This document shows positions 1 through 35,269 of a DNA stretch of 35,269 nucleotides, in pieces. The notes below the pieces were generated by a model that did no database searches, had not been told where the DNA came from, and saw only the letters and a program-made list of their open reading frames with translations. Made by a program: the position numbers and the translations under genes. The DNA lies in the IMG/VR virus record IMGVR_UViG_3300046458_000051, positions 1 through 35,269 of that record, one strand, 5' to 3'. Each line of letters starts with the position of its first letter. The first letter of the stretch is position 1. This DNA comes from a virus.

Positions 1-185
1 TTGGCAAGGTCCTGCGTGGTCTTGGCGCTGGTGGAAAGCGACTTCTCCAGCGCCTGCATTTCATTCATCAGCGAAACGGCGGACTGCTCGGCGCGGCCGC
101 CGGCCTTCGCCATCTCATCCAGGCTCGTTTTGGCCTCGATCGCATCGGCCGAGTCGATCTTGACGCCGAGTTCTGCAATGTTCAT
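1..185 (-). CDS. Phage tail tape measure protein, N-terminal part (cut by window edge)
   Basis: Only the first 61 codons are inside the window and the frame stays open to base 1. The start is well supported: AAGGTGAG precedes the ATG by three bases. The peptide begins MNIAELGVKIDSADAIEAKT and continues with a polar, alanine-rich, heptad-like helix (AEQSAVSLMNEMQALEKSL). This is how lambda gpH-type tape measure proteins of siphoviruses begin. The protein sets tail length and is threaded out during DNA injection. Its place right after the G/GT-type chaperone pair is the canonical position. Confidence comes mainly from this synteny. Confidence 0.8.
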   Translation of the reverse strand, partial: MNIAELGVKIDSADAIEAKTSLDEMAKAGGRAEQSAVSLMNEMQALEKSLSTSAKTTQDLA

Positions 186-204
186 CGACTCACCTTGAAT
201 AAGT

Positions 205-220
205 GCCCGTGGTTACGGGC
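205..220. other. Short perfect hairpin at end of tail-chaperone extension gene
   Basis: GCCCGT and ACGGGC form a six-base-pair stem with a four-base loop. The hairpin spans the TAA stop of the frameshifted chaperone product, just before the Shine-Dalgarno of the tape measure gene. No T tract follows on either strand, so an intrinsic terminator is unlikely. A role in spacing or ribosome re-initiation is only a guess. Confidence 0.35.
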
Positions 221-539
221 TGTTTTCCCTTTCCTCCGCCATGATGCGCAGGGCTTCGCCTTCCAGCACCTGCAGGTCAGGAAAGATTTCAGCGAGTTTC
301 TTTTTCTTGATTTCGAGGAAGCCGGCGACATCGCGAATGCAGTTGTAATCGAGACCGATCGGGCCACCGGTGCCGACCCGCCACTGTGTGGACATTCGGT
401 TGAACAAGAGAAAGGCCGGCCAGTTGCATGGCCAGACCTCTACATCGTCACCAGACAAATCAGCAGCCGTCAGCCCGAGGATTGCCAACTGCTCAGCAGA
501 TGGTCCGCTTTCGTACAACGCCGCGGCGGCCGCCCTCAG
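213..539 (-). CDS. Tail assembly chaperone, -1 frameshift extension (gpGT-like, DUF1799)
   Basis: This frame has no convincing start of its own. It is entered by a -1 slip at the end of the upstream chaperone gene, adding 108 residues that begin LRAAAAALYESG. The body carries the DUF1799-type stretch TQWRVGTGGPIGLDYNCI (about residues 60-77 of the extension), then a short lysine-rich helix. In lambda the equivalent gpGT fusion binds the tape measure protein and recruits tail tube subunits, while the unshifted product is made in excess. Predicted fusion length is 234 residues. An internal start for a separate protein is possible, but the slippery site makes fusion the better reading. Confidence 0.8.
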   Translation of the reverse strand: MRAAAAALYESGPSAEQLAILGLTAADLSGDDVEVWPCNWPAFLLFNRMSTQWRVGTGGPIGLDYNCIRDVAGFLEIKKKKLAEIFPDLQVLEGEALRIMAEERENSP

Positions 540-916
540 TTTCCCAAGCGGGCCTGATTGAATGCGCTCTGATAGGCATTCACTACCGCTTCGGCAGTAC
601 CCTGGCATGACTTCACAAGGGCGAGGATGCTCTTGTCGTCGAACTTGTCATCGAAGCCCCAGCCCGCTACCAGATCCTTGATCTGCTGCACCTGATACTC
701 GGTTTCGGCAGCAACGACATCCGATAATGTAGTGGCCTCCCCGAATCCCTCGCGCATTTCCTTCGCCTTCAGGTTCCATTCGTCGAACAGCGCGGCGAGT
801 GCCGGGCGATCGCGATACTTGAAGGTGAACTCGATTGCCTCGGGCTCACACCCAACGACAGGGATGTGTACAAGTGCCCTGAACGTAGGGTTCTGGGCGA
901 TCCTGATCTTTGCCAT
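536..916 (-). CDS. Tail assembly chaperone (gpG-like)
   Basis: A 126-residue acidic and helical protein beginning MAKIRIAQNPTFRALVHIPV. A short N-terminal beta region is followed by helices, as in lambda-type tail assembly chaperones, which coat the tape measure protein before tube polymerisation and are absent from the mature virion. It lies between the tail tube gene and the tape measure gene. Its last two sense codons (GGA AAC) are part of a -1 slippery heptamer placed directly before the TGA stop. I see no enzymatic motif. The function rests on gene order plus the frameshift signal. Confidence 0.8.
   Translation of the reverse strand: MAKIRIAQNPTFRALVHIPVVGCEPEAIEFTFKYRDRPALAALFDEWNLKAKEMREGFGEATTLSDVVAAETEYQVQQIKDLVAGWGFDDKFDDKSILALVKSCQGTAEAVVNAYQSAFNQARLGN
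539..545 (-). promoter_or_regulatory. Programmed -1 ribosomal frameshift site GGGAAAC
   Basis: On the minus strand the zero frame reads ttG GGA AAC TGA. G GGA AAC fits the X XXY YYZ slippery pattern and sits immediately before the stop codon. Slipping back one base continues with CTG AGG GCG into a 108-codon open frame. Lambda uses the closely related GGGAAAG at the same place in its G-T genes. A run of GC-rich sequence (GGGCGGCCGCGGCGGCG) follows and could provide the stimulatory structure. Confidence 0.85.
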
Positions 917-925
917 GGGGAGTCC

Positions 926-1585
926 TTATGCGCCGGCCAAGTAACGAAGCGAACGAGCCGAAAGCCCGATGCTGATGGTTCGCGTCATCACGTTGTTACG
1001 CTCCATCGTTGGATCAGGAGTGATGCTCACATAACCCGGGTAGAGGATCTGATCGCCGTTACGCAACTTCATGCGTACAACGGCCAGCTCTTTGGTGTCG
1101 TCGAAGCCTTCGACAGTCTCGACGTATTGAGCGGTCGGCTGATCCTCCACCACGATGGTGATCGTGGTCGGGTTGCGGTTGGTTGGAAATTGCTTGTCAT
1201 CGTCATCTTCCAGATACCCGACAGTTTGGTATTGCTGCTCACCGCCGGAGGATGTGAAGGACGTAACTTTCGAGATTTGCGTCCATCCGGACACTGGGAT
1301 CACTGAACCAGAACCTGCACCGACAGTGAATTTGTCGGTGTTGGTGGTGTTGAGGCCGGCCAGCGCAAACGCATCGGCGGTAATCCCGGACGCCTTTACT
1401 GCGCGATCATTTATCAGCGCCCAACCGGAGTTGATCAGCAAAACGTCGCCGTTTTCAATGTCGTGCCCTACAGAGGCGGCGACCGGCGGTTTCGCATTGG
1501 TCAATGCAGTGAAAGAGACGGCGGATCCCATAACGCTGGCGATCTCCAGCACAGCGCCGTTCGGCAGCGGGAAGCGTGCGGCCAT
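926..1585 (-). CDS. Major tail tube protein (gpV-like)
   Basis: A 219-residue protein starting MAARFPLPNGAVLEIASVMG; GAGGAA lies nine bases before the ATG. It is rich in beta strands, threonine and glycine (for example VLLINSGWALINDRAVKASG), as expected of phage tail tube and Ig-like major tail proteins that stack in hexameric rings around the tape measure. It lies between the tail terminator gene and the chaperone pair, the lambda U-V-G-T-H order. Its DDDDK stretch near residue 130 is a surface-loop type sequence with no known significance. Annotation rests on length, composition and synteny. Confidence 0.75.
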   Translation of the reverse strand: MAARFPLPNGAVLEIASVMGSAVSFTALTNAKPPVAASVGHDIENGDVLLINSGWALINDRAVKASGITADAFALAGLNTTNTDKFTVGAGSGSVIPVSGWTQISKVTSFTSSGGEQQYQTVGYLEDDDDKQFPTNRNPTTITIVVEDQPTAQYVETVEGFDDTKELAVVRMKLRNGDQILYPGYVSITPDPTMERNNVMTRTISIGLSARSLRYLAGA

Positions 1586-1624
1586 GGTGTGTTTCCTCTT
1601 GAGTGCCCGCCTGACGGCGGTAGG

Positions 1625-2053
1625 TTATGCCCCGGCGGGCGGTTGGTCTGCGACACCTGCGTAGGTGAAGCTGGCCGGGACCGTGTAGGTCGCCGACTCT
1701 GTGATTGTTGGTCCTTGATCTACTGGTTCCGTGATGAGGCCATCGAACCCGTTGCGGGCCAGTGGCGTGTCTACGCGAAAGAGTTGGGTCAGCTCCTCAA
1801 CAAGCGTCTCTGCGGTGGCCATGGCCTGGGCAGATGGACAGACGATGCTGATCTGATAGACGCCGGCGTATTCGTAGGCGTCCCCGCCGAGATAACGGCA
1901 AGTTGTGCTGGCTGGAAGCTGAAAGGCCCGGAGATAGGTTTCAGATGGATTTGGCGTGAATGGCTGATTCGAGTAGGCCACTCGTATTGGACGCGCAGCC
2001 GACCATGCGGCCAGCTTCGTTTCGATGGCCTGACGGGCGCGTGCGTGACTCAT
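1625..2053 (-). CDS. Tail terminator protein (gpU-like, DUF4128 type)
   Basis: A 142-residue protein whose N-terminus (MSHARARQAIETKLAAWSAA) forms the amphipathic helix seen in DUF4128/gpU-like terminators, followed by a RIAY..NQPFTPN-like strand region. Such proteins cap the tail tube at its final length and make the surface that joins the head. The ATG overlaps the stop of the upstream gene by four bases, so translation is coupled. The sequence ends in a PPAGA tail. The alternative is another minor connector protein, but order relative to the tube gene favours the terminator. Confidence 0.65.
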   Translation of the reverse strand: MSHARARQAIETKLAAWSAARPIRVAYSNQPFTPNPSETYLRAFQLPASTTCRYLGGDAYEYAGVYQISIVCPSAQAMATAETLVEELTQLFRVDTPLARNGFDGLITEPVDQGPTITESATYTVPASFTYAGVADQPPAGA

Positions 2054-2646
2054 ACCTGATTGTCCCTGATGGCCTCCTGCACGATCTGCTGAAAGCGAGC
2101 CACGGTTACCCGGACCATGCCGCCGGGAGCTTGGGTCGAATGACCGAACTCCAGCGGAATCGCGTAGGGCAAGTTGTTGATGATGTAGGCCATCTGGCCG
2201 GAGGTGAAGTCGCTCATTGCTGCTACCAGCGCCGCGGTAGTCTCGGCGCCGCTCGGGTCAACCTCGTCGAAGGAGACGCTCTCGACCACGCCGAGAGATA
2301 TGTGCCAGTTCGCGCGGAACCGGCCGCCGACGTAGCCTTCGGGCGCCTTGATATCCATGCCGTCGTTGAGCTTGCGGCCTTTCTTGAGCCTGCCGCCCTT
2401 GGTGAGGTTGGCCGGATCGCTGCGCAGCGCGCTGTTGTGATCGTCGACGGCCTTGTTGTACTCGGTCGCAATCGCGTTCTGCGCCCAGATCTCCGGGTTA
2501 CCGACGGGAGACATGCGGATCAGGCTGCTGCCGACCTCGATGATGATCTCGCGCACACTGGCGTCGATGGCTTCGCTGGTCTGGGCCGCAAACTCGGCGA
2601 GACTCAGCGCGAAGCTACCCGATTGACCAGCGCCCGCCCGGCTCAT
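2050..2646 (-). CDS. Minor tail / tail completion protein (gpZ or HK97 gp10-like)
   Basis: A 198-residue protein. The N-terminal helix (FALSLAEFAAQTSEAIDASV) is followed by a region naming the family type: SSLIRMSPVGNPEIWAQN, then GRFRANWHISLG and finally YIINNLPYAIPLEFGHSTQAP. The pattern of modified-proline-containing sites followed by Y..LE.G is typical of HK97 gp10 and Z-like proteins that complete the head-proximal end of the tail. Start and stop overlap neighbours by four bases on both sides, marking a tightly coupled operon. Domain call by motif pattern, not by search. Confidence 0.7.
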   Translation of the reverse strand: MSRAGAGQSGSFALSLAEFAAQTSEAIDASVREIIIEVGSSLIRMSPVGNPEIWAQNAIATEYNKAVDDHNSALRSDPANLTKGGRLKKGRKLNDGMDIKAPEGYVGGRFRANWHISLGVVESVSFDEVDPSGAETTAALVAAMSDFTSGQMAYIINNLPYAIPLEFGHSTQAPGGMVRVTVARFQQIVQEAIRDNQV

Positions 2647-3011
2647 GACCTCACCTGCAATTCGTAGAGAATCGGCGTGCCGGCCGGGTTGATTTCTTTC
2701 AAGGGAGGGACGATTGACCAGGTACGACCTTGAACAACGACCTTGCTCAGTAACTCAGGCACCCACTCCAGCCCCTGCGCGGCGATCTTGAGCTTCTTGT
2801 CGCCCTGCTTGATGAGGCTGTTGTTCTGGAATTCCTGACCGGTGAAGTCGAGCAGGATGCCTTGGGCGGTCTGTTCAATGGTGGCGCCCGGCGTGTCGCC
2901 TCCGGTCTCAGGGTCGTACTCGCCCGGCTCCGTCCTGCTGATGGTCACGGGCTGGCCGAACTCTGTGATCATCTCCAGAGCCATCACGGCCATTTCGTCA
3001 TAGAAGGCCAT
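2643..3011 (-). CDS. Head-tail connector / head closure protein
   Basis: A 122-residue protein beginning MAFYDEMAVMALEMITEFGQ; GGAG lies six bases before the ATG. The sequence reads as a short helix, then a beta-rich body containing PVTISRTEPGEYDPETGG and ILLDFTGQEF, ending with a YELQVR strand. This resembles the small head closure or stopper proteins that seal the portal after packaging and accept the tail. Its location between a portal-adaptor type gene and the gpZ-like gene fits that role. No catalytic motif is visible. Confidence 0.6.
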   Translation of the reverse strand: MAFYDEMAVMALEMITEFGQPVTISRTEPGEYDPETGGDTPGATIEQTAQGILLDFTGQEFQNNSLIKQGDKKLKIAAQGLEWVPELLSKVVVQGRTWSIVPPLKEINPAGTPILYELQVRS

Positions 3012-3055
3012 GGCGGCTCCAGGCGTTTTAGCCTGAATTCAGGCCGTCAGAATTT

Positions 3056-3229
3056 TTAATGAAGAGTTTTGGCTGGATCAGGCTCGCCGATCATTTCGGC
3101 GATGCCCTCCTTTAGAATCATCCGCGGATATTCTTGGACGCTCATCTTCATAGATGCAGCTTGAATTTCGATCTCAAGCCATTCTTCATCAGTGAATTTC
3201 AAACGTAACTTTTCGTCTTCGATGCTCAT
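3056..3229 (-). CDS. Small ribbon-helix-helix-like protein (57 aa)
   Basis: A short frame coding for MSIEDEKLRLKF followed by TDEEWLEIEIQAASMKMSVQ, ending DPAKTLH. The order is one beta strand (EKLRLKFT), a first helix (DEEWLEIEIQAASMK), a turn (MSVQ) and a second helix (EYPRMILKEGIAEMI). This is the layout of Arc/MetJ/CopG DNA-binding proteins, which bind operators as dimers through the paired strand. It sits between two head-tail connector genes, on the same strand, with a 44-base gap downstream and 33 bases upstream. No strong SD is visible. A regulator in the middle of a virion operon is unusual. Confidence 0.6.
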   Translation of the reverse strand: MSIEDEKLRLKFTDEEWLEIEIQAASMKMSVQEYPRMILKEGIAEMIGEPDPAKTLH

Positions 3230-3262
3230 GGTCGGCTACCTGACGGTGATCAGACCAATGTA

Positions 3263-3766
3263 TCAGGCCCGAACAGCGAACAAACCACGCTTTTGCAGGT
3301 AGTCGGCAAACTGCGTCGCGCTCGGGCGATCCGGCGCCGCCGGCAACAGTCGGCCGCTGGTATTTGGAATCGTCGCGTATTCGCGAGTTACCGCGCCTTC
3401 GACACGCTCCAGCGTTACAGCGCCTTTGCGCTTTTCGATCGGGTCGATATCGTCCGTGTGGATCTCGGCAGCCAGCGCCATCTGGCCGTACTGGATTCGC
3501 GCCGGCAGGTAGTTGTCGGGCTTGATCTCGTAATCCAGCTCGACGCCCCGGCGCGGCCAGGACAGGGCCTGTTCGCTGTTGGACTTTCGACCTTTCCATG
3601 TCATGCCGTCCATTGCCAGTGCGGCTCGACGCAGCAGCGCTTCCTGTGCAGGCACATCTGCCGGGATGGTCACGCCGAACTTCACGGCGTACATGGCCAG
3701 ATCTTCGGCAGATGCGTAGCTTTCGGCGTCAGGCTTGCCGGTACCGTCCTCGATGATGAGAGTCAT
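3263..3766 (-). CDS. Head-tail adaptor protein (DnaT-like/gp6-type family)
   Basis: A 167-residue protein: MTLIIEDGTGKPDAESYASA, then ADVPAQEALLRRAALAMDGM, then a basic WKGRKSNSEQALSWPRRGV segment and a helical C-terminus. Sequences with the GTG..ADSY.S.ED start and the SWPR.GV motif are annotated in databases as DnaT-like or phage head-tail adaptor proteins. In this position the adaptor role (ring below the portal) is far more likely than replication. It follows the capsid gene and precedes the connector genes. The start codon has only a weak SD-like GAG upstream. Confidence 0.65.
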   Translation of the reverse strand: MTLIIEDGTGKPDAESYASAEDLAMYAVKFGVTIPADVPAQEALLRRAALAMDGMTWKGRKSNSEQALSWPRRGVELDYEIKPDNYLPARIQYGQMALAAEIHTDDIDPIEKRKGAVTLERVEGAVTREYATIPNTSGRLLPAAPDRPSATQFADYLQKRGLFAVRA

Positions 3767-3823
3767 GAATCAGCTCGCTGTGATGTTCTGGATCGGGTGC
3801 CACGTTACCGGACACCCGGATTA

Positions 3824-4402
3824 TTACGCCTGCTGAAGATCAGCAACTGCCTTTTCCAGCGATTCTACCGAAGCATTCGCCCGATACGTCACGTTGGCAG
3901 TGTCGAGTAGCGCTTTGAGGCCGGCGATCTTCTCGGCATTGTCGACCGGTTCCGCTGCCGCCTTGAGGCGTTCGACTTCAGCGCGGAGAGATTCAACCTC
4001 GCCCGCCAGGTTGTCACGCTCACCCGTAAGGGTTTCGAAACCCTCATGAATGGCTTTCAGCGCACCGAACAAGCGGATCGGCAGCTCGCCGGCGCCCGGG
4101 TGTTCCAGTTCGGACAGACCTTCAGCGGCGTCGATCAGCAACACGATGCCGTCACGCTCCGCATTCAACTTGTCGATCAGCTCCTGCAGCGCAGCGTGAT
4201 CACCACTATCGGTGATCAGCACCACCGGCGCCGGTTCAACCTGCCGCACCGTCACCTCCGGCACATCATCGGCCTCTCCATCGCGACTTTCGGTGATGTT
4301 CGCGTCGACAATGCGCAGGCCGTTTTGCTTGGCCAGCGCCTTCACATCTTCCTGGTACTGGTGGAATGGACCGGGCAAGTACCAGATGTTTTTGTGGCTC
4401 AT
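3824..4402 (-). CDS. Structural-region protein with coiled coil and HeH/LEM-like C-terminus
   Basis: A 192-residue acidic protein; GAGGAA lies seven bases before the ATG. The N-terminus (MSHKNIWYLPGPFHQYQEDV) is compact. Residues about 115-150 form a heptad coiled coil (LTGERDNLAGEVESLRAEVE), and the last 35 residues (IAGLKALLDTANVTYRANAS..LEKAVADL) read like the short helix-extended-helix motif found at the end of many phage head accessory proteins. It directly follows the major capsid gene, a place often taken by decoration or head completion proteins. Exact role unknown. Confidence 0.55.
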   Translation of the reverse strand: MSHKNIWYLPGPFHQYQEDVKALAKQNGLRIVDANITESRDGEADDVPEVTVRQVEPAPVVLITDSGDHAALQELIDKLNAERDGIVLLIDAAEGLSELEHPGAGELPIRLFGALKAIHEGFETLTGERDNLAGEVESLRAEVERLKAAAEPVDNAEKIAGLKALLDTANVTYRANASVESLEKAVADLQQA

Positions 4403-4452
4403 GATAATTTCCTCGTCGAGCCGGGCACACCGCCCGGCTCAACATTCAGGGG

Positions 4453-5421
4453 TTACTTGGAGGCATCACCGATCAGAGCCACACCGGCGGTGTGCTTGAT
4501 GCTGGTAGCGGTCTTGTCCCAGTTGGTACCGGTCGCCAGCTCGGCGTCGGTCGGAGACTTGCCGCCGGTGGTGGTGTCCCAGGTGTAACCCTTCAGACCC
4601 AAGCCGAAGGTGTAATCGGTTTGGAGCGTGGTTTCGATGCGCTCCTTGCCGTTGGTGGTCTGGACGTTGCTGATGATGTCGCGGCCGTCGTGGACCAGCG
4701 CAGCGCCTTGCACCAGGGAGAGGATGATTTCCTTGTTCGGGGTGCCGGCCTGCATCAGCGCAGGGGCATCCGTCACAACGGAGATCTTGCCGAGGATGTC
4801 CACCACGCGAACGTTGCCCGCCTGGAACAGCTGCTGCTGGTTCGCCAGGTTCTGGCCGACCAACTTGTGGTAGCTGGTGCCCTGCATCACCTGGGTGACC
4901 AAGTTCTGACTGGCGTCGCCGAACTTCGCATGCGCGTTGTTCAGGCCGGCGTAGGTGATGCCTGCGGTCGCCGACACATCGTTGACTGCGGCGGCTTGGG
5001 CGGTGATCGCTGCAACCAGTGCCGCGATCGCAGTGTTCAACTGGTCCTTCAGCAGGATTTCAGCGAACGCGCGGCTCGCGACTTCGATACCTTGCGCGGT
5101 TGGGCGCTCCAGCCAGGTCATCTGCGATGGCTCATAGCGGATCGGGCCGAAGCCGCCGGCGACCTTCACCGAAGTGTTCTTCAGCTCGGTCAGGTCGGTG
5201 GCAGCAACGGCGGCGTTGGCGCTGTAGCGGTCCACGCGGCGCTGGGCAGCAGCAAGAGTCTGGAAGAACGACTCTTGGAGGAAGTCGCCAGTGAAGCCGT
5301 CCGGGGACAGCACGATAGCGCCGCGACTCGCAGCGTTGAAAGCGGCGAGATACTGATCCAGCGTCTCGAGAGTCGCCGGCATGATGTATTCGTTGAAAAC
5401 CTGCATTTGCGACAGGGACAT
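4453..5421 (-). CDS. Major capsid protein
   Basis: A 322-residue protein starting MSLSQMQVFNEYIMPATLET; AAGGAA lies seven bases before the ATG. The opening, a helix ending in E(T/V)..Q..A.FN.AS.GAI.L, followed by SFFQTLAAAQRRVDRYSANA and later LKNTSVKVAGGFGPIRYEPS, matches gp13-like major capsid proteins with the HK97 fold. It is preceded by a scaffold-like gene and followed by structural genes. Long alanine-rich helices (residues about 120-160) would form the backbone helix. High confidence from length, order and recognisable sequence style. Confidence 0.85.
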   Translation of the reverse strand: MSLSQMQVFNEYIMPATLETLDQYLAAFNAASRGAIVLSPDGFTGDFLQESFFQTLAAAQRRVDRYSANAAVAATDLTELKNTSVKVAGGFGPIRYEPSQMTWLERPTAQGIEVASRAFAEILLKDQLNTAIAALVAAITAQAAAVNDVSATAGITYAGLNNAHAKFGDASQNLVTQVMQGTSYHKLVGQNLANQQQLFQAGNVRVVDILGKISVVTDAPALMQAGTPNKEIILSLVQGAALVHDGRDIISNVQTTNGKERIETTLQTDYTFGLGLKGYTWDTTTGGKSPTDAELATGTNWDKTATSIKHTAGVALIGDASK

Positions 5422-5432
5422 GAGTTATTTCC

Positions 5433-6140
5433 TTACGATTGAGGGAGATCTGGGAACCGGGTTGCGATTGCAGCCGTGCGTTCCTCTTTGGTACCGCCGA
5501 TTTTTCCTTTCGGGGCCCCGCCCCCACCACCTGCACCGCCGGCCCCGCCGCCCGATGCCTTACTACCCGCGATCAGCGGCGCGAACGCCGCGTCATTCGC
5601 GATTTCTGCTTTAAGCTCGTCGAGCGTTGCCGCCGAGAGCTTGCCCTGTGCGTCGAGGACGACCACAACAGGCTTCCCATCGCGCTGCTCGACGCTCAGA
5701 CGGCGTTCGATATGCGGCAACAGGGCTTTTGCGCTGCCTTGAACAGCCAAGGCAGACGCAATATCAGTAGCGGTACGGCCGACAGTCAGATCCCGGATCT
5801 GCCCGCTCAGCGTTGCCCGCTCCTGTTCCAGCGTGCCGGTCAGCTCAGCTTCGCGGCGAGTGAATTTCTCTGTCCAGGAACGCTCGAGTTCTTCGACGTT
5901 GCCGGACTTGCGAGCGGCTTCTTCACGCTCCAAGCGCGCAGCGTCTTCGGCCTCGCGCGCCTTCCGTTCGATTTCTTTCTTTTCAGCCAGCAGTTCTGCG
6001 TTTTTGGCCTTCAGGCCGGATACATCTTCTTGCTGCGGCAGGCCTTCAATCCCGAGTACGAACTTGCCGTCCTTCTCGGTGTAAAGAGCGCGCACGGATT
6101 CATCTACCCCTTCCAGGGTATCCAGTTGGAATTTCAGCAT
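5433..6140 (-). CDS. Capsid scaffolding protein
   Basis: A 235-residue, highly charged protein. Residues about 43-115 form a long coiled coil (LKAKNAELLAEKKEIERKAR and so on). The C-terminal third has a glycine-rich linker (SKASGGGAGGAGGGGGAPKG, about 192-211) before a short basic/amphipathic tail, the usual site of coat protein binding in scaffolding proteins. GGGAGA precedes the ATG. It lies just upstream of the major capsid gene with an 11-base gap. It should guide capsid assembly and be lost from the mature head. Confidence 0.8.
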   Translation of the reverse strand: MLKFQLDTLEGVDESVRALYTEKDGKFVLGIEGLPQQEDVSGLKAKNAELLAEKKEIERKAREAEDAARLEREEAARKSGNVEELERSWTEKFTRREAELTGTLEQERATLSGQIRDLTVGRTATDIASALAVQGSAKALLPHIERRLSVEQRDGKPVVVVLDAQGKLSAATLDELKAEIANDAAFAPLIAGSKASGGGAGGAGGGGGAPKGKIGGTKEERTAAIATRFPDLPQS

Positions 6141-6191
6141 TGGTTGTCTCCCAGAGACGTAGGTGCAGGCCCTGCCTGCGAAAGAAAATTC

Positions 6192-6222
6192 TTGATTTAT
6201 TTACAATGTAGGTTACATTGTA
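6192..6222 (+). promoter_or_regulatory. Promoter overlapped by a perfect 21-bp palindromic operator
   Basis: TACAATGTA (6202-6210), spacer GGT, TACATTGTA (6214-6222) is a perfect inverted repeat with nine-base arms. A sigma70-like promoter overlaps it: TTGATT at 6192-6197, 16 bases, TACATT at 6214-6219. A protein bound to the palindrome would cover the spacer and the -10 element. Its only plausible plus-strand target is the gene starting at 6249, so autoregulation is likely. It could also act on leftward transcription into the scaffold gene, which starts 51 bases away. Confidence 0.7.
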
Positions 6223-6248
6223 GAAACACGGAGCGAGGAGTGGTAAAT

Positions 6249-6713
6249 ATGAAGTCGGTAACGTTCATTCATAACGAGGCTGGTGAAGCTGAATATGCAG
6301 TCATGCCTATATCGATGTATCGGGAATTGATGCCGCATGAGCGATCCGCTTCAAAGGCATCGACACACCCACTTCTCAGCAAGGACAAAACAATGGTCCA
6401 ACTCCCTTATGGCGGCCCTAATACGTTCCTAAGCATCGATGATCTCGTTGCTTACCTGAAAAACAACGACATCACTCATCTCGCGATCAATCAGCGCGCC
6501 CAAACGCTCGACAGCTTTCCTCTCGAGCAAGCGATGACTCTGGATCCCATCATTCGTCGCGAGTTCTTAGTGGATAGCTCCCCTTACCGAAACACCATGC
6601 AAGCGACGACAGAAGTCATCGACGCGCTTGTGGTCTCCGGTCGCTTCCGCCGAGTCAAGCAGCGCTACGATTTCTTCAGTCGCGCTGTCAACTCGATTGA
6701 ATTGGTCGACTAG
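6249..6713 (+). CDS. Moron gene: antitoxin/regulator-like protein of unknown function
   Basis: A 154-residue protein read against the structural operon. GAGGAG sits about ten bases before the ATG, and its own promoter-operator lies upstream. The N-terminus MKSVTFIHNEAGEAEYAVMP followed by ISMYREL resembles the 'EYAVIP..EY..L' strand-helix of Phd/RelB-type antitoxins. The rest (TFLSIDDLVAYLKNNDITHL, then a basic C-terminus RFRRVKQRYDFF) has no motif I recognise. It is convergent with the minor head protein gene (3-bp gap). I infer a lysogeny-expressed accessory gene, perhaps a DNA-binding autorepressor. No toxin partner is seen next to it. Confidence 0.65.
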   Translation: MKSVTFIHNEAGEAEYAVMPISMYRELMPHERSASKASTHPLLSKDKTMVQLPYGGPNTFLSIDDLVAYLKNNDITHLAINQRAQTLDSFPLEQAMTLDPIIRREFLVDSSPYRNTMQATTEVIDALVVSGRFRRVKQRYDFFSRAVNSIELVD

Positions 6714-6716
6714 GCG

Positions 6717-7805
6717 TTAGCGGCCCCCTGCCCGTTCAAACGCTATTGGCTCAAGTGCGCGCATTTGCAAAAGGGTCAGAGGCGTAAAGTTACGGTCAAG
6801 CTGCAGCTCGGCGAAGCGTTCAACGCTCAATCCGCCTTCGCGGAACAGCTTCGCCCGAACCGGGCCAATGGCCCTGTCCTGAAACGCCGCAGGCTGCTGC
6901 TTGAGCCAGTCGTAGTAGCTGAGGTCTGCTCTCACCTGCTGCGCGCCACCGTCGCCAACGGATGCTCGCGTGGCGCCCTCGGCAAACAGCGCGCTGAAGC
7001 GAGTCACTGCCACAACCGTCGAGCGACAGTTGATGTGGATCGGTGGCCTCGGCCCCTCAGTAAGCTTGAACCGGCGCTTATCGAGCGTCCGGCACTGACT
7101 GGTCGTCTTCGAATCCAGAGTGCTGACCCACTCCACCGACGGCACGACATCAGAGTTCGCTTTCAGCGCCTCCATGCGCGCCTGGGTGGCGACGTGCTGC
7201 ACTGCCGTCCGCACGATCGCACCGGCATTTCGATTGGTCGTGGCCAGGATGCCGTCGTTGTACTTGAGCGCCTTGGTCCCACGAATATTCTTGATGATCT
7301 GGAAGTTGGTTTGGCCTTCGAAGAAGCCCTGCCGGATCGCGCCTGCAAGGCGTTGTCGCTCGGTGGCGGTGAATCCATCAATGAACGACTTGAGCAGTTT
7401 CCCGCCGTCGGCACCGCGCACACTGAGCGGGTTTGTGAGGATTGCCGCCCTGATTGCCGCAGCTCCTGGCACCGCCGCATCGAACGAAACGCCAACCGGC
7501 GCAGCCCGGGTCAGGCTGGCCGCCTCAAATTCGGCCTCGTAGTTGGCGATATCGACCAGGTCGAGGTTCAGCTTTTCGCTGTACCGGTCGAAGATGCCCA
7601 GCAGCAGGCTATCGACTTCGCTCAGCAGCCGCTCTAAGCGGGCGACCGTGTAATCCGTCAGATCCGCCCGTGTTAGACGCTCGCGGATCGAACGGTCGAT
7701 CTCCTTGAGGAATGGCGCGAACTTCGACACTTCCCCCGACTTCAACTGCTCAAGGAAGACGGCGTGCCGAATCGTGGCATCAAGGATCGCTTGGTTTACC
7801 GCCAT
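6717..7805 (-). CDS. Minor head protein, SPP1 gp7 / Mu gpF family
   Basis: A 362-residue protein. Residues about 195-285 carry the family signature: TNRNAGAIVRTAVQHVATQA, then VEWVSTLDSKTTSQCRTLD, then PPIHINCRSTVVAV. The C..LD and H.NCRS elements are shared by Phage_Mu_F/SPP1 gp7 head morphogenesis proteins, which sit near the portal and affect DNA ejection. The start overlaps the portal gene by 26 bases with GAGG nine bases upstream. The family order terminase-portal-gp7-scaffold-capsid is kept here, except for the plus-strand gene inserted downstream. Confidence 0.88.
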   Translation of the reverse strand: MAVNQAILDATIRHAVFLEQLKSGEVSKFAPFLKEIDRSIRERLTRADLTDYTVARLERLLSEVDSLLLGIFDRYSEKLNLDLVDIANYEAEFEAASLTRAAPVGVSFDAAVPGAAAIRAAILTNPLSVRGADGGKLLKSFIDGFTATERQRLAGAIRQGFFEGQTNFQIIKNIRGTKALKYNDGILATTNRNAGAIVRTAVQHVATQARMEALKANSDVVPSVEWVSTLDSKTTSQCRTLDKRRFKLTEGPRPPIHINCRSTVVAVTRFSALFAEGATRASVGDGGAQQVRADLSYYDWLKQQPAAFQDRAIGPVRAKLFREGGLSVERFAELQLDRNFTPLTLLQMRALEPIAFERAGGR

Positions 7806-9246
7806 TTAGGTTTGCCTCGTCGTCGTCGTCATCCAGATCCGGCCCGGTGCTTTGCGCTTCGAGCTCACCCCGAATTTCATCATCCGTTTTCTCCGGGTTG
7901 ATCACACCGCGATCACGCAGGTACTGCCAGAAGTCGCCCTCCGGCAGTTTCCCGCCCTGCACTGCGTTGAACAGCGCTGCCAAGATCGTCGCGTCCAGAG
8001 TGATCTGGCTGAAGTCTTGATTGAGCTTGTAGACCACTTCACCGGAGGCATTCACGAACTCAGCCATCCATTCCAGGCACTGGCTGTAGGCCTCGCTGAC
8101 GTTGCTGACCACCAACGACAGAACGCTGTGTTCTGCGGCGCTGTCGTTGTCGGCCTGGGTTGCGGTCTTCACCGCGCTGCCGCGCTCAATCAGCCGGGCA
8201 CCGAGCGAAACCATGTCCTGCTTTTTGGATTCCATGGCCTCCTTGGCCACCGTGTTCGGCTGAGCCTGCCAAACTCCGCAGGTTCCGTTTACTGGAAGCA
8301 TCCAAGGCGCACGGGAGCCGAGGAAGATGCCGCTTTCCTCCATATGATCGCGCCACTGCTCATCGAGACCAGCCATCCACGGCTGAGGCTGGCCCACCAA
8401 GTAGGCAGCTTCTTCGTAGTCCGCACTGTTGCGGTAATGACCGATGTTCACCTCAGCCATGTCGTACAGTGGGGCGTCGTCGATGGTGGTGTCGTTGTTC
8501 TCGCTGCCAACGAATTGGAACGGGATCACCTGCCACGGGCGGCCAAGACCATTCAATGGTGTGAATGGCGCGACTTTCTGAGTTGTCGCGCTTGAACCCT
8601 CTTCCCACACTTCCTGCGTGTACTGACCGGAGACATCAAGGCGCAATACCCGGTACTGCACAACCTGCTCACTACCGAAACCATCGTCCGTATCTACGTC
8701 GATCGTTTCGCGCAGCACGACAAGGCTCAACAGGTGCTGGCCGCCGACTTGGCGGGTCTTCCAGTTGATGATCGACTCAGCTGTGTAGCTGGCGATGTTC
8801 GCCCGGGCGCGGCCAGATTGCTCGTCAGCCCTGCTGACTGTCCCAGCCACAACGGAAACATAGTCCACCAGGAGCCCATGGCGGCCGACTTCGAGCAGAT
8901 GCCCGATCACCGACTGCGATTGCTGGTAAACGCTCACGCCCTGCCCGTCGATATCCTTGGATACGTAATCGAGTGCGCCGGGAACAGTCAGCGTAGGCCA
9001 GGTACGAAACACTGCGCCGACAAGGCTGTGCTTCGTGCGACCGGTAGCGTTGTAGAACACCGCGCGCTTCTTGTACGCGTCATAACGGTCGCGGTTGTCC
9101 TGGGACTTGTCCGACGCGTTCGGCCTTGGCAGATAGCAATCGCCGGCGGCCTTTACCGTTTCCGACCCCTTGCAGACGTCGCGCACCAAGCGCCAGCGGT
9201 ACTGTGCCGCTTTGTACTCGGGACGAGTAAAAGTGACGTCCGTCAT
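7780..9246 (-). CDS. Portal protein (DUF4055 type)
   Basis: A 488-residue protein beginning MTDVTFTRPEYKAAQYRWRL. The sequence follows the DUF4055 family: GSETVKAAGDCYLPRP near residue 30, FYNATGRTKHSLVGAVFR near 64, and GRHGLLVDY near 120. The last residues are acidic (GPDLDDDDDEANLNGGKPSD). Portals of this family form the dodecameric ring at the unique vertex through which DNA enters and leaves. It overlaps the large terminase stop by four bases. The family had no assigned function originally; the portal role follows from length and position between terminase and gp7-like genes. Confidence 0.85.
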   Translation of the reverse strand: MTDVTFTRPEYKAAQYRWRLVRDVCKGSETVKAAGDCYLPRPNASDKSQDNRDRYDAYKKRAVFYNATGRTKHSLVGAVFRTWPTLTVPGALDYVSKDIDGQGVSVYQQSQSVIGHLLEVGRHGLLVDYVSVVAGTVSRADEQSGRARANIASYTAESIINWKTRQVGGQHLLSLVVLRETIDVDTDDGFGSEQVVQYRVLRLDVSGQYTQEVWEEGSSATTQKVAPFTPLNGLGRPWQVIPFQFVGSENNDTTIDDAPLYDMAEVNIGHYRNSADYEEAAYLVGQPQPWMAGLDEQWRDHMEESGIFLGSRAPWMLPVNGTCGVWQAQPNTVAKEAMESKKQDMVSLGARLIERGSAVKTATQADNDSAAEHSVLSLVVSNVSEAYSQCLEWMAEFVNASGEVVYKLNQDFSQITLDATILAALFNAVQGGKLPEGDFWQYLRDRGVINPEKTDDEIRGELEAQSTGPDLDDDDDEANLNGGKPSDP

Positions 9247-10544
9247 CGGGCGACTCCCATTTTCATTGAGGTGACCGGTTTAACAATCGGGTACTCGCGG
9301 TGAATGAAGTAACCGCCGCCGTCGTTGGCGTGGTCGTTGCCTTGGCTCTTGTCTGGCTCGCCGTTGGGCGCCCAGATCTGCTGTTCCAGGCCATCGGCGT
9401 AGGTCGGGCATGTAAACGGGTTCACTAGGTAACGCCGCTCGCCCTGTGCGTTGCAGAACATGGCGTTCATGGCGTTGATTCGGTCCTTCACCGGCGGGTT
9501 GGCCGCTGGTGCGATAACTGTGAAACCTGCCTGCTTGAGCATGGCGATATCGGTAAGGCTCGCATTAACCGACTTGCGCGAATCGCCGGAGGCGTCTGGA
9601 TAGATCCGGATCTCGCAAGTCTTTCTATAGTCGTTGCCGGTGTGTTCCCAGTATCGTTCTTTGATACGGCGGATCATGTCCGGCGTGTCGTAGCCATCCA
9701 TCAGCTCATCCACGGCGCGCGGCAGGCCCTGGTCACGTTTGACGTGTGTGATCGCCGCCATCTTGCCGACGTTGAAGTCCATGCCGATGAATAACGGCTC
9801 ACCGGGCTGCACGGTGTCGAAACACTGGTTCAGCTTGCGGTCGTAGGCGTGATAGATCGACCCGGACGTCAGGTTGACGAACTGGCCATTCAGGTACGCG
9901 CGAATCAGTTGCTCGGGGTACGACTCCATCAGCGAGGCGATGTAGTCGTCTGGCAGGTTCAGCTCGTTGTCGAAGGTGCTGGCCTGGATAAGGCCATACA
10001 TTTCCTTCAGCGCTGGCTTGTCGCGTAACTGCTTCACGAACTGGAGGAAGACGAACTTGAAGCCTTCCGGCGTCGTGGTCACGTCCACGCCGTTTTTCAG
10101 CCCGGGCAGGTTGTAACGCATCCGGGCAATGATCTTGCGCCAGGCTTGCTGAGCCTTGATCGACGTCAGCACGTCCAGCTCATCCACCAGGGCGTGACCG
10201 ATCTTGAAGCCGACGATTGTTTGCGGCTTCTCCATCGACCGGCAAATCACAGTACCGCGATACTGCCGACCGCTGTAAATGTGAACCTCATGGTTCGCCT
10301 GATTGATCTTGGTCTTCAGCCCCCAGTCGTAAGCCACCTCCTCCATCGTGGGGTAGAAGATGTCGCGGATCTGCGGGTAAGTCGGAGCGAAGTAACCGGC
10401 GTTGACGCCAGGCCACTCCATGAAATGCTTGCTCAGCGCCGAGCATCCGACCCAGGTCTTCCCAGAGCCGAAACCAGCAACGAATGCGCGAAACTTGTGA
10501 GGCAACAGGAGGAACTGCGACTGCGGAACGTTAAGGCTCGGCAT
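9243..10544 (-). CDS. Terminase large subunit
   Basis: Packaging motor ATPase and nuclease, 433 residues from the chosen start. Walker A is AGFGSGKT (residues 23-30), the acidic Walker B pair follows HALV at 121-122 (DE), motif III is VTTTPEG (155-161), and the nuclease domain opens with LFIGMDFN (catalytic Asp near 256), with later aspartates in YPDASGDS and NDHAND. A start five codons upstream (MRGSR) is possible. I chose MPSLNVP because GAGGAA lies six bases before it, giving a 14-base overlap with the small subunit gene. Confidence 0.93.
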   Translation of the reverse strand: MPSLNVPQSQFLLLPHKFRAFVAGFGSGKTWVGCSALSKHFMEWPGVNAGYFAPTYPQIRDIFYPTMEEVAYDWGLKTKINQANHEVHIYSGRQYRGTVICRSMEKPQTIVGFKIGHALVDELDVLTSIKAQQAWRKIIARMRYNLPGLKNGVDVTTTPEGFKFVFLQFVKQLRDKPALKEMYGLIQASTFDNELNLPDDYIASLMESYPEQLIRAYLNGQFVNLTSGSIYHAYDRKLNQCFDTVQPGEPLFIGMDFNVGKMAAITHVKRDQGLPRAVDELMDGYDTPDMIRRIKERYWEHTGNDYRKTCEIRIYPDASGDSRKSVNASLTDIAMLKQAGFTVIAPAANPPVKDRINAMNAMFCNAQGERRYLVNPFTCPTYADGLEQQIWAPNGEPDKSQGNDHANDGGGYFIHREYPIVKPVTSMKMGVAR

Positions 10545-10992
10545 TCGGCTTCCTCGCATCCACTACGTCGACCTGAATGCGCGTCGGGATCGCCGGTTCG
10601 TCGTCAGGCTCGTCCTTCCGGTTGCGGTTGACGTAGACGTCGCCGACTTCTTTCGCGGCCTGTTCGAGGATCTGCATGGCCAGGCCGATGTTCTTCATCG
10701 TCTCGGCCCGCTCGACAAAACGGTTCATGGCCCTGAGCCGGAACGCTCGGTTGGCGATCGGGATTTCAGCTGTTTCTTCGCGAAAGCGCTTTCGGGCATC
10801 TTCAAACATCGTCACCCAACGCTTGGCCAGGCCTTTCCCTGATGTCTTTGTCGGGTCGTGTGTCTCCACCTGTTGGCGGGTCACCGATATCCCGTATTCC
10901 TTTTGGACGGCTTCAACAACCTGTGAAGGCGTGTCGAAGCACGCCAAGGCCTGAACGATAAAGGCCTTCACGTCGTTTTGAAGGGCTGCCAT
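10531..10992 (-). CDS. Terminase small subunit (DUF2280)
   Basis: A 153-residue protein starting MAALQNDVKAFIVQALACFD, then TPSQVVEAVQKEYGISVTRQ and QVETHDPTKTSGKGLAKRW. This is the DUF2280 signature: a helix-turn-helix that reads the packaging site, then a helical oligomerisation region (FRLRAMNRFVERAETMKNIG). It should bind the cos or pac site and present DNA to the large subunit. First gene of the packaging-head operon; it overlaps the large subunit gene. DUF2280 small terminases are common in Pseudomonas phages. Confidence 0.88.
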   Translation of the reverse strand: MAALQNDVKAFIVQALACFDTPSQVVEAVQKEYGISVTRQQVETHDPTKTSGKGLAKRWVTMFEDARKRFREETAEIPIANRAFRLRAMNRFVERAETMKNIGLAMQILEQAAKEVGDVYVNRNRKDEPDDEPAIPTRIQVDVVDARKPNAEP

Positions 10993-11023
10993 AGATTTTC
11001 ATCCGTCCAGAGCCTGTCCAGAA

Positions 11024-11647
11024 TCAGGCCGACTTGAGCAGACAGGTTCCGCAGGCCCTCGCAATGTTCATTTTCCCCACCTCGGCAGGATTGTTTGCAG
11101 CATCCACCAGTTCTTGCACTTGAGGGCTTGCCCCATACCGACGCACAACACCGATGAACTCTTCAACGTCGTGTCCGCGCATCTCAAGCTTGGGCAATCC
11201 TTCCTGGGTGAACGCTGGCTGACCGTACTTATCGGTCGCTTGGGCGATGTGATAGAGCTCATGTTCGATGAGGGCGCAGAAATCAGCGTCGGAGCAGTCG
11301 GCGCAGTAGTCGGCAGCCAGAGTGATGATGTAGGCCGGCACATCGCCGAACCAATCGCGCATCTGCTGTTCCATCCGGGCCTTCTGCCAGCCACCAGCGC
11401 GGAACGCCACCTGTTCGGCCTGTCCCACCACCGTACGCCCCTTCTTCGTGAAGGCAGCAGACGCCCACATCACCCGAATGTCCGCGTCGATCAGATGGGC
11501 GTGATCTTCATTGTGAATGCTGCCGGTGTCAGCAAGGATCTGGGACTGCAGCCATTCCCACACCTCGGGAGCCGGGGCCAGGCGAATACCAAAGTCCGAT
11601 TGCTCTGATAATTCGATAAGCGACAAGGGAGGGTATGGCCTATCCAT
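11024..11647 (-). CDS. Putative phage metallopeptidase (HExxH)
   Basis: A 207-residue protein with a zinc-protease motif: HELYH at residues 129-133, preceded by ADYCADCSDADFCALIE. Three cysteines in this segment and RACGTC near the end could bind a further metal. The HE..H helix in a 200-residue phage protein fits the 'putative phage metallopeptidase' family found next to terminase genes. No signal peptide. AGGGTGA precedes the ATG. Substrate unknown: virion maturation or host protein cleavage are both possible. As no endolysin is found in the lysis block, a lysis role cannot be excluded, though the sequence has no cell-wall binding domain. Confidence 0.75.
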   Translation of the reverse strand: MDRPYPPLSLIELSEQSDFGIRLAPAPEVWEWLQSQILADTGSIHNEDHAHLIDADIRVMWASAAFTKKGRTVVGQAEQVAFRAGGWQKARMEQQMRDWFGDVPAYIITLAADYCADCSDADFCALIEHELYHIAQATDKYGQPAFTQEGLPKLEMRGHDVEEFIGVVRRYGASPQVQELVDAANNPAEVGKMNIARACGTCLLKSA

Positions 11648-11661
11648 GGATCACCCTGAGC

Positions 11662-11690
11662 TTGAAATAGTGGCTAATTGCCTGTATTTG
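11662..11690 (+). promoter_or_regulatory. Sigma70-like promoter for lipoprotein gene
   Basis: TTGAAA at 11662-11667 and TATTTG at 11685-11690 are separated by 17 bases, placing the transcript start about 30 bases before the lipoprotein ATG. It points opposite to the late operon, so it would allow expression from the prophage when late genes are silent. AT-rich sequence continues to the SD-like AAGGA at 11710. Confidence 0.55.
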
Positions 11691-11725
11691 TGTGCGCCTT
11701 TTTATTCGTAAGGACACTTATCCGC

Positions 11726-12172
11726 ATGTTTTTTGCTCATGTTCGCCCCGCTGCAGCCTGCCTGCTTGCTGCCACAACTCTTTTCGGATGCGTCGCTATT
11801 CCAGAAGAGACCTGGACCAACTTGGGTCCGTCTAATCTCGTTACCGAGGCTGGAAAAATTGTTTGCTACACAGATGCCAACATTATTGATGGCAAACGGG
11901 TTGTAGGCACTCTGTGCGCCACTCCGCGCTCGGGCTTCCTGAGCGATGGCGAGCCACAAGTTCTCGCAGGGGCGAATTACCGTCAACCGTTCCGAATAGA
12001 CCTCAGCAAAGCCACAAAGGGCGAACAACTGCCATTCGGTGACAAGACGGGCCTTCTTGAATGCGAGCCAGATGAGGCCGACGGGGAAAAGTCCACCCCC
12101 GTGAAATTCTGCAAGGTAACAATCAATGGACAGGCTCTAGTCAGCGCTAAGATTACCTTCGCATACAAGTAA
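11726..12172 (+). CDS. Moron lipoprotein, unknown function
   Basis: A 148-residue secreted protein. MFFAHVRPAAACLLAATTLF then GC gives a lipoprotein signal peptide with lipobox LFGC and lipidated Cys22; the +2 residue is Val, suggesting outer membrane sorting. The mature part (ETWTNLGPSNLVTEAGKIVC, three further cysteines, C-terminal GQALVSAKITFAYK) is beta-rich without a known motif. I chose this ATG over one 16 codons upstream because it yields a proper signal sequence. The gene is antisense to the late operon and has its own promoter and downstream hairpin, the classic layout of a lysogenic conversion gene. A surface role such as receptor masking is inference. Confidence 0.75.
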   Translation: MFFAHVRPAAACLLAATTLFGCVAIPEETWTNLGPSNLVTEAGKIVCYTDANIIDGKRVVGTLCATPRSGFLSDGEPQVLAGANYRQPFRIDLSKATKGEQLPFGDKTGLLECEPDEADGEKSTPVKFCKVTINGQALVSAKITFAYK

Positions 12173-12180
12173 CTAAGCCA

Positions 12181-12203
12181 AAGCCGCACTAATCCTGCGG
12201 CTT
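12181..12203. terminator. Hairpin between convergent genes
   Basis: AAGCCGCA and TGCGGCTT make a perfect eight-base-pair stem with a seven-base loop, placed between the stop of the lipoprotein gene and the end of the minus-strand gene at 12206. T tracts are short on both sides, so termination may be weak and bidirectional. Confidence 0.55.
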
Positions 12204-12205
12204 AC

Positions 12206-12460
12206 CTACCCTTCCCCGCCATCAAGCAGCACATCAATCAGCTTCTGCTCTCCCAGACGCATCGCACCCAGGCATTGCAGGTCGTCGCACTTGGGACCCA
12301 GACCGAACACCGTCACTTCGCCTTTCGGCCCCATGAGGGTCAGCGCGCCTACAGTGCATTCCGGATGGACACCGGCATCGAGGTCGTCAGCGATCTTGCG
12401 CAGGGTCTTGGCAGCGTCGCGCCATCCTTCCCGCTTGAAATCAATCAGCTTGGCGGTCAT
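12206..12460 (-). CDS. Small hypothetical phage protein (84 aa)
   Basis: Starts MTAKLIDFKREGWRDAAKTL, with AAGGTGAG seven bases upstream inside the preceding gene; the ATG overlaps that gene's TGA (ATGA). Residues 10-30 form a charged helix (TLRKIADDLDAG), followed by HPECTVGALTLMGPKGEVTV and a C-terminal helix (GEQKLIDVLLDGGEG). Two cysteines (CDDLQC) near residue 60. I do not recognise a family. It belongs to the late operon between lysis and packaging genes. Confidence 0.6.
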   Translation of the reverse strand: MTAKLIDFKREGWRDAAKTLRKIADDLDAGVHPECTVGALTLMGPKGEVTVFGLGPKCDDLQCLGAMRLGEQKLIDVLLDGGEG

Positions 12461-12645
12461 GCGCTCACCTTCTGCAGCCATTCTTCGATGATGCGCTGCA
12501 CTACCGGCTCGGTGAGGATGGCGGATAGTTGTTTGCCGTCGATCACTGACTGGATCAGCGCGCGCGGGATGACGTGAGGCCCGTCACTGGCTACCACCAT
12601 CAGGTGCGGGCGCTGGTCGGCGATGTCATGAATTTCTGCTGTCAT
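12457..12645 (-). CDS. Small hypothetical phage protein (62 aa)
   Basis: Starts MTAEIHDIADQRPHLMVVAS with GGAGTGA just upstream; an in-frame ATG eight codons earlier lacks a ribosome site. The centre, DGPHVIPRALIQSVIDGKQL, and C-terminus VVQRIIEEWLQKVSA are helical. Unknown function. It begins right after the 40-bp operator-like site at 12658-12697, so its expression could be set by whatever binds there. It is coupled to the next gene by an ATGA overlap. Confidence 0.6.
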   Translation of the reverse strand: MTAEIHDIADQRPHLMVVASDGPHVIPRALIQSVIDGKQLSAILTEPVVQRIIEEWLQKVSA

Positions 12646-12657
12646 GCTCACTCCAGT

Positions 12658-12697
12658 GTCGCGACACAATTTGTACTCTCGCTAAACGTGTCGCGAC
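12658..12697. promoter_or_regulatory. Copy 1 of a 15-10-15 palindromic site
   Basis: Left arm GTCGCGACACAATTT (12658-12672), ten-base spacer, right arm TAAACGTGTCGCGAC (12683-12697). The outer ten bases of each arm are exact inverted repeats. The left arm also contains the perfect palindrome GTGTCGCGACAC at 12656-12667. The same geometry recurs at 18109-18148 and 26812-26851. It fills the 52-base gap between the Rz1 stop and the next minus-strand gene, which suggests a protein-binding site rather than coding constraint. No known factor is assigned. Confidence 0.7.
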
Positions 12698-12964
12698 CTA
12701 CTTGCTCTGACTTCGCTTGATCTGCGCGTCCACCTGATCTGCGCAGGTGTCGAGCAGGTTGATGGCTTGGTTCTTCAGCTCCCAGAGCTGCCCGTTGTCG
12801 GCGAGGTCTTCATCCGCTACCCGCTCACAGGGCACCAGCTCAGGGGGCTCGACTCTTACCGCCGCTGTCTTTGTTACCAGTGGCGGCTTTCCCGCGCAGG
12901 CCGTCAGGCAGAGGCTGAGCAGCCCAATCACGAACAGGCTTGCTGTTGCGTTTGAGTTCTTCAA
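12698..12964 (-). CDS. Rz1: Rz1-like o-spanin lipoprotein
   Basis: An 88-residue lipoprotein that starts inside the Rz gene in another frame. The start is TTG, supported by GGAG seven bases upstream. The signal peptide ends LTAC (Cys23), and the mature protein opens AGKPPLVTKTAAVRVEPPEL, proline-rich as in Rz1 proteins. It should sit in the outer membrane and pair with Rz across the periplasm to fuse the two membranes at the last lysis step. It overlaps the 3' end of Rz by 125 bases and extends beyond it, an arrangement seen in several phages. Confidence 0.82.
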   Translation of the reverse strand: MKNSNATASLFVIGLLSLCLTACAGKPPLVTKTAAVRVEPPELVPCERVADEDLADNGQLWELKNQAINLLDTCADQVDAQIKRSQSK

Positions 12965-13226
12965 AGTTCTTCTCCGCCTTTCTGGCTTTGGCCTGACTGG
13001 CCTGTAGTCGCTTGTTCAGGTCTTTCTGGTAGTCGGCGTTGCGCTGAGCCTCGGCGCGTAGCGTGGTGATGGTGGCCTGGCTTTCGAGGTTGGCGTCGAC
13101 CGCCTTCTTCTTCTCGCTGGCCTCGAATGCCACCTCCCCGCGAAGGGCGACGACGCGCGACTGCTGGATCCCGATGAGGAGCAGACCGACCAGGGCAATG
13201 ATGATTGCAGCAGCGAAGGCCTTCAT
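12840..13226 (-). CDS. Rz: Rz-like i-spanin
   Basis: A 128-residue type II membrane protein: MKAFAAAIIIALVGLLLIGI is the single N-terminal membrane segment, followed by a long periplasmic coiled coil (EASEKKKAVDANLESQATIT through NFEELKRNS). The C-terminal part (VRDWAAQPLPDGLRGKA) carries the W.....LP..V/LR motif common at the end of Rz proteins. The ATG overlaps the holin stop by four bases; no endolysin gene lies between holin and Rz. The Rz1 gene starts within its last third. Confidence 0.85.
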   Translation of the reverse strand: MKAFAAAIIIALVGLLLIGIQQSRVVALRGEVAFEASEKKKAVDANLESQATITTLRAEAQRNADYQKDLNKRLQASQAKARKAEKNFEELKRNSKPVRDWAAQPLPDGLRGKAATGNKDSGGKSRAP

Positions 13227-13546
13227 GCGGCATCCGCCTTGCGACCAAGGAAGCGGGTCACCAGTTCGCGAATGGCTGTCACGCCGAGGAAGCCGATCGT
13301 GCCACCGGCAGCGACCGACAAACTGGAAGGCCAGGCCATCCACTCAATAAGGCTCGACGCGACCAAGCTCAGCGATCCACAGATCAGCGCCTCGAACACA
13401 ATCCGGCGCTTACTGGTTTCCTTCGCGTCGTACATGACTCGAAGCAACGATACGGTGATGGACATGATCACGCCCTGCCAGAGCGGATTGCTCAACGCCA
13501 GCCAGATCTTGGCCCAGGTGTCTGGCTTATCAGGCATGGTAGGCAT
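13223..13546 (-). CDS. Holin (lambda S-like, phage_holin_3 type)
   Basis: A 107-residue protein. From MPTMPDKPDTWAKIWLALSN it shows three hydrophobic segments: about residues 18-34 (LWQGVIMSITVSLLRVM), 45-62 (FEALICGSLSLVASSLIE) and 70-95 (LSVAAGGTIGFLGVTAIREL), ending in a basic tail FLGRKADAA. This topology and the N-terminal sequence match lambda-type holins that time lysis. GGAGG lies nine bases before the chosen ATG; a second in-frame ATG three codons on (MPDKP) could give a dual-start holin/antiholin pair, as in lambda S, but this is inference. Confidence 0.8.
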   Translation of the reverse strand: MPTMPDKPDTWAKIWLALSNPLWQGVIMSITVSLLRVMYDAKETSKRRIVFEALICGSLSLVASSLIEWMAWPSSLSVAAGGTIGFLGVTAIRELVTRFLGRKADAA

Positions 13547-13633
13547 CCGAGTTGCCTCCCCCATGGGGAGATTGATAAATCCGGCGTCCGCTGCACTCCC
13601 AGCTCGGAGCAATGGGTGTGGGGAGCCGAAAAC

Positions 13634-13658
13634 AAAAAGCCCCTGCGAATGCAGAGGC
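13634..13658 (-). terminator. Intrinsic terminator in late leader (distal)
   Basis: Read on the minus strand: GCCTCTGC, loop ATTC, GCAGGGGC, then five T. The stem has eight pairs including one G-U. It lies between the candidate late promoter (13769-13797) and the holin gene, about 90 bases upstream of the holin start. Transcription of late genes would have to read through it. Confidence 0.8.
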
Positions 13659-13701
13659 CCTGAATAGGTGCGCGGCGACCAAAACCCGGCAGCACATAAA
13701 C

Positions 13702-13725
13702 AAAAGCCCCGCACGTTGGCGAGGC
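13702..13725 (-). terminator. Intrinsic terminator in late leader (proximal)
   Basis: Minus strand: GCCTCGC, six-base loop, GCGGGGC, then four T. Seven pairs including one G-U. It is the first of two tandem terminators, some 40 bases after the predicted late transcript start. The paired design is the expected target for a Q-like antiterminator. Confidence 0.75.
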
Positions 13726-13768
13726 TCTGAAGTGGTCGTGCGCTGGAGGTAAGTTGCGCAGTGTGGGA

Positions 13769-13797
13769 AAAGTACATCAAATTCCCCACCATGACAA
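13769..13797 (-). promoter_or_regulatory. Candidate late promoter (PR'-like)
   Basis: On the minus strand TTGTCA (13797-13792), exactly 17 bases, TACTTT (13774-13769). The -35 matches consensus at five of six bases and the -10 at four of six. It starts just outside the stop codon of the Q-position gene (13803) and points at the two terminators and the lysis/packaging genes. The spacer and -10 are covered by an imperfect inverted repeat, GTGGGGAA with TTTTCCCAC, which could be a site for an antiterminator loading on paused polymerase as in lambda. Confidence 0.65.
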
Positions 13798-13802
13798 TAC
13801 CT

Positions 13803-14480
13803 TTATGCCGCATCCTCCGATTTTTCTGCGTGAATAACCTGCCACACTGGCTCTTGAGCCTGAATATCCACTTCCTCGATGGCCTTTCGCAGGAAATTCC
13901 AGATGTCGAGCCAATCGCGATCCCAGTGCTTGGGCTGGATGGCGACCCCGTACAGCTTCATCATGGCGTCAGACACTCGAGCCGGCCCCCACGCATCACC
14001 GCCGTTTGCCTCGGCCTTGTAGGACTGCAGGGCGCACGTGATCAGGCAGTGAACCTTCGTCGCCTTGGCATCAGTGAGCGCACTGAAGTCCGTATCCGAC
14101 CAGATCAGCTTCTCGGCGTTGAGCATGTGAACGACCGTCATGCAGGGGTGGTAGAGGTAGTGCCCCAACTGCTGCACCTGGAAGGGCAATGACTCGATCG
14201 CCTTCTGGATCTTCCCCATGGTGACCAGGTGGGCGGCTCGATGTGTCGACCGACCTATTGGCGTTCGGCGCGTCTCCGCAATGTGGATCTTCTGGCGCAC
14301 AGCCATGATGCGTTCTTCTTTGTCCTCGCCCTGGGCGGCAAAGATGACCTCCCGAAGCGCGGCCTTTTCCTTCCGGACGACAGTCGCGGACTTTGCCCGG
14401 TCAGCCGCTGCCGCACTGATTGAGGCGTTCGACTCATGCTGTGCGTCTGTCCACGCTTGACGTGCGTTTATCAATTTCAT
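13803..14480 (-). CDS. Q-position protein, candidate late antiterminator (unassigned)
   Basis: A 225-residue protein starting MKLINARQAWTDAQHESNAS. The N-terminal third is a basic, alanine-rich helix region. The rest (HYLYHPCMTVVHMLNAEKLI, then HCLITCALQSYKAEANGGDA, then HWDRDWLDIWNFLRKAIEEV) is helical with several Cys/His residues, but I cannot match it to a named family. It is the last gene of the right early operon, translated with NinG through an ATGA overlap, and is followed directly by a promoter and tandem terminators. In lambdoid phages this is the place of gene Q, so an antitermination role is inferred from position only. Confidence 0.55.
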   Translation of the reverse strand: MKLINARQAWTDAQHESNASISAAAADRAKSATVVRKEKAALREVIFAAQGEDKEERIMAVRQKIHIAETRRTPIGRSTHRAAHLVTMGKIQKAIESLPFQVQQLGHYLYHPCMTVVHMLNAEKLIWSDTDFSALTDAKATKVHCLITCALQSYKAEANGGDAWGPARVSDAMMKLYGVAIQPKHWDRDWLDIWNFLRKAIEEVDIQAQEPVWQVIHAEKSEDAA

Positions 14481-15082
14481 GCTGCCTGCCCCTTCTTCAG
14501 TTCTCGGGTCTTGGCCCGGTATTCGGCCTTGATGGTTTTGATTTCGTCGACGGTGTACTTGCGGGGCTCATGAGACCCTTCGAGCCAAGCCACGGTTTCG
14601 GCGCCGATACGCTGCACCAACCGGATTCGGTACTCGACCGCGTTGCCGGACAGGTTGCGGTTGCATTTCACGCACTGGCGATGGATGTTCAGTGGCTCGA
14701 AGCGCAGCTCTGGGCAGGCACCGACGGATCGGTAGTGGCCTGCGTCCCAGCGACTGCCGGTTATCAGGTCGTTGTCGTTTGGCATCGAGTCGCAGCTGAT
14801 GCAAGGGAGGTGAGCGTCTCGCAGACGGACGTACTCGTTCACCGCGGCCTGGGCTTCGCGCAGGTGGTCCGCCCTGCTCTTCAGCTTCTCCTTGCGTGCC
14901 TGGATCTCGCGGCGGTCACGCTGGGCTATGGCCTTGCGGGCTTTGTCCTGATTCTTCGGCGCATCGATCAATGCGCACGCCGGGCTGCAAACTGCCTGCC
15001 CCATCCGCGATGGGACGAATGAGTCCCTGCAAGTAGCGACTCGGCATTTCTTCGGTTTGGGCTGCTTCCGCTCAATCGTCAT
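14477..15082 (-). CDS. ninG: NinG-family recombination protein (Rap-like)
   Basis: A 201-residue protein with the NinG layout: a zinc-binding N-terminus (KKCRVATCRDSF, then CSPACALIDAPK), a long basic helix (KARKAIAQRDRREIQARKEK), and a second cysteine/histidine block (LPCISCDSMPND, GHYRSVGACPELRFEPLNIH, RQCVKCNRNLSGN). NinG/Rap of lambda is a structure-specific nuclease for branched recombination intermediates such as D-loops. It overlaps both neighbours by four bases and is in the usual nin region between replication genes and the Q position. Confidence 0.88.
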   Translation of the reverse strand: MTIERKQPKPKKCRVATCRDSFVPSRMGQAVCSPACALIDAPKNQDKARKAIAQRDRREIQARKEKLKSRADHLREAQAAVNEYVRLRDAHLPCISCDSMPNDNDLITGSRWDAGHYRSVGACPELRFEPLNIHRQCVKCNRNLSGNAVEYRIRLVQRIGAETVAWLEGSHEPRKYTVDEIKTIKAEYRAKTRELKKGQAA

Positions 15083-15549
15083 GCAGCCTCCTGGCTTAGC
15101 AGGTCATCGAAATACACGCCCTGCTGAGCGAAGCGCGCGACTATCCGGTCGGTGTACGCCACACCCTGAGCGCGATTGAACAGGCTTGTCACTGGGAAGC
15201 CGTCCGGGCCGAACAGATGACAGCCGCCCATCATGGCCAGCTTCGTCTCGTACGGAAGGTGGCGCATGACGCGGTACCACTCAACCTGAAACCCAGCATC
15301 CTCGTTCAGCAGGATCTGCACTCCGACGTGCAACTTGCAGTACCGGCGAGCGTCGGCCTCGTCGCCGATCTGGGTCATTTCCGCGATGCGCTTGTACATC
15401 GCGAACCACAACCGGTTTTGGTCGAGCGTGCGGTCCTTTCCCGGGCGCAGCGATACGACGACGAACTTCTTGTCGCGGTACATGGCGCTAAGCTTCGTGA
15501 TGGCCTCGGAGAGTTTCGCCTGACAGTTCACTGAGATTTTGTCAGCCAT
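15079..15549 (-). CDS. NinB-like recombination mediator (Orf family)
   Basis: A 156-residue protein starting MADKISVNCQAKLSEAITKL. The phrase RPGKDRTLDQNRLWFAMYKR contains the LDQN motif with following aromatic helix that marks NinB/Orf proteins, which bind single-stranded DNA and help load recombinases. Later sequence (LPYETKLAMMGGCHLFGPDG) diverges from lambda NinB, so this may be a distant branch. Position immediately upstream of ninG fits the lambda ninB-ninG order. Confidence 0.6.
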   Translation of the reverse strand: MADKISVNCQAKLSEAITKLSAMYRDKKFVVVSLRPGKDRTLDQNRLWFAMYKRIAEMTQIGDEADARRYCKLHVGVQILLNEDAGFQVEWYRVMRHLPYETKLAMMGGCHLFGPDGFPVTSLFNRAQGVAYTDRIVARFAQQGVYFDDLLSQEAA

Positions 15550-15769
15550 GGGTGGCCACCTTGTTCGGCAATCCGTTGATCAGCTCGCCGAGTTGCCGTG
15601 TCAGTCGCTCGTTCTCGGCCAGCAACTCCAGCGCAACCTCTTCCACTGTTTTCTCCCCGAGAAAGTCTTGCAGCGCCTCGGTGTTGCGCTTCCAGTCTGC
15701 ACAATCGGTACGGTACGACGCCGCCTCGGCCCACAGCAGCTTCTGGAGTTTTTGTTTGTCGATGGTCAT
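15542..15769 (-). CDS. Small coiled-coil hypothetical protein (75 aa)
   Basis: Starts MTIDKQKLQKLLWAEAASYR. Almost all helix, with a C-terminal heptad region (VALELLAENERLTRQLGELI). Similar short coiled-coil proteins occur in the nin regions and early operons of Pseudomonas phages. It overlaps the upstream gene by four bases and the downstream gene by eight. No function can be given. Confidence 0.6.
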   Translation of the reverse strand: MTIDKQKLQKLLWAEAASYRTDCADWKRNTEALQDFLGEKTVEEVALELLAENERLTRQLGELINGLPNKVATHG

Positions 15770-16563
15770 TGAGCAGCGCTCCTTGCTTTCAATTGTTCGG
15801 CCTGCTGAATAAGCAGCGCCCGGCGATCCGCCAGTTCATTGGCTGCCAGATTTCGCAGTTCTGTTTTTTCCTCGGCCGATGCTTGGCGCATGGCGAGCAT
15901 CGAATCCTTTACCGCGGCGAGCTTCTCGCGCAGTTTTGGCGAAGGCCGTGCTACATCACCGGTCAGCAGCGCAACGACGGCCCGGCCGTCTTCGGTAACC
16001 GGCGCGACACTCAAGTCGGCCAAGTACAGCTGCCCGCGTTCATGTGGGATCCGTTGCATCTGCACGGCTTTGGTGATCGCCTGTGTACGGCGGTTGGCGT
16101 CGAATCCTACCGACACGTGCCAATTGACGTTTTTGTTGTCCTCCCGAGCCTGCCCCACCAAACGCTCGTAAGCGCTGTTGAACGCCATGCGCGCACCGAC
16201 CTTATCGCCGGCATCGAGGACAGGTTTTGCGGCAGCCAGGGCTAGCTGGATTTCGTCGGTCAGCACCACGGTTTCAAACTCGTCATTCGTAGTCATGGCG
16301 ATCGCCCATGCTTCGTCCTTGCCCGGGCGACCATCAGCAACCTGGACGCGCTGGAGGATGTCAGCCATGGCCAACTTGCCTTTCACCTCAAAGCGACAAG
16401 CTTTCAGCGCGGATTTCACGACCGGCACCGGGTAAGCGCAGAGGTCTTCAGCCATGATCGCCGCAGTGCCTGGGTTCATTTCCTGACCCATGGCCTCGGC
16501 GGTGGCGCAGATCGCGGCAGCGAGCCCGGCAACTTGCTGGTCGTTCATTTCAAAGGTATTCAT
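15766..16563 (-). CDS. Replication-region protein, possible helicase loader-like
   Basis: A 265-residue protein. The N-terminus (QQVAGLAAAICATAEAMGQE) followed by AAIMAEDLCAYPVPVVKSAL and GKLAMADILQRV resembles the N-terminal helical domain of G40P-type helicase loaders, where 'YP...V..AL' and 'P....I...' patterns describe how the loader touches its helicase. The C-terminal half is charged and helical (KTELRNLAANELADRRALLI). It follows the replication protein gene with a 14-base overlap, the place of lambda P. The loader role is inference from position and a weak pattern. Confidence 0.5.
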   Translation of the reverse strand: MNTFEMNDQQVAGLAAAICATAEAMGQEMNPGTAAIMAEDLCAYPVPVVKSALKACRFEVKGKLAMADILQRVQVADGRPGKDEAWAIAMTTNDEFETVVLTDEIQLALAAAKPVLDAGDKVGARMAFNSAYERLVGQAREDNKNVNWHVSVGFDANRRTQAITKAVQMQRIPHERGQLYLADLSVAPVTEDGRAVVALLTGDVARPSPKLREKLAAVKDSMLAMRQASAEEKTELRNLAANELADRRALLIQQAEQLKARSAAQ

Positions 16564-17476
16564 TGCGCTCCCCAGCTTGGCGCTTGGCCAAGACCATTTG
16601 CGCGGCCTGCTCGGCGGCGGAGACGTTCGCTTCGGTACGTTCCATCTGGCGAGCAGTTGTCCCGTTGATGCGCTGACCGGTCACCCACTGGGTGTGGTAG
16701 CTCTCGGCGTTGACCAGTAGTTCGTTGAGGCTGTGGCACTTGCGCAGCACGGCGGCATCGCTGGTTTTCAGGTAGTGCGCCGCGACGTGGTGGGCGACAT
16801 CGGCGCCGAGGCGGTCGACCAGTTGGCCGAGCTGGCCACCGACCTTCGCGTTCCACACCGGCCAGGTGCTGTAGTGCTTGCGGTAGGCCATTGCGTAGTT
16901 CGCCCAGACCTTGAAGGTTTTGCAGGACTGGTCTTTGGGGCCTGGCATGTCGGCAGGGATCTCGACCCGTGGCGTATCGGTGCGATCGACTACCAGAACC
17001 AGATTGCGGGACTGAGCCGGCACAACCTCGGCGGAAGCCGGGGGTGCAATTGGTTCAATGACCGGTTCATTGACTGGTTCAGAAGAGTGACTGGTTCTGG
17101 GTGCAGCTCCTGCACTACCCCCTAGTGCAGGAGATTCACTAGGGGGTGAACCTGCTGCACCACCCTGGTGAATCTGCTGCACTACCCGTGGTGCAGGAGG
17201 TGCACCACCATCAAGGGTCAGGAAGTAAACGTTCGACGAGTTGCCCTTCGGCCCACCCTTCCTAATTTCCTTGCGCAGCAGGCCTGACTCACACAGCGCG
17301 GTGATGTGGTTCATTACGGAACGCTTGCTGATCTCGCACTGATCGGCGATGTGTTGGTAGGACGGCCAGCACTCCCCCATATCGCTGGCATTGTCTGCCA
17401 GCTTGATGAGCACTAGCTTGCGAAGCGGATTGCCAACGCGAAGCTTCATCGCGGCGACCATAAGGCCCATGCTCAT
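16550..17476 (-). CDS. Replication initiator-like protein with winged helix (lambda O position)
   Basis: A 308-residue protein. Residues about 10-75 are a winged helix-turn-helix: VLIKLADNASDMGECWPSYQ then HIADQCEISKRSVMNHITAL and CESGLLRKE. A proline/glycine/serine-rich linker (about 90-150) is encoded by a set of repeated palindromic units at 17101-17205. The C-terminal domain (FKVWANYAMAYRKHYSTWPV, QLGQLVDRLGADVAHHVAAH) is helical and resembles replication proteins of Pseudomonas phages. In lambda the initiator O binds iterons inside its own gene; the same layout here supports this role. It overlaps both neighbours. Confidence 0.75.
   Translation of the reverse strand: MSMGLMVAAMKLRVGNPLRKLVLIKLADNASDMGECWPSYQHIADQCEISKRSVMNHITALCESGLLRKEIRKGGPKGNSSNVYFLTLDGGAPPAPRVVQQIHQGGAAGSPPSESPALGGSAGAAPRTSHSSEPVNEPVIEPIAPPASAEVVPAQSRNLVLVVDRTDTPRVEIPADMPGPKDQSCKTFKVWANYAMAYRKHYSTWPVWNAKVGGQLGQLVDRLGADVAHHVAAHYLKTSDAAVLRKCHSLNELLVNAESYHTQWVTGQRINGTTARQMERTEANVSAAEQAAQMVLAKRQAGERNEYL
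17101..17205. repeat. Five iterons inside the replication gene: putative phage origin
   Basis: Five 15-base units start at 17101, 17125, 17146, 17168 and 17191, spaced 24, 21, 22 and 23 bases: GTGCAGCTCCTGCAC, GTGCAGGAGATTCAC, GTGAACCTGCTGCAC, GTGAATCTGCTGCAC, GTGCAGGAGGTGCAC. Each has dyad symmetry GTG(C/A)A....TGCAC or TTCAC. Lambda ori has four iterons with dyad symmetry inside gene O at a similar period. On the 5' side (17050-17098) three to four shorter direct repeats (TGGTTCA-type) adjoin. No strong AT-rich tract is next to the array. Confidence 0.75.
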
Positions 17477-18072
17477 GCGGCACCTCCGGTGAGACCGCGA
17501 AAATCGATGGTCTGAACACCCTTCCAGCTATTGCAGGACATGCACAGTGTTTGAAGATTTTCCATGGATGCTTCGCCACCCAGGCTCTCTGGAATGACAT
17601 GGTCAGCTCTCAAACGAAGAAGCATGGAACAGCCACAACGCAAGCAGGCGTGGCCATCGCGCGCAAAAACGCGTGCTCGCAAAGCCGAAGGGATGGGCTT
17701 TTTCTTCGTGCGACGGCGAGGTGGCTGAATAGGCGGCTGGTATGCACTGAAGTGCCCCATGCGATCCGGGTTCCACTCAATCGCCTTCTCGGTCAGGCGA
17801 AACAGCGTGATGTTCGACGTACTGGAAAGCTCAATCAGACCGGCCTCTTCCAGGGCCTTCAGCATGCGGTAAGCAGTGTCTGGCTTACCGGTGAGCAACG
17901 GCAGCTCCTCGATGATCTTGGCCTTGCTCAACGCGAAGAAGATCCCCTCGTCAGTCTTGATTGGCTTGGTCCAACTCGGGCAGCCGTAGACGAAGGCGAA
18001 CAGCAGGGCCTGCTGAGAATTCAACCCCCACTCCAGCGCCTTCACCTGATTGATCGTGACGGTGAACTGCAT
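17473..18072 (-). CDS. Winged-helix / HNH endonuclease fusion protein
   Basis: A 199-residue protein. Residues 1-110 read as a winged helix replication-type domain (FALSKAKIIEELPLLTGKPD, TAYRMLKALEEAGLIELSST). A basic proline-rich linker (PPIQPPRRRTKKKP) leads to a complete HNH domain: RARVFARDG, CxxC at 143-146, ADHVIP with His158, NLQTLC with Asn172, and CMSCNSWKG with the second CxxC at 177-180. All metal and catalytic residues seem present. First gene downstream of the CII-position gene and directly before the O-like gene. It may nick near the origin or help recombination; this is inference. Confidence 0.82.
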   Translation of the reverse strand: MQFTVTINQVKALEWGLNSQQALLFAFVYGCPSWTKPIKTDEGIFFALSKAKIIEELPLLTGKPDTAYRMLKALEEAGLIELSSTSNITLFRLTEKAIEWNPDRMGHFSAYQPPIQPPRRRTKKKPIPSALRARVFARDGHACLRCGCSMLLRLRADHVIPESLGGEASMENLQTLCMSCNSWKGVQTIDFRGLTGGAA

Positions 18073-18088
18073 GTCAGGTATTCCTGAC
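18073..18088 (-). promoter_or_regulatory. Hairpin sequestering the SD of the HNH fusion gene
   Basis: Minus strand: GTCAGG, loop AATA, CCTGAC, directly followed by the ATG at 18072. The six-base-pair stem contains the only SD-like bases (CAGGAA). Folding would hide the ribosome site, so translation may need an activator or unfolding; alternatively it is a small operator. Perfect symmetry right against the start codon makes chance less likely. Confidence 0.6.
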
Positions 18089-18108
18089 GTGAACCGAAAA
18101 GATAAAAG

Positions 18109-18148
18109 CTCGCGACACGTTTTGAGAATTCTGAAAACGTGTCACGAC
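18109..18148. promoter_or_regulatory. Copy 2 of the 15-10-15 palindromic site
   Basis: Left arm CTCGCGACACGTTTT (18109-18123), spacer GAGAATTCTG, right arm AAAACGTGTCACGAC (18134-18148). The inner arms CGACACGTTTT and AAAACGTGTC are exact inverted repeats and the spacer itself is nearly symmetric, so 18111-18146 is a 36-bp palindrome with only a few mismatched pairs. It lies 37 bases upstream of the HNH-fusion start, where it could control the replication operon. Confidence 0.75.
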
Positions 18149-18161
18149 ATTGTTCGGGGTA

Positions 18162-18190
18162 TTGCTCGAATTGGGTTGGCTCTGCATAAT
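18162..18190 (+). promoter_or_regulatory. Promoter-like element pointing to a terminator (possible small RNA)
   Basis: TTGCTC at 18162-18167, 17 bases, CATAAT at 18185-18190. The -10 matches five of six consensus bases. Transcription would start near 18197 and meet the terminator at 18215-18240, giving an RNA of only about 45 bases antisense to the leader between the CII-position gene and the replication genes. No reading frame of note lies in it. Confidence 0.45.
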
Positions 18191-18214
18191 CGGGCCTCTC
18201 TAGTTTTGCGAATA

Positions 18215-18240
18215 AGCCGACCTTCTCCGTCGGCTTTTTT
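18215..18240 (+). terminator. Strong intrinsic terminator, plus strand
   Basis: AGCCGAC, loop CTTCTCC, GTCGGCT followed by a run of six T (18235-18240). On the minus strand the same stem is followed only by TTATTCG, so leftward transcripts (right early operon) may be attenuated but not strongly stopped. It occupies the place of lambda tR1, between the cro-like/CII-position genes and the replication genes. Confidence 0.8.
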
Positions 18241-18251
18241 GTGCCCGATGT

Positions 18252-18866
18252 TCAGGCGATCTTCAAATTCAGCCGGTGTTTCGCGATCAAGGCTTCTGCC
18301 TTCCGGCCCAGCTCCCCTGCTCTCGCTTCTACCTGGCGGCACTGCTCGGCGAACGCTGGTAAATGCGGCAAGTCCGCTTCGCACATCACCTGGTCGTCAA
18401 AAACTTCACTGCCCGTATCGATTACGTCGCCGAGTGCGCGGATCAGCGCACCGAAGCTTTTGTTGGCGCATTGGTCGCTCTGCATCTGGCGAGCCCCAGT
18501 CAAGCCATGGCGAGCGGCCAACTCGTTAATGCAGTTATCGCGGTACTCTGGTTCGAGAGCATTTACCCAAGACTCCTCAAGCCAAGACGGCATCTCCTGA
18601 TCCCCGGAGAGCCAGCGCTGTACACGCTTCAGCCAGCGACCGGTCGCCTTCACAAACTCGCTCACGTCACTGGTCAGTTCTGGCGAATTGAAGTCTGGAA
18701 CTTCCTTCTTCTTGGCGCGCTCAGGAATCGACAGGTGCAGCTCACGGCTCAGCGATTGCGCGAAATCGTCCTGGCTCAAGCTGGTTCGGGCGATCTGGTT
18801 TGCCGCATGCGCCACCAGCACTTGGTCACGGGTTTGGGCGCTATGTCTTGGACTGGACGTTTCCAT
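18252..18866 (-). CDS. CII-position regulatory protein (unassigned)
   Basis: A 204-residue protein starting METSSPRHSAQTRDQVLVAH. Middle sequence LKRVQRWLSGDQEMPSWLEE then SWVNALEPEYRDNCINELAA has the look of a DNA-binding regulator (W..G...MP..LE..WV..L), a pattern I associate with YdaT/CII-like proteins of defective lambdoid phages, but I am not certain. The C-terminal 60 residues are helical (QCRQVEARAGELGRKAEALI). It follows the Cro-like gene on the same strand (55-base gap) and precedes the terminator. A lysogeny/lysis regulator is the likely class. Confidence 0.55.
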   Translation of the reverse strand: METSSPRHSAQTRDQVLVAHAANQIARTSLSQDDFAQSLSRELHLSIPERAKKKEVPDFNSPELTSDVSEFVKATGRWLKRVQRWLSGDQEMPSWLEESWVNALEPEYRDNCINELAARHGLTGARQMQSDQCANKSFGALIRALGDVIDTGSEVFDDQVMCEADLPHLPAFAEQCRQVEARAGELGRKAEALIAKHRLNLKIA

Positions 18867-18921
18867 GGGGACTGCTCTCTTCTAATCTGGCTTCAACGGA
18901 TTGGCGTGGCGGGGATGCTGC

Positions 18922-19137
18922 TTAGGCGGCCATCTCGGCCCAAGGAAACGACGGACACAGCTTTTCTTTTTTGAAAGCACCTTCGGTCAGCGCCTCCGCT
19001 CGCTTGGCAATAACCGGAGACATGCCGTGCTTCCCCCGAACCCAGCCGGAAACGGTGCTTTGATCAACCTTGAGCTTTTCGGCGGTGGCCTCCTGGGTGC
19101 CGAAATAGTCAACGAGGCCCTTGTAAATTTCGTTCAT
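18922..19137 (-). CDS. Cro-like repressor (YdaS/P22 Cro-type HTH)
   Basis: A 71-residue protein: MNEIYKGLVDYFGTQEATAE then KLKVDQSTVSGWVRGKHGMS. The Q..A..L.V....VS.W..G..G.....A...E motif is a helix-turn-helix of the P22 Cro/YdaS type. The start has GGAGAGGC five bases upstream. It is divergent from the CI-like gene with three operators between. It should repress the CI promoter and tune the early promoters during lytic growth. A YdaS-type antitoxin is the other naming choice; position favours Cro. Confidence 0.85.
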   Translation of the reverse strand: MNEIYKGLVDYFGTQEATAEKLKVDQSTVSGWVRGKHGMSPVIAKRAEALTEGAFKKEKLCPSFPWAEMAA

Positions 19138-19149
19138 GATGCCTCTCCA

Positions 19150-19213
19150 TACGGGAATACCCATATAGTAGGCTATGGGAATACCGATTTGCAAGGGTAT
19201 GGGAGCGCCCGTA
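19150..19213. promoter_or_regulatory. Right operator: three 16-bp repressor sites at 24-bp spacing
   Basis: TACGGGAATACCCATA (19150-19165), TATGGGAATACCGATT (19174-19189) and TATGGGAGCGCCCGTA (19198-19213). Consensus TATGGG-N4-CCCRTA with dyad symmetry. Starts are exactly 24 bases apart, a spacing close to lambda OR that puts bound dimers on one DNA face. The first two sites lie over the cro-side promoter; the third lies over the CI promoter. The same motif recurs at 21391 and 21416. Confidence 0.88.
19165..19194 (-). promoter_or_regulatory. Cro-side early promoter (PR-like)
   Basis: Minus strand TTGCAA (19194-19189), 18 bases, TACTAT (19170-19165). One repressor site (19174-19189) fills the spacer and another (19150-19165) touches the -10. 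TTGCAA is its own reverse complement, so the same six bases can serve as -35 for the opposite promoter. It drives the Cro-like gene and the right early operon. Confidence 0.65.
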
Positions 19214-19217
19214 ATAC
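19189..19217 (+). promoter_or_regulatory. Repressor maintenance promoter (PRM-like), leaderless
   Basis: TTGCAA (19189-19194), 17 bases, TAATAC (19212-19217). A start about seven bases after the -10 falls on the ATG at 19225, and no SD is present before that ATG. So the repressor message is probably leaderless, as in lambda PRM. The third operator (19198-19213) overlaps the spacer and -10 and would give negative autoregulation. Confidence 0.65.
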
Positions 19218-19224
19218 TCCACGG

Positions 19225-19956
19225 ATGGAATTCAAAGACCGACTCAAAACCGCCCGCCGTCACGCGAAGCTCAATCAGACTGAGCTCGCAGAGCGCGCCG
19301 GCCTCACGCAGACCTCAATCTCCGATTTGGAGAGGGGTAAATCGAAAGCGACAGCCTTCGCAGCTCAGATCGCCTCAGTTTGTGGCGTATCCCCTATGTG
19401 GCTCGCAGAGGGCGTCGGCGACATGCTCAAGGGCGAGCCTGATCATCAGGCTGAACGCATCCAGCCCAGTGTGAAACTTGGCACCATCGAGACCTGGGAC
19501 GACGAAACACCTCTCGATGACGACGAGGTCTACGTCCCCTTCCTTCACGAAGTCGAGCTGGCGGCAGGCTCTGGCAGATTTGCCATCGAGGAAAGCGCCA
19601 ACTCGCGCCTGCGCTTCAACAAGAAGGATCTGCGCCACAACGGCGTTCAGTTCAGCAATGCGAAGTGCGTGAAAGTCGGTGGCAACAGCATGGTGCCCGT
19701 GCTGCGCGACGGCGCCACGGTCGGCGTAAACGTGGGAAAAAACTCCCTGAGTGACATCGTCGACGGTGAAATGTACGCCATCAATCACAACGGTCAGCTT
19801 CGCGTGAAACAGGTTTACCGCACCCCCACGGGACTTCGGCTACGTAGCTTTAACCGTGATGAACATCCAGACGAAGACTACACTTTCCAACAGACCCAAG
19901 AACAACAGATATCGATTCTTGGACATGTGTTTTGGTGGGCAATGTACTCCCGATGA
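19225..19956 (+). CDS. CI-like prophage repressor (HTH + S24 peptidase)
   Basis: A 243-residue repressor. N-terminal HTH: MEFKDRLKTARRHAKLNQTE then LAERAGLTQTSISDLERGKS (residues 1-40). C-terminal LexA/CI-type self-cleaving domain: scissile Ala114-Gly115 in VELAAGSG, catalytic Ser155 in GGNSMVP, and Lys195 in LRVKQVY. It should keep the prophage silent by binding TATGGG-N4-CCCRTA sites and be cleaved with RecA after DNA damage, so the prophage is likely SOS-inducible. Start chosen at MEFKD: no SD, but the promoter position predicts a leaderless message. Confidence 0.92.
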   Translation: MEFKDRLKTARRHAKLNQTELAERAGLTQTSISDLERGKSKATAFAAQIASVCGVSPMWLAEGVGDMLKGEPDHQAERIQPSVKLGTIETWDDETPLDDDEVYVPFLHEVELAAGSGRFAIEESANSRLRFNKKDLRHNGVQFSNAKCVKVGGNSMVPVLRDGATVGVNVGKNSLSDIVDGEMYAINHNGQLRVKQVYRTPTGLRLRSFNRDEHPDEDYTFQQTQEQQISILGHVFWWAMYSR

Positions 19957-20040
19957 CCGACCACCTCTTCACCACTATTTCAATCAGCGTTAAAGTCAAT
20001 TTCAATCTGCAAACCAATCAGTGGAGCAAATCTAACGATT

Positions 20041-21114
20041 ATGGAAAAGCGAGCTAGTGTTTTTAAATACATTGTCATTCCATTATCTTTCGTTGCCGGA
20101 ACCATTATCGGCTATGCGATTGCTTACCTGTCCGGCTTCCAGCCTTCTTTTGTCCCATTGGCCGCAGCAGGAATAGGCTTGCTCGTGGCACTATCCCTTC
20201 CAATACTACAAACCTTTTTCTTACAAGCACCAAAATTATCTTTAGAAATTAACGCCATTAAAAGAACCGTTAGTGAATCAGCATTAGTTTCTATTGAAGA
20301 TGATGCGGAGCTTAGTCATATAAAACCTCATCCATACTCTAGCCCCAGCTTTCCAATTTTTATGTCCGGTGGCGAGCTCCCAAAGCGCAGCGTGAGGAAT
20401 GGCCATAGCCTAGCTGAACTAGACGAGCTTTTAATAAAAGCCAAACAACGTCTGCGAGACCTTCCAAAGCAAATTGACGAGCGAAAAAAAGAACTAGACA
20501 GGACAAGCTCTTTTCTTCCAACAACATTTTCTAAATATGATTGCGACCGCCTAAATCAGCCTCTCGCCCCAGAAATCGAATTTGACGCTGCAGATCCTGG
20601 AAAAACTTTGCAAACTATCAGATCAGCATATCAAGATAGAATCGAAGCTGTTGAGAAAACCTATTCCGACCTACAATCGGGAATCCCTGCAGCTGAAAGA
20701 AAACTTGAATCGATCCGTGCGGATCTTTTGGAAAATCGTTCTTATTTCACTGTATCAGCATCACTGATTAACTCTGGAAGATTCAACACTGCCATAAAAG
20801 TCCCTGCCCTGCTTCGAGTTGCGATTGGCGAGGGAAATTATATCGACTTAAAATTAACCTTAAAAGATTTTGAAGAAAAGTCAGAAATCTCTGCCAATGG
20901 AACCAGAATAGTAACATTTGAATCAGCTGAAGTTTCTACTCTCCCTGAGGAGGATAGAAAACTTATTAATACATACTGGGGCCAATCCGTAAGCTCGCGC
21001 TTGTATAGTGAGGACATCCACTCCACTATTTATACGTCGAATGCTATTGCCTTCGCAGAGGGCTTATACCAAAAAATTATTTATGATCGACTGGCGCGAG
21101 CCGCAAGCTCCTAA
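20041..21114 (+). CDS. A+T-rich two-TM coiled-coil membrane protein, lysogeny-region moron
   Basis: A 357-residue protein. Membrane segments at about residues 10-31 (IVIPLSFVAGTIIGYAIAYL) and 37-60 (VPLAAAGIGLLVALSLPILQ). A long helical region follows with coiled-coil character (LDELLIKAKQRLRDLPKQID, about 125-160 and 195-230), then a beta-rich C-terminal domain (SYFTVSASLINSGRFNTAIK, LRVAIGEGNYIDLKLTLKDF). Codons are clearly more A+T-rich than neighbours, pointing to recent transfer. Cotranscription with CI is likely: 84-base gap, terminator after it. No known family. This slot in lambdoid prophages often holds superinfection exclusion or defence genes. Confidence 0.8.
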   Translation: MEKRASVFKYIVIPLSFVAGTIIGYAIAYLSGFQPSFVPLAAAGIGLLVALSLPILQTFFLQAPKLSLEINAIKRTVSESALVSIEDDAELSHIKPHPYSSPSFPIFMSGGELPKRSVRNGHSLAELDELLIKAKQRLRDLPKQIDERKKELDRTSSFLPTTFSKYDCDRLNQPLAPEIEFDAADPGKTLQTIRSAYQDRIEAVEKTYSDLQSGIPAAERKLESIRADLLENRSYFTVSASLINSGRFNTAIKVPALLRVAIGEGNYIDLKLTLKDFEEKSEISANGTRIVTFESAEVSTLPEEDRKLINTYWGQSVSSRLYSEDIHSTIYTSNAIAFAEGLYQKIIYDRLARAASS

Positions 21115-21340
21115 TGACTTGACGCATGAGCTAATTGTCACGAAGCTTTCGTCAAGCGACCAGCAGGCTGTTCAGCTCTTTCGCCTGATCAAAGCGTCGT
21201 CATATGCTGACGGTTTGGCTCCATTTACTAGGGGCAAAGCGAGTTCTTATAGTTCGTTAATTCACTAATGCCCCCCACGAAGAAATGCGAGTGATTCGGC
21301 TCAGATCTATGAGCCGTGTAAAAATCGAAAGCTTTCCAAG

Positions 21341-21363
21341 CCCGCCACGCGCGGGTTTTTTTT
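21341..21363 (+). terminator. Terminator of the repressor operon
   Basis: CCCGC, loop CACGC, GCGGG followed by eight T (21356-21363). A second hairpin, CGGCTCA-GATCTA-TGAGCCG, lies about 25 bases upstream (21297-21316). Together they end transcription from the CI/membrane-protein unit before the left early promoter. Confidence 0.82.
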
Positions 21364-21390
21364 GGCCAAAAATACTGGAGAACTGCAATT

Positions 21391-21431
21391 TATGGGTTTT
21401 CCCATTGACATGAAATATGGGTATGCCTATA
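21391..21431. promoter_or_regulatory. Left operator: two further repressor sites
   Basis: TATGGGTTTTCCCATT (21391-21406) and TATGGGTATGCCTATA (21416-21431), 25 bases apart, match the consensus of the three sites at the cro-CI junction (TATGGG-N4-CCCRTA). They lie 2.2 kb away, beyond the CI and membrane-protein genes, just as lambda OL lies beyond the immunity genes. They overlap the -35 and -10 of the promoter at 21405-21433. Confidence 0.85.
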
Positions 21432-21433
21432 TT
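21405..21433 (+). promoter_or_regulatory. Left early promoter (PL-like), near consensus
   Basis: TTGACA (21405-21410, perfect consensus), exactly 17 bases, TATATT (21428-21433, five of six). Both hexamers are touched by repressor sites. It fires into the long plus-strand operon that ends with excisionase and integrase. The strongest promoter sequence in the window. Confidence 0.9.
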
Positions 21434-21484
21434 TCATCCATCGCAGCGACACACAGCCACTGCGAAGGGCCTCAAGAGACCCGC

Positions 21485-21532
21485 CGCTCTTTAACAACCC
21501 GCGCCATAAACGATTACCCGGCTCACGCTGGG
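21485..21532 (+). promoter_or_regulatory. nut-like antitermination element: boxA plus hairpin
   Basis: CGCTCTTTAACA at 21485-21496 equals the boxA consensus of ribosomal and lambdoid antitermination sites (YGCTCTTTAACA), where NusB/S10 bind. Twenty bases on, CCCGGC-TCAC-GCTGGG (21517-21532) forms a six-pair hairpin at the place of boxB, but its loop is not the purine-rich boxB type. It lies about 45 bases into the predicted transcript from the left promoter. Confidence 0.75.
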
Positions 21533-21563
21533 AGGTCAGCCCCGGCCACACCTGTGGGGCGAG

Positions 21564-21755
21564 ATGAAGTCAGGTGAACAAAATCGCGCTGCCACTACTG
21601 GCGACCGGCGATCCGATAGCCCCGAAAGGCTACCAACGCGCAGAACTGCGACGGCGGACGAGGTGTTGACCGAACTGGCGAATGACCTGGTAGGAGGCGC
21701 GAGCAATTTCCGTAAATTTATTGATGCCGTTTTTTTATGCGGCATCAATCCATAG
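21564..21755 (+). CDS. Possible small leader gene of the left operon (63 aa, uncertain)
   Basis: Reads MKSGEQNRAATTGDRRSDSP then ERLPTRRTATADEVLTELAN and ends in a hydrophobic FIDAVFLCGINP. GGGGCGAG just before the ATG could serve as ribosome site. The arginine-containing N-terminal half and its place right after the nut-like element recall lambda N, but the pattern is weak. The last codons fall inside a large hairpin, which argues against a conserved protein. Treat as tentative. Confidence 0.3.
   Translation: MKSGEQNRAATTGDRRSDSPERLPTRRTATADEVLTELANDLVGGASNFRKFIDAVFLCGINP
21720..21749. repeat. Perfect 10-bp hairpin with T-rich loop
   Basis: ATTGATGCCG (21720-21729), ten-base loop containing seven T, CGGCATCAAT (21740-21749). 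It abuts the larger inverted repeat that begins at 21747. No T tract follows the stem, so it is not a normal terminator in either direction. Confidence 0.7.
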
Positions 21756-21823
21756 CGCAGAGCACTCCCTGCCCTAAATCTCAGATGAAGGGGACAGTCA
21801 GGGAGTGCTCTGCGGTATGGATT
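21747..21823. repeat. 25-bp inverted repeat with 27-base loop
   Basis: Left arm 21747-21771 (AATCCATAGCGCAGAGCACT plus CCCTG) and right arm 21799-21823 (CAGGGAGTGCTCTGCGGTAT plus GGATT) pair at 24 of 25 positions. No T tract follows on the plus strand. Such a long stem in an early leader may be an attenuator, RNase III target, small RNA or the ends of a tiny non-autonomous element; nothing in the loop codes. Confidence 0.8.
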
Positions 21824-21912
21824 GAACAATCGCCGAAGTAGAAAAAATGAATTAGCCACTTGCCCGCTCGGTCAAGAATTATGAACGCAGTAAATCTGAC
21901 GAGGTGACAGCA

Positions 21913-22047
21913 ATGACTATCCAAGCAGAGACACTCGTACAACTCACCGAGGCGCTCCAGCAGCGCGGAATGAATTTGGTCTCAGATGTCCACTTTACCC
22001 GCGCGCCATACCGGCATAACCACCGCTGGATTTGCACCGTAGAGTAA
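21913..22047 (+). CDS. 44-residue hypothetical protein
   Basis: Starts MTIQAETLVQLTEALQQRGM and continues NLVSDVHFTRAPYRHNHRWI ending CTVE. GAGGTGA lies seven bases before the ATG, a good ribosome site. An amphipathic helix is followed by a basic aromatic strand. It is the first well-supported small gene downstream of the left promoter and the long inverted repeat. No family recognised. Confidence 0.6.
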   Translation: MTIQAETLVQLTEALQQRGMNLVSDVHFTRAPYRHNHRWICTVE

Positions 22048-22180
22048 CCATGCTCTTTGCCGGTGGCTTGGAATAAGACTCCACCGCCGGCCCCACCGCT
22101 TCGCTACGACGTTTTCCAACTTGAGATGGTGCAACCGGCATGGTCCAATAGATGATGGCCTTTCGCTACGGTGATCTCAG

Positions 22181-22609
22181 TTGAAGCAATATCGCGGATT
22201 GATAATCTTTTTTTCGGCAACGACGTTGCTCTTTGTCTTGGCCCAGGTATGGCACACACGATCTGCCCCGGAAGAGAAAAAGGAGGAGCGGGAACGCCAG
22301 CTCAAAGGGCTCGCGCTCATCATGGGCGCCCAGTCCGGAAAAGTATCTGACGATTCAACTCGCGTCGATTCTGTGACCTACAGCGATGAGGTCATGCGTA
22401 TCTCTTACACACTCACAAAAGTCACGAAAGACGAAATCGATTCTGATGAATTCACCAAGGACGCAAAAGCGCTTGCAGCTACTGCATTCTGTAACGGAAA
22501 AGGGTTAGGGCAATTCGTGAAATCGGGTCTTTCCGTTGACCTCCTGTACAAAGATTCAACCAGTTCACCGGTAGCCGAGTTTCAGATAGGCAAATCCGAC
22601 TGCCTCTGA
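22181..22609 (+). CDS. Membrane-anchored periplasmic protein, unknown function (TTG start)
   Basis: A 142-residue protein starting at TTG with GGTGA six bases upstream; no ATG alternative is suitable. MKQYRGLIIFFSATTLLFVL then AQVW is an uncleaved or cleavable membrane segment, followed by a charged region (RSAPEEKKEERERQLKGLAL) and a soluble domain: TYSDEVMRISYTLTKVTKDE, ALAATAFCNGKGLGQFVKSG, VAEFQIGKSDC with two cysteines that may pair. The soluble part alternates strands and helices like small pilot-type proteins. Followed directly by a strong terminator, so it ends a transcription unit. Confidence 0.65.
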   Translation: MKQYRGLIIFFSATTLLFVLAQVWHTRSAPEEKKEERERQLKGLALIMGAQSGKVSDDSTRVDSVTYSDEVMRISYTLTKVTKDEIDSDEFTKDAKALAATAFCNGKGLGQFVKSGLSVDLLYKDSTSSPVAEFQIGKSDCL

Positions 22610-22624
22610 AGTCTGCCCCCTGAA

Positions 22625-22649
22625 GCCCGCCTCTCACGCGGGCTTTTTT
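22625..22649 (+). terminator. Intrinsic terminator within left operon
   Basis: GCCCGC, loop CTCTCAC, GCGGGC followed by six T (22644-22649). It stands between the TTG-start gene and the recombination block. Unless bypassed by the antitermination element at 21485, left-promoter transcripts would stop here, so it is a plausible tL-like control point. Confidence 0.82.
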
Positions 22650-22709
22650 CTGCGCGTCGCATCGCAATGATCCCGCGCAGCTAGTCATCAATACCCCGAC
22701 CAATCCCGA

Positions 22710-22759
22710 ATGCACTCCCCTCCGCGCCCAACGGCAACCAGCGGAGCGGATGAGTGCAT
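22710..22759 (+). repeat. Two-part hairpin in the leader of the next gene
   Basis: ATGCACTC (22710-22717) pairs with GAGTGCAT (22752-22759), and inside it CTCCGC (22720-22725) pairs with GCGGAG (22741-22746). It starts about 60 bases after the terminator and ends 38 bases before the next start codon. It may be a leader structure or operator. No T tract follows. Confidence 0.6.
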
Positions 22760-22797
22760 CCGAGTTTTGTTGGATCACCCAACGAATGGAGAAGGCG

Positions 22798-23109
22798 ATG
22801 AGCAAATACACGGAGGCGATCACAGCGGCTGTTAAGGCTCTGGAGAACGCCGAGAAATCCCACCAGATCGCTGCTGAGCGACTCGCCACTGTTCGAGGCC
22901 ATGCCGGTCAGTCTGGCTACTCGGTAAGCGTCAACGGCGTGACAGTGGCGGTATCGACCTGCGATAGCCGCTCCTACCAAGGAACGCTGATCCGGGGCCG
23001 GGAGATGATCCACCTCGGCGCCTTGAAGGCGCTCGGCGCCGAACTTCAAACAGCTACCGATCGCGTCCGGGATTGCCGGGCGTATCTGGCGTCGATCGTT
23101 ATCGCCTAA
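22798..23109 (+). CDS. Hypothetical early phage protein (103 aa)
   Basis: Starts MSKYTEAITAAVKALENAEK with GGAG six bases upstream; an ATG 16 codons earlier lies inside the leader hairpin and is less likely. The first 35 residues form a helix, then a beta-rich segment (GYSVSVNGVTVAVSTCDSRS), then a second helix (LGALKALGAELQTATDRVRD). Possible small DNA-mimic or recombination accessory, but no motif supports a specific role. Opens the recombination gene block. Confidence 0.65.
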   Translation: MSKYTEAITAAVKALENAEKSHQIAAERLATVRGHAGQSGYSVSVNGVTVAVSTCDSRSYQGTLIRGREMIHLGALKALGAELQTATDRVRDCRAYLASIVIA

Positions 23110-23129
23110 TACGAACACTGGAGGTCGCC

Positions 23130-23351
23130 ATGATCATCGACAGCGTTATTGAGCAGAACGCCATTTTTGAAGGCGATAAACCGTGGTTCATGGACGGCCT
23201 GCTGGTGATGACCGTGCTGAATCACAAAGCCATCGGCGGCGGCAGCCTGAAGGACCTTACCGAGTGCAAGGCTGAAGGCACTTACGATGATCCGCGCCTC
23301 TATAAGGTTCGTATCACTGTGGCCTACGAAGAAATCAAGCTCGCCGAATAA
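23130..23351 (+). CDS. Hypothetical early phage protein (73 aa)
   Basis: Starts MIIDSVIEQNAIFEGDKPWF with GGAGG just before the ATG. Mostly beta: WFMDGLLVMTVLNHKAIGGG, then YKVRITVAYEEIKLAE. The gap to the previous gene is 20 bases. Composition and codon use match the phage core rather than the accessory block. Function unknown. Confidence 0.65.
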   Translation: MIIDSVIEQNAIFEGDKPWFMDGLLVMTVLNHKAIGGGSLKDLTECKAEGTYDDPRLYKVRITVAYEEIKLAE

Positions 23352-23374
23352 CAACCGTCGATCTGGAGGCAACC

Positions 23375-23803
23375 ATGAACGCAGCACTGAAGATTTGTCA
23401 GGCAATGCACGACGCGCAGTTGCCTCCGATGGGGAGCGAGAGCGAGCAGGAAGTTGCTCGGGCTGAGTGGCTGTACAACGCGACCGAGCAGTTGGCGCGG
23501 TTCGGCTGCAACGTCTCATTCCAGCGCCGCATGCGGCCGGCTCAGGGCGTCACGCTGGCCCAGCTCGCTCTGGCAGTTGATGAGCATGCAAACGGACGGC
23601 TCGCAGACTGCGAGGTCACCACGGCTTCGCTGGGCTACCTGCTGATCGCCGCCGAGCGCGGCCACGCTGACAAGGTTGCAGCCGCCGAACTCCTCGGCCC
23701 CAGCGACCACCCACTGGGCAAACTCGGCGAAATCGCAGAGGGCCTACTTCGACCCCTTGTCGACGACGCGCTGATCGCCCAAGCCGAGGACAACGAGCTA
23801 TGA
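23375..23803 (+). CDS. Hypothetical early phage protein (142 aa)
   Basis: Starts MNAALKICQAMHDAQLPPMG; GGAGG lies seven bases upstream. Helical throughout: EVARAEWLYNATEQLARFGC, VTLAQLALAVDEHANGRLAD, SLGYLLIAAERGHADKVAAA. Its stop overlaps the next start by four bases. Proteins of this style are found in early operons of Pseudomonas phages, but I know no function. Confidence 0.65.
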   Translation: MNAALKICQAMHDAQLPPMGSESEQEVARAEWLYNATEQLARFGCNVSFQRRMRPAQGVTLAQLALAVDEHANGRLADCEVTTASLGYLLIAAERGHADKVAAAELLGPSDHPLGKLGEIAEGLLRPLVDDALIAQAEDNEL

Positions 23804-24015
23804 GCAATCAGGTTGCACTGGCCCGGCTGGGCCTTGAGATCGCGAAGATGCGCAAGTCCTGCACTCCGGTACCGGATCGCACCTTCGTCATGGGCATGAT
23901 CGAAATGGCGGAGTTCGCCGAGATCATCGACACCCGCACTGCCAATCGTTATCGGGATGCGCTGGACGCCAAGTTCGTCGAGCGCAACGGTTACCTGAAA
24001 GGAGTTTCGGCATGA
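23800..24015 (+). CDS. Small hypothetical protein (71 aa)
   Basis: MSNQVALARLGLEIAKMRKS then CTPVPDRTFVMGMIEMAEFA and a basic C-terminal helix (ANRYRDALDAKFVERNGYLK). It overlaps both neighbours by four bases (ATGA), which supports it as a real coupled gene. No recognised domain. Confidence 0.65.
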   Translation: MSNQVALARLGLEIAKMRKSCTPVPDRTFVMGMIEMAEFAEIIDTRTANRYRDALDAKFVERNGYLKGVSA

Positions 24016-24206
24016 CAACCCCTCTCGTGAAAACGCTGGTCGATGAGCGGTTCGACGATATCGAGCGCCGCATCGCGATACTCGGCTTCGGCCTTCCCTT
24101 CAATGAGGTGATAGGCCGCACGCGCGAGGATCTGGTCGACAGCCTCCCTCAGCGCCTGTCGGTGACCATGAAAGGCGGACGCATCGCTGTGAGGGCTCGC
24201 CAATGA
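24012..24206 (+). CDS. Small hypothetical protein (64 aa)
   Basis: MTTPLVKTLVDERFDDIERR then IAILGFGLPFNEVIGRTRED and LVDSLPQRLSVTMKGGRIAV. A helix-turn-helix-sized protein, but without a clear DNA-binding signature. Overlaps by four bases at both ends; AAAGGAG near the end of the preceding gene is its ribosome site. Confidence 0.65.
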   Translation: MTTPLVKTLVDERFDDIERRIAILGFGLPFNEVIGRTREDLVDSLPQRLSVTMKGGRIAVRARQ

Positions 24207-24328
24207 ACCTCGTCTACTGGTTTCTCGTTGTGATCCTGATCGCCGGTGCAGGCGCCTACGGTGTGGTTCGCGACGGCTCGGGCACTTGCCAGGTGCCGCG
24301 CTCCACCACGTACAACGTGTTCCGATGA
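24203..24328 (+). CDS. 41-residue single-TM protein
   Basis: Reads MNLVYWFLVVILIAGAGAYG then VVRDGSGTCQVPRSTTYNVF R. One N-terminal membrane helix (residues 4-20) and a short polar tail. Its ATG overlaps the previous stop and its TGA overlaps the next start, both by ATGA, so it is coupled on both sides. Such mini membrane proteins in early operons may act on host membrane functions; none can be named. Confidence 0.65.
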   Translation: MNLVYWFLVVILIAGAGAYGVVRDGSGTCQVPRSTTYNVFR

Positions 24329-24441
24329 CCAGCCGGCAGATGGCACGCCGGATTCTCATCTGGCGCGGCTCGTTCCCAGTCCTCGCGATTTACACCTTCC
24401 TGATGCTGCTCAGCGCTCTTGCCGACCGCATCACCTCCTGA
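24325..24441 (+). CDS. 38-residue basic single-TM protein
   Basis: Reads MTSRQMARRILIWRGSFPVL then AIYTFLMLLSALADRITS. A basic N-terminus precedes one membrane helix (about residues 18-32). It overlaps the preceding 41-residue protein gene by four bases. The pair looks like a small two-component membrane unit encoded between a soluble early gene and the recombinase gene. Confidence 0.6.
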   Translation: MTSRQMARRILIWRGSFPVLAIYTFLMLLSALADRITS

Positions 24442-24484
24442 CTTTCAACTTCAAGCGCTGCGCACGTCGCGGCAAGGATTCCCC

Positions 24485-25219
24485 GTGTCTACGAACATGC
24501 AGATCTGGGACAAGGTCAGCACGACCGATACCCGATACACCAAAGCGGCCGAGGTTGGCGGGCAGAAGATCACCAGCCTCAACGGCACCGCGATGATCAT
24601 GAAAGCGACTGAGGTTTTCGGCCCGGTCGGCATTGGCTTTGGTTGGTCGATTGTTGAAGAGCGCTTCGATGAGGGCTCGGAAATGGTCAGCGGCGAAGGC
24701 GATAAGCGCCTGGTGCTGGGCCGCGAGCTGAACCACACCATCAAGATTCGCTTCTGGTTTGAGCTGGACGGCAAGCGCGGAGAGATCGAGCAGTACGGCT
24801 GCACGCGCTACCTCTACAAATCGAAGTTCGGCACCACCACAGACGGGGAAGCGCCGAAGAAGTCGCTGACCGACGCCATCAAGAAATCTCTGTCGATGCT
24901 CGGCTTCAGTGCCGACGTGTTCCTCGGCATGTTCGATGACCACACCTACGTCGAGCAGCTCAAGGAAGAACAAGCAATCGAACTGGCAGTGGACAAGGAC
25001 GCCGAGATCCTGCGTCAGAAGCAGGAGCGACTGGAGTGGCTGAACTCGGCTGTGGAAACAATGGGCAAGGCCGTGACGCCCCACGAACTGAAGATGCTGA
25101 ACGTCAAATACATCCGCGAGGCGACCCGCCGCAACGAGCCGTCGTTCATCGCCCGAATCACTCGCGCCTTTGAAGAGCGCAAAGCGGCCATTGAGCCCGG
25201 CAAGGAGAATGCAGCATGA
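24485..25219 (+). CDS. Single-strand annealing recombinase, Rad52/Sak-like
   Basis: A 244-residue protein from a GTG start with AAGGA six bases upstream (MSTNMQIWDKVSTTDTRYTK). The core resembles Rad52-type phage annealing proteins (Sak): GWSIVEERFDEG near residue 55, HTIKIRFWFELDGKRGEIEQ near 90, and the marker PKKSLTDAIKKSLSMLGFSA then DVFLGMFDD near 130-155. The C-terminal third is a charged helical tail. It would anneal complementary strands during replication-linked recombination. Stop overlaps the Gp157 gene start by four bases, the common recombinase-accessory pairing. Confidence 0.78.
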   Translation: MSTNMQIWDKVSTTDTRYTKAAEVGGQKITSLNGTAMIMKATEVFGPVGIGFGWSIVEERFDEGSEMVSGEGDKRLVLGRELNHTIKIRFWFELDGKRGEIEQYGCTRYLYKSKFGTTTDGEAPKKSLTDAIKKSLSMLGFSADVFLGMFDDHTYVEQLKEEQAIELAVDKDAEILRQKQERLEWLNSAVETMGKAVTPHELKMLNVKYIREATRRNEPSFIARITRAFEERKAAIEPGKENAA

Positions 25220-25779
25220 CCCAGCTCTACGAACTGACCGGCAAGCTCGCCGAACTTCAGGGAATGGCAGACACCGACGACGAGGGCCTGAAAGAGGCCC
25301 TGCAGCACGCAATGGACGAGATCCAAGGTGAGTTCGAGGTAAAGGCCGACAACATCGTCATGCTGCGCCGCAACATCGAGAGCGACGTAACAGCCATCGA
25401 CACTGAGATTGAGCGCCTGAAAGAACTCAAGCGCATCAAGTCCAACAGCGTTTCGCAGATCAGCGATTACCTGCGTCGGAACATGGAAGCCGCCAACCTC
25501 AAGTCGATCAAGCGCCCGCTGTTCACCATCACACTGGCCTTGGGCAAGGAAAAGGTCATTGTCGATAACGAAGACGCGGTGCCGGACGAATTCACGGCGG
25601 TGAGCACCTGCATTACCCCTGACAAGAACGCGATCGCCGCCAAGCTCAAGGAAATTCGCGAGCACAACGAAGCTGTGCGAAAGCGCATGGCCGCCGGCGA
25701 AGACGCAGAACACGAACTGATCGAAGAGCCGGCCTATGCGCACTTGGAGCGCGGCGATAGCTCGATCCGGATCAAGTGA
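25216..25779 (+). CDS. Gp157-family protein
   Basis: A 187-residue protein: MTQLYELTGKLAELQGMADT, then DNIVMLRRNIESDVTAIDTE, then IERLKELKRIKSNSVSQISD, YLRRNMEAANLKSIKRPLFT and VIVDNEDAVPDEF. These are the Siphovirus Gp157 signature (coiled coil, then L..Y....M......I......I.......V..D....P.E). The family accompanies phage recombinases and was linked to phage resistance in Streptococcus when carried on a plasmid; its biochemical role remains unsettled. Confidence 0.85.
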   Translation: MTQLYELTGKLAELQGMADTDDEGLKEALQHAMDEIQGEFEVKADNIVMLRRNIESDVTAIDTEIERLKELKRIKSNSVSQISDYLRRNMEAANLKSIKRPLFTITLALGKEKVIVDNEDAVPDEFTAVSTCITPDKNAIAAKLKEIREHNEAVRKRMAAGEDAEHELIEEPAYAHLERGDSSIRIK

Positions 25780-25786
25780 GGCCAGC

Positions 25787-26029
25787 ATGATCAGCAACCA
25801 CCTCAACCTCGTCGAGCAGCACCGACCGGATGCCGAGTCGATCTCTGAACGAATCGCGCAGTACCTGGCAGCGGGCGGGCAGATCGACCAGTTGAAAAGC
25901 CCGCCGCGCAACCCGCTGCCGCCTCCTCGCTCGAAGAAAATAGACCCTGAAACGGTCCTCAAGCGGCGGCCAAAGCCGATATCGGCGGCCGACCGCAAGG
26001 CTCTGCGAAAAATGGCGGATTCGGTATGA
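25787..26029 (+). CDS. Small hypothetical protein (80 aa)
   Basis: MISNHLNLVEQHRPDAESIS then ERIAQYLAAGGQIDQLKSPP. The N-terminal 40 residues are helical (A.YLAAGG.I..L is a common phage HTH-linker style), and the remainder is proline- and lysine-rich (RNPLPPPRSKKIDPETVLKR). GTGAGG precedes the start by seven bases. Possibly a small DNA-binding accessory; not assignable. Confidence 0.6.
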   Translation: MISNHLNLVEQHRPDAESISERIAQYLAAGGQIDQLKSPPRNPLPPPRSKKIDPETVLKRRPKPISAADRKALRKMADSV

Positions 26030-26490
26030 AGTCGAAACGCAAACCCAACAACGGTTTCGCCCGGGCTGAACGCAGTTGCCGGGCGCTGCTGCGCACCAAC
26101 CACGTCGCAGTGGTGAACATCGACCCCAGCGGCAGCCAGATCATGGCGAACTGGAAGAGCTGCAAGCAGATCCGCAGTCTGGCGATCGCCAACGCGATCT
26201 TCGACTTCTCCTACCGCTGGACGATCTACATCGGCGCCATGTGTCGGGACGAACGCGGCGCCGAGTACATCAAGTCGGTGGAGATCTCGCCCGAGGGCAT
26301 CTACAAGGTCGAGCGCCTTACCGATGCAATCGAGCATTACTACTTGGAGCTCCGCAATAGCGCGAACCCGGCCCATCTGGTGGCCTCGGGCTGGATCGCT
26401 ATCCCCGACGATGTATCGATGGATGAAGCCCAAGCCGCGAAGCTGTTCTACGCCGCCGGCGCCTGGCATCAGGTGAAGGTCGCAGCGTGA
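26026..26490 (+). CDS. Hypothetical early phage protein (154 aa)
   Basis: Starts MKSKRKPNNGFARAERSCRA with a basic N-terminus, then LLRTNHVAVVNIDPSGSQIM, WKSCKQIRSLAIANAIFDFS, YRWTIYIGAMCRDERGAEYI and an acidic/helical C-terminus (DEAQAAKLFYAAGAWHQVKV). A mixed alpha/beta fold is likely. It overlaps the preceding gene by four bases. No motif recognised. Confidence 0.65.
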   Translation: MKSKRKPNNGFARAERSCRALLRTNHVAVVNIDPSGSQIMANWKSCKQIRSLAIANAIFDFSYRWTIYIGAMCRDERGAEYIKSVEISPEGIYKVERLTDAIEHYYLELRNSANPAHLVASGWIAIPDDVSMDEAQAAKLFYAAGAWHQVKVAA

Positions 26491-26565
26491 GACGTTTTCG
26501 CACCCAACAACGCAAACGACAGACCTGGCTGGACTTGCCGGCCAGCGGAATTGAAGAGGTAGGCC

Positions 26566-26925
26566 ATGGCCGAGGAAAAGGAACTGACGGAGGAAGCCAA
26601 GAAGCAGCGCAGGAAGCGCGAGAAGGCTGCAGCAAAGGACGCTGCTTTGGGCGTCGAGAAGTTTACGGTTGAGGTGGCTGGGGTGTTCAAGCCAGACCTC
26701 AAGCGGGTCATGGCAGCCCACGGCTTTAACAACCAGCAGGAGGTTTACCAGCTGCTGCTGATCAACCTGATCGCCGCCGATTTTGAAACACAGGCCACGA
26801 TGCTGCGTTGTGTCACGACACCTTTTGTTATATCCGAAAAGGTGTCGCGACTAATTGAGGCGGCCGGCAGGAAGTCGCTCGCCGACCACCCGCCAGAGCC
26901 TGAGGACGAAATTATCCAGCCCTAG
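26566..26925 (+). CDS. Hypothetical protein carrying an internal 15-10-15 palindromic site
   Basis: A 119-residue protein: highly charged N-terminus (MAEEKELTEEAKKQRRKREK), then KFTVEVAGVFKPDLKRVMAA HGFNNQQEVYQLLL, which reads strand-helix-helix and may be a ribbon-helix-helix-like DNA-binding region. The C-terminal third (MLRCVTTPFVISEKVSRLIE) is encoded by the 40-bp palindrome at 26812-26851. A protein whose gene contains the site and looks DNA-binding is a natural candidate regulator of these sites, but that is inference. Confidence 0.65.
   Translation: MAEEKELTEEAKKQRRKREKAAAKDAALGVEKFTVEVAGVFKPDLKRVMAAHGFNNQQEVYQLLLINLIAADFETQATMLRCVTTPFVISEKVSRLIEAAGRKSLADHPPEPEDEIIQP
26812..26851. promoter_or_regulatory. 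Copy 3 of the 15-10-15 palindromic site (inside a gene)
   Basis: Left arm GTCACGACACCTTTT (26812-26826), spacer GTTATATCCG, right arm AAAAGGTGTCGCGAC (26837-26851). Fourteen of fifteen arm positions pair. Arms and spacer length equal those at 12658 and 18109, with C/G changed together at the same paired position in both arms, as expected if symmetry is under selection. It lies within the last third of the gene at 26566-26925. Confidence 0.75.
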
Positions 26926-27221
26926 CGCTCAGCCTCAAGTGTAAGGATGATTGTTTCAAGCTCACCATCTTGAGTGCGGCCAGGTAGCTGTGCAACCACA
27001 TGGCCATGCATGCTGCCGCCGATCGACAGATCGACCTCGAACTCACCCTGAGCGCGCACTTCGCCAGTGTGGCCGTAAGTGCCTTCTCGAAGAGTGACTT
27101 TGTAAACATTGAGCTCATCGGTGTCTTCCAAGAAAAGTTCTTCAGTGCTTTTCTCCCGGTCGTACGTTGCTAGACTTGAGCCAGAGCTGACTGTCAGGCG
27201 CTCAATCTTAATTTTTCCCAC
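26922..27221 (-). CDS. Minus-strand accessory protein (99 aa)
   Basis: Starts at GTG with AAGGAG six bases upstream: MGKIKIERLTVSSGSSLATY, then YKVTLREGTYGHTGEVRAQG and EFEVDLSIGGSMHGHVVAQL. Strand-rich, resembling a small beta-barrel. It lies antisense to the left operon and its stop overlaps the convergent plus-strand gene by four bases. Its 5' leader (27232-27264) is repeated before another minus-strand gene at 28744. Probably expressed from the prophage; function unknown. Confidence 0.65.
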   Translation of the reverse strand: MGKIKIERLTVSSGSSLATYDREKSTEELFLEDTDELNVYKVTLREGTYGHTGEVRAQGEFEVDLSIGGSMHGHVVAQLPGRTQDGELETIILTLEAER

Positions 27222-27231
27222 ACTTTTCTCC

Positions 27232-27264
27232 TTCCGGCTCCGTGCCGGGCCGAACACAAATACC
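27232..27264. repeat. 33-bp leader repeat, copy A
   Basis: TTCCGGCTCCGTGCCGGGCC followed by GAACACAAATACC. It differs at one base from 28756-28788. On the minus strand it forms hairpin CCGGC-ACGGA-GCCGG directly before the SD of the gene starting at 27221. The two copies bracket a 1.5-kb block holding three other minus-strand genes or remnants. Confidence 0.85.
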
Positions 27265-27287
27265 GCAACGGTCGGGAATACGCCAGC

Positions 27288-27470
27288 TCAGACAAAGCTC
27301 GGCGGCTCAACGATTCGATGCGCCGACTCCATATAGCAGGCCAGGTCGATCACCTCCCGAAGGAACACGACCACTTCCAGTTTCACTGCGTCGTCCGGCA
27401 GTCCTATCCGTTTCAGCATCGCTTTAGCGTCTTCTTCAATAGCCCCTAGCGCATCTACCCAGCTGATGAT
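27288..27470 (-). pseudogene. 5'-truncated gene remnant
   Basis: A frame open from an in-frame TGA (27471-27473) to TGA at 27288, without a good start. It reads IISWVDALGAIEEDAKAMLK then RIGLPDDAVKLEVVVFLREV and IDLACYMESAHRIVEPPSFV. The amino acid pattern is protein-like (helices, G-rich codons like the phage core) and there is an internal ATG at 27419 without an SD. I read it as the C-terminal end of a protein whose 5' part was lost when accessory DNA entered. A 43-residue protein from the internal ATG is the alternative. Confidence 0.5.
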
Positions 27471-27525
27471 TCAGCAGGGTCCTAGCGACGAAGTGATAAC
27501 GGGCTGTTGATGCCGAAGACGGTTA

Positions 27526-28173
27526 TTAAACAACGGACCCGCGACCACTGCGCTTATGTAGATTCCTCCCCTGCCACTGTTCATACGTCTGCGAAATATT
27601 CCAGGCTTCCTCTGGACTACAAGGGGGGAGATCAACATCGATCAAGCTTCGGGTGGCCACAAATTCTTCGTACTTTGTATTGAGAGCCTTACGAATCTTG
27701 AGCTTATTGGACGTCAGGTCTACCTGCTTCTCTGCCACATCAGGCAGGAAAAGCACCTTGACAGTTCCATCAGCAACAAACGAGACATCTCTGAACGATT
27801 CACCATCATTCCAGATAGCGTGCCGTTCGGCCTCGATATACACGTCATTGCACCAAATGCGGAAGCCATAAAGAACTCTCCCACCATTTTCTTTCATGAA
27901 TTCCATAACGTTCAAATCGCAGCAGCCGTCCCGACTCCAAGGTTCGGGGTCTGAATCAATGTAAAAAGGCGTTTCCGAGCTGATAGATGAACAGAACCTA
28001 GATACTTGCTCAGTTATTGCGCGCGGGGTATCTAGGTCGTTAAAAATATTCTCCATTGCCAGCATATCCCCAAGCCAACTAGGTACTCCTAGTGACTTGA
28101 AGCTCTGCGACACTTGGCGCTCAGCTTTCAGTGCTTGCTTTGCCTCTCTCTTAGCTTTGCTTTTTTTACCCAC
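27526..28173 (-). CDS. Accessory protein of unknown function (215 aa)
   Basis: Basic N-terminus MGKKSKAKREAKQALKAERQ, then a domain with GGRVLYGFRIWCNDVYIEAE followed by RHAIWNDGESFRDVSF and VKVLFLPDVAEKQVDL. The G....Y......IEAE.HA.W......DV....V.FLPD pattern seems to be shared by a group of small bacterial proteins of unknown function. Noticeably more A+T-rich than the phage core. Antisense to the left operon, inside the block bounded by the 33-bp repeats. A lysogenic accessory gene, possibly defence or anti-defence; not proven. Confidence 0.65.
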   Translation of the reverse strand: MGKKSKAKREAKQALKAERQVSQSFKSLGVPSWLGDMLAMENIFNDLDTPRAITEQVSRFCSSISSETPFYIDSDPEPWSRDGCCDLNVMEFMKENGGRVLYGFRIWCNDVYIEAERHAIWNDGESFRDVSFVADGTVKVLFLPDVAEKQVDLTSNKLKIRKALNTKYEEFVATRSLIDVDLPPCSPEEAWNISQTYEQWQGRNLHKRSGRGSVV

Positions 28174-28300
28174 GTGAGCGCTCCTTAAGCTCGTAAAAGG
28201 CTATAAGACACGATTCAACACCAAATTGCCACCATGCCGCATCCGGTCACAGAGGGCGTTGCCTGCATTGGAGAGCATCAGGGCTCAGCAGCATCAGAAA

Positions 28301-28345
28301 CAGGTCGGCGACTGCATCGACATGATGCGGTCGCTACCAGATGAG
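28301..28345 (+). pseudogene. Remnant of a methyltransferase gene start
   Basis: Codes, without a start codon, for QVGDCIDMMRSLPDEAI, matching LVGDCIEMMRTLRDNSI of the intact methyltransferase at 28827. Over the 31 bases from TCGGCGACTGCAT onward only three differ. The differences show it is a relative, not a fresh copy. After 28345 the match stops and the minus-strand gene at 28358 begins. It marks the left edge of an insertion. Confidence 0.7.
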
Positions 28346-28357
28346 GCGATAAGCAAC

Positions 28358-28744
28358 CTATCTATTTGCGGGCTCTTCAAGAGTCAATAAAGAAATTCCT
28401 TTGGGGTATTGATTCATTACTAAAGCACGATATGTTTGGGAAACACATGCCATCTCCTCATCAGAAGGCTCATACCCTAAAATTTTTGAGGCTTGCACCC
28501 TGTCTTTCCGCGGAGCCCAATTTTCACTACCCTGTTCTGTCTTAATACTGATTGACTGCAAGCTAAGATCGGGACCAAAGATCAAAATAAAAGACTTGGC
28601 CGACAACTTGTCAATTTGAGCGACTGCGTAGTCCAAATAAAGACCAGACAAAGATTCAGAAGAGTGAGTCTCATACTTCTCGTTCGGGTCGTCACCCCAT
28701 CGAGCCAGCATGGTTTGTGGAAAGCAATACTGAAATTTTGCCAT
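28358..28744 (-). CDS. Minus-strand accessory protein (128 aa)
   Basis: MAKFQYCFPQTMLARWGDDP then NEKYETHSSESLSGLYLDYA, VAQIDKLSAKSFILIFGPDL and a C-terminal EMACVSQTYRALVMNQYPKG. GGAAAGGGG lies seven bases before the ATG. A+T-rich relative to neighbours. The leader carries copy B of the 33-bp repeat, so it seems to belong to the same group of cassettes as the 99-residue gene. Function unknown. Confidence 0.65.
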   Translation of the reverse strand: MAKFQYCFPQTMLARWGDDPNEKYETHSSESLSGLYLDYAVAQIDKLSAKSFILIFGPDLSLQSISIKTEQGSENWAPRKDRVQASKILGYEPSDEEMACVSQTYRALVMNQYPKGISLLTLEEPANR

Positions 28745-28755
28745 TTTTTTCCCCT

Positions 28756-28788
28756 TTCCGGCTCCATGCCGGGCCGAACACAAATACC
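28756..28788. repeat. 33-bp leader repeat, copy B
   Basis: TTCCGGCTCCATGCCGGGCC followed by GAACACAAATACC; one mismatch to 27232-27264. Read on the minus strand it forms the hairpin CCGGC-ATGGA-GCCGG just before the SD of the gene at 28744. Confidence 0.85.
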
Positions 28789-28826
28789 CCACTTCTACGA
28801 ATCACGCCAGCCGGCGAGGATCCCCT

Positions 28827-30122
28827 ATGCCACCTACTCACCAGATCCTGGTCGGCGACTGCATTGAGATGATGCGGACGCTGCGAGACAACAGCATCGA
28901 CAGCGTGGTGACGGATCCACCCTACGGGATCCGCTTCATGGGCAAAAGCTGGGACGGCAAGGATATCGAAGACCGCGCCGCCTACCGGGCCAGTATGCCT
29001 TCGCACGCCAGCGCCTGCGGGCCGAACGGCGGTCACCGCTCGATCGCCGCCGAAGCCGGCAAGTACGATCTGACGCCCGACGGCATGCGCGCCTTTCAGG
29101 CCTTCACGCTGGAATGGGCCACCGAATGCCTGCGTGTACTCAAGCCCGGCGGTCACCTGCTTTCGTTCGCCGCCGCCCGCACCTATCACCACATGGCGGT
29201 CGGCATCGAGATGGCTGGCTTCGAGATCCGCGACCAGATCATGTGGGTGTTCGGCTCAGGCTTCCCGAAGTCGCACAACCTCAAGGGCGAGCACGAAGGC
29301 AAGGGCACCGCGCTGAAGCCTGCGCATGAGCCCATCTGCATGGCCCGCAAGCCGTTTACCGGGACTGTTGCGGCCAATGTCGCCGTACACGGCACCGGAG
29401 CGCTGAACATCGACGCATGCCGGATCGGCGTGGTCGACGCGGCCTACGCCCGAAACTGCTCGGGCGATCGCGGCCATGACGGCACTCGATCGAACGAGGA
29501 AAAAGGCGCGACCGACCTTCGCGCCGGTGGTGGCACTGCTGCATCTGGGCGTTGGCCAGCCAATCTCATCCACGATGGCAGCGCCGAAGTCGTCACTCTG
29601 TTCCCCGCTCAGGCGGGCGCGTCGGCGCCGGTAACAGGCAACGAACCCACGGCCAACGGCTTCAGCGGCGCAGTCAAGTACAGCGGCATGCGCGAGCGCG
29701 TGGCCGGCGCCTTCCACGGTGACAGTGGCAGCGCAGCCCGGTTTTTCTACTGCGCCAAGACCAGTCGTACCGATCGGCACGAGGGCCTGACCAATCCCGG
29801 CCCGCAGTTCACCCGCGGCACCACCCTGCGCAAGGTCGAGAACACCCCGACGACGGGGAACATCCACCCGACCGTCAAGCCGACTGATCTGATGGCGTAC
29901 CTGCTGCGCCTGGTGACCCCGGCCTGCGGCGTAGCGCTCGATCCATTCATGGGTAGCGGCAGCACCGGCAAAGCCGCGATACGCGAAGGCTTCAGGTTCA
30001 TCGGCTGTGAGATCGACGAGCAATACGCGGCGATCGCCCGGGCGCGGATCGAACACGAAGTAACCCGCCAGCAAGATCAACAAGCCGCATCTGTTCAGCT
30101 CGATCTGTTCGGTACCGCCTGA
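28827..30122 (+). CDS. DNA methyltransferase, class beta (N6-adenine/N4-cytosine)
   Basis: A 431-residue enzyme that would transfer a methyl group from S-adenosylmethionine to DNA bases. Catalytic motif IV is TDPPYG near residues 29-34; the SAM-binding motif I, DPFMGSGST, is near 372-380, followed by FIGCEIDE (motif II). The order IV then I defines class beta. Between them a variable target-recognition region holds DRGHDGTRSNEEKG. No restriction partner is next to it, so it is an orphan, most likely protecting phage DNA from host restriction or regulating genes. GAGGA precedes the ATG, behind a CGCC-AGCC-GGCG hairpin. Confidence 0.9.
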   Translation: MPPTHQILVGDCIEMMRTLRDNSIDSVVTDPPYGIRFMGKSWDGKDIEDRAAYRASMPSHASACGPNGGHRSIAAEAGKYDLTPDGMRAFQAFTLEWATECLRVLKPGGHLLSFAAARTYHHMAVGIEMAGFEIRDQIMWVFGSGFPKSHNLKGEHEGKGTALKPAHEPICMARKPFTGTVAANVAVHGTGALNIDACRIGVVDAAYARNCSGDRGHDGTRSNEEKGATDLRAGGGTAASGRWPANLIHDGSAEVVTLFPAQAGASAPVTGNEPTANGFSGAVKYSGMRERVAGAFHGDSGSAARFFYCAKTSRTDRHEGLTNPGPQFTRGTTLRKVENTPTTGNIHPTVKPTDLMAYLLRLVTPACGVALDPFMGSGSTGKAAIREGFRFIGCEIDEQYAAIARARIEHEVTRQQDQQAASVQLDLFGTA

Positions 30123-30168
30123 CCTAACCAAGGGAAGATACTGCTTCTGCAGCCGCCGGCGCATTCAG

Positions 30169-30414
30169 CTATGAAGCAATCAGCTGATTCCTTTCCGCAT
30201 CAAAGCTCGAAATTATTGGCGAAGCAGTTGCTGCCTTGTTCATTGCAATCCATGTCCTTGTTCGGGCTACGTCAAACGACTGCTTGAGGCCTGCCATCGT
30301 GTCCACCAGAGTCCTTGATACTCGATAGCGTCCGCAGCCCGAGCAGTTTCGCTCATGCCAATCGCCGCCAGATTCGTAAGTCTCGGCAGCGCCTTTGCAG
30401 ATTAAGCAGGTCAT
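30169..30414 (-). CDS. Small zinc-ribbon protein (81 aa)
   Basis: MTCLICKGAAETYESGGDWH then ERNCSGCGRYRVSRTLVDTM. Two CxxC knuckles (CLIC, CSGC plus following G.Y.VS) form a zinc ribbon; the remainder is helical. AAGGAGG lies eight bases before the ATG. Similar 'C..C......C..CG.Y.VS' starts occur in many short bacterial proteins of unknown role. Antisense to the left operon; likely an accessory gene. Confidence 0.7.
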   Translation of the reverse strand: MTCLICKGAAETYESGGDWHERNCSGCGRYRVSRTLVDTMAGLKQSFDVARTRTWIAMNKAATASPIISSFDAERNQLIAS

Positions 30415-30514
30415 TTCTCGATCCTCCTTGTGAATGACCATTCAACTGTAGCTGATCCCACACCACCCTCCACCGCCCGGGCATGCCCCGGCATAGGACG
30501 CCACGCGATAAAAA

Positions 30515-31258
30515 CTAGCTTAGAGCAGAAGGCGCTGTTCTTTCTATAGTCAACATGCCCGTTTCCGCTGCAGCCATGATCGAGAACTCGTCTCTTAACG
30601 TTTTGTTATCAGCGCGCAGATATTCGATAAAACACCGACCAATAAACATCTCTTCTGGAGCACGAAATTCGAAACTAATATCTTCTGTCCAAAATCCATT
30701 TTTTAAGTCACCAAAAAATAGCGACTTCTCTATACCAAGACTTTTATCAAAGAGAAATGAAACAAATCTAACGTCATGCCCTCTATTCATGATTCGTATA
30801 CAAGAAGTCACTAAGCGGTCAGGCAGAGTTAATGTTAGAAACGACTTAACCTCAAACTCAGGGGATATGTCTTGCTCATGCTTCCAAACTTGTAGTTCGA
30901 ATGCGGCTTGTTGTGATTGAAGCTGACGGGTCGCCGCAGCAGCCATTATTGATTGCTGTTCGACTGAAGCTTTGAGCTCCTCTGCCTGCAACCGCAATGC
31001 ATCGGTGCTCAGTTTAAGTTCTCGACCTTGCTGAACGTAACCTAATACAAGCCATAGAAATGCAACTGGACCAAACACGCCAGCAGCGAGATCTCCTATT
31101 TCATACAGTTTCAACGCGATCAGCTCATCAAATTTTGCCCCCATGATGATGATCGCACCACCGATATACAACGCAGTAAGATGCGCAGCCCACCATTCCA
31201 AGCTTCGGCTGCACCACCATTTCGCCTGACCTATCCAATACGTTCGAAAACGACCCAA
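30515..31258 (-). CDS. Two-TM coiled-coil membrane protein, accessory
   Basis: A 247-residue protein. Membrane segments at about residues 24-42 (HLTALYIGGAIIIMGAKF) and 55-75 (GDLAAGVFGPVAFLWLVLGY), then a coiled coil (ELKLSTDALRLQAEELKASV and following, about 78-120), then a beta-rich soluble domain (FLTLTLPDRLVTSCIRIMNR). A+T-rich. The layout of two membrane helices, coiled coil, beta domain repeats that of the unrelated protein at 20041-21114. Such architectures are found among phage exclusion and defence proteins, but no family can be named. Confidence 0.7.
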   Translation of the reverse strand: MGRFRTYWIGQAKWWCSRSLEWWAAHLTALYIGGAIIIMGAKFDELIALKLYEIGDLAAGVFGPVAFLWLVLGYVQQGRELKLSTDALRLQAEELKASVEQQSIMAAAATRQLQSQQAAFELQVWKHEQDISPEFEVKSFLTLTLPDRLVTSCIRIMNRGHDVRFVSFLFDKSLGIEKSLFFGDLKNGFWTEDISFEFRAPEEMFIGRCFIEYLRADNKTLRDEFSIMAAAETGMLTIERTAPSALS

Positions 31259-31330
31259 TCGAATTCTTCCTTATAAAATTTCTAACACCATTTTAGCAAA
31301 GAAAGGCCACGTAAGGCCTGAACGCGATAG

Positions 31331-31351
31331 CTCCCCCCCTCAAAGTCAGCC
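31331..31351. repeat. Direct repeat flanking a small membrane-protein gene, left copy
   Basis: CTCCCCCCCTCAAAGTCAGC plus C. The copy at 31680-31702 reads CTCCCTCCCCTTCAAAGTCA plus GCC. The repeats bracket the gene at 31346-31621, and the right copy is the natural leader of the ASCH-like gene at 31725. The left copy also supplies the stop codon of the inserted gene. Confidence 0.65.
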
Positions 31352-31621
31352 AAATATCAGGAAGCGAACATTCAGCCCGACGATAAGTAACGCAGTCCAG
31401 GGAGCGGGTGTGCGCATCACGCCGAACAGGAGAAAAATAAAAGGGTTCATCATGCCACCCACAACAAAAATGAGAGACACGCCTTTTGGCTTACTTGGAT
31501 CAAATAGCTGCCAGACTGCTAACCCCATCCAAACTGCCCAAAAGAAGTACATCGCCACGCCGTCGACGCGGAAGAACGCACGCTTGAACGTCTGTCCAAC
31601 CTTATCTGTCTCGTTGAGCAT
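31346..31621 (-). CDS. Small polytopic membrane protein (91 aa)
   Basis: MLNETDKVGQTFKRAFFRVD then GVAMYFFWAVWMGLAVWQLF, SLIFVVGGMMNPFIFLLFGV and APWTALLIVGLNVRFLIFG: three likely membrane helices with a short cytoplasmic N-terminus. A GTG three codons upstream is an alternative start. It sits antisense between two copies of a short direct repeat, suggesting insertion as a unit. Unknown function; size and topology fit exclusion proteins, but this is a guess. Confidence 0.6.
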   Translation of the reverse strand: MLNETDKVGQTFKRAFFRVDGVAMYFFWAVWMGLAVWQLFDPSKPKGVSLIFVVGGMMNPFIFLLFGVMRTPAPWTALLIVGLNVRFLIFG

Positions 31622-31679
31622 CTGGGCCACCGCAATAACTGACTCATATCGATAGTAGCCGTAGCTTCAAAAACCTCTA

Positions 31680-31702
31680 CTCCCTCCCCTTCAAAGTCAG
31701 CC
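31680..31702. repeat. Direct repeat flanking a small membrane-protein gene, right copy
   Basis: CTCCCTCCCCTTCAAAGTCA plus GCC, matching 31331-31351 apart from changes in the C/T run. It runs into the hairpin GCCGCTATAGCGGC (31700-31713) and the AAGGA ribosome site of the ASCH-like gene. Confidence 0.65.
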
Positions 31703-31724
31703 GCTATAGCGGCAAGGAACCGGC

Positions 31725-32591
31725 ATGCCCAGGAAAAACCACCTCATAGTCGACTCCGGCTGCACGCAGGACAACGAGCGCTGGTCGCTGTCGGCTTGCG
31801 GTCTGAATGAAGATTCCGAAGTCGCATGGGACGGCACCCACCAACGCGAATATGTCAGCTGCAAACGATGCCTGGCGAAAATGGCCAAGCCGCGGCCGGC
31901 GCCGGAGCCACTCCACAAAGAGCGGCCCATTCTTTTCAATGGTGCGATGGTGCGCGCGATTCTGTCCGGCCAGAAGACGGTCACCCGGCGCCCGATCAAA
32001 GGGAATCAGATCCCGAGTCGTAGCAAATCCGATTCCCCCGAACATCAGTGGATCGCCGTGGTTCAAGACCATCCGCGCTGGGGGTTCGCGGCATTCGGTG
32101 CGACTGAGGAGGAATGCGCGGCTGAGCTGGCAATGTACGGGGGTTGCCCGTACGGGCGGCAAGGCGATCGGCTGTGGGTGCGCGAGACTTTCATCGATCT
32201 GCGCGGCACCGGTGTCGAGCATCGCCCAGACCCGGACGGCCCGCTTCAGCGATACGCCTACGCTGCCGACTGTCGCCAAGGGTCACACAGCGACGAAGCA
32301 AGGAAAGACTTCGGCCTGAAGTACAAACCCAGCATTCACATGCCGCGTGCCGCGTGCCGCATCCTGCTGGAGATCACAGCCGTCCGCGTCGAGCGGTTGC
32401 AGGACATCAGCCGCGCCGATATCCGGGCGGAAGGCCTGCAGTGTCCGCTGGAGCTGGCAAGCGATGACGTTTCACCGAATTACCGAGACTGGTACCCAGC
32501 GGCTTGGAAGGAGTTGTGGAACTCCACCGGCGGCGACTGGGACGCCAACCCGTGGGTCTGGTGCGTTTCTTTTCGGAGGCTATCGCCATGA
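31725..32591 (+). CDS. ASCH/PUA-like protein with N-terminal zinc site
   Basis: A 288-residue protein. Residues 1-50 hold cysteines (DSGCTQ, SACG, CKRC) of a probable zinc site. From residue 66 it follows phage ASCH-like proteins: RPILFNGAMVRAILSGQKTV TRRP, later GDRLWVRETF near 155, then SIHMPRAACRILLEITAVRV and ERLQDISRADIRAEG. PUA/ASCH folds bind RNA or modified bases. AAGGA lies eight bases before ATG, behind the perfect palindrome GCCGCTATAGCGGC. The stop overlaps a 26-residue membrane protein gene. Confidence 0.8.
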   Translation: MPRKNHLIVDSGCTQDNERWSLSACGLNEDSEVAWDGTHQREYVSCKRCLAKMAKPRPAPEPLHKERPILFNGAMVRAILSGQKTVTRRPIKGNQIPSRSKSDSPEHQWIAVVQDHPRWGFAAFGATEEECAAELAMYGGCPYGRQGDRLWVRETFIDLRGTGVEHRPDPDGPLQRYAYAADCRQGSHSDEARKDFGLKYKPSIHMPRAACRILLEITAVRVERLQDISRADIRAEGLQCPLELASDDVSPNYRDWYPAAWKELWNSTGGDWDANPWVWCVSFRRLSP

Positions 32592-32668
32592 TCACGAAGT
32601 GCGCAATCGGCTGCACCCTCTTCTTCTGGCTTCCATTGGTACTGACCATAAAGGCGGTGATCGGATGA
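32588..32668 (+). CDS. 26-residue membrane peptide
   Basis: Reads MITKCAIGCTLFFWLPLVLT then IKAVIG. Nearly all is one hydrophobic helix. Start and stop overlap the genes on both sides by ATGA, so a translating ribosome would pass directly through three genes. Too short for similarity-based annotation; support comes from perfect coupling and hydrophobicity. Confidence 0.5.
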   Translation: MITKCAIGCTLFFWLPLVLTIKAVIG

Positions 32669-33231
32669 TTATCGATGATGTGATGACGGACAAAATCACC
32701 CTGCACGGCCTCGGCTTTGTGCAGGTCCAGTTGCAGGGCAATCAGCGCCTGCACGTTTGGCACCCCGAACTGCCGCGCCGGGCATGCTTCGAACACTCGG
32801 CGATCCACGATCACCGCTTCGACTTCATGTCGCGAGTGATCATCGGCACTCAGGTTAACCACCAGTTCTATCTAGATCGCCGGGACGATGGGGATTTTGT
32901 TCTGTACCTCCACGAAGGTGCGCGCACCGCCGGCGGAGGTCGGCCTTGGACACCTGACGGTCGCGGTGACTTGATCCACAGACGAACCCACGCAATCACC
33001 GCGGGCAGGGAATATCTCTGCCAGGCCTATGACTATCACCGCACTGAACCGGGCGGAAATGGCCGGGTAGCCACCATTATGACCAAGATCAACGAGCATC
33101 CGGTCGGCGCCCACTCGACCTGCACATACGGCGTTCAGCCAGACACGGACTTTGATCGATTCCAGTGGTCGCCTGCTCAGCTTTGGGAGGTCGTCAGCGA
33201 TGTGCTGCTCGGCCAGAAGGTGGCGGCATGA
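32665..33231 (+). CDS. Cupin-like hypothetical protein (188 aa)
   Basis: MIIDDVMTDKITLHGLGFVQ then VQLQGNQRLHVWHPELPRRA, CFEHSAIHDHRFDFMSRVII G, later HAITAGREYLCQAYDYHRTE. The His pattern HSAIHDHRFDF followed by strands and a later H.A...G suggests a cupin/double-stranded beta-helix with a metal site. It may be an oxygenase-like or binding protein; no substrate can be proposed. Coupled by ATGA to both tiny membrane peptide genes. Confidence 0.6.
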   Translation: MIIDDVMTDKITLHGLGFVQVQLQGNQRLHVWHPELPRRACFEHSAIHDHRFDFMSRVIIGTQVNHQFYLDRRDDGDFVLYLHEGARTAGGGRPWTPDGRGDLIHRRTHAITAGREYLCQAYDYHRTEPGGNGRVATIMTKINEHPVGAHSTCTYGVQPDTDFDRFQWSPAQLWEVVSDVLLGQKVAA

Positions 33232-33296
33232 TCCTCTTCCCAATAGCCGCCCCGCTCTACATGGCCTACCTCATCTACAAGGGGCCGTGGCGATGA
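33228..33296 (+). CDS. 22-residue membrane peptide
   Basis: Reads MILFPIAAPLYMAYLIYKGP then WR: a single hydrophobic helix with a basic end. ATGA overlaps on both sides as for the 26-residue gene upstream. The repeated placing of mini membrane peptides between coupled genes argues that they are real. Confidence 0.5.
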   Translation: MILFPIAAPLYMAYLIYKGPWR

Positions 33297-33628
33297 CTGA
33301 ACAAAACTCCAAAGAATTTTATTCTGCCAAGCAGGCTGCTCAACACGCCGCCGACTGGTGCGAGCGCAATCCAGCATGGCGCCGGATTTGTGATATTCCG
33401 GATCACTCCGTGTTTTACAAAACCTACGATGAGATTCCGAAACGCGAACGCGCCTACTGGGAAAAGAACGGTGGCGAAGAATGCTGGCGAGAGTTCGGGG
33501 TCGCAGGAAGCAAGGTCCCGACCGGCTTCATCTCTGGAAAGGGCGAGTTTTTCGACCACGTCCTCAAAGTGCCCCTCCACCACAACATGATGATGGTTTT
33601 TCGCGTCGGCAGGCGCTGGAAGCCGTGA
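33293..33628 (+). CDS. Hypothetical protein (111 aa)
   Basis: MTEQNSKEFYSAKQAAQHAA then DWCERNPAWRRICDIPDHSV, FYKTYDEIPKRERAYWEKNG and GEECWREFGVAGSKVPTGFI. Rich in aromatic and charged residues, with a C-terminal strand region (HHNMMMVFRVGRRWKP). No family recognised. Overlaps upstream and downstream genes (ATGA, GTGA). Confidence 0.6.
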   Translation: MTEQNSKEFYSAKQAAQHAADWCERNPAWRRICDIPDHSVFYKTYDEIPKRERAYWEKNGGEECWREFGVAGSKVPTGFISGKGEFFDHVLKVPLHHNMMMVFRVGRRWKP

Positions 33629-33942
33629 ACCGCATGGTCAGCGTCCGCACCGAGGAACTGACCGGCCCGGCGCTGGAGTGGGCAATCAACGCGATCGAGG
33701 GTGATCAGCAGCCAGTTGCTGGCCAGCTTCAACTGTTCGCCCTGCCCGACGCCGAGCAACTGATCACGAAGTACGGCGTCTGGGTCGATGTTGGCCACCG
33801 GCACCCGTGGCTGGCAGACCTCACCAACGATCCGTTCAATCGCCAGTCCGGCGAGACTCGAACCATCGCAGTGTTCCGCGCCGTGGTCTTCGCCAAGCGC
33901 GGCGCCACTGTCAAAGTCCCCGCCGAACTGATCCAGCAGTAA
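33625..33942 (+). CDS. NinX-like protein (DUF2591)
   Basis: Starts at GTG overlapping the previous stop; an ATG three codons later is an alternative. MNRMVSVRTEELTGPALEWA then INAIEGDQQPVAGQLQLFAL, TKYGVWVDVGHRHPWLADL and TNDPFNRQSGETRTIAVFRA. 'TEELTGPALEWAI...EG' and a final 'G..I......' repeat the DUF2591 family, to which P22 NinX belongs. Role unknown, but widespread in lambdoid phages. Confidence 0.8.
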   Translation: MNRMVSVRTEELTGPALEWAINAIEGDQQPVAGQLQLFALPDAEQLITKYGVWVDVGHRHPWLADLTNDPFNRQSGETRTIAVFRAVVFAKRGATVKVPAELIQQ

Positions 33943-33993
33943 CCCCTCCCCCAACTCAACAGCCTGCCGGTGTACGGCGGGCGAGGATTCGTT

Positions 33994-34353
33994 ATGTCCG
34001 ATTTCCAAACCGAAACCACGCCCACCGCGCGCAAGCAGCACAAGTGCGGCGAGTGCTACGGCCTGATTGAGCCGGGCCAGAAATACCAGCTTGTGTCTGG
34101 CTGCTGGGATGGGCGCATGGATTCCTGCAAAACCTGCATGCCCTGCCTCGAAGCGCGCGTCTGGGCGATCGCTCAGCCCGAGTGGATGGGTGATGGCGAG
34201 CACCTCTACTACCTCGGCCGGCTCGACGAGGACTTGGCCGACTTGGCTCAAGAAATCAGGTCGCAAGATGGCCGGCGGTTCCGAACTTATCGATTGCAAC
34301 TGCTCATGGCTCGACGCAGAAACGCAGCTCAGGCACGTCGCCAAGCCGCATAA
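33994..34353 (+). CDS. Zinc-binding hypothetical protein (119 aa)
   Basis: MSDFQTETTPTARKQHKCGE then CYGLIEPGQKYQLVSGCWDG and RMDSCKTCMPCLEARVWAIA. Cysteines in KCGEC, CKTC and MPC with spacing typical of a zinc ribbon; the C-terminus is basic and helical (RLQLLMARRRNAAQARRQAA). GAGG lies six bases before the ATG, preceded by the GCC(T)GCCG-GTGTA-CGGC(G)GGC hairpin. A nucleic acid-binding role is possible. Confidence 0.65.
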   Translation: MSDFQTETTPTARKQHKCGECYGLIEPGQKYQLVSGCWDGRMDSCKTCMPCLEARVWAIAQPEWMGDGEHLYYLGRLDEDLADLAQEIRSQDGRRFRTYRLQLLMARRRNAAQARRQAA

Positions 34354-34396
34354 CCCATCCCACCTTCTGCCGCCACGCGCGGCATGGATCATCACA

Positions 34397-34609
34397 ATGA
34401 GAAAAGAGCTGATCAAGATCAGTGAGTTCCAGCGCCGGCGCTGGGGCGAGAACGGCACACCTCCGTGCCCTCAAGCAATCCGCAACTACATCCGCAACGG
34501 CCAGGTGCCCGGCGAGCAAATCGGCAAACTCTGGTACGTTGATTGGACAGCGTTCAGCCGGTCAGACGGCAATGATCTGGTCGCGATGGTATTGAAAGGA
34601 GCTGCATGA
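34397..34609 (+). CDS. xis: Excisionase (Xis-like)
   Basis: A 70-residue basic protein: MRKELIKISEFQRRRWGENG then TPPCPQAIRNYIRNGQVPGE and QIGKLWYVDWTAF. The winged-helix excisionase pattern '..W......P.....RN.IRNG..PGE.IGK.WYVD' is clear. It bends attachment-site DNA and directs the integrase to excise the prophage. It overlaps the integrase start by four bases, as expected for a xis-int pair. Confidence 0.88.
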   Translation: MRKELIKISEFQRRRWGENGTPPCPQAIRNYIRNGQVPGEQIGKLWYVDWTAFSRSDGNDLVAMVLKGAA

Positions 34610-35269
34610 TGGTCCCACGGCCGCGCAACAAGGCGAACAAGAGCCTTCCGCAGAACCTGTACTTCGATTCGCGGCGCTCGACCTATCGCTACCGCCGGCC
34701 TACCGACGGTAAGTGGTTCCAGTTCGGCTCGGACCGAATCAAAGCGATCGATGCGGCGAAGCAGCTGAATCTGGAGTTCATGCGCGGCGCCGACCTGATT
34801 GGCGCAGTGATGGGCAGCACTTCCGAGTCATTCGCCGGCTTCCTGGACGCATACGAACGCGACGTGCTGCCGCCGCGCGAACTGGCGAAAGGAACCTTGG
34901 ACCTATATGCCGTTCACTTCCGACGTTTCCGGAAGCAGTTCGAAGGTAAAGCGGTCGACCAGATCACGATTCGTATGATTGCGGAGATGCTGGACGCCCT
35001 CACGCCGCGCACTGCCAACCAGTGCCGCGCCCTGCTGATCGACATCTTCAACCACGCAGCGGCTAAGGGCCTGTGCCCGGACAACCCAGCGGGCAGCACC
35101 ATCAACCGGATCGAGAAGAAGCAGCGCAAGCGGCATACCGTAGAAGGCCTGAAATCCATCCGAGAGAAGTCTCCGCCGTGGCTGCAGAACGCAATCGACC
35201 TGGCGCTGATCACTGCGCAGCGTCGAACCGACATCCTCAACATGCGATTCGATGGTGTTCGGGAAGGCT
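34606..35269 (+). CDS. int: Tyrosine integrase, N-terminal part (cut by window edge)
   Basis: The first 221 codons; the frame stays open to the window end. MMVPRPRNKANKSLPQNLYF then DSRRSTYRYRRPTDGKWFQF form the arm-binding domain, LDAYERDVLPPRELAKGTLD and following residues the core-binding domain, and ALITAQRRTDILNMRFDGV the start of the catalytic domain with the first active-site arginine. A lambda-Int-type enzyme. AAGGAG precedes two consecutive ATGs (34606 and 34609). Last gene of the left operon, so attP is expected beyond the right edge. Confidence 0.9.
   Translation, partial: MMVPRPRNKANKSLPQNLYFDSRRSTYRYRRPTDGKWFQFGSDRIKAIDAAKQLNLEFMRGADLIGAVMGSTSESFAGFLDAYERDVLPPRELAKGTLDLYAVHFRRFRKQFEGKAVDQITIRMIAEMLDALTPRTANQCRALLIDIFNHAAAKGLCPDNPAGSTINRIEKKQRKRHTVEGLKSIREKSPPWLQNAIDLALITAQRRTDILNMRFDGVREG

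Follow-up and report, generated by a model that had tools for sequence, protein, structure and literature searches.

The interval between the repressor gene and N is a common site of morons in lambdoid prophages, with rexAB and bstA among them (PMC7067206). The cI promoter drives transcription of the bstA gene in this interval (PMC7067206). In a P. putida prophage, a RexAB-type defence, i.e., RexABpp, was found downstream of a CI-like repressor (PMC12894663). Lambda RexAB and RexABpp exclude other phages. BstA of Salmonella BTP1, a single defence gene behind cI, goes to the sites of phage DNA replication (PMC8585504, PMC7067206). A second reservoir is formed by chromosomal integrons, which act as stores of genes against phages (Darracq 2025, Getz 2025, and Kieffer 2025, as cited in PMC12409362 and PMC12444791). 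In V. cholerae, about 10% of the integron cassettes had anti-phage activity (PMC12409362).

The gene analysed here lies at 20041-21114 on the plus strand of a 35,269-bp virus record (the window, i.e., the whole stretch of DNA that was analysed). The record is a Pseudomonas lambda-like prophage, and its relatives are Pseudomonas phages PseuP_222, phiAH14a, and Medea1. The gene resembles rexAB and RexABpp in its slot behind cI, in the lysogen expression expected from its position, and in its membrane component, and exclusion of other phages is a candidate role for its product. Unlike rexAB, it is one gene and not a two-gene operon, and its product combines two membrane helices, a coiled coil, and a soluble domain, whereas RexB is of a four-helix type. 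It is like bstA in its position as a single gene behind cI with presumed cI-promoter transcription, but the protein is predicted to be membrane-anchored and has no PADLOC match. The Imm_superinfect proteins (PF14373), named for superinfection immunity, are also membrane proteins and were found in the same slot in 23 of 46 relatives, but they have no sequence similarity to the protein, i.e., the PF14373 profile did not match. The slot is thus of a known kind, that of rexAB and bstA, and the protein family is new. In the reading that we favour, with somewhat better than even confidence, 20041-21114 is a lysogeny-expressed moron in a rex-type cI-pL slot and encodes a single-gene anti-phage protein acting by superinfection exclusion or abortive infection.

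The cI-pL slot and its cargo

The following features were located around the gene.

18922..19140, minus strand: small cro-like gene, an ORF starting at MNEIYKG, divergent from and opposite to cI; in PseuP_222 the corresponding place is annotated as a Cro/CI gene
19150..19185, no strand: copies of a CI operator-like motif between cI and cro, TATGGGWATRCC, shared with pL
19225..19956, plus strand: cI-type repressor with HTH_3 and Peptidase_S24 (Pfam and PHROG matches), first gene of the unit
19957..21337, plus strand: cargo module from the cI stop to the conserved terminator, unique to this prophage, 43% G+C
21338..21358, plus strand: intrinsic terminator closing the cI-cargo unit, conserved in relatives
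21405..21433, plus strand: pL-type promoter, near-consensus TTGACA-17-TATATT, conserved in relatives, right boundary of the slot

The operator-like motif TATGGGWATRCC was found at four sites of the window, where 0.26 matches would be expected. It is present in the cI/cro interval and inside the pL-type promoter, i.e., at 21416-21427, and this arrangement matches a CI-controlled pL. The start of 20041-21114 lies 84 bp behind the cI stop on the same strand, and neither a terminator-like site nor a plus-strand promoter-like site was found in this gap. The statement of the earlier note that the gene belongs to the same unit as cI therefore holds. Because the position is that of lambda rexAB and no terminator or promoter intervenes, it is natural to expect that the gene is cotranscribed with cI in the lysogen, and the cI promoter would then be its promoter.

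Directly 3' of pL, a strongly conserved non-coding leader was observed at 21484-21700, which is common to many Pseudomonas lambda-like phages. The leader starts with the boxA-like CGCTCTTTAACAAC and has several hairpins, with compensatory change at five pairs in seven sequences. It had no Rfam family match and is possibly a nut/put-like antitermination RNA.

The homology of the window to its relatives breaks off at about 19961 and returns exactly at the terminator, 21338. Because homology is lost at the cI stop and regained at 21338, the whole 1.38 kb module is regarded as exchangeable cargo. The same slot was then compared in related prophages, as the earlier note had proposed. A total of 80 loci with a cI homologue were surveyed, and the pL side, hence both borders, was placed in 46 of them. 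The 46 slots held 34 distinct cargo sets, and in all of them the G+C content was lower in the slot than in the flanks (49% vs 57%). No relative of 20041-21114 was found in the other slots of related prophages, including those with a closely related cI. The gene shows the features by which a rex-type moron is recognized, i.e., location between cI and pL on the cI strand, unrelated cargo in close relatives, and foreign composition.

Several slot proteins gave strong matches to known defence families in PADLOC.

RexA, slot of L037, 9e-72
AbiGi, slot of L029, 2e-55
IetA, slot of L065, 1e-100
PDC-S42, slot of L056, 2e-29
PDC-M63B, slot of L071, 2e-50
PD-Lambda-5_B, slot of L061, 4e-109
RmrT, slot of L075, 7e-28

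PDC-M63A was also among the strong matches. As a control, 65 non-slot proteins encoded in the flanks of these loci were searched, and the sole match was a weak one to DrmD (9e-6); the control set was weighted to larger conserved clusters, so the contrast between slot and flanks is indicative and not a formal test. With these families and the Imm_superinfect homologues, the survey bears out the earlier claim that the slot commonly carries superinfection exclusion genes. A remnant of Imm_superinfect was sought in the window and none was found, i.e., this prophage is without that gene. Some other cargos resemble host-fitness genes, i.e., hemerythrin and iron permease, and MqsA- and YafO-type toxin-antitoxin proteins are present in the slot of relatives. 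Since many cargos have no recognized defence role and some are host-fitness-like, the slot position alone does not settle the function.

Further candidates were noticed in the same slot. L005:6779-7837 and L021 encode an unrelated 353-aa protein with two membrane helices, no defence family, and, by eye, a possible GAF-like C-terminal part; it is a candidate of a layout similar to that of 20041-21114. Judged by eye and from pooled Pfam matches, the genes at L044:6720-8549, L053:6584-8047, and L019:6766-8208 appeared ATPase-, STAS-, or PIN-like. They had no PADLOC match where scanned and are possible new defence genes.

The gene and its protein

The gene and the parts of its product were assigned as follows, all on the plus strand.

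20041..21114: orphan membrane-protein gene, 357 aa (ORF, end-to-end homologue, no family match)
20062..20220: two-helix transmembrane hairpin, codons 8-60 (hydropathy, AlphaFold helices, flank residues)
20404..20742: two long helices with heptad repeats, i.e., coiled coil, codons 122-234 (heptad test, AlphaFold, sub-threshold PF12795 match)
20737..21111: C-terminal domain, codons 233-357 (region identities to the homologue)

The open frame of 357 codons was confirmed, and in 500 shuffled versions of the slot, open frames reached at most 190 codons. The gene has a G+C content of 42% and GC3 of 35%, against 57% G+C for the window and 56% G+C and 67% GC3 for cI, in agreement with the earlier description of an A+T-rich gene unlike its neighbours. 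Between the gene and its homologue, described below, the codon-position differences were 0.39/0.24/0.74, which points to selection on the protein, and 156 of the 212 identical residues had altered codons. From these comparisons, 20041-21114 is judged to be a real gene whose protein is under selection. A Shine-Dalgarno-like GGAG sits rather distant from the ATG, and this counts against the favoured explanation.

No family match of the protein was found in Pfam, PHROGs, PADLOC, NCBIfam, or PDB, as the earlier note had anticipated in assigning it to no known family. No PADLOC family profile of the known anti-phage systems matched it, which also counts against the favoured explanation, and no similarity to RexA or RexB was detected by Pfam or PADLOC. 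The best family lead was MscS_porin (PF12795), to the helical, coiled-coil part, with an E value of 5e-4. The score stayed below the threshold (20.1 bits against a cut-off of 34.4), and kinship was rejected. The weak match is best explained by common coiled-coil composition, and the protein is without a channel domain.

Hydrophobic helices were predicted at residues ~8-30 and 35-60 by hydropathy and AlphaFold. The loop between them is short and uncharged and K/R residues stand on either outer flank, so the positive-inside rule predicts an N-in/C-in hairpin with both ends in the cytoplasm. Heptad periodicity was significant at residues 122-158 (shuffle fraction 0.0015) and 186-234 (shuffle fraction 0.0005), and the coiled-coil helices were confident in AlphaFold, with a pLDDT of about 77-89. 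The two membrane helices and the long coiled coil that had been read from the sequence were thus both recovered. The C-terminal domain had been described as beta-rich, which was only partly reproduced: strands were predicted at ~256-291, but two helices follow, all with very low AlphaFold confidence. The pLDDT was 52 for the full protein and 36 for the C-terminal domain alone, with two sequences as input. Residues 233-357 are 77-88% identical to the homologue, while the membrane, linker, and coil parts reach 39-50%, so that the C-terminal domain is assessed as the most constrained part of the protein. Such strong conservation would be expected more of a domain with a constant partner or activity than of a surface that recognizes phages and changes fast.

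Other A+T-rich genes were also seen in the window. The gene at 30515-31258 on the minus strand has a similar build, i.e., membrane helices, a coiled coil, and a possible beta domain. Its protein had no Pfam family, and no relation to the 20041-21114 protein was detectable when tested; it is possibly another moron. At 27526-28792, also on the minus strand, two further A+T-rich orphan genes lie within the plus-strand early region, without a Pfam family.

The homologue in an integron array

The sole homologue found was L002:8001-9113 of a Burkholderiales MAG, with 59% identity end to end. For this search, 84,980 genomes and the viral contigs were scanned by pattern, phages and plasmids were searched in six frames, and about 1,400 genomes were sampled; the pattern scans require near-exact short peptides, so distant relatives can be missed. 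No further relatives were found in viral contigs, phages, plasmids, E. coli, or the samples drawn from Burkholderiales, from its class, and from its phylum. Matches below 0.01 there were short and mostly in the coil. On sequence comparison, the two proteins are a new two-member family.

L002 is a one-direction row of unrelated one-gene units, each with an attC-like site behind it. An attC sequence model trained on 14 sites found 17 sites in L002, including three on which it had not been trained. One site, L002:9112-9177, lies directly behind the homologue, which is therefore an integron cassette. At the 5' end of the array, beside ccm genes, an integrase remnant with a stop codon was found. 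The bSEFIR defence protein is encoded by one L002 cassette (E 8e-79). Ten cassettes of this Burkholderiales chromosomal integron array (L002:1-14252) were scanned, and bSEFIR was the only strong PADLOC match.

By the same model, up to E 5, no attC was found in the prophage window. The prophage gene is thus not classed as an integron cassette, and its recent insertion as one was rejected. The likeness to the anti-phage integron cassettes (Darracq 2025, Kieffer 2025, Getz 2025) is that the sole homologue is a small single-gene cassette beside a bSEFIR cassette. Unlike them, the prophage gene carries no attC, and its family is not known to be among the cassettes that were tested.

Possible functions of the protein

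We consider an anti-phage role probable, since two independent contexts suggest it, i.e., a defence slot of prophages and an integron array that includes a defence cassette. The exclusion or defence interpretation of the earlier note is, at the level of sequence, partly supported, as a candidate. To our knowledge, most integron cassettes have not been shown to be defence genes, and this was counted against the anti-phage reading.

The strongest rival, although unlikely, is a lysogenic-conversion gene unrelated to defence. Its product would be a membrane protein that helps the host to endure envelope, osmotic, or other stress, and it would have spread as moron and cassette. Morons and cassettes have many adaptive functions, the hemerythrin- and iron-permease-like cargos of other slots are of this kind, and the coiled-coil part is weakly like the MscS_porin region. 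However, known defence families were enriched in the slot over the flanks, by a contrast that is indicative, and the array of the homologue includes a defence gene.

A prophage-internal regulator is very unlikely. A cI-linked protein could tune lysogeny or induction or protect CI, as proposed for 434 Hex. The gene would share its transcript with cI, judged by position, and a protein made alongside the repressor can influence repressor stability, as with Hex (PMC3564112). However, no related prophage whose cI is close to this one has the gene, and the homologue stands in an integron array without a phage repressor. Slightly less likely still is a toxin-like protein that forms half of an addiction or abortive module, with its partner elsewhere or in a short 3' frame at about 21084-21268. 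This overlapping frame of 61 codons extends beyond the stop codon of 20041-21114, and toxin-antitoxin proteins of the MqsA and YafO types occur in the slot of relatives, but the frame has no relative and only attC directly follows the stop of the homologue. Functionless or decaying passenger DNA, which an A+T-rich, rare gene without a family might suggest, is the least credible reading and was already made unlikely by the substitution pattern, since the frame is full-length, 59% identity and the 156 of 212 residues were kept despite codon change, and the C-terminal domain is so well conserved.

If the anti-phage reading is correct, the chance that the membrane is the site of action is about even. 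Anchored by the hairpin, both the coiled coil and the C-terminal domain would face the cytoplasm. When a competing phage infects, the conserved C-terminal domain may bind an intracellular cue, either a product of the phage or a host factor altered by the infection, and the coiled coil may relay this cue to the hairpin. The hairpin would then oligomerise and disturb the inner membrane, or block DNA entry there, and the competitor would be stopped. In the most economical form of this mechanism, the C-terminal domain would sense infection or bind a conserved partner, and the hairpin would be effector or anchor. The sensing and effector roles are guesses, because structure prediction gave no usable fold for the C-terminal domain.

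If the protein does block phages, it would be a new defence family that was overlooked by current profile libraries and was found via position, not homology. The cI-pL slot of these Pseudomonas prophages appears as a defined and sharply bounded defence hotspot, as its cargo diversity indicates, and many of its genes without known function are individually testable. We suggest tentatively, with slightly less than even confidence, that a new single-gene anti-phage family, built of a hairpin, a cytoplasmic coiled coil, and a new-fold C-terminal domain, travels between integron arrays and the defence slots of prophages and so connects two known reservoirs of defence genes. A family common to a prophage slot and an integron cassette suggests traffic between these reservoirs, which are usually studied apart.
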